Shown: one piece after another, positions 1-64,000 of the stretch
Layout of the letters: every line of letters starts with the position of its first letter
Position numbering within the stretch: position 1 is the stretch's first letter
From: Mesodorylaimus sp. YZB2_4
Taxonomy: Eukaryota; Nematoda; Enoplea; Dorylaimida; Dorylaimidae
DNA: 64,000 nucleotides
Direction: 5' to 3'
Assembly (NCBI GenBank): GCA_030248295.1
Contig: JASANH010001389.1
Span: 1-64,000 of the forward strand
Made by a program: the position numbers and the translations under genes
The notes under the pieces: generated by a model
Database searches by the model: none
Seen by the model: the letters and a program-made list of their open reading frames with translations, nothing else
Told to the model about the DNA's origin: nothing

Positions 1-1159
1 TAAAAGTGGATTTTCGTCACGAAAAATCGAATCAGAATTAATACGATCGAAATTAATCGGCGATTACGTCCCAACGGCCAGTGCAATTCGAAAGATTTTG
101 GAGAAATATCGGCGTTTCAGCAGGTTCAGTGAAAAGATTGGCCGGTCAAGGAAGGCGGCGCAAAACGAACGAACGGGATGATCGGCAAATTACGAGAATT
201 GCCAAGACCAACCGAAAAAGTTCGCTGGGATCGGTGGCTTCGGAATTCGAAACATTATCGGGAAAATCGGTTAGTCGGCAAACGGTTCGTCGACGATTGA
301 AAGAAAACGGATACTCAGTTCATTCCTGCACCAAGAAGCCTTTGATCACGAAGAAAAATCGGCAAAATCGATTAAAATGGTGCAAAGAGAACGCCAATCG
401 TCAAATGGACTATTGGAACAATGTTCGGTGGTCAGACGAATCTCGATTCGAATTCGTGTCCGATCGGCCAGAGAGATGCATCAGAAGAAAGAACGAAGGC
501 TTTCGACCCGATTGTTTGCAATCGACAGTTAAACATGGCGGCGGCGGTATCATGGTCTGGGGATATTTCTCTGCCGCGGGACCCGGCGCGATCCATCGAT
601 GCGATCGAACTGTCAACTCGGACTATTACATCGAAATGTTGGAAGAACATTTTCCGCTATCGATTTTTTCAGGCCGGCGATCAGATTTTATCTTCCAGCA
701 AGATAATGCGCCGTGCCATACCGCAAAAAAAGTCAAAAAATGGTTCAGCGATCAAAATATCGATTGGATCGATGATTGGCCACCCCAATCGCCAGATTTA
801 AATCCGATCGAAAATTTATGGGATTGGGTCGATCGCCGTTTGAGAAAAAGTACTTACGCCAACGCCGACGAACTTTGGGAGGCGATTAAATCGATTTGGA
901 AATCGATACCAATCGATTTTTGTCAACAATTGGTATCCAGCGTTCCGCGTCGATTGAAAGCAGTCAGGGACAATAAGGGTGGACCGACGAAATATTGATC
1001 AATTCGTATTTGTTTTTTTTTCACTTTGTAGCCCGTTCAATTTTCTGTCGATTGATACTTGGCTTGTTTTTCTTCGGTTACATGTCATTGAGTTATGAAC
1101 GAAAGAAACAAAAAATCTTGTTTTGCGCACAGGTGGATCCATAATTTTGGCCACTAGTG
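1..1159 (+). mobile_element. Tc1-like DNA transposon, left end outside window
   Basis: The right terminus is visible. The bases before 1160 read on the minus strand as CACTAGTGGCCAAAATTATG, which is the usual inner end of a Tc1-family terminal inverted repeat, and they abut a TA at 1160-1161, the expected target dinucleotide. Between this end and position 998 lie about 160 bases of non-coding 3' sequence. The left inverted repeat and the 5' part of the transposase are outside the window. The element carries a damaged transposase and is probably immobile unless helped in trans. Confidence 0.85.
57..998 (+). pseudogene. Tc1-family transposase, frameshifted near its N-terminus
   Basis: The open frame encodes about 306 residues of a Tc1/mariner-type DDE transposase: part of the DNA-binding domain, then the catalytic domain. 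The triad is visible as D in SDES, D in QDNAPCH and E in PIENLW. I count 35 residues between the second D and the E, so this is DD35E rather than the usual DD34E of Tc1. No ATG opens this frame; it is only open from 57. The preceding helix-turn-helix (ELIRSKLIGDY, then SAIRKILEKYRR) is readable in the next frame at about 35-110, and the GSVKRLAGQGRRRK hinge follows in the other frame. A one-base indel near 100-125 therefore separates the two halves. The copy is decayed but otherwise free of internal stops to 998. Confidence 0.85.
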
Positions 1160-1161
1160 TA

Positions 1162-2016
1162 CATTTGCTTGCATTGAGAGCAACGGATAATAGGCGAGAC
1201 CGCTCGCTTTTTATAGTTTTATCTGGCACTAAAAGATTGAGACTGTGAGGTAGAAAAGATCACACTCTATTTCTCGTGGGACGTAACACATGCCGTACAA
1301 ACTTTTCTTGCGAATCGTTGCTAGAATCATTGAAAATATTTGCATTTGCGGCTGACCTTGCAGTATGTTGGAGTTGTGAGTACGATGATGGAGTGACCTT
1401 ACGAGGGGCCCCAAACACACCGGTGCTACTGCTGGTGTCAACTGTAATTTATTCGCAGTTTCTCGGTTGGTCAGTTGAAAATTCAGAATACGGGAAAAGA
1501 CTCACTGCCGACACTTGCTGCGGATTTCTGGCACTTCATGTGAGCCAATCGAGTCTCTTCTGTAGAGACCCCCTTCCAAGTGATGAGTTCGTTGGTGACA
1601 ATGACGACTCGTGGACGAAGAGCAGCACTACACAAAATATGGTTTACCCTGCCGCGAATCAAACACCATCGCGGGAGTGACAGACGCATATGCGATAGCT
1701 TTGCACAATTGGTCTGGCAGTGCGACATGCAAGTGCATGCCAGACTTTGTCAAGCATGGGCACAGCTCTCTGGTGGAGGAAGATCATACCCGCCAGCCAG
1801 ATGCGAGGAGGCAAAATTCGATGGGCGCTTTGAAGTTAAAGCCATATTTAAAACATACTGTACAATAATTGCAGTGACCCCTTTACACTGGCATATCGAG
1901 TAAGCAGCGCCAAGGCGGACAGTGTCATTGTCGAATGGGCAGTGGTCCCGATCGGTTTGATTCGAACAACAGGCGCGTCGACTTTAGCTCAAAAGTCTTT
2001 TGTTGATCAGGCGAAA
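1162..2016. other. intergenic, nothing recognised
   Basis: Short open frames occur on both strands but none shows family signatures, and several begin at non-ATG codons. The right part may hold the 5' untranslated region and promoter of the BTB gene. Confidence 0.5.
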
Positions 2017-3587
2017 ATGGACGACAAGGAACCAGGAGCAGTGTTGGCTGGCGGAATGCCGAAACACCACCGTCAAATGAGCGTGGTCGGAGGAACGAAC
2101 TCGGTGCCGTCTCGGCACTATTTTACTTTACCCACAATGACCGTGTGTATACACGTTTACTAAGTTAGCCGTGTCTGTGCTTTTGGATATACTCACCCCG
2201 ACCCCAGTCCAGGGTCAAGCGTCAACTTCGAAACAAACAAAACGATCGAGCGGCACGAAGCCGAGCGTGTGCGGTATGTGTTCTAGGGCTCAGCGCCATT
2301 GGATCGAGAGCCATGGCCTCCACGAAAAGACCACCTTCAGCGACATCATTCTGCACACGTCTGGCGGCGAGTACTTCTACTGCAACTCGCTCGTGCTCGC
2401 TGTCTGGTCGCCGTCGTTGTTGGAGCTGGCCAAGAGCATCAAAAGTCGATCAGGGCTGGAAGACTGGATCATCGATGTCGACGTCTTCTCCGGCGAGATC
2501 CTGCGCTCGGCGCTGCGTTTCATGTACGGAGGATCGATCACCGAGCTGCCTCCGAGTCATTTGGCCGAGATCGTCAACATCGCCGAAACGTATCAGGTAA
2601 GCGAGTCGTGTATCTGCTGCTGGGAGTTCGACTGCAGAGTGACCAACGTTGCTCTCTTTTTAGATCCCGGACTTGAAACGAGCCTGTTTCTTGGCGGCTG
2701 AGGTGGCCCCGTTGAAGACCGAGAGCGCAGTCGCCTTGTGGTTGTTCGCGGACGAGTTCAACCTGCAGGACGCGTCAGACCGAGTCATGCGTTTCATCTA
2801 CGCTAACTTGCAGAAGATGGTGAAAGAACGAGACTGGGCTCGCGTCTCGAATCGTCCGGACACCCTGTTGAAACTGTTCGAAGGGTCGGTAGAGTGGACG
2901 AAGGAAAATCCGGACTGGCGATCTTTGAAGCAGGACGACTCCGAGAAACTCAGCTCGTTCTCGCAGGGCGTGCGGGCCGTGTGGCGGAACAGCGATCGGC
3001 TGAGGAAGAGGCACGCCTACAGCGACAAGATGATCATGACCAAGGGAGGCACGCAATTCCACGTCCACTCTCAAATCGTCCACGCCATTTCGACAGCCTT
3101 CGCGGCTTTTCTGCAGGAGGAGTCCGAAGTCACCGACATGAATATGGCCTACATGGACGACATGGACGACGACGTGGTCGAGGAGTTCCTTCGATTCATC
3201 TATCGCCAGGACCCCAGCGACGACTTCTCCAAGGTGAGATGCCATGGATAATGCATGAGTCCGCCCTCATCGATGTCCTATTTGCAGCTGGCCCCGTTGG
3301 TGCACGTTTTGGCGTCCACCTACGAAGTGACCGACCTTATGCGTGTGTGCGAACGGGAGATGGCCGCCCACCAAGTCTCGAGCGTCGACGCCGCCCTGCA
3401 AATGTTGCTCGAAGCCGAAGAGCACCGAATGACCGCCGCCAAGTCTGTCTGCTTCAGGTACCTGTACAACAACTCCGAGGAGGCGCGCAGGAACGAGGAG
3501 TGGCGAAAAATGATCCACGAGGAGCCGCAGCTGCTCACTGAGATGATGATTGAGTCGAAGCGTTTCCGTCGCATGAAGAAAGAGTGA
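2017..3587 (+). CDS. protein with two BTB/POZ domains
   Basis: Firm exons are (start uncertain)-2596, 2664-3233 and 3288-3587. They are joined by 67- and 54-base GT-AG introns, all phase 0. The last two encode 190 and 99 residues. The first BTB fold begins at TTFSDIILHTSGGEYFYCNS and is followed by a BACK-like helical stretch. The second begins at KMIMTKGGTQFHVHSQ and runs across the second intron. Such proteins commonly act as substrate adaptors for Cullin-3 ubiquitin ligases or as dimeric scaffolds; the role here is inferred only. The frame at 2171 has no ATG before the one at 2276. I favour an additional first exon 2017-2142 (ATG at 2017, donor GTGTGT, acceptor before 2213), which keeps the frame, but the donor is weak. 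Without it the protein would start at 2276. An AATAAA at 3896-3901 may be its polyadenylation signal. There is no Kelch or MATH domain. Confidence 0.8.
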
Positions 3588-5550
3588 AGCTGTCTGAGTG
3601 ATCCTCGGTGCAGAGTGTTCTCGATGACTTGTTTTGTATCGTGCTCCGACAGTGATGGCCTACTTCCATGAAATTACAGTACATGCTTTGCTTGCAGACC
3701 TTGCAGATTGAATGAGAGCAGAAGCGAAAGCACCTTAGTGATCGTACATAGTGTCTGTACTTCATTTGGTTAGCCGGCGGCACCCAACGACTGACAGAGA
3801 AGGTTTCCCCTTCTCGTCCTGACGCCATCCGGCATCTGGCTGAGAATAGGCATTACAGTAGGCCTTAGGGCCAACATTGCTTCCTTTCCCATTCCAATAA
3901 AACGGCGGCCCATGCCCGCCAGTGTCAACGATTCGGAGGCGAGGAAGCGCTCGAGAGCGCTCTCGAACATTCCCAGTTGAACCAGAATACGACTTGATGC
4001 AGATACTAGTAGAGCCTTTTAGAGACGACCCACGATCAAAGGATCCCCAGATCTTCACCGCGCACTTACGGAGGTGGGTTCGACACCCGGCTTGGGTACA
4101 AAATAATTCTTATATTTTTGGAATGCAATTGTTACGACAGGTTGAGGTCCCCTCACTCTGCGCGCTAACAGTGATTGCATGGGCGTTTAGGGTCTGGGAA
4201 AGGACACGCCTGAATAATACAGGCTGCTTGCCCCCTTCTCTGGAATTTATTCCAACACAAACACTTCGTCGTCTTCGATCCTGATGCAATATGTTGTAAG
4301 CGGCAATAGGCACCAAAAGAGTGCAGCAAGTGCGAAGAGCAAGCGGAACTGCAGTCGACTTGCGAGACAGCGCCTGAAATCAGAGAATCTTCCTGTTCTC
4401 AAGGACGAGCATTCTGCCATAACGGGCTCGACTGCCTGTGCTGACAGAGGTATCACGGCCCCACTATCACTATTATAATAACGTTTTTCAGCACCCTGCC
4501 AGAGCTGCTAGGCCATATAATAGTGATAGTGGGGCCGTGATAGGATATGTATTATAGGCCACAAGTAGCACACGTTCTTTACATTGCACAACACAAAAGG
4601 ATCCCCAGTCTCCCGCAGGAGCTTACGAGTGGCCGAATCGAACAAGGCGAGCGAGTGCCAGTCCAGCAAGCGTAAACTGTGCAAGTTCGGATCGTGGTGA
4701 GTTTTTGACTTTTTAGCTGTGACTTAGCAGTGCTCAAGATACTGTCAGAAACGAATTGGTGGTAGGGTCAAGCAAATACTCGAGTTTTTAATTTTGTAGA
4801 CTTGGCGCCGTTCAGTTTTCTCATAGCAGTTAGGGGCACTTGGGCTAGCGCCCCCACTGCTGATCAGTCCTCAGTCTCAGCAGGGCAGGGCCTTTGCTGA
4901 GGTATATGCCGCATTGGCTCGCGGCACGGCGGCCACCTTCTTGCTGGACTACAAATTGGAATCGAGATGCTCACACACCCTATGCTGTACTATCAGGGAC
5001 TTATGGAGGCCCTAATTCTCATCAGTGACATAGCTGATTCATAAACATTCTATCCTCCATAGCAATCTAAGCGCCCTTTTCGCACCTGATCCACAACTTA
5101 CAGTACTGTACATACACCATCAGCGTCGATTTCGTTTGGCTGTGCAGCACATGAGACCCGTTGGGTAGGAGCGCCTAGTGTCTCTCTTAAAGAAACCTGC
5201 TTGCCCTCATCCATGCTTATCCTGGTTGCCTCTACGCAGCCTGTTCACACCACCTCGTTATGAGGCGGCCGTCAATATTTAAACGGAGATCACTTCATGA
5301 CACTGGGCTCATTTTGTCTGCTAGCGAGTAGCAGTTCTCCACAAACTTGTGTCAAGCAGGAAACGACTAGTCATGAGCCCTGTTCCCTACGATATCATCG
5401 TCCACCAACATGGCTGCTTCAGAATATATCAGTCCGATGTGGCAAGGCCGAATCTACTTGTCAGGTAAGAAATATACACAAAAACTGAGGCTTGGGAGGG
5501 ATTCGAACCACTGGCCTTTTTCGCTGATCACCTGTCCCGCTGCATCTTTT
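3588..5550. other. intergenic apart from a perfect inverted repeat
   Basis: No supported gene on either strand. The only clear structure is the inverted repeat at 4451-4542, listed separately. The first 310 bases may be 3' untranslated sequence of the BTB gene. Confidence 0.5.
4451..4542. repeat. perfect 27-bp inverted repeat with 38-base loop
   Basis: Arm 1 (4451-4477) and arm 2 (4516-4542) are exact reverse complements over 27 bases and enclose a 38-base spacer. Arm 1 begins TATCACGGCCCCACTATCAC. Pairing stops abruptly on both sides. The sequence would form a long hairpin as single-stranded DNA or RNA. No gene overlaps it. It could be a miniature foldback element, a replication- or repair-generated palindrome, or a hairpin RNA precursor. 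Nothing in the sequence decides among these. Confidence 0.9.
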
Positions 5551-5560
5551 ATCAGGCAGT

Positions 5561-6124
5561 CGTGTCCGAATCGTGAACTCGATTACCCGCCGTCTGACCA
5601 CTGTCACTGTGTCGCCGACGTTCTCCCATTGCTTCCTCGATGTATGTTGGACCACGGATCGTGTGTTTGTGCTACTCAACGATGATTCCGTCTTGCAATT
5701 ACAAGAATCTGTTCAAGGCTCGTTCAGGCTGATTCACCAATGGACACGTGTTGACCAAGGGGCTACATATCGAGTCTCGGCACCCGATTTTTCGTTGTTA
5801 ACATTACATGACTCTGACCTCGACGCGTCTGATCAATTTTCTCATTTCGGGCTAGTGATCACGAACGAAGCTCTTCGCAAGACGAGCACAGATCTACAAT
5901 CCGTCCGTATCAGCTGTTCGCAGGGGCACTTGTACATTTGCCACGGGTCCCCCCTGGCGAACAGGTTGACCCGAATCGACCTGGCCACTAACACTGTCAT
6001 GGACATTGTGGATTTCCTGCCACCAGGTGTTGCCGTATGCCGTATGCACTGCCGGTATGGTCACTTGGCCATTCTGGATTCCATGGGTGGCCATTCCAAC
6101 TGCTTGTTACCCCTAGAATGTTGA
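5561..6124 (+). CDS. unidentified open frame, probably a gene fragment
   Basis: About 188 codons are open with no in-frame ATG near the left end. A plausible splice acceptor (TTTTATCAG ending near 5555) precedes it. The composition looks coding, with short hydrophobic strands separated by turns, for example DRVFVLLNDDSVLQLQ and GHLYICHGSPLANRLTRIDL, as in beta-propeller proteins. I do not recognise the family. Its 3' end overlaps, antisense, the tail of the MULE-like transposase ORF, so the host sequence may have been interrupted by that insertion. It may be an exon of a larger gene, a fragment, or chance. Confidence 0.3.
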   Translation, partial: RVRIVNSITRRLTTVTVSPTFSHCFLDVCWTTDRVFVLLNDDSVLQLQESVQGSFRLIHQWTRVDQGATYRVSAPDFSLLTLHDSDLDASDQFSHFGLVITNEALRKTSTDLQSVRISCSQGHLYICHGSPLANRLTRIDLATNTVMDIVDFLPPGVAVCRMHCRYGHLAILDSMGGHSNCLLPLEC

Positions 6125-6144
6125 TAACTTGAAATACGCTTACT

Positions 6145-6903
6145 TTCACCATTCTTAAACCTAAGCATCGTATAGAGTTGACAGAACTGTTTCGGTACCA
6201 TCTCGAAGGTGCCATCAGTTATGACATATTCGCTGTCGTGCATAACCTGCAGATCATCGGCTGCCATGTACACCATCATATTTCGATCTTGAAAGAGAAG
6301 AAACTTCTCATGGTTCACATCAGCATTTGGATCGCGATTGAAGCATTCGGCTCCACGGAGTGTAAGTGCATATTGAATCAGTAAATCGTTTTCATCCGGA
6401 ATAGGCAACACTGCATGATTGATATGCCTGTATAGAGATCGACGAATCTTCTTGTACGGAGGCGCCAAAAGTTCAACTTCTCGCTGCTCTGCTTCGTCTG
6501 GGAAGTTTCTCGGAATGCTATTCACCGCTTCTCTATACGACGTCATGGGCCTCTTGGCCTCTGTTCGGCACTTGTTTCTTGCTTCCTGGAATATCTTTCG
6601 CGTTTCCAAATCCGCATTTCGCATCAACTTGCAATTAGGTGAATGGCCACCGTTGGGATCAGTTACAATTCGTCCATCTCTGACTGTGACACGAGCCACT
6701 CCACCAACACTCCCAGCATTACCCATCATACAGCCACGACAAGCAAAATATGAGGTTTCAGCGCCATTCGATGACCGTTTTGCTGATTTCTTTTCAAATG
6801 TAAAATAAAATCCAGGGCGCTGCGCACATTCGAAGATTAATAGCTGGGCCTTCAAGTGTTTCGTAAAAGAGAAGACTGCTTCGCCAAAATCTGCAGCAGG
6901 CAT
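6145..6903 (-). pseudogene. FLYWCH/MULE-type transposase, N-terminal part only
   Basis: Reading from an ATG at 6901-6903, about 253 residues match the layout of FLYWCH zinc-finger proteins joined to a MULE transposase domain. A Cys/His-rich module (FACRGC, then HSPNCKLM) comes first. Then come a basic linker and the start of the RNase-H-like fold, with the first catalytic Asp in YVITDGTFEMVPKQF. Similarity ends near 6145 at a sequence that looks like a splice donor (GAA A|GTAAGC). No continuation with the remaining catalytic residues is visible downstream on the minus strand, so the catalytic core is incomplete. Most likely a truncated element copy; a spliced downstream exon that I failed to see is the alternative. 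Confidence 0.65.
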
Positions 6904-7096
6904 TCTGATGCATTCACCAAAGTAACACTGCCTACATGCGCATACTCTCTTTTTTATTGATTACCAGCACTATGCCTAGATACAAATAAAAACTGGTTTG
7001 GTCTATTAGTTACATAGCTTGTATTGGCGTATTAGCAGGCAGCAGTGTCCTCAAGACATATTGCCTTTTGCACCTTGTACATCAGGTGCAAAATTA

Positions 7097-7190
7097 TGGT
7101 GGGGGAAACGACACGGTGGGGGAATCGTCTCATCGTCAGTGGGGGGGGGGGGGGGGGGGAATCGACCAAGTGGGGAAACGTCTCACAATC
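7097..7190 (+). repeat. G-rich repeat with a G19 tract
   Basis: Four degenerate iterations of GTGGGG(n)AA(A/T)CG follow each other, and the third carries an uninterrupted run of 19 G (7141-7159). With the flanking G5, G5 and G4 runs the plus strand could form G-quadruplexes. The run length may be affected by sequencing error. Confidence 0.8.
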
Positions 7191-7284
7191 GTTGCCGAGG
7201 CAGTGTACCCGGTCCCAATTCAGACTGGTTTGTTCCCCGAGGAGGCCCCGCCAGCGGCGCCCGTCGATGCGACACCAGAGGCAC
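7191..7284 (+). repeat. diverged copy of exon 3 start of the 10.8-kb gene
   Basis: These 94 bases align without gaps, with only about four mismatches, to 11186-11279 inside exon 3 of the lysine-rich gene at 10774-11991. The similarity starts three bases inside the exon and ends within it, so the copy contains no intron. It directly follows the G-rich repeat. It is a fragment: the frame soon stops (ACTGTGAA), and no neighbouring exon is present. Confidence 0.85.
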
Positions 7285-7956
7285 TGTGAACTGGCCGCCC
7301 TGCCACGCGATAGAGGGGCGACCCAGGACGCGATACGAGAGCAACTGTTTACTAAGGCGGCTCCTCCCGACTGATTATGAGATGGCCATCAAAGGCACAC
7401 ACACAAACAGGCACAAGACAGCAGGTTAGTATCAATGAAAATCGAGAACCAGTCCAGGTTAGTCAATACCTCTACATTGCCCCTTCCCCAGATGAGCACA
7501 CACCTGGGTGCTCCAAACCACGGCAGCGAAAAGAAAAAGAAAAAAATCACGCAAAAGTATCACCAAATCACGAAAAAAAATCGCACCGCAATGCATGGGA
7601 CTGACCGGAGACTGACGATCACGTAAGGACTGACCGCTACCGAATCGAGAGAGTCGCTCATCAGGCGTGACATCCAGAGACCAGTCGGCGACAAGATACC
7701 ATACCAGACTGTCGTCGCCCCCGAACTGAGACCAGAACCGCTGACAGATGCTGAGGGCTTATACTGAGCATGGCGCCTTCCAGGCGTCACCAACGACACA
7801 GCGGCCAAGATTCGCACTACAGAGAAACAAAAGTTGCCTGCAAAGGAAAAATAATGCGTTAGTAAATCAAGAAAAAATCAAAACACAAAAAAACGTGATG
7901 CTAGCCGCCAAATGAACTAAGGTTTACTCCAAAGCCTCCGATACTGCATTGCGCGC
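7285..7956. other. no gene seen; likely 3' region of the integrase element
   Basis: Nothing recognisable on either strand. The A-rich stretch at 7530-7590 and the region up to 7956 lie downstream of the minus-strand integrase and may be its 3' untranslated or terminal sequence. I found no obvious direct repeat matching the other side of the element. Confidence 0.4.
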
Positions 7957-9558
7957 TTAAGACTCTGCGGACTGTTCCAACTCAGCCATCGCCACTAGAA
8001 TATTAGGTTTCCTCGACGAGTGTTTCTCCCTGTTGGCGAAATATTCCTCGACGTCATTCTGATAAACATACGCCTGTCGATTCCGATCATTGAAAAAATA
8101 TACCAAAACCCATGGTCCTCTTGTACGCGGTTTCGTGCCCACAGATTCCGATTCTGGCAAAACACGAGCAGGCCACCATGGCACATGTCTCATCTTCGCC
8201 CAAACTAACGAACCAGGAGGAAAGGCTGTCAACCCACCAGGTGTATAGATGCCTCCTTCCTCTACTACAACATCTACCCATTCGTCTTGATCGCTATCGC
8301 CAATCTCATGATCCATGATCGCATCCTGTCTTGATGTTGACGCAGAACCGCTGGGTGTGTGTTCTCGACCAGACACGTCTCCACGAAACAACTGCAAATG
8401 ATTTACATGGACCAACTTATCCGATTCAGGGTGAAGGAGAGGACGAATGCACGAGGTTACAGGCGAAGGCATTGCAAGAATCCTATAAGGCCCCAAGAAT
8501 CGATCCAGCAACTTTGTCGACAAGCCTCTGGGCGCTGCGTTTCTCTTGACCATCACCAATGATCCGGCCTTAAATGGTATTCGATGAACTGATTTGTTAT
8601 ACTGCTGGGCTTGAGCTTGTTGCGACTTTGCGATTTCTTCCGTTACAATCCTGTATGCATCCGTCAACTGCTGCTTCAACTGCGTCATGTAATCTATATG
8701 CAAATACTGTTGACTTCCGTCCAATCCAAAGACACGGTCAATAGGAAACGCCAAATCACGACCATACACGAGTTGAGCTGGCGAATACCCGGTCGACGAA
8801 TGTACGCTGGTGCGAAATGCGAACAAAGCAAAAGGAATGAAGACATCCCAGTCTTCTTGATGAGCACTCGTGTAGACGGCGATGCAGTCGATCAACACTT
8901 TGTCATATCGTTCCACTTGTCCGTCACATTGTGGATGATAGGCCGTAGTGGACAACTTGCGAATATTCAAAAATCGACATATGTTCTTCATGAGATCTGA
9001 CGTAAACTGTGAACCCAGGTCGGTCAAGATTGAACGCGGGCATCCGAACCGGCAAACCATGTGTTCAACAAAGATACGAGCTACCGTCCCGGCACGCATA
9101 TCTGCCATTGCAAAAGCCTCCGGCCATTTTGTGAACGCATCGATAAGGACAAGAATGTATGTATTTCCCAATCGTGATGTCTTCAGAGGACCGACTATGT
9201 CCATGCTGACACGTTCGAACGGAGCACCAACGGGTATGGAGACCAAAGGAGCTTTACCCCAGCAGTGAGGCTGCTTTCTACGAGCACAGATCAGACACGA
9301 CTTGCAGTATTGGTGTACATCTTTACGCATTGAAGGCCAATACACTCTGTCTTCCAGACCTGAGCAAGCACGATCTTCTCCCATGTGTCCAGCCAATGGA
9401 TCGTTGTGAAATGCTGCCAACACTTCCTGTTGCAAGCTAGCAGGCAGAGCAATGGCCGAACCTTCAATCACGCGACCACGTCGACGAAGTGCGAAACGAA
9501 ACCGCAAGACTGAACCAGGTCCATCTTGCAGAAAATACGATTCAGCCAACTTTTCCAT
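7957..9558 (-). CDS. Ty3-type integrase with C-terminal PWWP domain
   Basis: A single uninterrupted 533-residue frame from an ATG. Order: an HHCC zinc-binding domain (HNDPLAGHMG to YCKSCLICARRK, about 50-95); the integrase core with D in SMDIVGP, D in LTDLGSQF and E in GQVERYD, 35 residues between the last two, so the DD35E triad is intact; a GPY/F-like module (LDRFLGPYRILAM, then VHVNHLQLFR); an acidic linker; and from about residue 446 a PWWP domain (GSLVWAKMRHVPWWPARV, with the YFFN strand and helix after it). PWWP domains read methylated H3K36 and bind DNA. Here one is in the place chromodomains occupy in chromoviral integrases, so it probably guides insertion or chromatin binding. No reverse transcriptase or RNase H frame lies upstream. 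It may be a domesticated integrase, a Ginger-like DNA transposon, or a truncated retroelement. Confidence 0.9.
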   Translation of the reverse strand: MEKLAESYFLQDGPGSVLRFRFALRRRGRVIEGSAIALPASLQQEVLAAFHNDPLAGHMGEDRACSGLEDRVYWPSMRKDVHQYCKSCLICARRKQPHCWGKAPLVSIPVGAPFERVSMDIVGPLKTSRLGNTYILVLIDAFTKWPEAFAMADMRAGTVARIFVEHMVCRFGCPRSILTDLGSQFTSDLMKNICRFLNIRKLSTTAYHPQCDGQVERYDKVLIDCIAVYTSAHQEDWDVFIPFALFAFRTSVHSSTGYSPAQLVYGRDLAFPIDRVFGLDGSQQYLHIDYMTQLKQQLTDAYRIVTEEIAKSQQAQAQQYNKSVHRIPFKAGSLVMVKRNAAPRGLSTKLLDRFLGPYRILAMPSPVTSCIRPLLHPESDKLVHVNHLQLFRGDVSGREHTPSGSASTSRQDAIMDHEIGDSDQDEWVDVVVEEGGIYTPGGLTAFPPGSLVWAKMRHVPWWPARVLPESESVGTKPRTRGPWVLVYFFNDRNRQAYVYQNDVEEYFANREKHSSRKPNILVAMAELEQSAES

Positions 9559-9585
9559 ATCAATATCTCTCTCCTTGTCTTCTCC

Positions 9586-10161
9586 CTACAAAAACGTGAT
9601 GATACGATTTGTAACAACGTCAGAACGTTGCTCTTTCTTCAAAAACGCGTCATCCAAGGAGGCAAGTTCGTCGTCAGATGCTCTAGCTTTTAGTCCTAGC
9701 TTCTTTGGCATTAGAATCGTTTTATCTTCTCATTTTCACACCTCCTGGTCCTCACATTGTGACCCGTGCCACTGTTGTCCGTGCCTCTGAAACAGCGAAG
9801 TGAGAGATTTGAACCTGAAGAGGCCTGTACGTACTGGGATTCAAACAAACAACTGATCCGCAAATTGATGCAAAGTCGCAAAATCAAATGTGCGCACACT
9901 GACAGTCTGTGCAAGGCAACACATGTGATGAGGGGTTCCTGGAAGTACGTGAAACTTGTCTAGGGGATATGAGATGTCACCCAGAAACCGATTTCACCAC
10001 ATACGAATTAGTGCTTACTTATGCTGCGCTGGTACGGCAGGAAGCGACGACGTGGTCCAACGTAACGGTGAGCCATAGCGGACGACAGAGGAAGATCTTT
10101 CACTCGTCGCTCGAACAAAACCAACTCCAACTCAGACGGCCAAAACATGGCCCTTATATAC
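9586..10161 (-). promoter_or_regulatory. possible promoter and leader exons of the integrase gene
   Basis: On the minus strand a TATATAAG box (10154-10161) is followed 78 bases on by an ATG (10076), a 19-residue basic frame (MAHRYVGPRRRFLPYQRSI) and a good donor (GTAAGC at 10013-10018). Nearer the integrase, a 41-residue frame starts at 9711 (MPKKLGLKARASDDELASLD) and stops at TAG 9586-9588. It is in the same frame as the integrase ATG, nine codons further on. These could be a leader exon plus an upstream ORF, or one protein joined by splicing or stop readthrough. All of this is inference; only the motifs are seen. The region lacks gag or reverse-transcriptase coding sequence. Confidence 0.3.
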
Positions 10162-10773
10162 GAATCCTAATACCTGGTCTATGACATTTGCATGTCACCT
10201 AAAATAAAAAAACCTGCCCGAAAGGAACGAGGTCGTCTGCGAAAGCCTAAGGCCAAAAGGCAAACAAAACCTCATGTGAATAGTCAACTGATAACAAGTA
10301 TCTACGCTAATACATATCTCCGTCATACACTGCTGCAGGGCGAACCAATAACGGCGCGTGGTTCAAATTCAAAAAGAACTATACCACACACATACAGACC
10401 GTTCGGTATGAGAACATCATTAGGCACTGGTTTTGGCTGAAGTCATCCAGGATTAACAACCGATTGCATGGTGCTTTGGCGAGTGGTTGTGGAACTTCCT
10501 TTTGTCCTTCATTTGGATTATTCGAGCTCGGCGTGGCGCCTCAGATAGTTAATACGCACAGATATACCATGGCGCTTTTTACAGTGCGTGGTCAGTGTGA
10601 CCAGATAGTCCGCATTTCTTGTGGCTCGTACCTTGCCGCGATCATCGAAGCAGTGTAAAGCATTTCCAAGAGCCAGCATTCGGCTGCAGCCGTGCTTATT
10701 GTTTGCGGCTTTGGGTGGCGAGCGGTCGCTTGGCTGGTCGGCTGCACAAACTGTGGTGACAGGCTGCGAGAAC

Positions 10774-11991
10774 ATGAGTGCCCCGAAGAAACAGGCGGGC
10801 GGAAAGAAAGGCGCGAAGAAGCCAGCGAAGAAGCCGTCTTCGTTCAACGAGTTCTGGAACAAGCTGCTGCGGAAGGACAGTAAGTACGAATATGAACTGC
10901 GAGGACAAAACTGTCATGGCCTTGTTTTCAGAAAAGCGTGGCGGAACTGGCGACGTTCCAACGGAAAAGACGGTACGGCGGGCGGCCGGGAGTATTGCCA
11001 AACTGCTACATCTGAAGAAGAAAGAGCGACAGCAGGTGACGCAAGTGTTGGCGGCCGAGGTGCAGCAAGGAGTCCTCGAGAAGAAGCACAGGCGCCCGCA
11101 TCCACGACCACCACCTACGGCTCTGGTAAGTCCTTCCGAATCGGCCGTCCTTGCCCAACGTGACCCTTGCTTGGTCCTTTAGCCAGTTGCCGAGGCAGTG
11201 TACCCGGTCCCGATTCAGACTGGTTTGTTCCCCGAGGAGGCCCCGCCAGCGGCACCCGTCGATGCGGCACCAGAGGCACCGGCCGAAGAAGAACCGGCTG
11301 TCGTCGCTCTCGATCATCCCATTCCGAGCACGGGCATGTCAGATCTGGAACTCCAGCGGAAGTCGTTCCTGGAAAAGTCGGGCGGAGGATCAGCAAAGGG
11401 CGGAGGATCGGCGAAGGGCGGAGCGAACGTGAGCGGCAAGAGTGCGTCATGGTCGCACGAGGGTAAGCACACTTTCGATTTCTTCTGACCGTCCCAGCTC
11501 ACAGTGCTTTTCTGTTTAGCGTACGGGTCGCAGCCGGAATCGATTACGTTGGACGACTCGGCCGTCAAGGAGATCGCGGGCCATATGCTGACGAGCATGT
11601 TGCGGGACGTTCTGGTTAGTGCCAGCCGAGTCTTCTCGCCATCTCATGCTCACTCATTTCCTTGTTTTAGATGGAAGCGTCGGTGCGCCAGAAGGCGGCG
11701 AGTTCGAAGAAGCCCGAGGATATGGATCCTGAAGAACTGGTCGAGTTGCGTCTGAAGGACCCGCAGCAGTTTGACGTGTTGGTCAAAGAGAATACGGTCG
11801 TGTCGTACGCGCTGTCGAAGCCGAGGGACGACGATCAGAAGACGGCCAAGAAGATCAAGGAGAAGAGGCAGGGAAAGCGGAAGCCCTTGCATTTCGACGA
11901 TAAGGTGGAAGTGTCAAAGGCGCCCGTCGGCCGGGACTTCGATCCGAAAGAGAAGAAGAGCACGACCAACAGCTCCCTGAAACGACGCTGA
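10774..11991 (+). CDS. lysine-rich protein of unknown function, 331 residues
   Basis: Five exons join in frame: 10774-10879, 10932-11125, 11183-11462, 11520-11614 and 11671-11991. All introns are GT-AG and 50-60 bases long. The N-terminus is strongly basic (MSAPKKQAGGKKGAKKPAKK), followed by a helical segment (KERQQVTQVLAAEVQQGVLE), a Pro/Ala/Glu-rich middle, a Gly/Ser/Lys linker and a charged C-terminal half ending TNSSLKRR. There is no signal peptide or membrane segment. The basic ends suggest a nuclear or nucleic-acid-associated protein, but no family is recognised. Codon use is GC-rich, like the SMARCB1 and arginine kinase genes, which suggests good expression. Part of exon 3 is duplicated at 7191-7284. 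Splice structure is secure; function is unknown. Confidence 0.85.
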
Positions 11992-12845
11992 TGACCCACT
12001 GATTTCGTTTGCGTTTGTGTGAGTGACTGACTCGGTGCTTTTTTGTCCGCTAGCCGAGAGTAAATCCGCCCCGAGAGTGGAGGTTGAAGGAGCGTCAAAG
12101 AGCCGCGGTAGCGACAATGTGCGGTTCTTCCTGTTGGATGAACAGGAACTGCGACCTTCGATAAAAGCCAAGTTTAGATTGATGAGTTGTCCCACTTTGC
12201 GGGTTTATCTCGCCAGTCTGCTAGTTCGCAATAGCAGAAAGTATGCGAAACGGCCAAATTTGGTGCCGCACTTGTCTGTTCTCTGTTCTGCATAGAAGAG
12301 TTGGTGGTCAGAACGCAAATCTAGCTAGTTGACTGCATGGTGACGACATCGCTGGAGCGTTGAACAGTGACCTTTTCCCAGGATCTAATGGCATAATAGT
12401 ATCAAAGCAGCTCTTGTTACTGCGCGTCTTGTAAGTGAAACATTTCTTGTAACGAACAAGCCTCTAAATGGCAAGTTTCTATTAAATGTAAGGTAGACTT
12501 CAATCAGCTAGTATCTCGACATATCTCGACAAAATCTTGCGTAGCTGGGTTACGGTACAATAGCTTTTCTAAGTGCTACTTTACTATGACGCGGAATAAC
12601 AGTACTCTGATACTCATGCCCAGCTACAGACTTTCCAAAATTGAGTTTCCCGCCGTCTAGACGTATATAGCCCAAATAGGTGTCTCGTGTCGCTGTTGCT
12701 CTGGAGCATGGCCAAGTAGGGTATGTGTGACAGCTGATAACGAGTCGCCGCTCGGTGGCAAAGAGGTATCTTTTATTGTCACGTTCTATACAGCCTCCTC
12801 GTAACGCTTGCTGATCTTCGAAGCTTGCCTAGATTGTATCAAAGA
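11992..12845. other. intergenic, nothing recognised
   Basis: A possible 3' untranslated stretch of the preceding gene is followed by AT-rich sequence and then the 5' flank of the selenoprotein gene. No other coding or RNA signature is seen. Confidence 0.5.
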
Positions 12846-13485
12846 ATGTCTGAGACAAAGTCGATCAAGGTCCACATTGAATATTGGTAAGACCACTGAT
12901 CCCGTGGCCCCTTTCCAAAGCGCGGCGCTGTCAAAATGACCGATCGGCCTTCATTTTCAAAACCCGGGCAAAACAGTGGATACAGTTGTTATCTTTCACC
13001 TGTAACTTGATCCAAAATAATACTATGATCATTTTTAGTGGAGGATGAGGGTACGAGCGCCGGTTCCGCGATCTGCGGGACAAAATCTTAGCCGCCCTTC
13101 CATCGGCGGAGGTGACTGGCGAAAAAGGGCGTAAAAGTAAGTTCGCTACCACTGGTCTTGTCCTGATAGTGGCTCTACGTCTCTTCCATTTAGCATCGTT
13201 CGAAGTCACTGTGAACGGCGTACTGATCTACTCGAAACTGAGCAGCGGGTCCTTCCCGGAGTTCAAGGATGTAAGCTATTTGTTGATCTCCGGTTTTGCG
13301 ATACTTGGCTTGCAAGCTTTGATGTGTCAACTTACATTGTATGGTCCATTTGTATGGTCCACAGAAGGAAGGAAAATTATCGATTGCGGCTATACAGAAA
13401 GCTACCCTCACATTCGTTTCAGGTCGTCCAAGCTTGCATGGACATATCCGAAGGCAAGGCACCATCGTCTGTCAAATCCGCTTAG
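12846..13485 (+). CDS. selenoprotein W (Rdx family), UGA read as selenocysteine
   Basis: Four exons, 12846-12886, 13039-13136, 13194-13270 and 13423-13485, join in frame to 92 residues and end at TAG. The start MSETKSIKVHIEY runs into a C-G-G-U-G-Y motif: the Cys codon is split by intron 1, and the U is the TGA at 13046-13048. After it come ERRFRDLRDKILAALPSAEV, then SFEVTVNGVLIYSKLSSG and VVQACMDISEGKAPSS, which is the thioredoxin-like layout of SelW. The CxxU motif is the redox centre; SelW is a small cytosolic protein thought to act in thiol redox control. Length (about 87-95 in the family), motif position and conservation on both sides of the TGA all argue for recoding and not for a dead gene. 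A SECIS-like hairpin follows in the 3' untranslated region. Confidence 0.88.
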
Positions 13486-13567
13486 TCACCGCAAGTTCGA
13501 CGTTAAGATCGATCAAACAAATAATCTTATCTGTGGCGTGCCGGTCGATAGTTTTCGTTTCCGAATG

Positions 13568-13616
13568 ATGACGAGTTGTGGCATGATTTGTTGCAAAACA
13601 AGGGCCACGCTCTGAT
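13568..13616 (+). promoter_or_regulatory. candidate SECIS element
   Basis: This sits 83 bases after the SelW stop codon. ATGAC (13568-13572) and TGAT (13613-13616) flank a helix in which GAGTTGTGGC (13573-13582) pairs with GCCACGCTC (13604-13612), with one bulged T and one G-T pair. This gives the non-Watson-Crick UGA/GA core at the base of a stem, as in SECIS elements. The apical part can form a further small stem (TTGTT with AACAA). The unpaired adenines are not clearly at the canonical distance, so the apical motif is the weak point. Confidence 0.6.
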
Positions 13617-14205
13617 GTTACCTTGTGAAGCGATGCTATCGCTGACACGCTTTGTATCTTTTATGTCCCAAGTGCGCGCTTTGATGACGAGCTAGTTATC
13701 AAAGGAAGCGTGACTAGCTCTGATGTATGCGCATGCTCGTGGGTGTAGCTTGGGTGTGATGCATACCTAATAAATACTAGTGGCATTCGCATCATCGGTT
13801 TGGCACGAGCATCGAAGCGCAAGTTTACATCGAGACACATAGAAGAATACGGCATTAGCATCGTACAACAGGTCAGTTTGTCAGGGCTAACAGTTCCGCA
13901 GTCAAGGGTAACATAGAGCAAAAAATGAGTGTACCCTATATTCCATATCTCTACAAGAGTTAGACTTGTTTATAGAAACTCACAAAAGGCACACAGAAAG
14001 AGACAAGGCACAATGTACGACCCACCGCTCATATATCTGCATCGAAGCAAGAAAACAGAGCAGTAAGACCTGCTTCAGCACCGCTTGGTTCAGTTCATCA
14101 ATCCAATACAAGATGCCGGTTACTGCAAAGGACGAGATAAATTAGTGAGTACGATACCATTCCCAATTCTGGATAATATGGCTTGGACTATTGCGCACAC
14201 CAGTG
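13617..14205. other. intergenic between two converging genes
   Basis: Contains the 3' flanks of the SelW gene (+) and of the large LPMO/DOMON gene (-). Nothing else is recognised. Confidence 0.5.
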
Positions 14206-17200
14206 TTAATATGGCCGGTAATAGCCTGGTGGTGGAGCCGGACGAGGTGGCATAGTTTGCACGAAAGGAGCTGGCCTTTGCGAACCACCCATCGTGTAGA
14301 AGCTGTACGGATCGTTCGGATATTGCACATAGGGTCCTGCTGATGACTGCTGCCCCCTGGGTGGCGGTTGTGGTTGTTGCTGTCCATTGGTATTAATCCT
14401 ATGGAACCATTCGGCGTACGTCGTTTCGCCATTTCCATTCTTAGACGACGCTGCACTAGCCGCTCGTCCTAGGTTTTTATCGCTGGTGGGGCTGGGTGTC
14501 TTGCCATTTACTGGCGTGGCAGTTGTGGCATTGGAGTATTGTCGGTGATGACTTCCCAGCTGTCTGCTCCCCGTAGCCGAGTATTCTGTTGAGTAGCCAG
14601 GCGCTAATGGACTTTCGTGGTATGGAGCTGTCTTCTTCGGTTCTATACCCCCAGCGGGGCCCAAAGCCGGGTACTGATAAGCCACCGGGTAGGCACCGCT
14701 CTAAAAAGTAAAAGATGGATGACCCAGAGAGCTTGTCAACCACATTCTGGCATTCAGAAAGCGCAAAAAGGTGAAACAGCATTGAAGACACAGTTTAGGT
14801 ATCTTGTAAATTTCCCACGCACGTGAAAGCATAAAGCACATAGATAAAATGTTACAGGTACTCACTGGAGGCATCAAGTAGGCGTAAGGAGTAAACGGCA
14901 CTAGATTCCAGTTAGATTTCTGAAATGGAAACGAGGACAAACAGTTGAGTGACAAAGAGTGCTTGTCAGTAATCATCATGTACATGTTGTAGGAAGTCTG
15001 ATAGCTGTAGTTTAGGCAGGTGACTTGAGACGACACGTTTAGTACGTATGTGACAACACAGCAAAGTAGTAAGGCAACAAAAGGAAGCGCCCATACTTAC
15101 CATCTCCTTGGACCGTCGCCTCCTCGTCCTTACGATCATGCACACAGCAAATGCCGTGGCCACCATGACCAGGAAGCAAGCCACTGCGATGATGATGTAG
15201 TTACGGATTTCCTCCGGAGTTAGACCGATTTGAACTAAATAGGGGCAGATATCATTTATTAGATAATCCTGTTTAGAAGTGCTTACTCTCTTTGACCCGC
15301 ACAGAATCAGCATCTAGGTGCAGTCCTTCAACTTGACCAGCACTAGCTTGTGGAACGATGGCTTCGTGTATTTGCACTGAGTTTAAGCCAGAAGCTGAAA
15401 CTTCGACATCAGCAATGACACTGCCTTGAGTGAACTTCAGGACGCGAGCTTTGTCATAGCCAGCGAACTTCGATCGGAGCATTGTATCCATCTAAAAATG
15501 AGTAGAAATGCCACTGCAGCGAACTATAATTACGTAACTGACTGCCCTTACCATTCTGACCACCTTGGCGGAAAGCTCGACGTGCTCGGGACTGCCAGGC
15601 ACAGCCAAAGCATCAGACCACTGTTCGTTGAGAATGCGCACAACGACCAAAAACTTGCGACCATGATCGACCACTGGCACAGCTGAAAAGGCTCCAACGA
15701 CGTAGGCCATTTGCCCCACCCTCTGTCTTGACTTATTAGCTTACCTGTCGCCAGTTCTGGTGGCTTCTTGGTAAATGCTGGCGTCTTTGACTCGCCACCG
15801 CCATCCCCACCACCATTGCTGGTCACTGTATTGATCTGGCATTTGTTCAGGCAAATCTGCTCAGTCGATCGAAGGGGTGTGACTGAGTGTTTCTGGACCC
15901 GATGTTCCGCAATAGGGCCTCCATTGTAAGGATACAAGAAGTAGACACATTCATTCAAGTCCACATCTTCCTCAGCATCATCTGTTAACAAGGGCCGGGT
16001 GAAACGCGCCTTCAAACGGCCGTTGACGTAGGACGCTTCGATATTGAAGATATTCTGCTTCTTATCCTCGGTCGGGGTTTCGTAGCCAGTCATGTATCGG
16101 TCAGTCACTTCGGGCGGACCAACACTTTCAGCCATAATGATGACAGCATCGGATTTTGCCTGAAAGTGAACTAATACATATTTATATGGGCGTATGATTG
16201 AAAGAGTCCACGTACCATAAGGCCGTCTTTGGAAAATGCGATACCTGTCCAATGATTATTGGCGAGATCAGCCTCGATGGCAAACTCCACATCGCCTCCG
16301 TATTTGAACCATGTGACATTGTAGTGACATGACTCTCCCTTACAGCCAGCCGGGTACAGGAAATCTTGCCTACAACCAGCTATGGCCGTGGTTTGGCCAC
16401 CCGAAGGCGGCGTTGTCTGCTTTCGGCCGCCCAAGTTGAGGCTGAACGATCCCCGATTCTTGTTACCGTGGTAGGCGAGCACATCCGGGGAGTAGAACTC
16501 TTTGACATTGGCGCTGCCGTGGTCCAACCCCGATGGTGCGTTGTGACTGTAGCTGCCAGCTTCTTGCCCCTTGGCCCATACAATAAACATGGGGGCATCT
16601 CCGACTGTGATGTTATGATCGAATGGATCGAAAGAAGTAAGGCGACGGCGGAAGGCGATGGTGGTGACACCATTTTCCTCAAAACCAGTAGCGGCTGTAA
16701 AACTTTGAATACCACCAAAGTAGTCGTCTGGTTTCGGAGCTGATCGGCTAATGGAATAGAAATCACCAACGCGACTGTACTGACCAACTGCTGAGCCAAT
16801 GACCATGTCGACGCAGTCCATTGGATGTAAATCAGATAAACCTGAAAAAACAGATTTTAAATAAGCGAAGAGAGCCTAGGAACACCGACACGTCTACCTG
16901 CTGGAGGTTCGCCTTCTGGCTTTGGCTCGGGTTCGGGAGCAGGATGCGGAAGTGGGCTGGGCTCTGCCTGAGGCGGAGCGATCGATGATCCTGGCTCAGG
17001 TTCCGGAACAGGAGATGCCGAAGATCCAGGTGATGGTTCTGGTATAGGAGCTGCTGATGACCCAGAAACAAGAACAGGAGAAGCAGGTGAGCTGGGACCT
17101 GGTTCTGGAACTGGAGAAGATTCAGATGATTCGAGATCCGGCTCTTGTTCTTTTGATTTGGCCGAAGTCCCATTTGCAGCCGGTGTTGGTTCTGGCACTG

Positions 17201-20200
17201 GTGAAGTCGCAGAAGCACTATTAACAGGCGCTGCCGAGGACGGCTGGGCGGGAACAGTTGTCGAAGAATTGATAGATACGATAGCCGACTGGAGTTTTAG
17301 CAAAGATTCGGTCGTGGCGTTTTCTTCTTCCTCTTCTCCTTCTTCCGCTTCGGCCGACGCGGTGGTGGCAGCAGGTGGTGGGATAGTGCCAGCGGTCGTG
17401 CCTATTGTAATCACTTCGGTCTCGACGACAGCTGCAGTTGTACCTGCCTGGGTGGCCGTGATTGAGGACTCTTCAGAGGCTTGAGGGTCAAAGACTGGAA
17501 TAGGTCGCGCTCCTAAAGTAATATTGACAGCAGACTGACCCTGTGGCAAACTCGGTTGACGCTGGCTCGGGGGTGGCGACTGCACTTCGACAGAGTCCTC
17601 CTCATCGTCGGCTGGTGCTTGACGACGCAAACGAGCAGAAGTAATATTGACTGGAATACCATCATCTGAAATTGAGGCACTCTTAGGACCATACTCCAGC
17701 AGACTTACCATTTCCACATTACCATTGCAAATGCAAATCAAATCCCGCGAGATCTTCGGCAATGTCTGGTCATGGAATCCAAGCGGTGTAGTCTTATCTT
17801 GGAAGTCTTTGGATGTTCTGGCCAACACTCGGCCACCACCCACGGGAAACAAGTAGTACAGACACTCCTTGAGCGAAATGTCCTCGGGGTCGTTCGTGAC
17901 CAACTTTCGGCTGAATGTGATTGTCTGCACGTCATCCTCGATCCGTCCATGTACTTCTTTCAAGTCTTGTTGCTTGTCAATGGCGGGTTGATGCCGGCCA
18001 TAGGCGAATCGATCAGTCACGAACGTGCCGTTCTCATACACCCAACCCATGACCATGTCACTGTTAGTCTAAAAAGAGCGCCCATCTTACTCAAATTCTT
18101 CTCTCGTCATCATAGCACTGACCATGTTGCCTTCTCTTGAGAACCCAATACCAGTCCACCGTCCGATTTCTCTGGCTGAAATCTGGAACATGACTTCCTG
18201 GGTCTGGGCTATGTATGTCCAGTTAGCGACATAATCACAGGCCGGGGGCTTGCAGCCAGGAGGGAACTTGAATTCTCGATCGCATGTAACGTACTTTTCA
18301 CCAGCGCCTGCAAAACCTGGCATTTCAAAGGATGGCCGAAAAAAGTTCTGCCTCGCTTGACTACCTCCTCCGAGCGGTGATGGATTGCAGCTGCCAACGC
18401 ACACTTTCCTCTTTGATACACGCGGTCTGCTGTTGTGTTTGTTCATCGATCCGTCCTGGTTCAGGGTACCACCTGTCAATGAGATACTACCTAAGTATTT
18501 TATAGAACTACCATCAGGTCAAGTGATTGTCTTACCTGTCAGTATGAAGTAATAGCAGTCCGAATCCGTAAACGACACGTCGTGCTCGTCTGAGCTTTTG
18601 CGCGGTCGTCGGAATGACGTTCGCAAGACTCCGTTCACGTGTGTGCCAGCTACTGGCCCTATGGACACATTCTGCAGTGGGTCCTTGGCGGGAGGAGCGT
18701 ATCCGTTTGTGAACATGTCCAAGATGGATAGCTTGTTTTGTAAGCTTTTTGTGACGATCATGTCGGCATCGTTCTAAAACGTCGGATGATTTGGGGTTTT
18801 ATTTTATGAACCATCTGAAGGTCGCGCGGTCTGCTGTGTCGCACATACCATGCTTCCAGTGGGTGAGAATCCAAGAGCGGTCCAAGTATTTTGTGGTGTC
18901 TTTGCTTCAATTGAGAACTCGATTTCGTCTGTGTCTTCAATGTAAGTCCACGATGTCCTCAAGTCACAGGCCTCAGTGCAGTCGGATGGGAATCGCCAGT
19001 CGCCATAACATAGCTCGCCGATCACATCTGAAACAAGTACTGTCCAATGTCCACGCAGACATTAGACTCGCCCTAGATAGCCCTAGGGCGAGCCAAGGAT
19101 TTCACATAAAAAGCTTGCGCAGACTTACCTGAGTCATCGGACGATTGCTTTGCACCTTGGCTTCCATTAGCTGATGCGTATGGGGGTGGGAATGGCACAG
19201 GAGATCCTGTGAATTCCGGGCCTGATCCGATGCCAGGCAGCCCAGTGACCAGTGGTCCTTCGTCAGCCGTTTCTGTCGTCGTGCCATTTGATGCATTGGG
19301 CACTTGTTCAGGAGCTTCAACGGTCCCATTACTGCTAAATGATATTTCGGACTCGGATGAGTCGGGTCCGTTTTCCCTGGCCGTGTGCACAATGGTGGGA
19401 AACTGCGCAGGTCCCCCGACCTTGGTTCCATTTCCAGCAACCGTTTCCGTGCCATTAATTGATTGAGGGAAGAAAGGTGCCGATGGAAAGGTTTCTATTA
19501 CATGAAAACAACCTGTGTGGTTCTGCCTCTGACAACCATGAGCGAAGCCATGTAATGCATGCCAAATCATAATGCCCTGATTTATGCCAAGCTCTCAACA
19601 AGCAAAGGCTAGAGCACATTTTGCTAGGCTTACCATTTATGGCGTACGGGGGCAAGTTCGGCAAAGTTGGTAGCCCATCCGGAACTGTTGGTCTCGGCTC
19701 GGCAGCTGGGTTAGGTACTGCGGAGGAAGGCGATACTCCTGCTGGACGGACTCGCAACCGTTCAAGGTTAGCGCACGAAGAGGGCGTGTTCTCGGGTCGC
19801 CATCCAATAGCTATCCAGCTAGTGCTTGGATACTGCAGCACAACTTCTACTTCATTTTGTTCCTAAAAATATGCAGTGTGGCTTATTATGAAGCTACATT
19901 GTTTCATGAGGTGCCGAGTTTTTACCTTCAGAATCCTCCAGTACATTTTATTTTTGTCCACACCAAATTCCTGTGACTGATGCTGAGATGTGTCTATGGA
20001 CGACTTTTGCAAAGGGGAGGCTAAAAGTCAGATCTTTCTTGTGATGCGCACCAAGACTTGATTCAATGTGCTTACGGTAATTGCATCCAGACCCGAACCA
20101 GCCTTGCTTACAATAACATACGCGTCTTGGGAACGAGAAGGTTTTCAGTTCTTCGCATTTCCCATTTATTCCGCAATCTTGATCGGCCCAGCACTCGTCT

Positions 20201-23200
20201 AAAAATGAGAAAACGTAAGTTTTTTGTATTCTGCATACGAGACCTTTTAGCATCGGCGACTTGTTACCTTTCGTTTGACACGCTTCGCCAGAGTACAAGC
20301 GTTCGCATCGACACTGCCCATCTTTCAATTCACCGTGCCCTTGGCAAGAGTCCTTGGGTTCTGAAATGGAGGCAGAAGGAGGGTGCAAGTGACAAAAGCA
20401 ATTTTCGTGATGACTGTAATCAAGGAAGGCTGGCAATGGATTCAAAAGTAGACCGACTGAGTGACAAAAACTAACAAAACTCGTTCAAGTGGGTATTCGA
20501 GTTTCGGACGAACAAACTCGTTGCCCACAGAATCATCATTTGAAAAAAGTCAAAACGAGACTTTTACCTCTGAGAATATTCACATCGGCGCATGACCAAA
20601 ATTGGTATTCCCCCCATTCTCCCGCCTGTCGTAACAATCGAATTCCGCAATTTTGGCATTCGAAATCACTAGGCAAGGTCACTTGGTACGTTTGAGAACT
20701 ACGTGAAAAAATATGGTTAGGAAAGACTCTAGTCTTGCGGAATAGCTGACACTTACGTCTGGTCCCCTTCTCCGATGAACTGGGTGCTTTCTGGTGTTAA
20801 TGCGTAACGAGGTTGATCTTTATCATCCAACAATTCGATTCTGAATCCGCCCTGAAAGACCGAAGCTCTCTCGATTACGGTATTCGCCCTCGGATCGCCT
20901 TGGTGCACTTACTTGATGCGGATATGTCAATGTCCAAGTGACATTGAACGTGGAACCGGATCGGAGAGTCGTCGGGTTCCCTAAAAGCATGAGTCATCTA
21001 CAATATAGCATACAAGAAACGAACCAAAGAGGGGTAATCTTGCATTCCGATCAACGACCACAACAGACTGCCAAGAATTCAAAAGCTACAATGCGATTTC
21101 GATGCTTTGCTAATCGAAAAAACATCGAGATCGCTCATCCTGAACCTTGGCGTGAGTGAGCTTTGTCCTTACAGCCTCTTTTAGGTAGCATTATGATATT
21201 TTGCCATCCACACAACATAATAGCAACGAATTGATTTTAGCAGGGTAACAGCGGCAACGTGGTTTGTTGCGGCATACATTAGAGCCTGATTGATGGACAA
21301 GAGAAGTTTCCAACCGAAAAGAGCATCAGGACACAACGTGGTCAGAAATCAATGTTGTACCAGCGCATAGAGTGTCAGCAGGAAGCTTGGTCGATCGGTT
21401 GGATCTAACAGCAGCAATCTAACTGATTCGCCCAGGAAACCCACAGAATCGATTGGTAGAAGCGACCAATTGATTCTGTCGAGTGGTGTGGTGGTCTGCT
21501 GGCAGAGGTCAGCATGCGATATGTTTCAGTGGGGCTAGCACGATGGACCATTAATCTCATGATCAGAGGCGCGAGTTCGAGTCCCGCTCAAGGTCCAAGT
21601 TTGTGTAAAATGCCTCTTAACTGAAAATTACAAAACCTCTTTCCATTCTAACTCTAACTTTACAACACTGGTTCAAACGATGCCAGAACCAAACCAGAAA
21701 TAAGTACGACATCGATGACCTACTGTACCTGAACTAGAATCAGTGAACGCAGAATCGCATGGCTGCCACGCTTGGCAATTTTAGATAGAAGGAATGATTC
21801 CGATTGAAAAACGCAAGCCCCGAGAAGGACTCGAACCCGCTCCATTAAGATTATCGCATGATTTGCATTCACTGCTGCTTCAGGGTTTGGTTTACTGCAT
21901 ACTGTACACACACTGGACACACACACATACAGCAGATACCGTGAAGCATGAATGAACATGTCCAAATCTGTTCATAAACTAGTTTCTCAAACCGCTGTTT
22001 ACTACACTTATGACCAGCAAGCGATTCAAGTAAATGTTTTTAGCTATTTTTACTTCCACATTAGCAGCTGAAGCGAAACAAATATTCTCCCCACCCTCAT
22101 AACTCCTCTCATTTTGCATGCCCCAACATGGAGTAAACATTATGAACTCCCTTTTCACCTCGTATCGAACACGCGTTGCCGGACGCGCTCTGGTTTTTCT
22201 CGGCTCCAAAAAAGGGATTTTGACATTGTCCAGGCCCGAGCATGAACAGAGCTCGGACGCTTGGCTGAACGAAAATTCGGCGAATAGGTCTTTCACATGC
22301 GATGAAAAACAGGCAAACTATCGAGTTCTTGTTCGAGAAGTTTGGAAAACGGTCACAAATGCACGATTGAACACAGTGGATGGCGTGGAATCTATGACTC
22401 AGGAGATTTTCTTACTTTTCGGGCGTCTTCACGGTTTTTTTCACTTACGCCCTATTTACACACGTGGAGGTGTTTTTCCGAGAATATACGCCCGTAATGT
22501 CCCGGACCATTTTTGTCTATGGCATATTCAGGATTTGAATGATGACAAGAGAAGTTTCCAACTGAAACAGAGCATCATGAGCGAAATGTGACGTGGTTAT
22601 GGACAGAGATTTTAGGGTCCCAGCAGGAAGCTTGGTTGATCGGATAGACCTATCAGAAAACTACTGGCGACGCCGAGCCCTTAAAACGAAGCCATTGTCA
22701 AACCAGACTCGCCTCACACATGGTGCAGAAAAGCCAACTTATTGTCGCAGTAATTTTGCAGCTGCTGAAGCAAGGATTTACAATTTCTTAGTCCTTGTGA
22801 AGGATTCGATGACCAGGCCAAAATTTCAGCCGCCAACTTGTTGTTTCCTTTGAAACCCATCCAAGCATTTCCATGTCACCAACTGGCCTATCATCTTTTC
22901 TGATCTGGCCCCGACGTCCTCTGGACCCAGTGAACCCTTCTTTTACACTCGTGACTGACGACGGGCATAAAGGAGATGAAAACGCCATGTCATGTATTCT
23001 TGGTAGAGGCACAGACTGGGAGGTTACCGATCTACATAAACGCCTCCCATGCATTTGATCATTCAACCTTGTCCCAATTAGCCACCCATTCATCCGCCAT
23101 AACCCAATATGGAAGTTTACAGGGCACTAAAAAGTTTTGAACTTTGCCGATAAGGGAATGCGGATACAGCGAAGGGAACTGGAGAATCGAGGTTAAAAAA

Positions 23201-24986
23201 TGCATTTTACAAGCATTCGTGCGCATAACCTTCACCTTGATCGTATATCGAGCGCGTGGCCAGTTATGCCAAGTATGCGCGAGCCGAGTCAAAGTGTCAA
23301 GTATGTCTTTTTCATTCGATCTTGTGCAAAGGGTCAGTACAAACGAACCGTCGTCATCTTCGTCTCAACGCCCATGAACCCGTTTTGAATCGAATAACAT
23401 TAAAAACAGTGACATAGAAAATTGGAAAGAGAACGCGCCCTTGTTTAATGAAACAAATTTTCAAATCCATTCTCCAAACCGCAGCACCATTAGAAACGGT
23501 ATAGGGTGGTCGATAGGGTCCGTTGGAGCGTGTAGGTACAAAAGAATAGGACAACGAGACCTGTCCACTCCGTTTTTCTGTCCTATTGGTGACCAATTAT
23601 GGAACCAATCACACCGACCCATTGGCCGCCTTACGCACCCGCGCGCGAACTGTTCCTGCCATGAGCAGCGACTGCTGCGCTGCGTTGGCTGCTGCTGGCT
23701 TTTTCCACGACTCGCTACACTCGAACTGTAAAAATAAAATGGGCCCACAGGCCAAACCAGAGCGATTACGATAAGTAAATCATCGAACTAAGACTGTCAT
23801 ATTCTTCTTGGCAACAAGATCAAAACCTAAGAAAAACTCAAATTTTCAAGCGGAGTAGGGATTGTGCCAGTTTCATTCTACGCCCCACGGGGCCTAACGT
23901 TTTCACATTATGTTACGTAATACGAATCACCAAGATCTCACAAATAAAAACGTGTATCCGTTTTGGAAATGGTAAATGGGTTGGTCAAGCGAAGGGGCCT
24001 AAAAACATGTCCTCGATCTTCTATTGGCAGCTAATCTCGACCCGTAGTCTAGACCCGTATTGAGAACGTGAAAGAAGCAAACAGAAAGTTTCAAGAGGCC
24101 CAATTCTGTACCAAAGAATGTCAAAATCTGGGACTAGCCTAAATTAGGTACGGGAACACTCTTTTCTGATGTGAAGCAAAAACTGGTCAGTGAAATCTTA
24201 AAATTTCAAACGGGTCCTCTCTTTTGTGCAAATACAATTCTTGTCAATACGAGATACCAGCTTTTTCTGGACTGTGAAAATGTAAATTGAAATACAGGAT
24301 TGAAGAAACACTCTTTGAATCGGGCAAAGCTGTGGAGCTGAATTTCCTTGTTTTCGCTCCAAGAATGAACCTACTTATTGACCTATTCTTGGCGGCGGGC
24401 GCACAAAAGGTGAGATTGGTCCAAATCTAAATGCGTCATATGCGATATACATATCGCCTATTTTTGACTTTGATTTCTAGGCGATGGCATTTTTGGAAAA
24501 GGTCAAAACTCAGTTTGCTGTGTGATCGTGTTAGGCGGCCTGGGTACCGCCCTTCCGCTCCAATCCACAGTTTTAATCTTGAACAGTGTCACGCATGCCT
24601 TCTTTCCCAGTGGGCAAGTAACTGAACGGTCTGGGTATTTGTTCCACTAAATGCGTACTTTGCACATACTCCGCACATACTCCGTCATCGAACGCATGAC
24701 GGATGCCCCGAAAGGCAATGAACCCCAGCCACACCAACGCGAGCACGCACAAAGAATCGTCTGAGACAATGCATCGAGCGAAAAACAGTTTCTACTCACC
24801 TTTTCCAAGTGCTGGCTTTGGAACTCCGCAAGGACCCTTCGTTCTGGTATTATCTAAGAAATCCAGCGAAGGATATCGGGCTGGTGGGAATGAGAGGGAA
24901 ACATGAGCTTTGCTCGAGTCCAACATGAAAATCAAAATGAAAAGTGCAAAAGGAGCAAAGTAAAAATGAATGAAGGATCGTGGCAT
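14206..24986 (-). CDS. LPMO-like/EGF/DOMON/SEA type I membrane protein, 1794 residues
   Basis: Twenty exons join in frame (5385 nt): 24800-24986, 20913-20980, 20757-20851, 20568-20698, 20268-20360, 20076-20198, 19926-20020, 19634-19862, 19129-19494, 18849-19027, 18536-18773, 18123-18472, 16898-18068, 16216-16841, 15745-16159, 15552-15682, 15287-15491, 15101-15234, 14866-14919 and 14206-14700. A signal peptide (1-27) precedes His28, the start of a compact domain resembling chitin-active LPMOs (His84, CQNC, QFWSCADV; to about 158). Two EGF modules follow (to about 232), then half of a DOMON domain (YWRILK... SWIAIGWRP). Next come a mucin-like linker, two complete DOMONs, a Pro/Ser/Glu-rich linker, the other DOMON half (HPMDCVDMVIGSA... 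MFIVWAKGQ), a further DOMON, a SEA domain (about 1456-1567, QGSVIADVEV), one helix (about 1577-1600) and a Pro/Tyr-rich cytoplasmic tail ending PPPGYYRPY. Intron 1 is 3.8 kb. Arthropods have comparable LPMO-like/EGF/DOMON proteins; oxidative action on cuticle glycans is inference. Confidence 0.88.
21297..22660 (+). repeat. dispersed ~120-base repeat, two copies in intron 1
   Basis: A segment beginning GACAAGAGAAGTTTCCAAC occurs at about 21297-21410 and again at about 22545-22660. It is shared with scattered differences, including a second conserved block CAGCAGGAAGCTTGGT followed by GATCGG. Both copies are in the same orientation, about 1.25 kb apart, in the first intron of the LPMO/DOMON gene. 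No coding capacity is evident. Probably two remnants of one mobile-element family. Confidence 0.65.
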
Positions 24987-26589
24987 TTTCAAATCGTTCT
25001 TGCACCACTCCAAATCGAAATTTGCACGGAGCTGTGAGACGTTGGATCAGAGAGCTCTGGTCAAAAAGGCTGTTGGATCGAATGCCACTAACACATCGAG
25101 GAGTCTAGAAATGATCGTCCAGCAAGAACTACCGGCCACAATTTGTCTTTTGGCCGTTATATTTTGAGGGGTCAATTCCAAAAAGACGATAATAACGAGG
25201 CAACAGAACGCAAGAACAGGCGGTAGTCCGTAAAGGGGGATGAGACAGGTAAAAAAGGAGCGTCGCTCGACGTCCTCTCTGGGAGTCAGTCTTTAGAGAG
25301 GATGCAAAGCCCTGGCGTTCGCCCGTTCCGATTGGCCAGTCGTCGTGGTCGAGGACGATAAGACGTCGTCTTTAGAGGCGTCTCGTTCAAGATGACACAG
25401 GGCGCAGAAACAGTTCCCAAATATAGGCAGACCAGAATGAATGCGACTTTTTGGGCCGTCTTCTCCGTCTCCGCCCGAATGCACTGCCCGTGGCCCAAAC
25501 GCCAAACGTCGACCGAGGGTGGCGGAACGCCCGTACACAGAGTCTGTGGCCGTAGAGTCGATAAATATATGCGACCATATAAGGAATACGAGTCAGTGTT
25601 AAGATTTTGACGTCTACGCCTGTGACGAATTCAAAAATTGATGCGCATTCGTGTCAGCACAAGGCGACGCGGCGGCCATTTTCCGAGTTCTACGCACATA
25701 CAAATGCTGTGTCGAGGCAAAAATATGAGGGTGGGACTACATGGACAAGTGGCCTACATGCGCTTGCATGCTACAAATATCGCATGAATCTCTACGAATA
25801 GCCTACAAAGAACATTCTACTCCCCTATTGTCGCATGCTCCCATACTTCCCGTGCTTCCTCGTGAATTTTCGCCTTTGGAAGCACACACAATAAACATTC
25901 AAAATTGTATATTTGTCATTTTTGAACCACAAATTTTAGACAGCAGCTGCAGCTACGAAACTCGACTCCACAGACTCTTGTCACGACTCGCGACTGCACA
26001 AGGCATGGTCACTATAAACTGCCATCGAGTCTGCATTCCGATTAGAACATTCCTCGAGTCTCGTAATCTAAATTTTCTGTCACATAAACAAATCAGTTCC
26101 CGTAGTCCATCGACCACACACCCACTGCCGTCTTTATGAAGATTCTGGTGGCATCTCGATTCCAACAGTCGTGCACGTTTGCAATATAACCCGAGCAAGA
26201 CGTGTCCTTGAAGACCACAGTTAATGGTGACTAGACTCCCCGTCAGACTGGTCTTGTTTTCATGCCTGCGGCGCAAGACCATACCTTTGCGTAAATACCA
26301 CAGAGAGAGAGGGAAGGAGGGGTTGAGTCTGGAAGTTTGCTCCTTGCTAAATTTTGATCTGGATCGCTTTCAGGACGATCAGGAAACACCGTAGTAGTTT
26401 TCTATTTTCACACAGCTGTAGTTTCGAACACATCCTAGCGCTCACGATCAGTCCCATAAAATGCAGTCCTTTCGGGCACCGAGACGTGTTCTCAGAACAA
26501 ACATGTGACCACCTTGAGCTGCGATTCCGAGGATTCATTTCTGCACAAAAACAGTGTTAATAACATAATAGTGCCAAAACAAACGAACT
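24987..26589. other. intergenic; 5' flank of the LPMO/DOMON gene
   Basis: Probably contains the promoter of the minus-strand gene at its left edge. Several overlapping frames at 25290-25600 reflect a GC-rich stretch, and none has a recognisable motif. No RNA gene is seen. Confidence 0.45.
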
Positions 26590-27229
26590 TACGGCGTGCA
26601 CAAGCAATGATAGCTTGAAGTGTTCCAGTTTGGTATTGCAGCCTTTACGTGAGGCCCACGAATGATAGAAGCGACCCCTTGAAAAACAAAGCCTGTTTCG
26701 AGCAAATACGACGCCATCATTCTTCCGGAGTGCAGCCCTCTGACAGCTTCTCAGCCATTTCGATTATTTTTGGTCAACCTCATCCAGAATTTGAGGACCG
26801 TAATCCAACACAGTTTTCATCTCCTCTTGAGTCAACCCGGGCTTCTACAAAAGTGAGTCTCCAAGCAAGCTGTTACTTATTATTATCAAGAACGTACTAT
26901 ACCATGGCACAGACCGTTGAGGCTTCCGTGCTGAAAAAATTCTCGTACGATTTTTGACGCCGCGTCAAATATTTCGTCCAATATCTAAAGCACAAAAAAA
27001 TTGTATTTAGCGCTAGAAACTATTTTACTGCAACTAACAATCTCGTTTGGTGGCTGGGGTTTCTGATTCATTTAGGTAGTTTTGTATTCATCCAGCAACA
27101 ATTCTATGCCTGCTTCACTCAATATGTCGAGCAGATGGGCTTTCTTATGTTCGAGCAAGCCATCCCTCATCTGAGCCGCCAGCTGACTCTCCACAGCCAT
27201 GGACACCTCGAACGCTGCCAAGCCATGGC
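26590..27229 (-). pseudogene. coding-like remnants, possibly a broken short-intron gene
   Basis: Three minus-strand pieces look coding and are bounded by splice-like signals. 27072-27229 reads AAFEVSMAVESQLAAQMRDG and ends at an in-frame TAA. 26902-26983 reads ILDEIFDAASKIVREFFQHG. A piece starting at 26844 reads KPGLTQEEMKTVLDYGPQIL and continues as KIIEMAEKLSEG only after a one-base shift, then meets stops. The last two pieces resemble each other (ILDE... followed by K-I-V/I and a helix), as if from a repeated helical domain. The frames cannot be joined without frameshifts or stops. I do not recognise the family. Confidence 0.3.
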
Positions 27230-28216
27230 CTAGAAATCATCGCTGCCGCAAACGAGCGAGCCAATACACAAAGAGCTTAATAATACCTCGAGGCACAATA
27301 CAGACCGATCTGATTTGTCGAATCGAGCTATTTATGCAGGCATCCGACTTGCAGCTAAACCATAGCACTTTTTCTTCGGCTGCGCGTTCCTCCAAATCCA
27401 AGTTGATACTTAAGATGTGATGATAAGGGTGACCTAAAATAATGAAGACAAGTTTAGATTTTGAGAAAACAGCCATCTGGCTTTCGGTACAGAATCATGA
27501 GGGAGGAAAGAGAACAAACCAACGAGACGCGACAGAAAACTGTAGGAAAAATGCTGAAAAGCGGACTTTGCAATGCAGGGCGGGACTAAATGCTGGTAAA
27601 ATGGTGACCTTTGGAACACTAAAAAAGCATACCCAAACAAAGTCCATACAAGCCGCAGGAATATCCTTAACATTCTGTTTAGCACGAAGAAATCAATGGT
27701 CGATTGGTAATATCAATGATGCGAACTCGATTTCCGCTTATGGCTCATATTCTGTTTCAGCAGTATTTCTTTGTTTCAATTCCTCGATTTGAAAATTATA
27801 CCTACAGGATAGTGGCTTTGATACTGACAGCCTCATTCATTTGCGATTTGTGAGATTCTCTGCCTGTGACCGAGCGGACGAGCCATTCTTAGTCACCGCG
27901 CCATTTGAAGCCGCCGTCTGTAATAAAAAACTTTTTAGGAAATACCCGCAGAGTAGTTAAAGTTGCAGTCAGAATCAGGGATACAACAATTTCTTGGCGG
28001 CTGACGGTGAGACCAGAAGAGAGGAGTCAACTCTTTTTTCAACTCTCCACAAACTCTTTTGACGGACGAAAAACTCTAAGACAGGCCTGGACACACAATG
28101 GCTAGCAATGACTAGGAGCGGTCAGCGTCGCATGTCAAAGTAATCCGGATAGTTTGACATGGGGAAACCCCTATGTCAAAGTAGCCTGCCGGCTGCATTG
28201 GCATAGGTCAATGTAA
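27230..28216. other. intergenic, nothing recognised
   Basis: Only short unsupported frames on both strands. Confidence 0.5.
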
Positions 28217-28639
28217 CTTTTTTTAAAAAAATTTTGTGGGCCGAAGCCCGTTTTGCCTCTAGCCGGCCAGCAGTCAAACCTTATAAGCAGGGCTGTGCGG
28301 GGACCGGCACACAAAGCAGCGTCCCTCTGCGTGTCTCCACTAGGAGCACCTCCACACGAGGGCATCCTGGACTGGACACCGACTTTCTGGACAATGGTGG
28401 GCAGGCTTTGAACCTTGTCGGTGTTTGACAGCCGAGACTGTCTACTCGTTTGGCCTCCGTCTCTCCACTCGGAGCACCTCGGAGGTACCGGGTGAGTCAC
28501 CCACGGCCTGGCGTGCAAGGTCAGCGAGGGTTCGCAAACCGACCTCCATCACCGGGGATCGAATCCGGGACGGGTCCGGCCACCCACTCCCAAGTAATAC
28601 GGGGAGACGAATGCCGAGCCGCTGCGCACCGCGGTCGCA
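28217..28639 (-). mobile_element. tRNA-derived SINE, copy 1
   Basis: Read on the minus strand, the head at 28639 contains an A-box-like GGTGCGCAGCGG and, at 28554-28566, a B box (GGATTCGATCCCC). These are followed by a body of about 330 bases ending in an A/T-rich tail. The whole unit aligns with 63153-63617 apart from small indels, for example about nine bases near the B box and a block of about 30 bases near the tail. The internal polymerase III promoter in a tRNA-like head, with no coding sequence, defines a SINE. It lies in intergenic DNA about 860 bases from the 3' end of the kinase gene. Confidence 0.85.
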
Positions 28640-29496
28640 GGTCAATTAAACTGGGGGTAATTCCTTCGGCCCAAGCGCTGTCGATTTCTAGCCTTTTTGA
28701 TCAGCTCGCAAGTAATCTAGAGCATCTTCGCGTAATGGTTTTTTGTGTTTGATTTGACGTGGCAATTATGTGATGTAGTTAGGCTGGGATATTCCTGGCC
28801 CTCAGTCCTGATCACACCACACTCAATGATGCTTACCAAAGCACGTTGATATGGCTGATATCGCGCCCTGCGACGTTCGCCAGCGATACGAGCCATTGAC
28901 AAAAGACGATTGAAATAACGAATAGATGAAATAATGTGGTTTCTTTATTTGAGCAATTGACGCAGCACGACTTACTGATACATGAATAGACCTCCTATTT
29001 ATACCTTTCCTAATACACATGCTTGGTAAGAACTGGTCCGTCTGAACAAATACACCAAGAAAAACAGGTCCAAATCAGTGGCACAGGTAAAATGACATAA
29101 TGCAAAACGGGCTACAGCATGGGCCCTCGCCCGTGATCCAGAACATATTACCTGTGCATGCCTAATTAAACATGACAAACTGGACCTATTCTAATGCGTG
29201 AAGATCAATTGGTGATTATGGCCTGGCAGCGCTTGTCATAGAAAGTGATTCTCAACGGAAAAATTTGCGCGGTAGAATTCGACCTCAAATACCCTTATCA
29301 CACACGCCGGGGATTAACACTGCCAGATACCCACTGCCAACTATGACAGGCTTGCAGCGCCAACTACCCAATTTTCCACCTTTATACTGTGTGTACGTAC
29401 ATTTTTCAAACAAACATCCCATGAATGCAGGCAGGACCGAGTTATTAGCAACAGCAAAATCATACATGGACACATCTTTCGTCACAGTCTCAAGGT
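28640..29496. other. intergenic, nothing recognised
   Basis: 3' flank of the minus-strand kinase gene and 5' flank of the SINE. No supported feature. Confidence 0.5.
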
Positions 29497-30670
29497 TTAT
29501 TTGAAAGAGTTCCATCCGCATTCCCAATCGTACGGATCTGCCGGACTGGTACCCAAGCGCTGGTTTAGCTTTTTGAATAATTGGTCAAGCCTGGAATAGT
29601 CAGGTACGTCGGCGTACCTGAAACGCAATAAGCTATTACGCAGAAATATAAGGCTAAAAAGCTGGGAGTTTACTTCAAACAGTTTAAGTATGCACCCATT
29701 TCGATTAGTTCTGCTGGCGCCCCTTTGCACACATCCTCCACGGTACTTTGTTCTTTCATCGCCAATACGGCTCGCTTTTCGCGTAGTAGTCGCCAAGGAA
29801 GTTGACCATGGAATGCTTCGGCCATCGTGTACCACAGAGAGATCAAATCGTCTTTTCGGCCCAAATCCTGCCCCAAGTGCGCGATGATCGATGCATAGCG
29901 AACTGTACCTCTGAACGTCACCTTTGCTCGCTGTGGAACCACTTCGCCACTTGGTAAGACGTGCAGCCTCGCCATGCCGTAGTCGATTAAGTAGATCACA
30001 CGGCATGTGTGTTGTGTGCGACCAATCGCGAAGTTAGACTAGCAAGTCAAATCCACTGAGGAAATGCTCATCCCAGTAGTTACCGCTTTCCAACTTACTG
30101 CTTTCACGTCCCGATGGAGATAACCAATCTGGTGCAGATCTACGATTGCTTCAAGCCACTCGGAACACAACCTGGCTGCTGTACTGATCGAAAACCTCGA
30201 AGCCTGCCTCTCAGGGCATTCCTTTCGCAGCTCCGACAAGTTCTTTCCCAGAAGTTCCATGGCGATGAAATTCAGACGATTGTCTACTTTTCCAGCAGCG
30301 AACATTTTCACAACATGCTTATGGCCTACAATTCTGGGACTTACAGTATCAGACGGAAGCCAAGCCAGAGTAAAAACTCGGCGAGCACACCTTTCATTTT
30401 CAGGAGTACTTCCACTTCGTGTCCGAGCACTGCAGGTTTCGCGGAGCGATCTTCCAACTTCAAGGCAACCTCAACGTGAGGACGGTCTTGCATGGCGGCT
30501 GCGTATACTTGGCCGAACCCTCCAGTTTTGATTTTTCTTGTCTAAATAACTTAATATTAGTCATACTGCTTAAAATTCTAGAAAATCAAACTTACTATGA
30601 CATATTTGTCCGACACCACGAATCCAATCGGCACCAAGTCGCTCAAAGGCGTCTGCGTTTCTTCGTCCAT
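29497..30670 (-). CDS. tau-tubulin/casein kinase 1-type protein kinase, 312 residues
   Basis: Exons 30596-30670, 30391-30541, 30099-30325, 29674-30038 and 29497-29617 join in frame, with introns of about 55-65 bases. All main kinase elements are visible: a glycine loop (KIKTGGFGQVY), the ATP-binding Lys in VALKLE, HRDVKASNFAIG in the catalytic loop, DYG in place of DFG, then TFRGTVRYASIIAHLGQDLG and DDLISLWYTMAEAFHGQLPW, which are typical of the TTBK branch of the CK1 superfamily. It ends with the PADPYDWE region just after the fold. There is no long regulatory tail, unlike vertebrate TTBKs; this compact form is common among nematode TTBK-like kinases. Catalytic residues appear intact, so it should be an active Ser/Thr kinase. 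The substrate is unknown. Confidence 0.88.
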
Positions 30671-33600
30671 CGAAAAGGGCGTACTGCACAGTAGCTAAGA
30701 GAACGATCGACGGACCACCGCCACCAAATGGATGCGGAATGAAGTGGTTCGGTGGATAGGGGACTCTACACTGCCTTCAGGTCGCAACTACGTGGATAGT
30801 GATCATAGGTTCCCTTAACAGTAGGTCAATAGCATGTCCAAAGATAGGACATACTGTGCCAGGTGCCATTGCAGAACAGCAATGATCCATGAGGCTTTTG
30901 ACTTTTGAAAGCAAAAACAAAAATTAACGAACAAAAAGTACTCGTCCCAGCCCGCCAGCAGCACTGTTCTGATTAAATTCTATCAGAAATATGCCCTTCT
31001 CATCAGTCTGTTTTGTTCAGCCCGAATTTTTCTGTGGTTTCGGCCGTATTTAAGCCCTTGAAACATTAGTTGACATATGTCAAATGCGCGTATTGTTTTT
31101 TGTTAAAGCCTTTCCTCGCCGCCTTTGTGTCTACTTGAAGTAAAAGTATGAAAAAAGTGCGAAAACAAATTCAGTTCGGGTACCAACGTCATAGCTTTTC
31201 TTAGTGGCTAAACGTTCGTGACAAGTTTTAGACCAAAACACGCATTTCACTGAGTCAAGAATCCCACAACCTTCGTGATTCTAGATACAATGTTGGGCAA
31301 AGAAGATTGATCGAGCAACAACTCACGGGCGTTGGCAAACAGTCTTAGAAGCTTCTAACAATTGGTGCCGTCTGCTGGTTTTTCTTCTTTGTCGTTTATC
31401 ACTGACAACGAGAACCACTAAACGAAGATATGCACTATTAGATTTCTGTGATGAAGTAGCGCTTTTTCTACGATCCCAGCAAAGTGTGCTAATCCTTTTC
31501 GCAACTTCTCTCCTTCATGCTAGTCTAGCAGACTATTTAGAACGAAGACATCGTCAACGAATCGGGTCAAGACCCGCTCGGCTTCAAACTGTTTGACGTA
31601 GACCTAATTTATCGCAGCGAATGCTCATAGCACGCACGAGGATAAGTGTTGGCTATAAAGGCTAGCAGGTTCGAAATGCTGTCACAGAAAACGTCGGGTT
31701 CTCGAAATGATGAAGCCATCTGAGCGAGCAAGAATGGTCGATTGACTGATCAGTACTATGATCCAGCGCGAGATAGAAGGCACAACAGGAAGACTGATCG
31801 GCTTATAAGCCAGGCCCGAAATAGAGGCTGGAAACACCTCGCAGCACAGATGTGAAAACATTCAAATCTAGATTCAGGCGCAGAGCACTCCGGGACATAC
31901 GGTCAGTATCAGAGGGTAATTGCAATCACGACCGATACCTGATCGAGGTAAAAGTCTCTTATGTCGCGGCAATAACCCGGAACAATTTAATTTTTCTTAT
32001 GCGTCATAATGTCACTGGGAAATGAGGAATGCGTCGTACATAATAACTAGGTATCCGACCTCGTCGTGGCCGCCGACATTGATAAACTGCCGTTTTGACA
32101 ACAACCTATTGCGCCACATCCTCCACTCCAGGCAGCTGCTACTAAAAGCCCTGGAGCAGCTTGTTCATTTGTAAAGAAACGAACATTTTTCGCTTCGACT
32201 GGAAGAAATGAGTTCGGCGATGAGCAAGGACTCCGCCAAACTCGACTCTTTTGCGTTCTACAGTACTCCAAGGACTGCTGGTCGCTTATGGTTTATCAGT
32301 ATTCTACTTAATATTCGTATGGAAGACAGACTCAATGGCCAATGGATCAGGTAATCATGGCAGCCGATTATGCGCCACTATTGTCTGATAATTGAAGTGT
32401 TGTCAAAAAGCGGGTAACCCTCCGCCATTGACATGCAAATGACGAGAAAAAGTTCAAGGTACCATCCAGCCTATGCTCACGTCATATTTTTCCCCCGTTT
32501 TTCTCTTGTCGTTTCTTTATTTCACTTATTATTGGCCATGGCTGGATGTTACGCCGTCAAGTAAGTAACGACCAAATGCTTGGTCTCATTTGACAATGGA
32601 TGTTTATGACATGCTCTCAAACCTTTCAAAATTCAAATTTAGGATTTATCTTTGTCGTGTCGGACTCGCCTACATGACCAGAAACAATGTTCCTTGTACT
32701 TTTTTTTACGGATATCTCTGAAGCAGAAACAAAATAGTTCTTTGAGTCGGCTCATCGCGGGCAGACTAACAGGCATCGTAGCTAGGCTGAATGCATTTCA
32801 GAACGTGCTTATGGGGGTAATAAAAGGGAATATGAGTCTTGATATGGGATATTAACGTAATTCAATCTTTCATCGCTTTCTTGAAAAATGTCAATTTTTT
32901 CGTAAATTCCACTTTCACTCGGCTCTTTTCAGAGCAGTGTCAGTTGGGGTATCGCGTCTCGGCCAACATTTTCCTGTCAGAATAGAAGGCACTTGAAACT
33001 TATGCGCTTCAAAAATGTCTTCATATCGCAGTTGGAGAAGGAGAAGGCCTTTGAAGAAGAAGTCGGGCTACCTTGTCGGTTTTGTATCACTCCTGCGTCC
33101 AATTTTTTCTGCTGGTCAATGCTTACGTAGAAACTCTCGGAAAAGAAGAATTTGCAATTTCCTAAATCGTCCCTGGGCATCGTAAAAGTGCTAACACCAT
33201 TTTTCCCACATTCAGGCCTGTCCGCGCCTTTGAAGCAATTGGCTCTCTAAATGTAATGAAGCCGAGCCAGGAGCGAATCGATAGTCGATTCTTCACTGGC
33301 CCCAATGCAATATTGTCTCTTTTTCGCCCTAATATGTTTCTTGCCTCCGAGGGCTTGTCTATCGACGCGTCTAGAATATTTGCATTGAGGATTAGAAAAT
33401 CGGTTCGGTTTTGGGAAAATTGCTAATACATGCACATTTGCAAACCATATCAGCTCGGTCGAGTACCCATTTTTGGCTATATATCAAGCATAAACTAATG
33501 TTCCAATATGTCTTCAGCTAGAAGCGTCAAGTTTTGAAATGCGGAAGTAGTGTTTCGGTAGAGATTGGCGGGCAAAGCGCGATTTCCAGATGTTTTGGTG

Positions 33601-34494
33601 TTTTTCTTTGGTTTAAGGGGAGTCATTCGTCTAGATCGCAATTGGCCCAAGAAAATACGAGTATATATATGTCACTCTGGGAGGTCAGAGCAATATGCGT
33701 GCGTCATCGAATACAGTATGCAAAATATGCTAAAATTCGAGACTCGCACCATTTCCCAATCTGACAATGAGAAGGGCATAGCTGTGTGAAATGCTGGCAT
33801 TCGTCAACTTTTTCTAGCCCGTCGGTGACTCGCCCTTGTCAGCTTGAAACAGAAGCAACGACAAGCCGACGTCAGGAGCCTCTAAAATGCGTAATTCATA
33901 ATACCCTCAGCTAATAGCTTACTGACGATTAAACCTCGGCTCTGCCATTCCCACCTACTGGCCGCCGTGGGCCGCGCATACGTGAGCAAAGCGAAACCGC
34001 GAATTCGCTTTCCATCCGTTTGTCCGATGAGCAGCCGAGGTGAGCATTATTTTAGGCTTCCGTGCTCGATAATCGAGCGTGTCAGACCGGAATCGTTTTT
34101 CCCAACGTGTTCTCCTTTGACAGCGAAAACGTAAAAAAGTATCGCCTCGCTTCGGGTTGGCCAAATTACTCCCAAGCCGTCGACGCCCTCATTTCATTTC
34201 TTATTTCTCTTATGTAGCTGCCAACGTCTGTCGGCTTATTGTGAGCCCGAAAGCGATTTGCTCGGCTTGGAAGATATTGTTCCCATTGGCCACATGTGTT
34301 TAAGACACTCACGATCAGTTCCGTCCAGTCCAAGTGCGATGAAGTAACAATCGGTGTCATCGCTTACTCCGTCATATCGAGCTAGAGAATCTACCTGCTC
34401 TCTTCTTCACTCCCATTTAGGATTGGGCATTTCGATTTCGAGTGGTTCACCCAATCGATTAGCCCTGATTTCGATATATGAATATTTTGAGAGC
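30671..34494. other. long intergenic region, nothing recognised
   Basis: About 3.8 kb without a supported gene on either strand. Frames are short, no family signature or tRNA-like fold was found, and composition is AT-rich. The right edge should hold the promoter of the ion-channel gene. Confidence 0.45.
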
Positions 34495-37400
34495 ATGTCA
34501 TGGATAATATTTTTAAACTGTGCGAAGCTTTCCAATTTACGGGTCTCATTGTGGTTGTTACTGCTCTTTTTATTACAACTTCTGACTATTCATGTTGATT
34601 GCAGTACAACTGTGCCTAAGGACATTGAACAGATTCTGCGGGATGAGTCTCGATACGATCGACACGCATCGCCTGCTCAGGATAAAGGTGAGTAATGGGA
34701 AGGAAGAAAGTCACAGAATACCTGGCCACGGACTTTTGTTTTGGGGAAAATATGATCCGAAGACTTGTGTCTTGTTTTCTCTTAAAATTGCTCTGTCGTC
34801 AGTTTTCTGCGGATTCTGATGTCTTCAGTTGCAAAATGACTGAGAAAGGGGAGTCCACGAAAAATCATGTTTTTTATAGCTACGCATTCCAGGATGGTCT
34901 CACATTGCCACTACATTTTTTAACCTGGCACGGTTAGTGCATCTATTGCAGAGCGGAATCACGTTTTGACGGTAACTGTACGTGGAATCTTTGGCCCCTA
35001 GCGTATAGCTGGTTTAACATTATCTTCCACCAGATAGCACTTTGGCTTTTGACCAAGCTCGCTCTCCTCTCCTCTCCTTTTCCAGTTGCTTAATATTCAT
35101 TAAAGTGATGCTGCTTTCTGGAGGGGCAAAAACAGGGCTAACACTTTTTCCCTGGAGAAGATAGATAGCCGAGTGCACAGAACTCATGCTTATCAATTAG
35201 ATGTTCTAGCATTGATGGCCCGACTGGTACGATCGAGGTAGCCAGACTGCTTTGACAAACTTAGGCAAGGCGCAAGGGAAATCAGAATCTTAAAATTGCG
35301 TTCTTTTTGTTACCAGTCCGTATAAAATTAGGGCTCGTACGCGTAGGGCGAAGAAAATTTGATCAACGTGTACCCGATTGCAGTCGTACTCACAGGACAG
35401 CACTTCATCTGTCCGATGAGGAATATTGCGCTGTGAAGCTTTAATAAGATCTGAACGCGTCTCTGAACATTTGCTCTGGTCAATTTAAGCCGTTCATATA
35501 AAAAAAGTGCCATCACAAAATATAGCCCCATTCCCACCCCAGCAGGTGGAAGAAAATTGGAAGACAGGGCAGGCATGTATATTCGAGTGCGGGCTCGAAC
35601 ATGGCTTTTGGTTGCCCCTTGTTCCGGACGCCTTCTGTTCCACTTATCGTAAAGGAACTTATCATTGTGCTTGTGTTCCTTGTAGCACTTGGCCGTCTGG
35701 ACCGCCAGCCGCAGTTGCCAACTATATAATTGCTTCCTGCTTTCAGCATATCCCACGCAAGTGAACGTGTCAATGTATATAGAAGGCTTGTCATCGTTCC
35801 AAGCTCAAACTATGGTGAGGGTGGACACACTGCTAGGACCACAAGCAGACCTCACTTAGACTCAGAGACTCTACTTCCGATGTAGGACTTTCACGTGGAC
35901 ATTTACTTCCAAGAAGAATGGTACGATGAGCGCCTGCAGCATAATCACAGCCGACAGGTGCTTATCAGGGATCCTAGCATATTCGAGATGGTAACGGATC
36001 AAAAAGGTTAGGACCAAGAGAAGTGTCAAGAGGGGTTTTATTGCAGATGTGGCACCCAGACTTGTACTTTGCAAATGCTCGAGAATCACAGTTTCATCAC
36101 GTGACTGCGCCGAATTTCTTAGTTTGGATTTACCCCAATGGTCGTGTCTACTACGATAGCAGGTAAGAGAGCTGCATTGAGATATGGCATTGCCCTATTT
36201 TCAGCCTTTTAGGATATCACTGACTGTCATGTGCATGATGGACTTGACTCGATATCCCCTTGACCGTCAGGAGTGCGACTTAAGGATACTTAGTTGTAAG
36301 TTACCATTTTTCCCTGCTGCTAGCTCTACCTCTTTTTTTTCACAGTACGTATTTTTAGATGCCTATGATCAAGATCAATTGACTATTCGCTGGGCCAATA
36401 ATGAAGCCATTTCAAAAAACGAGGATATCAAATTACCCGACATGAAGCTCTTGAAGCTGAGTATGGGTGAATGCAATGGCTCATTTCCAGCTGGTAAGGA
36501 GGTAGTCGTTAGGCTGTTCGTTGCCCTACTTCCTCATAGACCGGATGCGTCCAGAAAGACGCAGGCTATCCCGCTGTTGTGATGGCAACAATTACCTAAA
36601 GCTGGGTCTTAGGCACGAATACAATGAAATATATAAATTAATTCCGCGTCACTAAAACAAGCTACTCATCGTAAAATGTTTTCATTTAGGTGTTTGGAGT
36701 TGTGTAACGGCCAATTTCGTAGTTCAGAGGGAGATTATGCACCACATTTTGCAAAGCTATCTTCCAACTGCTTTGATTGTCATTATATCTTGGTTCTCAT
36801 TCTGGCTCGATGTCGACTCAGTACCTGGTCGAGTCAGGTACGTGCCTAGGAGTGTGGTGTAATAGACTTAAGCTGGCACTGCCCTTGAACTCGAAGAAGC
36901 AGTTAGCATATGCGTCAACGAGCAAAGAAAGTCGAATTGATTGCATTTCATTTCTCTTGCCAATAGAATGCAAAGAAGTCAGGCGTGGACTTCTTTTATT
37001 TAGCTTGTGCATTACGACGTTGCTCACTTTGGCCACACAGTCCTCAGCGGCTCGAATGGCATTGCCTCAAGTAAGATATGCTCACTCTAACTTTCTGCAA
37101 GGTTTTAGAATGGCTGGATTGTGGGAAAAAGGGCTTTGAACAATCGCGTTCTCAATCCAGGGTATTTACGATTTGCATACTTGCATGCGTGCATTTTTAG
37201 GTTAGCTATATCAAAGCCATTGATGTATGGATGGGCACTTGTTTAACCTTTGTCTTTGGCGTCATGATTGAGTTTACATTGGTCAATTACTGGAGTCGAA
37301 GGAAACCACCATCTGATCGATTGTCCCTCAATCGTCGTAGAAGACTCACCACAGCGGACGAAGTCCTCAAGCAAGTGCGTAGTTGCTTATCTTCTTCTAA

Positions 37401-38178
37401 AAAGGCGGAAATTCAGTTTTTGGCAGCAATGAATTTTCAGAGCCTAGTCATAATAGTTACATACAGCTGTACGCATGTTGAATAATGTTTTAGTTCTAGG
37501 GTATTTTGAGGACAAATTGCACTCACAAGCCACAACTTCCAACCATGTCCCGCGCGTAACTTTTCTTTAAAATAGCGATGCCATTTTCAGTGGACTGGTC
37601 TAGCTCGCGAGACGCCTCCGAACGATCGTCGATATTTGGACTCGTTACGAAACCCGATCGTGATACGGAAGCGGGCAGCGGCTACTGGCAATGGCAATGC
37701 CATAGCCGTCAGCGATAGTAACCTAACAGCGTGTACGGGCAGTAATGACAAAACGCCAACAGCATCGGCCGATGGTCGTTGCGATCATCAGGAAGCTGAG
37801 TGGACAGCATTATTGCCCCTTCGATCGTGCGCCAGTGACGAAACCGCCGTAAGCTCTCCTTACTCGTCTACTCAAAAGCATTTGAACCACTTGATTTTTC
37901 AGGCCAGTAGAGACGACACATTATCGGCGGCCAGGAAAGATAGTGGTTTTTCAACGGAACGACTGAGACTGCTTTATAGACAAGAAAGTCGGAAAACAGC
38001 TCAGAAAATTGATCGCATTTGTCGAATCTTATTTCCGGTTACCTTCGTAGTGAGTATATTCATTGAAATGTTTTTAGCCTCAGAATTTAGCGATCTCTTC
38101 TGCTCTTAGGTTTTTAACATCGTCTATTGGATATATTATAGCCACGATTGGTACACGATCATTTACGGATCAGAATAG
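34495..38178 (+). CDS. Cys-loop ligand-gated chloride channel subunit, 520 residues
   Basis: Twelve exons join in frame: 34495-34687, 35747-35814, 35886-35990, 36047-36162, 36213-36295, 36359-36493, 36690-36837, 37004-37070, 37201-37374, 37591-37848, 37903-38049 and 38110-38178. A signal peptide (to about 36) precedes the ligand-binding domain. The Cys-loop pair is Cys168/Cys182, with 13 residues between, followed by a second pair Cys227/Cys238, as in glutamate-, glycine- and histamine-gated chloride channels. Four membrane helices follow: M1 after [21 protein letters not shown]2 with LTLATQSS, M3 with [17 protein letters not shown], and M4 near the C-terminus, with a variable M3-M4 loop of about 150 residues. 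The selectivity position before M2 reads PGR (279-281) instead of the usual PAR. This fits an inhibitory pentameric channel in neurons or muscle. Which ligand it binds cannot be told. Confidence 0.92.
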
Positions 38179-38622
38179 CGTCGTGTACATCAGTCTGCTC
38201 CTGCAGAATACCAGAATGCTATGTACAAAGTAATTCATCTCCTGTTCTTGTACTTGTTCATTATTGGTGCATGTATGAGCGTACGAACTTGTTTCTCACG
38301 GGCAAAATCACGTGATCTTAGAGGCCTCTGTAATTTAGGGAAATCATAAAGTTTTAATGTCCTCAGTGCCTCGTCGTCAGATTTAGGAAATGTGAGCAGT
38401 TTGTATACACAAACTCGGTGACATTGCAAGTAAGGCACAATGAAAACGTATACCTACTGTCGGCAAGAAGCGAAAACCAGTTGTCCAAGAGCCAGCATCC
38501 TACTTTGGAGAAACGTGGAGGAGAGGAGAGTGAAAAATATAAGGCACTGCATTCTGTCTACACGTACAGACTTTCTGAAGAAGTATTATCAAAAGTAGGA
38601 CACTTTCTGGACCTCATAAAAG

Positions 38623-39713
38623 ATGGACACTGATTTTCGAAAGATTCTTTATTCATGCTATCGATTTGTTGTAGCAATTTTTGTATTTTTTCTTATTTAT
38701 GATTTCATATTTTCTCCGGTTTGGTTACACGGTTATGTCTGGTCCTTGAACCAAAATTATACGCGTGATGATTACGCAGCAGAGGCTGAGGGTCAATTGC
38801 TGGAATACCAGATGAAGTTATTTCCTCAATGGCTGCGATTCACTGTGTTTGGAGTCTCTGTATTGGTCATATATACTGCACTGAGGTAGGGCTTGTTTGT
38901 CTTCCAGCGTTTTTCGGGCCTGCCTTTCGTTTCTTTATCATTCATTCCTGACCAACCGTTTTTGAGAAAATGGGTTACAAAATTTGGTGAAATGGCTCCA
39001 GTGTATTTTGATCATGAGTCATCAATAGAAAGTGTGGCCAAAAGTCAGTTCTCAAAGGCAGATAGGGAATGGCAGATGGTTACACAGGGTTAAGACGCAA
39101 AATCTAAAACTTGACTCCCGAGAAAGAGCGTTTCTGTGCTCACTGATCCAGATACAGGGTTATTTCTGGGTTTTAAACCACCATAGAATTCTCGCCTTTC
39201 GGAATAACGGACCTGAGAATTTCGGTCCGATGGAAGAGATCTTCTTCAGTAAGAAAAAATTTTTTAACGCCGGGACAGGTTTTAAATTTACCGCCAATCA
39301 AAATTCTGGTCATCGGAGAGTGCTCAACTCTGGAATTCAAGTTCAAAAAGGCGTGAATTCAACGGTGTTTTACATTATAAAACCCTGTAGAAGTCAAAGA
39401 CTACCTGCCACAAAAAACCTCCCACAGCTGGAAGGTGCTTCTTCTCCCGCCCGACAGAGTCCCCAAAAGACAAGCCTGAGCGCAACAAGTTTATCTCTTC
39501 TTTCGACCTGATTTTTCTATTTTTAGACTTCTGAACTCGGAATTACGGATGTGGACATTATTCCGTTTCAGCGCCACGATGGGCATTTTGGTAACACTGC
39601 TGCGTGCACAGCAAGAAGGACAAAGGCTCATGCCGCTGATGCATCTCGGGTTCTTCTCATACCTGAGTGTGTTCTTAGTGGGATTTGTGTGGACTGTAAC
39701 TTGGTCCACTTGA
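38623..39713 (+). CDS. small four-helix membrane protein, family unknown
   Basis: Two exons, 38623-38885 and 39527-39713, join in frame across a 641-base intron (donor GTAGGG, acceptor TTTTTAG), giving 149 residues. Hydrophobic segments are visible near residues 13-30 (FVVAIFVFFLIYDFIF), 71-86 (FTVFGVSVLVIYTAL), 98-110 and 125-146 (FFSYLSVFLVGFVWTVTW). A loop after the first helix has a potential N-glycosylation site (NYT). No family recognised. It starts 445 bases after the chloride-channel gene in the same orientation; a link between them is not supported beyond proximity. Without the splice the frame stops at 38889 after about 88 residues. Confidence 0.6.
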
Positions 39714-40119
39714 GTTTGGTTTGAGGATATCCGTGTTATATATGCTGAGAACGTTCTGTCTCGGACTTTGAGACCGCTTGTAATAAACCAGGATGAAGCA
39801 ACTAACGATAAGTGGCTTACTCTCTCCATGGAACAGATCTGTTGTGTTAACTTTTGTCTCCGTGCGTATCAGGGCCGCATTCATATCCGCAGCATGAAAC
39901 AGTAATCGGAAAATTGGTTTCGGCCTTGGGCCATCGTGTTACCTTACAAAATTTGAATGTGGCATAGCTGATATAAGTGGCTAAAAATATGCATGCCCCG
40001 ACAGAGTGCGCGCCTACAGTATTCCGAGTCGAAACAAGAGCGAGGAGAAAAAAACAATCGCGTTTGGCTGGCAAGTGGCGATCATACTCCTGCTTTCAAG
40101 GAAATAAAAGTCGACTAAA
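39714..40119. other. intergenic, promoter region of SMARCB1
   Basis: About 400 bases with no gene. It presumably contains the SMARCB1 promoter, but no TATA box or other clear element is identified. Confidence 0.4.
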
Positions 40120-41908
40120 ATGTCATCGAATGCGTCGAAACAAACTTACGGTGAGAGACCGAAGGCGTTTGCACTCGAAGAAAACGGCGAACGGTACTAC
40201 ATCGGTTCCGAAGTGAGACGGATTTTTGGTGCCAAATATTTTCTGAAATCGGCGATTTCTTGCGTTTTAGGTTGGAAATTACCTAAAGCTGTTCCGCGGT
40301 GCTTTGTACAAGAAATATCCACAATTATGGCGAAGGTCGGCCACTCAGGAAGAAAAGAAGCGACTGGTCGAAGTCGGTAAGTCATTTCGGGTTAGGTAGC
40401 TATATTCACGAAGAAAATTTTTTCTGTCGGGGCTCCTGTGGAATCCCCGTAAGAAGGGAAAACCACGAAGTGTTTGATACTAACGCTCGCTTTTTGAAAG
40501 GACATTTGCACAGTTTTCCTGTAAGTATCAAAAGTAATTTTTACGTTTTCAGTTCAGATCTCGATGCTGCGCTCTTCAATCTCAAGTAGGGAAAGGCTTT
40601 CTTGTGTCTTTTCTGAATGTCCCCTTGTTTGTCTCGAAGCAAGTATTCTAATGCTATTCTAAGAACAACGCAAACCTATCATTAGAATCATGATCTTTTC
40701 AGGATTCAACCAAAGCGCCCTTTCGACAAACATCATGCTCATGCGGGCGACGGAGATTGACGAAGTCCTGGATGGTAACGACGAAAAGTACCGCGCAGTT
40801 GCTCTGGGCGTATCGACCACCGAATCAGCCATGTCGGCTGCGGCCAGGTAATCAGCCTTTCGGAGTTATCGCATCTGAAACTTGGATGCATTTCAGGGAG
40901 GCGAAAGCGAAGAAAGCCAGCGCTTGGAACACGCAACTGTCGAGTGGATCGCACCACCTGGACGCCGTCCCGTGCTCGACGCCCGTCGCCCATAGCCGCG
41001 TCGGGCACAAGAAGCTTCGCACGTTTCCGGTCTGGTAAGCGAGTCCGTGCCTCCGATGTAGGGCATAGGTAGCACTGACAGTTACTTGCAGTCTGGACGA
41101 CACGGACCCGTCGGCACTCTACGAGAACGCCAATCAGCCCGAAATTCTGGTGCCCATTCGGCTGGACATGGAAATTGACGGCTTTAAACTGCGAGACTGC
41201 TTCACTTGGAACAAGAACGGTAAGCTCGTCTCGGCTTCTCTCCTCCGTCCCTCAGCCCCGTCTTCTTTCCAGAAGCTTTACTGACTCCCGAGACATTCGC
41301 GGAAGTTCTGTGCGACGATCTCGATCTGCCGTCGACTGCGTTCGTCCCGGCCATAGCGCAAAGCATTCGGCAACAGTTGGAAGCGTTTTCATGCGACTGC
41401 ATATTGGTCGACCAGCCTGACCAGAGGGCTATCCTGAAAGTAAGCGAGCCCGACTTTGCGCTTCCATTTTTCCAGAACGATCGTTTCAGCTAAACATTCA
41501 CGTCGGCAATCTGTCGGTTGTGGACCAGTTCGAGTGGGACATGTCGGACGAGAACAGTCCCGAACAATTTGCCGTCAAGTTGTGTTCTGATCTCGGGCTC
41601 GGAGGCGAATTTGTGCCGGCGATTGCGTACAGTATTCGGGGCCAGCTTTCCTGGCATCAGCGGACCTACGCGTTCAGGTGAGCACCAGTCCCCCTCGGCG
41701 ACTGTCCTTTCTCGACCTTCCTTCCCCTTTCTTCAGCGAGTCTCCGCTGCCCGTGGTCGAGTGCCCGTATCGAAATCCCGCGGAAGCCGAACAGTGGGGC
41801 CCGTTCTTGGAGACGCTGACGGACGCGGAAATGGAAAAGAAGATTCGCGACCAGGATCGAAACACGCGGCGGATGCGGCGTTTGGCCAACACGGCGCCGG
41901 CTTGGTGA
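40120..41908 (+). CDS. SMARCB1: SWI/SNF chromatin-remodelling core subunit SMARCB1/SNF5
   Basis: Eight exons join in frame: 40120-40212, 40271-40376, 40703-40847, 40897-41034, 41092-41219, 41273-41439, 41490-41677 and 41737-41908. They give 378 residues, against 385 in human. The N-terminal winged-helix region ([29 protein letters not shown]), the linker [15 protein letters not shown] and [15 protein letters not shown], two SNF5 repeats ([37 protein letters not shown]) and the C-terminal helix [20 protein letters not shown] ending NTAPAW are all present. The protein is a nuclear core subunit of BAF/PBAF-type remodellers, and its basic C-terminal helix contacts the nucleosome acidic patch in known complexes. 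No damage is seen. The gene ends 232 bases before arginine kinase in the same orientation. Confidence 0.97.
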
Positions 41909-42140
41909 AGCGGTTGGGTGACTGTAGATCGATGTGTCCCTGTTTACGCTCTTCGTTCCAGTAAAGATGTCTTCGTGTGCACGCGAGTGTCGGCCTGTTG
42001 CTTTGCCTCGGTCAGAAGAGACCGCTGTATCTTGGACGTAAATGCTGTTGTGGTTGTACGCAGGAGGTGCTTCTTTTTCAGCTTACGTTAGGACGATCTA
42101 GTCGGCCTCGTGAAAAAGATTTAATATCGAAGCAGACGGA

Positions 42141-43736
42141 ATGTCGTTTTCGCGTGTGCAAAAAGTGGCCGTGGCCTTGACCGCCGCCCTGGGCGCTGGG
42201 TACGCTTTGAAACGTTATTCGGACAACGTAAGTTGATTTCTCCTGTTTTATTCCGGTTATGGCGGCGGTTGGCGCGGTAATGGTTTTTTTCCTGTTACGG
42301 GCTTTGAATTTCAGTACGTGGAAGCCTACAAAATCAACTATGACGTGTTGCAAGCGGACAAGGACACGATCCAGCGGTGCGAGGAGGGATTCAAGAAGTT
42401 GCAGGCGGCTGGCGATTGCAAGTCGCTCCTGAAGAAGTACCTCACCAAGGACGTGTTGGACAAATGCAAGGGTCGAAAGACGAAGAACGGAGGAACCCTG
42501 TGGCACGTTATTCGTTCGGGTAAGACCCGGTTCATTTTTTTGTAGTTGCCGATTCGCGGCCGATGATAGCGCTGTGCAATTTCCACCCGGCGTCTTTCCT
42601 TTCAGGAGTGGCCAACCTGGACAGTGGCGTGGGCGTTTATGCTGCGGATCCCGAGTCGTTCCACGTCTTCAAGGAGCTGTTCGACCCAATCATCGAGGAC
42701 TATCACGAGGGATTCGGACCGAACGATAAACAGCCGGCGACGGACTTGGGCGAGGGAAAGCTGGACTACTTCAAGGACTTGGATCCCGAGCGCAAGTACG
42801 TTCAATCGACTCGCATTCGTTGCGGCCGCACGGTCAAGGTGAGCTCGGCGGGGAAGGGAATTGCGGCGGAGCTTTGGTGAGTGCCTGGTTGCAGGGATTC
42901 AACTTCAACCCGCTGATGCGCGAGGACGACTACTTGCTGATCGAAAGCCGAGTGAAAGAGGCCTTGAACAACATCCCCGACCCGGAGCTCAAGGGCACCT
43001 ACCATCCGCTGAAGGGAATGACGAAGGAGACGCAGAATCAGTTGATCAAGGACCACTTTCTGTTCAAGGAGGGCGATCGTTTCTTGCAAGTAAGTCCTCA
43101 GACTAAAAGTATCATCCAGAGTTCCTACCGAACTGCGCTCTAGGCCGCCAAAGCGTGCGAGTTCTGGCCGTCGGGTCGCGGCATTTTCCACAACGAAGAC
43201 AAGACTTTCTTGATTTGGATGAACGAAGAAGATCACCTGAGGATCATCAGTATGCAACAGGGTGGCGACGTGAAGACTGTGCTCGATCGTTTGATTCGTG
43301 GCGTGAGGGTAAACGTGTCATTTGGACTGTATTCTCCGTCACTAAGAATGCCTTTCCCGTTTTAGTCGATCGAGAAGCAAGTACCGTTCGCCCGCGATGC
43401 TCGTCTGGGTTGGCTGACGTTCTGCCCGTCCAATCTGGGAACCACGGTGCGTGCCTCGGTGCACATCAAACTGCCGAAAGTGAGCGCCAGGAAAGATTTC
43501 AAGGTGAGTCGAGTAATGTGCCTGTAATTCTCGGGCTGAATTGTATCTGGTTGCAGGAAATCTGCTCTAAGTTGAATCTCCAAATCCGCGGTATTCACGG
43601 GGAGCACTCGGAGTCGGCCGGCGGTGTCTACGATGTGAGCAATAAGCGGCGCATGGGTCTGACAGAGTTCGAGGCCGTCAAGGAAATGTACGACGGTGTG
43701 AAGAGGTTGATCGAGATGGAGAAAGCGGCTAGTTGA
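42141..43736 (+). CDS. arginine kinase with N-terminal hydrophobic extension
   Basis: Seven exons join in frame: 42141-42227, 42315-42519, 42606-42838, 42895-43089, 43144-43308, 43366-43503 and 43557-43736, giving 400 residues. This is an ATP:guanidino phosphotransferase that transfers phosphate between ATP and arginine as an energy buffer. Key segments: [45 protein letters not shown], the active-site Cys in [19 protein letters not shown], and [20 protein letters not shown]. Typical cytosolic enzymes are about 355 residues. The extra residues are mostly exon 1, [20 protein letters not shown] followed by YALKRYSDN, which is positively charged and hydrophobic and looks like a mitochondrial or membrane-targeting leader, as in mitochondrial creatine kinases. 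Enzyme identity is certain; the targeting is inferred. Confidence 0.96.
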
Positions 43737-45690
43737 ATTATTGAGATGAAGTAGACAACGAAGATTTTTCCGGCCTTTATGCACATTTTTCTTTTTGATG
43801 TATATCTTTCTAATCGGGTAATATGCACGAGCTCGCCTTTTTTAGGACAACGGTAATATAGAATTTAGAATTGATGATTGTTAGCTAGAGAATTCTTATC
43901 TGTAATATGTGCTAGAATAAGAAACTTCTGAATCCTGCGAAGGGTAGAACACTAAAATCATAAAAAAAACATTTTCTTAAATATAAAAAATGTGCCTCGT
44001 CTACTGTATATAATAGAAGAACCTATAGTACTTTCATGCGGGTTAATAAAGAACTATGCAGCATGCAGCCTTTACGAAAACCGATGAGTCAAATGAGTGT
44101 GGCCCTCTTTGAACTAGGAGTCTTTTGCAGTAATCCCTGCAAATCAACCTCTTCATCCTCAAAGTCCTGCCTTGAAAACCACTTGCATCACTGTGCCGGT
44201 TGCAAAATGAGATTTGCAGTCGAGGCGATATTTGTTGACCGATAATCCAAAAAATCGCACTTAATTCCTCTATTGTCACAGACGGATCGATTCATTGCTG
44301 CAGTCTCTCCACCTTCCTCCAGAAATTTCTAACCCTGTGGGGACGAAAACGTGGAATTCATCCTCTTGATTGTCCTCTTTTTACTGGGGTTTTAGTCAGA
44401 TTTAGGTTCGAAAATGCTTCAATGTGAGAATCTTATAATACTATGTAAAAGCCGAACGTCCGTCCGCCCGTGACTTCTTTTTAACACAGGAAAAACGCTT
44501 TTCGTCGATTTTCTCAAAATTTTCAGTTACGATCGCCCTCGATCACAAGATGAAAAAGTTATGCAGAATTTCGAGCTCTATAAGACTGCATCAAATTTTT
44601 TCTCGACTTTTCATCCGATCGTTAGATAATCGATAATTTCTTTAACGTGGGAAAATGGTTTTCGCCGATTTTCTCGAAATTTTGAGCGACGACCACTTTT
44701 GATCCCGATACGAAAGTTGTAGAGAATTTCGAGCTCTACAGAAATTTTATGAATCTTATATTCGATTTTTGATGGGAGCGCTACATAATCGATAAAATAA
44801 AAGTTATCGCTAGGGGGCGCGGTCGTTTAGGGGGGACGTGCATTGGTCTTCCCCTGCAGTGTACAGTCATCGGGTTTAGTGTTCGAGGCCAATTGTAAAT
44901 GGCAATGCTAGCAAGGGCATTGGAATGAGTCTGGGTGAAAGGCCTCATGTCCCCTGCGCATCAATTAAGCAATATCAATCCAATATGAGCGGTTCCCACT
45001 CCAGCATGCTTGATCACACCTATGATACCTATGTATATGGTTTGAGGCCTGTGGAGTAGCTGTCGTTCACATTTCACTGTGAAATGTCAGGAATACCTCT
45101 TGACTGATACTTGCGTGTATTGACACTTGTTTCTCGGCACCAGAATCGCTATCGCCCAAGACCGACACTATCGAAAGTGGTACCGACTGAACGCCTGGGA
45201 GTACATGAAATGACAACCGAAAAAGCACCCATCAATGTCTATGTACATTGAACAATTATCATATGGCTGTGATAGGGACTTTACAAACCTCGGTGGCTCT
45301 CTTGAACGGCTCCAATATGAACATGAGTTACTTTTACGGTCATCTTCTCAATACTTCGCTGTGCGATTTTGGTGAGCTTCTTTGAAGATGCACTGGATTT
45401 TGCAGACACAGTGTCGCACATATAAGCCACCACTGAATAGAAGCTTCCACGAGCGGAGCGAGCCATTTTCTAGTCCTCTCCTTATTTCTCCATTCCCTTG
45501 CGCTACTAAAGTTTTCGCTCTTGTACTGGGGCACACGTTCGGAGAAGTTCAACAATCTAAGAATATATTTTTGTGATATGCATGGAGTAAACTAGACATC
45601 GTATCCACACTCGCACACTACGCCACTCTGACATCAGAAGCGGAAGGGTTATGGTGTATTTACAGCATGTGAGCACACATCGCCTCTGCA
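43737..45690. other. intergenic with a tandem repeat
   Basis: AT-rich 3' flank of arginine kinase, then a two-unit tandem repeat (44482-44805, listed separately), then about 900 bases without a recognisable feature up to the 3' end of the mucin-like gene. Confidence 0.5.
44482..44805. repeat. two-unit degenerate tandem repeat, ~161-base period
   Basis: Unit 1 starts near 44482 and unit 2 near 44643. Shared blocks appear in the same order: TTTTCG(T/C)CGATTTTCTC, then a diverged stretch, then AGAATTTCGAGCTCTA, then GATAATCGATAA-like sequence. Identity is moderate. There is no coding potential. The pattern looks like remnants of a satellite or mobile element. Confidence 0.65.
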
Positions 45691-48468
45691 TTAGCGTCCT
45701 GTGAACACGATCCGTGGGAGCGGATGAGCGGGATGTCCACCGGGGCTGGTACCTCGCCAAATAAATGGGCGCCTGGGCCTTGTAACACTGGTGGGTGCGC
45801 TGGCGGTGGTTGCACTGCTGACATTGGCCTTTGGAGTGCTTGGTGGTGGTCCAGGTGAAGATGGCGTGTCGGTGACGGCCTGAGGTTTTGGTTCTGGGAT
45901 CGCGGTGACGAGACTGTGATTCGGAGAGAGATTGTGGTGATTGTGGTGGCGACCGTGAGCGTGGTTGTTGACTTGAAGCAAAACGGCCGCTGGTCCACTT
46001 TTCGATTCGACCATATGCTCCAATAGCTTTTCGATGGAACCGTCGATCACGGCTCCTGCGTGCGAGCCTCCCGCCTTGTTTAACAGCTCTGGTAGTCCGT
46101 GCGGCAGGCCCATTTGGGGAAACGGAGGGGCCATAGTCGTGGTTAGAATTCCTCCCAGATATTCACGAATCACGTTTTCGGCTGCTGATCGGAAAACAGC
46201 GTAGAAGTCGACGCTGGGCAGATGGTCGACGAGAGTGGATCGCACTTGTTGTTGGGACTCCGATTCAGTGATGGAGGGGGAAGGCTGAGTTGGAATCAGA
46301 GCTGCTAACGCGGCCTGTGGGATGGGAGGCGCTCCTTTTCCCATGCCAAGATTGTTTAGCAGGTTTTTTATTCCAGCTGCATTCGACGGTGGATGGTGGC
46401 CACTCGTGTGCGTGGGCTTGTGTCCCGGCGGATGAGGAGCAGGTGGCAGTGCAGGCTGGGTGCCAACTGGTTCAATGGCAGTAGTGGTCGGTGCGGGAGA
46501 TGAAGTAGGCGCTCCTGTCGGCGGTGGTTTAGATGCACCAGGTGCAGTCATAGGCGGGATTACTGTAAGTGGAACCAGTAGATTCAATGGCGTTGTGGGT
46601 TCTGGAGAAGGGGCGTAGGTTCGGGTAGGCGGTGAAGTCTGCACGATCAAGTTTTGTACTTTTCTCAATAATGCCAGCCTGGCATCGGGATCATCCGCCG
46701 TGTTAGCAGGAGATGAGGTGGCAGCTTGGGTGGTCGTAGCATTAATCATAGCGATGGTAGTTGTTGTGGGCATGGTGGTTGATGTTGTAGGCTTCAATGT
46801 ATTGGACTTGCCAAAGAAAGGGGGGAGGGCTGGTGGGAGGAACGGACTGTTGTTTTTGTTGCTGGACGGTGGCTTCGGTGTGACGATCGTGGCCATGGTT
46901 GCTGCTACTGAGATTGCGCCTTCTGGTATGGTTGTAGTGATAGTGGAGGTTGTGGACGTGGAATGCACTCGAGGTATGTGCGCTGGGGCGGGAGCAAAGG
47001 CCGGTGGTGGCTTGACTGCGAATGGATTGAAATCAATAGCTGACTTCACTGTGGCGGTGGTCGTAGTTGTAAGAGTGTTGAGACCTTGTGCAGGCTGACT
47101 AAAATTGGAATTTTTTAAAGTTTTCCTCTAATTCAGCCCTAGTACAGTACAGTAGCCCATTTGTGTACGACACTGTGGAGAATTTTCGAACCCTATTGTG
47201 CCTGACTAAAGGTATGACTTGACAGGACACTTTGAACTCATTTTCCTCTCGGCTACGGCGGCGCAAAAAGTTTTATTTACCCTTTCGACACCCGCGCCTA
47301 CCTCTCAATGAAAAGACCCTCAAAAATGACTTTTGTACGGTATTTTAAACTAAAAAGAAAATACCGACCTTGTTGCAGGTGGAACTGTTGCGGAGACAAA
47401 GACTCCGTTTGCGACTGCGGAGGCCATAGCTGCTGTAGCAGCTTCCAGAGAATAGGCATTCGTATCGGCAGACACGATCGAGGCCGTTGTCGTTTCGTCC
47501 GTGTCTTCACGAGCCGATAGAGGGGCTTGCAGTAAGGGCAGTCCTATCGTTTCTAAGCGTTCTTTCATGAGATCCGTTTGCTGCTGTCCTCGCAAATGAG
47601 TCAATTGCTCGACCAAATTAGACACGATGGCTTGAGTTCGATTGCCGAAATGAAAGCCTTGAAGTAGATTCTGGGGCGGGGCAGGAGTCATGAGCAAACT
47701 TCGTACACTCGTGTTCCTCGTCGTGTCCTCGCTATTGGACGAGGCGGATGTGGTCGTGGTGATTGTTGTGGCTTGTTGCTGATGGTGATTGTACTCCAGT
47801 TTTACCATGCCAGAATTAGTATCAGTGCCAGAGTCGGCTAAACAAGAACGCAACGACTATATCAGCAGGGATTCAATTCAAGGTGTCTCTTACCAACACA
47901 AAAACCAGTCGACGGGTGATAACCAGCTTGACAGACGCAAAAATTCTGTCTGTTCCAGTACAGATTATCCGTTTGTACGCATTCACTGAAACGAGAGGCG
48001 GTGAACAGGCAAGTACTTCTCACAGTGATGCCAGCCCTGAGAAGGTGATCAGTTCTCGGCTTATCCACCATTCATATATTCCAGGAAGAAAGTGGACCTA
48101 CCTGTTTGGCACCTTGCAGTCTCCTGGTTCTGAACATGGGTCGCCCAACTGGGCGCTGTGCGTTGGTTGTGCGAGACCTGCAATCCAGGCACGTTTCGTT
48201 CTGCACAAGGGCTGGTCATAACGACTGTGTCGACACGGCTCAATAAGCATAGGGAAACCTGAAGCCAGCAGTAAGGATAGACATCAGAGATCTTTTTCCT
48301 TATGAAAAGCAAAAGCAAATAAGCAATATTGAAAACCTACAATACTCGCAAGTAAAAAGCTGGCATCTCTTTGAAGGCATGGCTAATGAACAAGTGTTTT
48401 ATACCTTCAGCTAGAATATCCAAGGGTATAGAAATAAATAGCGCCAAAAAAGTTGCCAATGGAGGCAT
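45691..48468 (-). CDS. secreted EB/EGF-like and mucin-like protein, 729 residues
   Basis: Five exons join in frame: 48405-48468, 48102-48258, 47894-47985, 47369-47837 and 45691-47098. Residues 1-21 (MPPLATFLALFISIPLDILA) form a signal peptide. A Cys-rich module follows (QLGDPCSEPGDCKVPNSECV, then NFCVCQAGYHPSTGFCV), spaced like an EB or EGF-like domain. The rest, about 600 residues, is dominated by Thr, Pro, Ser and Ala (runs such as TTTTTAT and STTSTITTTI) with His-rich patches (HAHGRHHNHHNL) and short ordered islands. It lacks a membrane segment. It is probably an O-glycosylated extracellular or cuticle-surface protein; no specific function can be assigned. The 3' exon is a single 1408-base open block. 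Confidence 0.8.
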
Positions 48469-49018
48469 TCTTAATTTTTCGGCTAGTTCAATTTTCAACG
48501 CCTATAAAATCCGTTTTGCGAATAGCACGGTGCGTAACTAATGGCTGAAATCTGTCGTGGTCACCAGTCGCTCGTACGTACACACTGACCGTTGGCCCCT
48601 TCGAGCTTGTATAGCAGCAGGACATGACGTTCGCGACACGTTAGGAGTCGCATTGCTGGTTGGATACTTGAAATTCGATTTGTTGACGCCATACTCGAGA
48701 AAAACAATGAACACCTATTCGAGAACTCGTGCGACGAGACGAGGCCCTGGTTCGTCGCCAAACTTTCAAAGCCTACGAACGAGCGGCGCTTGGTCACTTG
48801 GGAAGGGCCTACTATCGTGCACGTTTCATTTATAGCGCCTGTATACATTAAGCTGGAAGGGGGAATATGCTCGAAATTAACCTCAGTCAAAAAGCGTATG
48901 ACATTTTTAGAGCCTGTCGGCCCCCTGGGCCATGCAACCTCATAACTAAGGCATAATTGGTTCACAGTTTCATACAGTAATGGCATGATAGAAAAAATTT
49001 TTCTTCGAGTCATGAATT

Positions 49019-51251
49019 TCAGCAAGGAGCATTTTCATTTCTTGAACTGCGCAAAACTACGTCGTCCAGTCCGACTGTTCCGATCTGGGTGCCTTTATTC
49101 TCCGCTATGAAATACATCTGAAAAGGGCGACCGTAAAATTTTAGGTACGACATGTGGGAAGGGGCGCGTACCGTATGTGTTCTTCCTGGTATTTTGACCC
49201 TGGCAGATTTCCACATTCCATCCTGGTATATGGTTCCCTGGCTGATAGAGAAAGGGCAGTTGGTGACTTCGTCAAAGCAGAGTTTTATATTCACATAGTC
49301 CTTCGATTTAAACGCCTGGAATCGAAGGATGCCATCGCGCACTAATGTCATTTTTTTAACCTCTAGTGCTATGCGGTCCCCGGGACGCAACAGGGCCCCT
49401 ACGTAGGATTTTCCTTTGGCTAAAAGAAAAGGTGAGACAGTCAGGAGAGGAAGGCAAGGGGAGTGAACTCAATCAAACCTGGGGCTAGGATGCCTGAAGT
49501 TTTGTTTCCAACGCGTCCATGCAGGAAATGTGCGGCGCGATTGCTGATGCGTCCGTTGCCATCAACAAAGCCGCAAAGAGTGCCTATCAGAAGAAGATTT
49601 TAGCAAGATTATCACAAAACAAAGATTATTTCCTCACCTTCAAAATTGCATGTCACTCTAGAGCATGTGCTACCATTTTTGTTCGGGCTGCTCAAAGGAT
49701 CCAAGGCTGCAGGTGGTATTCTTGGCAACGACTGCACAGTTGTAAGCTGGTTCGGATGCCAAATCGGTTTCCGACCTTTGCCAACCGGGTTAGAATTGTT
49801 CAATTGTGGAGCTTCTAAAAATTTTAACATATGCTGGAATTGTAGCCGTGTCAAACGTGTTCTTACTTGAGCAAGGGGATGTAGAAACGGTGATGTCGTC
49901 CAGAATGGCAACACTTCCTCCTTTATCATCAAAGTTTGATGCCACGAATTTGATCTAAAGTATTCAATTTGATTTGCGCTGGGAAACTGCGCACTGGTTT
50001 GTGTAATTCATGAGGTACTGACCACAAAGTAATCTCCAGGAGGTAGTGAAATAGTGGTTGGCCCCGGTGATAGTTTAGACGAAACCTTCTCACAATGTCT
50101 TTTGAGTTCTCGCTTTTTCTCCACTGCGAAGGCATTTTCAGCACAGATCTCAAGTTTCACTTTCGGCGTTGTCCAATGCCTGTTGAATAAATTGATTATG
50201 TCACTACATGCAACGTTAGGGTGCTGTCCCCCGGCCCCTTCGGGAGAATTACATATTTTTTATTCTGTGATCTTACTGTATGGCACATGCAGTTCAGAAA
50301 TGAAAATTCTAACCTGAAACTGACCAAGACTTCTTTTTCGCTGCACAGGACATCGCACGATACAAATTCAGCTCGAAGTTTTGATGACTTGACCGCGGAT
50401 GTTGCGAGTAGAAAATGACCACCTAGAGAAAGAAAAGGAGTCATGAAGGTATGCTGAAATCCTCCACTCTGCACTTGCTTGGCTTTTCCGCAGTTTTGAA
50501 ACTGTGCTCAAAAGTTTTCGATTCAACGTAGCTCTCATCGACTACGTTCCACTCGATCTGGCTGTTTTTGTCAACTACCACAGTATTTGCCCAGCAGCAG
50601 GCTGATTCGAAATCACAAGACAAGTCGTCGCCGGCATCAATCGGCCCTCCGTTTTGTCTGATATAATCTGAAGAGATAAGCAATGGGTGAATGTAAGTAG
50701 ATTGGCTAGGAGAGGGTACTCACGCTTATTATCATAAGCCTTGATTTCGGCGTCTTTTCCTAGCCGTGCTAAAAAGAGAGGCCAAGTCAGTTGGTAATAT
50801 ACAGAGTTCATGGTGAGGAGCCCCTGAAGTCCACTCGAACGCTCCCTCAGAGTATGCCCCAACGGGACCCTGATCAAATTTTTGTCTCCCGGGGAGAGAC
50901 GTTCAAACAAACATGGTACTCATTAACGGTTTTTTGGCTCGGACACACGCCTTTTATTATCCAGGGCAGGTACTCACAATCTCAAGCCCTTTCAATCAAT
51001 CACTCACTCTGAAGCACAATATTTACGAGTTGGTGTCTAATCTCTTCATCTTCTTGCTGAGCCCGTGACTTAGATTTGTCGCTTTTAATCTTACTAACGC
51101 CAACGCATGAGTCAACTGGGAAGAAAACAAATTGTTGAATGTGATCTATCAATTATAATCAGCCAATCACAATTATTTGAAGCCTTTTCTTACCCACTAA
51201 GAAGCAAGATTGGCATAAGATCACCAAAATCAAGCAAATTCTTTTGCACAT
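49019..51251 (-). CDS. secreted two-MAM-domain protein, paralogue A
   Basis: Eleven exons join in frame to 460 residues: 51194-51251, 51008-51115, 50724-50768, 50479-50667, 50314-50422, 50023-50179, 49867-49954, 49638-49814, 49479-49583, 49172-49419 and 49019-49117. Signal peptide MCKRICLILVILCQSCFLV. First MAM-like module: DDLSCDFESACCWANT, then GGHFLLATSAV, RHWTTPKVKLEICAE and VAILDDITV. Second: VTCNFEGTLCGFVD, SYVGALLRPGDRIALEV and YFIAENKGTQIGTVGLDDVV. MAM domains mediate adhesion in extracellular proteins. It is the left end of a five-gene array. The intron after 50479-50667 must use a GC donor (CCAA|GCAAGT) to keep the frame. The C-terminus stops at ENAPC, lacking the SAC ending of paralogues C-E. 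Role unknown. Confidence 0.82.
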
Positions 51252-51684
51252 TGACAAAATTTTTAGCTCCTGAGTACACTCTGACAAAAAGGACCGTCAA
51301 TTCGAAGTCGTTGATGCATACCAAGGAGACAGTTACGACCAATTCTAGGTCACCTGCCCAGTGACCCAGTTTGACACGGCCGCGAGCACACTGCCCTATA
51401 AACTCTCTCGCATCCCATTTACCAACTCGTCATTGCACCAGAAAAATATGTTGCTCAGATGGAAATATATTGGCCCTTTTCACAAAGATATCATCGAGAC
51501 CCAAGATGATTAATTGGATTGTCACTCCATTAGACTACTAGTGGAAGACGCACAGTGTTGTGCTACGATATAATGTAAGAGATTCATAGAACTGCACGCA
51601 CACAAAGGTACAATATCGTTAAATACGAAGCAGTTCTGACAGGTAGATGCAGTAAGCGTGAAACAGGTACCGTGATACTGTAGC

Positions 51685-54600
51685 TCACAAATGTCGAGCC
51701 CGTGTACGAGCTGCTCCACAAGCTGAACCATCTTGTTGCTCCGCGTCGCCCTGCGCACCAGCTACTGGAAGGAACAATCCGATATTATCGATCCCAACCG
51801 CGCCTTCGTTGGTGCCAATATTTTCAGCGATGAAAAATATCTAACGCAAAAGGAGGTGTGTACGATTCTGTCTAAGCAGACTCCAGTATTCTATCATACT
51901 AAGATAAGCAGACCCACGTAATCTATCATGCATATTCTTGACTTGCCTCAGGCACTGCGCAAGTTTGGGTGAGACCGGATGCTGGCGGTTACCTGTTTAG
52001 TGCTCTTCGGCAGCAAAATATTGTACGATTTCCATCGTTTTCGATCCGTGACTTTGACTTCTGGTGATGTTATGAGGGGACAATTGGTTTCAACATCCAA
52101 ACACACTTTTAATCGAAGATCCTGAGCAGCGATATATCCATTAAAATGCAAAATACGCGGTGATGATATTTTAATAATATCCGTTCTGAGGCTGGCCGTA
52201 TCTTGGGAGTAGAGGTAAGCCGCCGCGTAACCACCCCGATCTAAACGTGGTACAAGGGAGCACGATTACTAGGGCTTTCCATAATGGGTTATATCGTAGA
52301 GCTACTGTAGTTCTTATGCAAGCCCACCCGCCACCTCACTGAATCACCTGTACCTTTTGGTTCCATGACGCCAGTTAGCAAGTTCTCGAATCTGCCATGT
52401 CTGACAGCGAATCCTCTCGTCGGCATGTTAGCATTGGCCCGTACAAGTTTATACTCCTTGTAGCCGCACATAGTGTCCTGATCGAAGTTGCACTGCAGCG
52501 ACGGGCAATTTGTCGTTCTGTCATCATCATTCGAACTCGAGGCCGTCGTTGGGGGCACATCATTCGAGATAGTCGTTTCCGAAGCAGGAGCTGGAGTCGG
52601 ATTTGCTTTGGGCTCGGTTGGGCCTCCAACTAAAGCACTCAATAGCATAGAACTAGGAGACTCTTATCCGATAGTTTTATAATGTCTTACCTGGGCATGA
52701 CTTGAACGAGACGTTAATGCGATCCACAATCACAACAGAACCAGTGCTGCTCGTGAAAGAGCTAGCTACTAGGTCCAGCTGAAATGGGCTCCAAATTAAG
52801 ACTAAATAAGGTCGACTAGGAGAGCAACGAATTGCTAAAGCTTACTGCTATAAGCTGGCCACCAGGCACGGTCACTTTTGCGAGACCCGACCGCTTGCTG
52901 TTCGTTTCAACGTTACGACAATTTGTAAAAGCCTCCGTGTCTCCAAAAAATGCGTTGCGCGTGCACACTTTTAAAACAATTCCGGGCGTGGTCCAGTACC
53001 TGACATAAGGAGAACAGTGTATGAAGCGAGTTCGTGGCCTTGTGGGTTCGGCGTCTGCCTCAACGCCTGGTGCGCAGTTACGACCGAGTGTTCGACTCGC
53101 AGCCAGGTAGATCATTTCGTGTGTAATATGTCCCTTCACCCTCGAAGGCGCATACCCGCGTTTGGTGATGTGGTAAAACATGAACACGAAGCAACCAATG
53201 ACTGCCAAATAACCTGCATTTGCATTGTTTAACGTGAGGAGGCATAGAGGCCCAATCGCACAACTGCTGGGCCATCATCATTATCAAAGTGTGAACGATT
53301 CAATGCTCTTACCTGAATGAGACATCGATATTCCCGTCCGCACATACAATGGAACACGACTCAAACAGAGCACGTTCTGAAGCCGCTCGTGAAGAATCTG
53401 AGTATGCTACCAAATAATGCTCATCTGTAATGTAAGACGGTGTCAGTCTGATCCGGCTCGTCTAATCATTTTTGCTAACCTGGTGTTTTTTGGGTGTCAA
53501 AGCTTGACTGAAATTTTTCGGACTCAGTTGGTCCACTTCCCGTTTTCCACTTTATAGTGGTCGCACTATGTTTATCACTGTTGGCCCAGCAACAGATTTG
53601 TCCTGTTTTACATTCAAGGTCATCACCACCTTTTATTGGACCTCCGGAATTTCCTTCGTAGTCTGAAAAAATGAGCATTTTTGAAAAAGCTGCCAGACTA
53701 AATTGCGTGCATGTACTCACACATCGGATCGTACGGCTTTGTTCTGACATCGTTTCCGACCAGACCTAAAATGGTTAATATTCTCCGAATCTCCTTTCTG
53801 AAGTCAAGAAGTATGAGCCGAAGCGCATAAAGACCACTGATCGTGAGCGTGTCAGAGAGCTTCAGTGGCACGCCTTCAAGCAGGGTAATCTGTGCCGCAG
53901 CACCCCATCCTCTGTGATGCTTTCCTGTTTGGCACAATATGAAAGAATCATGGGTTTACAATTGGTGCCGTCAAAGCACGTTCCTGTCAGTAAGTTGAAT
54001 TCAATCGGAATAATCACAAATTGAAAAGAAGGTGCTCCATTGATGGACGTAAGTTCTCTGCCAAACAATTAGTTGCGCAAGATAGCGAGGCCAGAGTGAA
54101 TGTGTAGGAGGCAACGGAAAATCCCAGGGGGAAGACGAAAGTGGTGCTGCAGCGTGGGCAATTAGTGAACATGGTCCTCCAGTCCATTGTAGTTGGTACA
54201 CGTTAATTTGTGAGATGGCACTGCTCATGGAAGGAAGAAGGAGAAAGCGAACTGGAAGGAAGAGATAGGAAAGAAAGTCATGGGCCCAGTGCTTATTGTT
54301 AGACATAACTCGACAGCTCTAATACAATTGTAGCATGCAGTTTGAGGGAGGAAGATAACCGGAAGAACACAGCCAGGCGTGGGATTAGTGTCCAGCGGAA
54401 ACGCAAAAGCGGGGCTGTAACATTTTTTGCATGTTCAACATGAACTTACGTGTCAACGTAGAGTCGCTTTCATCCTGGGATCCTTCAGCCACATCCCGCG
54501 CTGCGTCTTCGACGGAGCTTGCCGTCGTTACAGTTGTTGTGAAACGGGGCGGAGTCGTTCGTCGTTTAAAAGCTTCGACATCGGTACATGCCGCTGAAAA

Positions 54601-54718
54601 TAAAATTAGATCGTTTGCGATCACTTTATTACACTCCGAATGTAGGTAGCATAGATATATATCTTTGGAGCTTACCTATCAAAAGGCAAATGATTGCAGT
54701 ATTCCAAACCTTGTACAT
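51685..54718 (-). CDS. secreted two-MAM-domain protein, paralogue B
   Basis: Ten exons join in frame to 484 residues: 54676-54718, 54450-54593, 53721-53765, 53480-53662, 53313-53424, 52846-52999, 52691-52778, 52348-52629, 51993-52240 and 51685-51840. The signal peptide begins MYKVWNTAIICLLI. A Thr-rich stalk precedes LVGNDVRTKPYDPMY and the first module (GGDDLECKTGQICCWANSDK to VVIVDRINVSFKSC). After a Pro/Thr/Ser linker the second module starts SLQCNFDQDTMCGYKEYK and ends IFFIAENIGTNEGAVGIDNI. It differs from its neighbours in three ways: the two exons at the start of module 2 are fused (52348-52629), the usual AWKTASI segment reads RWKSYNILL, and the C-terminus is extended and basic (ACGAARTRARHL). 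The intron between exons 2 and 3 is 684 bases. Confidence 0.82.
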
Positions 54719-55505
54719 TTCAAATTGCACCAGATAATTACAATTTCGTTTTCCTATAAGGAATAAGACAGTAGACCTTGCCTGAATAAGATCTTCGCAA
54801 CTTTGTCCGCGTCGAATTCTCGTAGCAAGCAATAAAAGAGAGCTTTTGGGTTTGGCTGTGACGTCGCAAACCAGTTGACTCTCCACCAACACACTCCCGC
54901 TCCTCCGCCCAGCAGAGTTTCGAATGCCATTGCAGGAGAAAGGTGTTCTTTTCGAAATTTTCTTTCACTTTCTCTGCCGCATCCTGCCTTTCTCTAAATT
55001 ACACCGTATAATCCATACACTCGCACTGTAGTGTACGATGAGTGTGACAGTCTGCCCGGAAGGGAGAAAGGTGTTCGAGGCCACCATTATAAACTCTGTC
55101 GCATTTGACGCCTGGCGCGGTGACAACGTGGGGGAGAACACAGGGGGCCATAAGTGACATCCCGAATGATAAATAGTTACGAAACTCAACAGATAGGCAG
55201 TCCAAACAAGCTGCAATCATTTTGTCATGCCTCTCTTTTGCATCCGGATTAATCTCATAGCATAGAGCGTACGGTTTGTGGTAACATGGAAGACAAAAAT
55301 TTTGCGAAGAATCATTCCGCCTTTGGCTGGCGAGAGTGCTACGGGTGGCATAGAGCATATCTAGTCAATGACAATCGGAACAGGCGATACAATGGCCCTC
55401 CTAGAAGGAACAAATGTGACAAAAGGCCAAGCACAAATTAGGAAAGTTTCGACATTTTCCAAGCAGTCTAAGGATAAATATCACAGCTTTTAAGTAGATA
55501 TCCAA

Positions 55506-57343
55506 TTAACAGGCTGATTGCGACGCTAACTCGGGGGACGAAGACGGTACTAATAGCTGAATGTTGTCCAAACCGACAGCCCCTTGATTTCTACCACTAT
55601 TTGTGGCGTAAAATACGACCTGAAAACATGGAATATCAGTACAGTAGATTCAAATTCGAGAAAAATCTTTTACCTTCTTAGTGCCGCTTGGACAAGTAAT
55701 ACTGGCTGTTTTCCACGCCCTGTAGTCTGTTACCTGCACCTGTTCTGTGGTACTGAACGGGCATACAACCATATCGTTGCAGCACCCAAACAGGTTCACA
55801 CCCTCAGTTGCTCTGTAGCCGTTTAGCCTGACGACATAATCAGTTGGGTAATTGACGTCAGTTACCAGAACAGCTCTTTCCCCAGGCTTGAGGTATGCCG
55901 CCGCAAATTTGTTTCCCTCGGCTGAAAGAAGCCTAAGTTAATACGGAATCGATATATAGCACCAGAAGCACCTGCTTTGGAGATACCAGTCAGCTTGTTC
56001 TCGAATGGTGCATCCACCACTTTCCACGGAACAACCTTACCACCCGTGTCAAATCCAGCGCTTCTTGCGTCCGAATAAGAACAGGGATTATCTGAAACAG
56101 GGCGATAAAAATGCATACGCTTTAACAAAGTTTAATTACCCCTTCAGCTAAGAGATTTACTTTGCTCAAAATTGCAAACGATTTTGCTGCAGGCACCAGC
56201 AACAGGTACGAATTCTGTGGGAGTGATTGGTGATGGTGTGGATACACCTAAAATATGTAGAATATGCGCGTTATAACATAAGCCCCACAAATGTTATATA
56301 AGCCGACGTTCTCTTACTGCTGCAGGTTTGATAATCCACGCTTAGGTCGTCTAGCATGGCCACAGATCCGGTTTGGGAAGTGAATCCTTCGGCTTCGATA
56401 AGAATCTGAACTTAATCGTGGCTACGAAATGTACCTCGCTGGATGTATGGAACAGTGGAGTTTACCTGGATATTTTTGCCACCAGACAATGTGACAGTAT
56501 CTGGGGCTCCATTCTCTGCGGTCCATGATTTGCATTGTATTTGCCCACTCGTATCACCGTCCACTGTACACGCACGGAGTGACACACCTCGACTTTGCCA
56601 ATGCCTGCAATGATAAACTGTTGTAGCCCAGCCGTTAATGTCAACCGATAGACCTTACCTAGATCTCAATGTAATATCAGAAGCCGCACAAGAGATTCGA
56701 CAAGACGCAAATTGTGCCTTATGAGTTCCTGACCTTGCTCCTTCGCTGGATGCCACGAGAAAATCACCATCTGCATAGAAAAGCAGTATAAGCTGCCTGG
56801 CACAAATCCAGTAGTTATTTAAATTTTCAGCTCAGACTGGCCGTAACCCTTAGCCATCATTGTGCATAGGTACGGCTACAGGTGCATCGCATACTTGGTG
56901 CATCGTTCGTGCCAAACGAGCTTTGCATTTTGTCTGAGTCTGGAATTCCGGAGGCTTTCATCCATACGATTTGGCCGGACCCATCTCTCCAGCAACATGA
57001 TTGGTCGAACGTACACCGCAATTCGTCACCTGAGTAAACGGGTCCCTGACCAGAACCAACGTATTCGGACACTTGAATGTCATTGCCCACCATTCCTAGA
57101 AGGGGTTCGAAGAGACATAAAGAGATACTCAACAAAACCAAATAAAAAAGTATACTTTGAATGACATTTCCCTCGTTCCTACTCAATGGTAGTCTTTGGG
57201 CAGTGCACCCGTCGGCGACTAAAAGCAAGAAAAAGCGCTGGCTTCTCCTCAAACGAATACAATCATAGCTAATTACCTCGCAGGTACAATATGGCAGCCA
57301 AGAAGACGAAGATACAACTCAAGAATGCTAGACGTGTTTCCAT
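55506..57343 (-). CDS. secreted two-MAM-domain protein, paralogue C
   Basis: Ten exons join in frame to 412 residues: 57277-57343, 57156-57218, 56895-57095, 56659-56770, 56466-56604, 56318-56405, 56161-56247, 55972-56091, 55674-55921 and 55506-55619. The signal peptide is in METRLAFLSCIFVFLAAIL. First module: GDELRCTFDQSCCWRDGSGQ, then GDFLVASSEGARSGTHKAQF and SVAMLDDLSV. Second: SKIVCNFEQNNPCSYSDARS, GNKFAAAYLKPGERAVL, YVVRLNGYRATEGVNLFGCC, DYRAWKTASITCPSGTKK and GAVGLDNIQLLVP, ending SQSAC. Exon sizes 112, 139, 88 and 248 recur in or closely match its paralogues, so the array arose by whole-gene duplication. The cysteine pattern suggests a disulfide-rich extracellular protein. Confidence 0.84.
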
Positions 57344-58736
57344 TGCCTGTCAGATATCGTTCTTTCGGACCGCCGGCGGTATCCTCGCATGATACACCAT
57401 ATACTGGACCACCCGAAATGGCGATAGTGCCAAAAGAAATTGCGAAACGATGCGAAGTAGGCGGGAAGCGGCTCAAAGATGTTTTAGTACTCGCAACCCA
57501 ATGTCCGATTCAAAAGAGACTCTGGAAAGAGGCCAGTGGGAACAGAGTTCAATGGGAGAGCCTCGAGTCCTCCCCGCCGATCATTCAGCCGTGTATTTGT
57601 TCGATTCTCCCAAAACGTGGCCTTAACTCGGCTCATCGACCCAACTATTACGAGTAAAACGGCTGAGGGAATCCGCTCAGGCTCCATCTCTCAATTCCCT
57701 CCTCTGCTGAGTTTTACATTATACAGGTGATTTGGATGTTTTAAAATACGTCAGATGCATTCAATAAAGGCTCTGGAACTTGAGGAAGTCGAGACACACT
57801 GACCTCCTTATTGCCTTTCATTGTTGACGTCAAAAAACGGATTAAGGAGACTACCATGGTTTTGACATGACTTGGCCTCAAAATACGTCGTGGTAGACCG
57901 ATTGGTGGCTGGCTGCGTGTCTTTTGATGAGGGTAGGATTACACTGCATTGGGCGGCGAGATTTCTGCTCATATATTTCACCGGCATGAAACATTACAAT
58001 AGCTCGTTCAGTCATTCATGAACATGCTTCACGTAAGCTGACTACTCGAATCCGAACAAATCCAAATTGATGTTCTGCGAATGGAGCTAAACTGAGGCAG
58101 GTCCTTTGTTTGATACTTTCCAGCACTGATTTTGTCGCCCTTGAGCAACATTACGCGCAAGAATCCTCCTGATTCTGGCAGATAGTGCAGTCTGATTGCA
58201 TACACCAGTCATACGGCATGTATACTGTATTGCAATGTTGCCGGCCTTTTCTAAAGAGTCCTATCTTTTGTGTGCCCAGTAAGCGTTTGGCCACTTTGGT
58301 ATTCGAGCTATATTACAGTAATGTCTCCTCGAGCTGAAGCATTCCAAAACCGACTCAAGTATGGAACCCACGGCACTTGTTGTATCACTTGGTCGAGCGA
58401 TCCGATCGTCTTACTCAGTGTTTTATTCCATCACTTTCCAAGCATGCACGGTTGTTTAATATCAGCCACACAAATACACGGCGCAAAGTGAATGAGGAAT
58501 TTCAAAATTTCTGTTTTCTACAGCGGGGTTCTACTCCAAACGAGTATTTGTGCCTCTTGCATAAGTCAGAGCCCACAATTTGAATTAGGGATTGTACACA
58601 AATAGCCATAGATACTTTAAAGTATAAATCACATGGATCGTAAGAATATGAAAACAAGACCTGACACAAATTGGGTATTGTCCAAACGATGACACTGTAA
58701 CGCGTGATAGACTATATTCATTTTTTTATTTATGCC
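57344..58736. other. intergenic within the MAM array
   Basis: About 1.4 kb separating paralogues C and D. It holds the promoter of C and the 3' flank of D. No other gene, repeat or RNA is recognised. Confidence 0.5.
58725..58730 (-). terminator. polyadenylation signal of MAM paralogue D
   Basis: AATAAA on the minus strand only six bases after the TAA stop of paralogue D (58737-58739), which would give a very short 3' untranslated region. Confidence 0.45.
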
Positions 58737-60788
58737 TTAGCAAGCGGACTGTGATGCGTCGTTGGGGTCGCCACCGCTCGATTGCAGAAGTTGAATGTTA
58801 TCAATACCACAGGCACCTTCGCTGTCGCCTTGCAAGTTCTCACAGATGAAGATGACCTGAAATATTCAGTGCTGTAATGAGGTATAACGAGACGTGATGG
58901 CCTGATGCACTGTACGTATGTGTAAGTGCCCTATGATTTTGGGGCCACATGCGATAAGTATTTACTTGCTTATTGCTTATTTAAAGCATTAAAAAAAACT
59001 GAAGCTTCGACATACTTTGCTAGTGCTGGCAGGACAAATGATGGATTCGGTTTTCCACGCCCTATAATCGGCAGTCTGCACGGCCGCTCCAGCATCCTTG
59101 GGACAATTAGATTCGTCGTTGCAGCATCCCTTGAATGTGACACCCTCAGTGGCCTTGTAGTATTGGTATCGGACGACGTATTCTCTGTCGAAATAGGCGT
59201 TACTTTCCAAGGTAGTCTTTTCGCCTTTCTTTTTCAGGTACGCACCGCCAAATTTATTTCCATTGCCTAACAAAAGGAGACAGTCGATCAGAGTTCGAAG
59301 GCGCGTCAACAACTTCACCCACTCCCGTGCATCGTTTAGATGAAACTAGACGTCCTCGACTCGCGAAGGAGCGGCTGCGAATGTATGCAAGACAGTAATG
59401 TTACACAACGATATGCTTACCTGATGATTTTGGAATACCAGTCAGCCTGTTTTGATATGGAGCTTCACGCGCACCCCAGTTTTCTGTAGCACTACCGCCA
59501 CCAGAAGCCGGTTGGTAGGAGCATGGGTTTCCTGAAAGATGCAGATAGTTGCTGTACGATGCATCTGGTGGTAAAAGTTACGCCAAGTACCTGACTCGAA
59601 GTCGCAAGTAATCTCTTTGCAAGGTGGATTGGCTGCTGGTACTGGTGCTTCTGTTGGACCAGGGGTGGCGGGCGCTTCAGTAGTAGTTGATTGTGTGGTG
59701 CTCACTAAAACTCCCATATTTTGCATACTTTCAAGTGCCACGCATAGGCCAAAACTTACCGCATGGCTCGCATGTAACTTCAATATCATCAACCATGGCT
59801 ACAGTTCCGGTCGGATCAGTGAAACCGACGGCCTCGATAACAATCTACAGGTCATGGGAAGCATAATTTATAAATTGCATAAGCAGGGCTGTCTCTGGGC
59901 TTGCTTACTCTCTCATTTTCTCCCTTGGGTATGGTGACACTGTCAGCTTGTCCACTTGTAGCTGGAAGGTCTTGACAGTTCTCTGGAGGGCCAGAAGGGT
60001 CTTTCTGCGAGCATACGTGGATCTTAGTGCCTTTTGTAGTCCAATGTCTGAAAAGGTGGTCATAATGGCTGTTCATCGGTTAGGATTAGAAAACATTTCC
60101 GTACTTGACTTTAACCGTAATGTCGCCTTCGGAGCAGGATATTGGGCAAGAATACAATTGCGCCTTTTGTTCCGCGGTGCCAGCCACATCCGAAGCGGTG
60201 ATGAAGAAGTTTCCCTCTGAAATGAGACCCGAGATAAAAGGCGATGTCGCTTTCGCGCTGATGAGAGGGTACCTGGAGCAGTGCTTGTACCAAAGTGCTT
60301 ATTCAGTTTCTCCGAGTCCGCTTGGCCGCTTCCTTGTACCCAATTGAGCTGATCAGCTGGGGGCTGATTGTTGGTCCAACAGCAGGAAGGGTTTTCGTCG
60401 AGATTGCATTTCAGTTGATCACACTCTCCAGGCTGATCACCTCCAGCTGAAAGGATCAGTATGATGATAATTTAATTGAGGATCCAGCCACTCAATTACC
60501 TGCGTAAGGCGCTGTAGCAATACCATCGCCGACCTTACCTAAAAGGAAAAGCGAATCGTTTGAGCAAAATTCAGGATTATCGCGGAAGAAGCAGCGTACG
60601 GGGGATGACGGGGCCAGAGTCGTCATTCTTCGCAGGTTGTACCAGTCCTCCTTTCTTTCTACCCTTTCCGCAGCATAAGCCTAAAAGAAGACGGATCGAT
60701 TTTCATCGACTTCGACACATTTCATGTGACATGGCATACCGCTATGAGCAAGGCACAATACGATAAGAAGTCCCAATAAGGTACGCAT
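58737..60788 (-). CDS. secreted two-MAM-domain protein, paralogue D
   Basis: Eleven exons join in frame to 424 residues: 60740-60788, 60600-60680, 60500-60538, 60273-60446, 60105-60216, 59909-60047, 59760-59844, 59591-59704, 59421-59531, 59016-59266 and 58737-58856. Signal peptide MRTLLGLLIVLCLAHS; then a short basic Gly/Cys patch (GLCCGKGRKKGG). First module: CDQLKCNLDENPSCCWTNNQ, GNFFITASDVAGTAEQKAQL, KHWTTKGTKIHVCSQKD and GTVAMVDDIEVTCEPC. Linker TTQSTTTEAPATPGPTEAP. Second module: CKEITCDFESGNPCSYQPAS, GGAYLKKKGEKTTLE, YYKATEGVTFKGCCNDESNC, DYRAWKTESIICPASTSK and GACGIDNIQLLQSSGG, ending SQSAC. It is closest to paralogue E, which follows next in the array. Function beyond extracellular adhesion or matrix is not known. 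Confidence 0.86.
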
Positions 60789-62881
60789 AGTGGCTGGTCG
60801 CTTCGCGTCGGCTAATCGCTTTGCTAAAAATCCAAATTTTGTCAGAGCAAATACCAAATGGTTCAATTCATAGATAGACGGGAAGCTTCGCAAACGCGCC
60901 TCGAAGCATAGCCTTGTGGAGGTGGAAGACACTTTTTCTAATCGGGCACTTGTGATCGGGACGGATCCGAGGAGCGCCAATGCGTGAAGTATTTCAGAAC
61001 TGAAAATTATCAAGTAGGTACGTCCAAACACGAATGCACAGGCAGAACGTGATAGGAGAATTGGAAAAATGAGATTAGGGAAAAGGTACGGCTTAGCGCT
61101 CTGATTCCTATTAAAAGAGCGCAGCCAATAAGGGCTGGCCCAAGACGGACCGGAACAAGTGCGCCAACCCGTTTTCCTACCTTCGCACATAAACCGCCAC
61201 CGTTACTCTTCGTAATTGATGATGACACGCGTCGTATCTTGACGGATGATCGCTCTGGCCCATTTACAGTACTTGGTCCAACCCATTTTGAAAAACTTAT
61301 CGTTAGTCCCACATCGTCATGTTTAGCTAGGCCACTATGACACGCAAGCAATTTAGTAACATCCGGATGTCGCAGAAAGTATCTGATTGCCGGCACTCAT
61401 ACCTAAGAAGAACGAGCCTCATTTGGCAAATGTTTTCATAAAGGTGTTTTTGGCCCCTGTTTCTGCGCCCAGAGTAGTTTTTTACGTAGAGACGTTGTAA
61501 AAAGTGCCCCAAACACATTTCGTGCTGCTAGTTTTAAGCTTATGCAAATTTTGCGCCTTTTGCAGCATAGCATACTTTGCAATATTTCCCATGTTGCCTT
61601 TAGAGCATTCTGGTTACTGATGATGTCATGACGCAATAAACTTTAGGCCCAGATTCTATTTTAGTCACTAACTTGGTGGGATCGGTTCAGAGGCATCAAT
61701 TGGACAGACTGTGGGAGAGAGCAGTGGAGCGACTCGAGTATTCGCTCATCGAGGAGTAAACCCAGCGATTCGAGCAGAGGATCCTATGTTTCGCGCGCAT
61801 ATCCGTTATCATATTTGGTGTGTGTGTGTGGGCTTAGTGTCGTCAAAATTGGCTCGAGGGCTCGAAACGGGAGGGCCGCACCAAATTCTAAACTTTTAAC
61901 TAGTATGCAGCGTTCTTTCTCAAGTCCATAAAAATTGCTGAAAATGGGAACCGGAAATATCGCCTACGCCTGCCCAGGCTCAAAAATCTATTCTAGTTCG
62001 GATGAAAATGGAATTAGTGTCTGCACTCCCGTCGAATGCTGTGCATGAGACGATAGAGGGTGCTCCCAAACCTAAATTCCCTAAAAGGCCGTGCACTGGG
62101 CAAATATGCAGGGCGACCTTCATTTATGCTCTTCTTTGGAAAGTGTGCTAGGTAAAAGGGGTAAAGAAGTTCGCACACATTTCCAAATATCTGTCGGTTT
62201 CCAATCATGTGCACCAATTGAATAGTGGAACGGGAATATTATAAGAGTCGGCAGATCCGTTTCGCTCGCCGCTGCCGAACTGATTTCAACTCAAAGGCCA
62301 TTCGGGACTGCATTCTCTCAACCACCCACACGTATCTTTTGGCCAAAAGTCGGATTTACTAGTTTATGCTGGCATGTTTTTAATTTGTTTTTGAACGCGC
62401 CGGTTTCACCGGAAATGTTCGCCCAAATATGAATAAACGTCAGTCACACCACCTACGCCGGCGGTTTATTGCCACACAGGCACGTTGATAACCGAAGAAG
62501 ACGATAGCACAGCGACTTGATTTGACTGGAACGAATTTGCGGATATCCGGAGTCCACCCCCACGACGAGTGCAACGCGAGTAGCAACAAAGGGGATGCAA
62601 ATTACGCAAAGACAAGTGCCTTTTAGAAACTTGGAACAAAGCGAGTTAGGCAGGGTGTTTAATTCAAAGAATAACCCAAAAGTGTGCTGCAGTAAGTGGC
62701 GAAGAAGCACGAATGGTTTGGAAGCAAGCACGGCCATGACGTACATACGCCCACAGATGTTCTATGTCTTACAATCAGATAGTAACCCGATATGTTAGAA
62801 ATTTCTTACGAAATACCGAATACATAAGCTGGAGGAGTAGCTACAGAGAGAAAATAGATCACGATCTCGATTAGCTTACGA
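60789..62881. other. intergenic within the MAM array
   Basis: About 2.1 kb between the start of paralogue D and the end of paralogue E. No supported coding, RNA or repeat feature. It includes the promoter of D near 60790-61000. Confidence 0.5.
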
Positions 62882-64000
62882 TTAGCAAGCGCTTTGGGAC
62901 GCGTCGTCCGGCGATCCACCTGAAGGTTGGAGAAGTTGAATGTTATCGACACCACATGCACCCTCGCTAGCTCCTTTCTCGTTCTCGCAAACGAACAGAA
63001 CCTGAAAGAGTGATAAAAATGTTCGTGATCTGTCTGAAATTAGTGAACACATCAGCCCCTAGGAAAGCTGTATGGAGCGGTGGAGGTGAGACTGAAAACT
63101 ATGTTATCTTGGATTGACATGGAAAGTCGTGCGGTGAATTCTCGATATGTGGTTTTTTTTAAAATTTTTGTGGGTTGGGTCCCGCGCCGCCCCAGTTCCC
63201 CACGGGACTTCCAACCCGTTTTGCCTATAGCCGGCCAGCATTCATGATATGATAAGCGAGGCCGTGAGGTGACCAGCTCTCACGGCAGCGTCCCTCTGCG
63301 CGTCTCCACTAGGAGCACCCCCACGCAAGGGCATCCAGGACTGCACACCGAGTTCCTCTGACGATGGCGGCTGGGCTGCGAACCCTGTCGGTGTTCGACA
63401 GCCGAGAAGGTCTACTCGTTTAGCTTCCGTCTCTCCACTCGGAGCGCCCCGGCGGGACCGGGTGAGTCACCCACGGCCTGGCGTGCAAGGTCAGCGAGGG
63501 TTTATGATTCGCAAACCGACCTCCATCACCGGGGATCGAACCCGGGACGAGTCCAGCCGCTCGCTCCCAAGCAATGCGGGGAGACGAATGCCGAACCGCT
63601 GCACCACCGCGGCCGCTGATTCCTACGATAGTACATGAGAGCCAAGGTAACTGATCGTGAGATTGCACATTTTCGCGTTTTGGTGGGCACTATCTTATTT
63701 CCTAGCCTTCTCCTATATCAAGGGTCACAACACGCTCTTACGCGTACATACCTTCCTGGTGCCAGGTCTGCACGTGATGCTAGCCGTCTTCCACGATCTG
63801 TAATCTGACGTCTGCACGGATGGGGTGGCTCCATACGGGCAATTGCTTTCGTCATCGCAGCACGCCTTCAAGTTGACACCTTCAGTTGCCTTGTAGTAAT
63901 TGAATCGAACGACGTAATCCTTGTCGAAATTGCCATTCGTTTCCAAAGTTGACTTTTCGCCAGCTTTTTTTAAGTAACAAGCAGCGAACTTTTGGCCTTC
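62882..64000 (-). CDS. secreted two-MAM-domain protein, paralogue E, 5' part outside window
   Basis: Only the last two exons are inside: 63752 to beyond 64000, and 62882-63001. The coding match to paralogue D is close: GEKSTLETNGNFDKDYVVRF, NYYKATEGVNLKACCDDESN, DYRSWKTASITCRPGTRK, then VLFVCENEKGASEGACGVDN, IQLLQPSGG and the SQSAC ending. The final exon is 120 bases, as in D. The last intron (63002-63751) is about 750 bases, against about 160 in D, because it holds a complete tRNA-derived SINE. The rest of the gene, including signal peptide and first MAM module, lies to the right. Confidence 0.85.
63153..63617 (-). mobile_element. tRNA-derived SINE, copy 2
   Basis: Minus-strand head GCGGCCGCGGTGGTGCAGCG contains an A box (TGGTGCAGCGG), and 63531-63543 is a B box (GGGTTCGATCCCC). 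The body and the A/T-rich tail near 63153-63175 match copy 1 at 28217-28639. It is inserted in the last intron of MAM paralogue E in the same orientation as the gene. It carries a block near the tail (about 63176-63210) that copy 1 lacks, so the family has subtypes. No clear target-site duplication could be fixed by eye. Confidence 0.88.

Follow-up and report, generated by a model that had tools for sequence, protein, structure and literature searches.

It has long been asked how retroelements choose where to land: lentiviruses use a PWWP protein of the host, and chromoviruses carry chromodomains. The window analyzed here, 64,000 nucleotides of the nematode Mesodorylaimus sp. YZB2_4 (contig JASANH010001389.1, positions 1 to 64,000), contains at 7957-9558 on the reverse strand an open frame of 533 residues that reads as the integrase and PWWP end of a gag-pol polyprotein. 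We asked whether this fusion is genuine, whether it belongs to a mobile element or to a host gene, and what the PWWP domain might do for its carrier. With a PWWP domain of its own, an integrase would have a separate natural way of choosing targets, one that points to marked, probably transcribed, chromatin.

The integrase part is well defined. An HHCC zinc-binding domain at residues 39-96 (9271-9444, reverse strand, as are all features of this element; ligands H51, H58, C88, and C91) matches Pfam PF17921 (Integrase_H2C2) at 2.2e-19, and the rve catalytic core at residues 112-209 (8932-9225; D120 and D180) matches PF00665 at 5.8e-13, with E216 (codon 8911-8913) just past the core match. The four ligands and the D120/D180/E216 triad are invariant across ten aligned family members, bearing out the HHCC domain and the complete DD35E core read from the sequence in an earlier note. 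The GPY/F-like C-terminal module proposed in the same note, at about residues 331-391 (8386-8568), has a GPYRI motif at 356-360, and the alignment to the Ty3 integrase (7q5b) reaches residue 391; two Pfam models of integrase C termini, p58_C and SH3_Tf2-1 (PF22938/PF24626), match weakly and below cut-off. The closest solved structures to the integrase part are the Ty3-G polyprotein (7q5b, 1.7e-25) and then the PFV integrase (1.1e-19), placing it nearest to Ty3, as in Ty3/Gypsy (Metaviridae-type) elements. A linker at residues 396-440 (8239-8373) evolves fast (dN/dS of 0.82) and is predicted to be disordered, with pLDDT below 50 over residues 395-444. In a Pfam scan at E values up to 1 that did list the PWWP domain, the 533-residue frame gave no chromodomain match.

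Beyond the linker, the PWWP domain (7960-8223; Pfam envelope 449-519, predicted fold at about 446-533) matches PF00855 at 4.7e-15 with a score of 56.3 bits (cut-off, 25.6), and the literal PWWP motif named in the earlier note lies at residues 460-463. The earlier note had let its reading hang on a predicted PWWP barrel, and the AlphaFold2 model (pLDDT 86, pTM 0.77) does give one, with five barrel strands followed by two helices. When this model was used for a structure search, all 50 matches listed were PWWP-containing entries, which leaves room for other barrel families beyond that list; by sequence, the nearest solved PWWP domains are those of MSH6, LEDGF/PSIP1, and NSD3. We regard the fusion in cis of a Ty3 integrase with a PWWP domain as real.

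In the window, the frame sits in the 5'-truncated 3' part (2.4 kb; 7285-9698) of a Ty3-type LTR retrotransposon, 91% identical by BLASTN to the copies L021, L023, and L024 elsewhere in the genome. Read in its own direction, this element runs from the end of the RNaseH-integrase spacer through the integrase and the PWWP domain to a purine-rich, polypurine-tract-like stretch (7477-7490, read from the sequence) directly before the 3' LTR (7285-7476), which has TGT...ACA termini and is 84 to 86% identical to the 5' LTRs of the same three copies. Homology to the element ends at 9698, the 5' part is absent, and the 3' LTR is the only one present. An in-frame TAG (9586-9588), absent from the 2,153-residue frames of L021 and L024, lies upstream of the 533-residue frame, whose ATG at 9558 is a polyprotein-internal methionine and whose stop comes 11 residues earlier than that of the open copies. 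Given the missing 5' part, the upstream TAG, and the internal ATG, the 533-residue protein is the tail of a truncated polyprotein; the frame announced as intact is indeed open, but it is the 3' end of a polyprotein and not a whole gene.

Two further observations concern the surroundings of this element. A 94-bp stretch beside the 3' LTR (7191-7284) is 97% identical to 11186-11279, about 4 kb away and just beyond the end of an open frame at 10621-11163 (forward strand); the pair may have arisen by duplication of a segment or may mark the rearrangement by which the element lost its 5' part. Near the start of the window, at 81-998 on the forward strand, lies an uninterrupted 305-residue frame for a Tc1/mariner-type transposase (HTH_Tnp_Tc3_2 and DDE_3).

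To place the window copy in its family, we searched its own assembly (145 Mb in 1,067 contigs), which holds at least 98 stretches matching the frame, including five other copies matching it at 93% along its whole or almost whole length. In L021 and L024 a single frame of 2,153 residues runs from gag through the PWWP domain, and other copies are broken to varying degrees. The Pfam order in L024 is zinc knuckle, protease (744-834; 26.7 bits, slightly below its cut-off of 28.2), reverse transcriptase (1147-1307), RNaseH (1370-1503), H2C2 (1647-1704), rve (1720-1817), and PWWP, that is, the protease-RT-RNaseH-integrase order in one pol that characterizes Ty3/Gypsy (Metaviridae-type) elements. The family LTRs are about 160 to 240 bp long, and the LTR pairs of L021, L023, and L024 are 97.8 to 99.5% identical. 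Like other Ty3/Gypsy (Metaviridae-type) elements, the family has two LTRs and short target-site duplications: nine of 12 copies examined are flanked by a perfect 4-bp duplication, after element ends had been moved by eye by at most 3 bases from the BLAST ends to TGT...ACA termini; of the other three, L031 starts where its contig does, and no ends could be assigned to L027 and L040. The insertions of this family are canonical, recent integrations. Some copies have not kept the tail: a deletion spans it in L027, and L038 has it in a different frame.

Subfamilies at 70 to 76% carry an extra Arg/Ser-rich frame of about 305 to 357 residues between pol and the 3' LTR (L031:6840-7829, L032:8611-9657, and L038:8488-9558, and likewise in L029, L033, and L035, in element orientation), which gave no Pfam family at cut-off in the three that were scanned.

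Two alternative readings of the locus can be dismissed. The PWWP segment might have belonged to a separate transcript or have been a chance neighbor, the outcome that the earlier note had named as fatal to its reading; at the DNA level this is ruled out by the single gag-to-PWWP open reading frame of L021 and L024, and the tight spacing between H2C2 and PWWP domains (see below) argues against it as well. GIN1/Ginger-type integrase genes and DNA transposons have a Ty3-like integrase ancestry and no adjacent reverse transcriptase, and the window copy, lacking that domain, resembles them at first sight. Its sister copies, however, have LTRs, reverse transcriptase, and RNaseH, and we rejected a Ginger-like DNA transposon.

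Is the tail kept for use? Compared with L024, the window copy has a dN/dS of 0.16 for the integrase and of 0.14 for the PWWP domain, on either side of the fast linker mentioned above; against L021, the values are 0.15 for the integrase, 1.12 for the linker, and 0.14 for the PWWP domain. Only 6 of 17 changes in the PWWP domain are nonsynonymous (P = 0.0003, taking 0.77 of sites as nonsynonymous), a substitution pattern that differs from that of the linker (P = 0.04) and not from that of the integrase (P = 1.0). The more distant pair L024 and L031 gives a PWWP dN/dS of 0.11, with dS near saturation. From these substitution patterns, the PWWP domain is under purifying selection and has been kept for use by the mobile lineage.

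The same data bear on the suggestion that the window frame has been domesticated as a host gene for an integrase-derived chromatin factor. The frame is still open at 9% DNA divergence, and the integrase changes on the window copy's own branch (17 synonymous and 6 nonsynonymous) would fit such a role, while the PWWP changes on that branch (2 synonymous and 3 nonsynonymous) are too few to show constraint. Constraint is, however, explained by the mobile lineage of origin, and a domesticated gene of the GIN1 kind would be a single locus without LTR or copies. Here we find a truncated remnant with a 3' LTR attached, an internal-methionine ATG, and an in-frame TAG upstream, in a multicopy, LTR-flanked, recently mobile family with target duplications. 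We therefore judge domestication highly improbable.

The combination extends well beyond the close family. Of 149 PF00855 matches in the genome (148 above cut-off), at least 81 have an integrase match starting 150 to 2,500 bases upstream on the same strand, compared to 2 in a control with the integrase match on the other strand or downstream. Added to the H2C2 and rve lists here are those 80 of the 98 family stretches whose start precedes residue 200; without them, the two lists give at least 65 of 149. As a map of all copies, which the earlier note had proposed, the tallies of family stretches and integrase-linked PWWP places are lower bounds. The remaining PWWP matches will include host PWWP genes. 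Seen from the integrase side, 49 of the best 150 H2C2 sites have a PWWP match at most 2 kb downstream, 48 of them at 922 to 1,071 bp (a wrong-side or wrong-strand control gives 2), as do 40 of the best 150 rve sites. Six diverged sequences (L039 and L041 to L045, with L041 and L042 close kin) are only 28 to 37% identical to the window frame and hold H2C2, rve, and PWWP, each above its curated cut-off, in one frame, and four more integrase-PWWP frames were read directly on contigs C402, C322, C79, and C166. A chromodomain (80 matches listed) lies within 2 kb downstream of none of the best 150 H2C2 sites and of four of the best 150 rve sites (G000:C268:117353-118266, C682:24516-25429, C851:15884-16797, and C1059:470-1381); PWWP and chromodomain elements therefore coexist in this genome.

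The genome searches also returned two groups of matches of a different kind. A number of contigs (for example, C78, C128, C174, C192, and C538; near base 717) have an rve match some 700 bases from their start, in part in very long frames of up to 2,944 residues, and the assembly seems to break where an abundant element ends. Matches to COX1 that contain many TGA codons occur at G000:C73:253316-254668 and 14 other places, several on nuclear-sized contigs; one is a 470-residue stretch open except for 10 TGA codons, which would fit an animal-type mitochondrial code. They are probably mitochondrial insertions or misassembly.

Outside this genome, the integrase core was found without the tail. The search for both parts together in proteins, proposed in the earlier note, gave no homologue with a recognized PWWP domain: PF00855 is absent from the precomputed Pfam annotation of 95 homologues of the frame and of 120 of 325 homologues of the L024 integrase-PWWP part (among the matches listed), and a local PWWP profile detected none in those 215 homologues (best E value of 0.23). 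A PWWP-only search with 111 residues of the L034 frame against a 5.8-billion-protein set (targets of about 600 to 1,900 residues) gave 135 candidates, none of them at E values up to 1e-3, although distant relatives could be missed, since E values are strict in a set of this size, targets had to share words with the query, and their length was limited. Predicted viral folds likewise gave no match at E values up to 0.001. Since neither the homologues nor the PWWP-only search yielded a PWWP domain, the fusion looks, on the data at hand, restricted to this host's lineage. Other domains do accompany rve in the public proteins: P0020 has a zf-CW domain (PF07496), and several (P0033, P0049, and others, some from fish) have SCAN domains.

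How often the domain was captured was addressed with a tree of ten PWWP integrases and 60 homologues, chosen by a redundancy filter stopped at 60 from 176 well-covered ones among the 215; the tree has no tail-less integrases from this genome itself. Left free, the quick tree requires two label changes for the PWWP families; a single PWWP clade is not rejected (p-AU of 0.74), and the tree constrained to that clade has an advantage of 13.6 log units. On this tree the domain may have been captured once and then spread, or may have been captured repeatedly.

The open-licence PMC literature did not contradict the earlier suspicion that no integrase-PWWP family has been described: we met no integrase with a PWWP domain there, including the sections available to us of PMC12477816, PMC11244446, PMC5906684, PMC6877644, PMC3663649, PMC8632968, PMC6338049, PMC12440569, PMC6156844, and PMC5082951.

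Not every PWWP domain is known to read H3K36 methylation, a task for which the methyl-lysine cage matters. According to the available text of PMC3663649, LEDGF/PSIP1 reads H3K36me via M15, Y18, W21, and F44; its affinity for the isolated H3K36me3 peptide is only 17 mM and nucleosomal DNA contacts are also needed, and M15A alone abolishes enrichment on H3K36me3 genes. Reading the equivalent positions by eye from the alignment, we found M/V/W/F in the window copy, that is, three of four LEDGF positions kept, with M15, W21, and F44 equivalents retained in L024 too. The Y18 position is V in the window and V, L, or I in sister subfamilies (L029, M/L/W/F; L031, L/I/W/F). The diverged families have V/F/W/F (L041, with aromatic residues at all three aromatic positions), V/Y/W/L (L042), V/H/W/F (L043), M/H/L/F (L039), and V/F/A/F (L045), and L044 has Q/W/F at the last three positions with the first one shifted. 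Because the tryptophan is lost in L039 (L) and L045 (A) and the F44 equivalent in L042, methyl-lysine reading cannot be universal in the group. Judged by these residues, some families probably have a methyl-lysine reader, whereas for others this is doubtful. The divergent cages of the sister families suggest a diversification of the marks read or of the mode of binding.

The window copy is a remnant of a recently mobile Ty3-type element whose integrase ends in its own PWWP domain, and we consider it somewhat probable (about 60%) that this domain tethers the element to chromatin in cis. After reverse transcription, a multimeric intasome would carry several PWWP tails on flexible linkers; these would dock on nucleosomes, holding nucleosomal DNA and, where the cage permits, gripping methylated H3 tails, most likely at H3K36me2/3. 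Docking would then place strand transfer in marked chromatin, as a cis counterpart of the LEDGF/p75 trans tether of lentiviruses, and steering into H3K36-methylated gene bodies is plausible. The PWWP domain might instead be a generic nucleosome- or DNA-binding module that stabilizes the integrase without mark specificity, raising efficiency and not gene choice. The missing Y18 wall in the window family, the cage losses in L039, L045, and L042, and the weak peptide affinity of LEDGF, for which DNA contacts matter, favor this. Against it, both the window copy and L024 retain the counterparts of M15, W21, and F44 (with L at the M15 position in L031), and since M15A alone is damaging in LEDGF, the kept methionine suggests a cage in use; we judge generic binding rather unlikely. 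We give still less weight to a role in cDNA binding, integrase assembly, nuclear import, or placement in weakly silenced chromatin without gene-body bias. The chromodomain of Tf1 has been reported to promote cDNA binding, and the vestigial chromodomain of Ty3 contacts TFIIIB and target DNA (available text of PMC8632968), but the predicted fold and the kept cage positions fit chromatin reading best.

The genes around the insertions give no indication for or against gene-body enrichment. Ten copies have 163 flanking open frames of at least 60 residues, of which 111 from nine copies were scanned with Pfam (L027 was left out as a whole, as were hand-removed frames of at most 75 residues), counts that have no random-site control. 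Seven families were matched: serpin in two frames, three GPCR families in one frame (at L034), and ubiquitin (at L021), collagen, and reverse transcriptase in one each. Near the PWWP element of L034, a 318-residue open frame (L034:9031-9984, reverse strand) has 7TM_GPCR_Srt/Srx matches.

Returning to the cis tether, we tentatively extend it, at slightly less than even odds, to a Ty3 radiation within one animal lineage that carries its own PWWP readers, with cages altered per family. If so, sister elements would read different chromatin states and divide the genome among themselves, a natural cis counterpart of the lentivirus-LEDGF tether. Since the cages within this one genome range from fuller through partial to lost, mapping insertions would then directly test how reader residues relate to the pattern of insertion.

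Among known systems, host PWWP proteins such as MSH6, NSD2/3, the HDGF family, BRPF1, and DNMT3 share the fold and the core motif but are cellular and contain no integrase. Chromodomains reportedly direct integration to heterochromatin (Gao et al. 2008). Chromoviruses are alike in their Ty3-type pol order and in the small barrel reader at the integrase C terminus, whereas the reader is a chromodomain there and a PWWP domain here; since the defining chromodomain is absent, the element is not a chromovirus. For the chromodomain, a role in target choice has been proposed or shown (PMC3605345, PMC12440569, and PMC8632968, as far as available to us). The nearest precedent that we have seen is Gypsy-10_Ec32 of the brown alga Ectocarpus, with a homologue in Tribonema, whose Gypsy polyprotein also bears a reader other than a chromodomain and from the same broad superfamily, but a Tudor instead of a PWWP domain; its authors know of no earlier report of a Tudor domain in a TE, and the word PWWP is absent from the main text of that paper (PMC12477816, available in part). 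In the lentiviral system, too, a PWWP domain links the integrase to chromatin, but there it resides in a separate host protein, LEDGF/p75, which acts via its integrase-binding domain, whereas in the present element it forms one covalent chain with the integrase.
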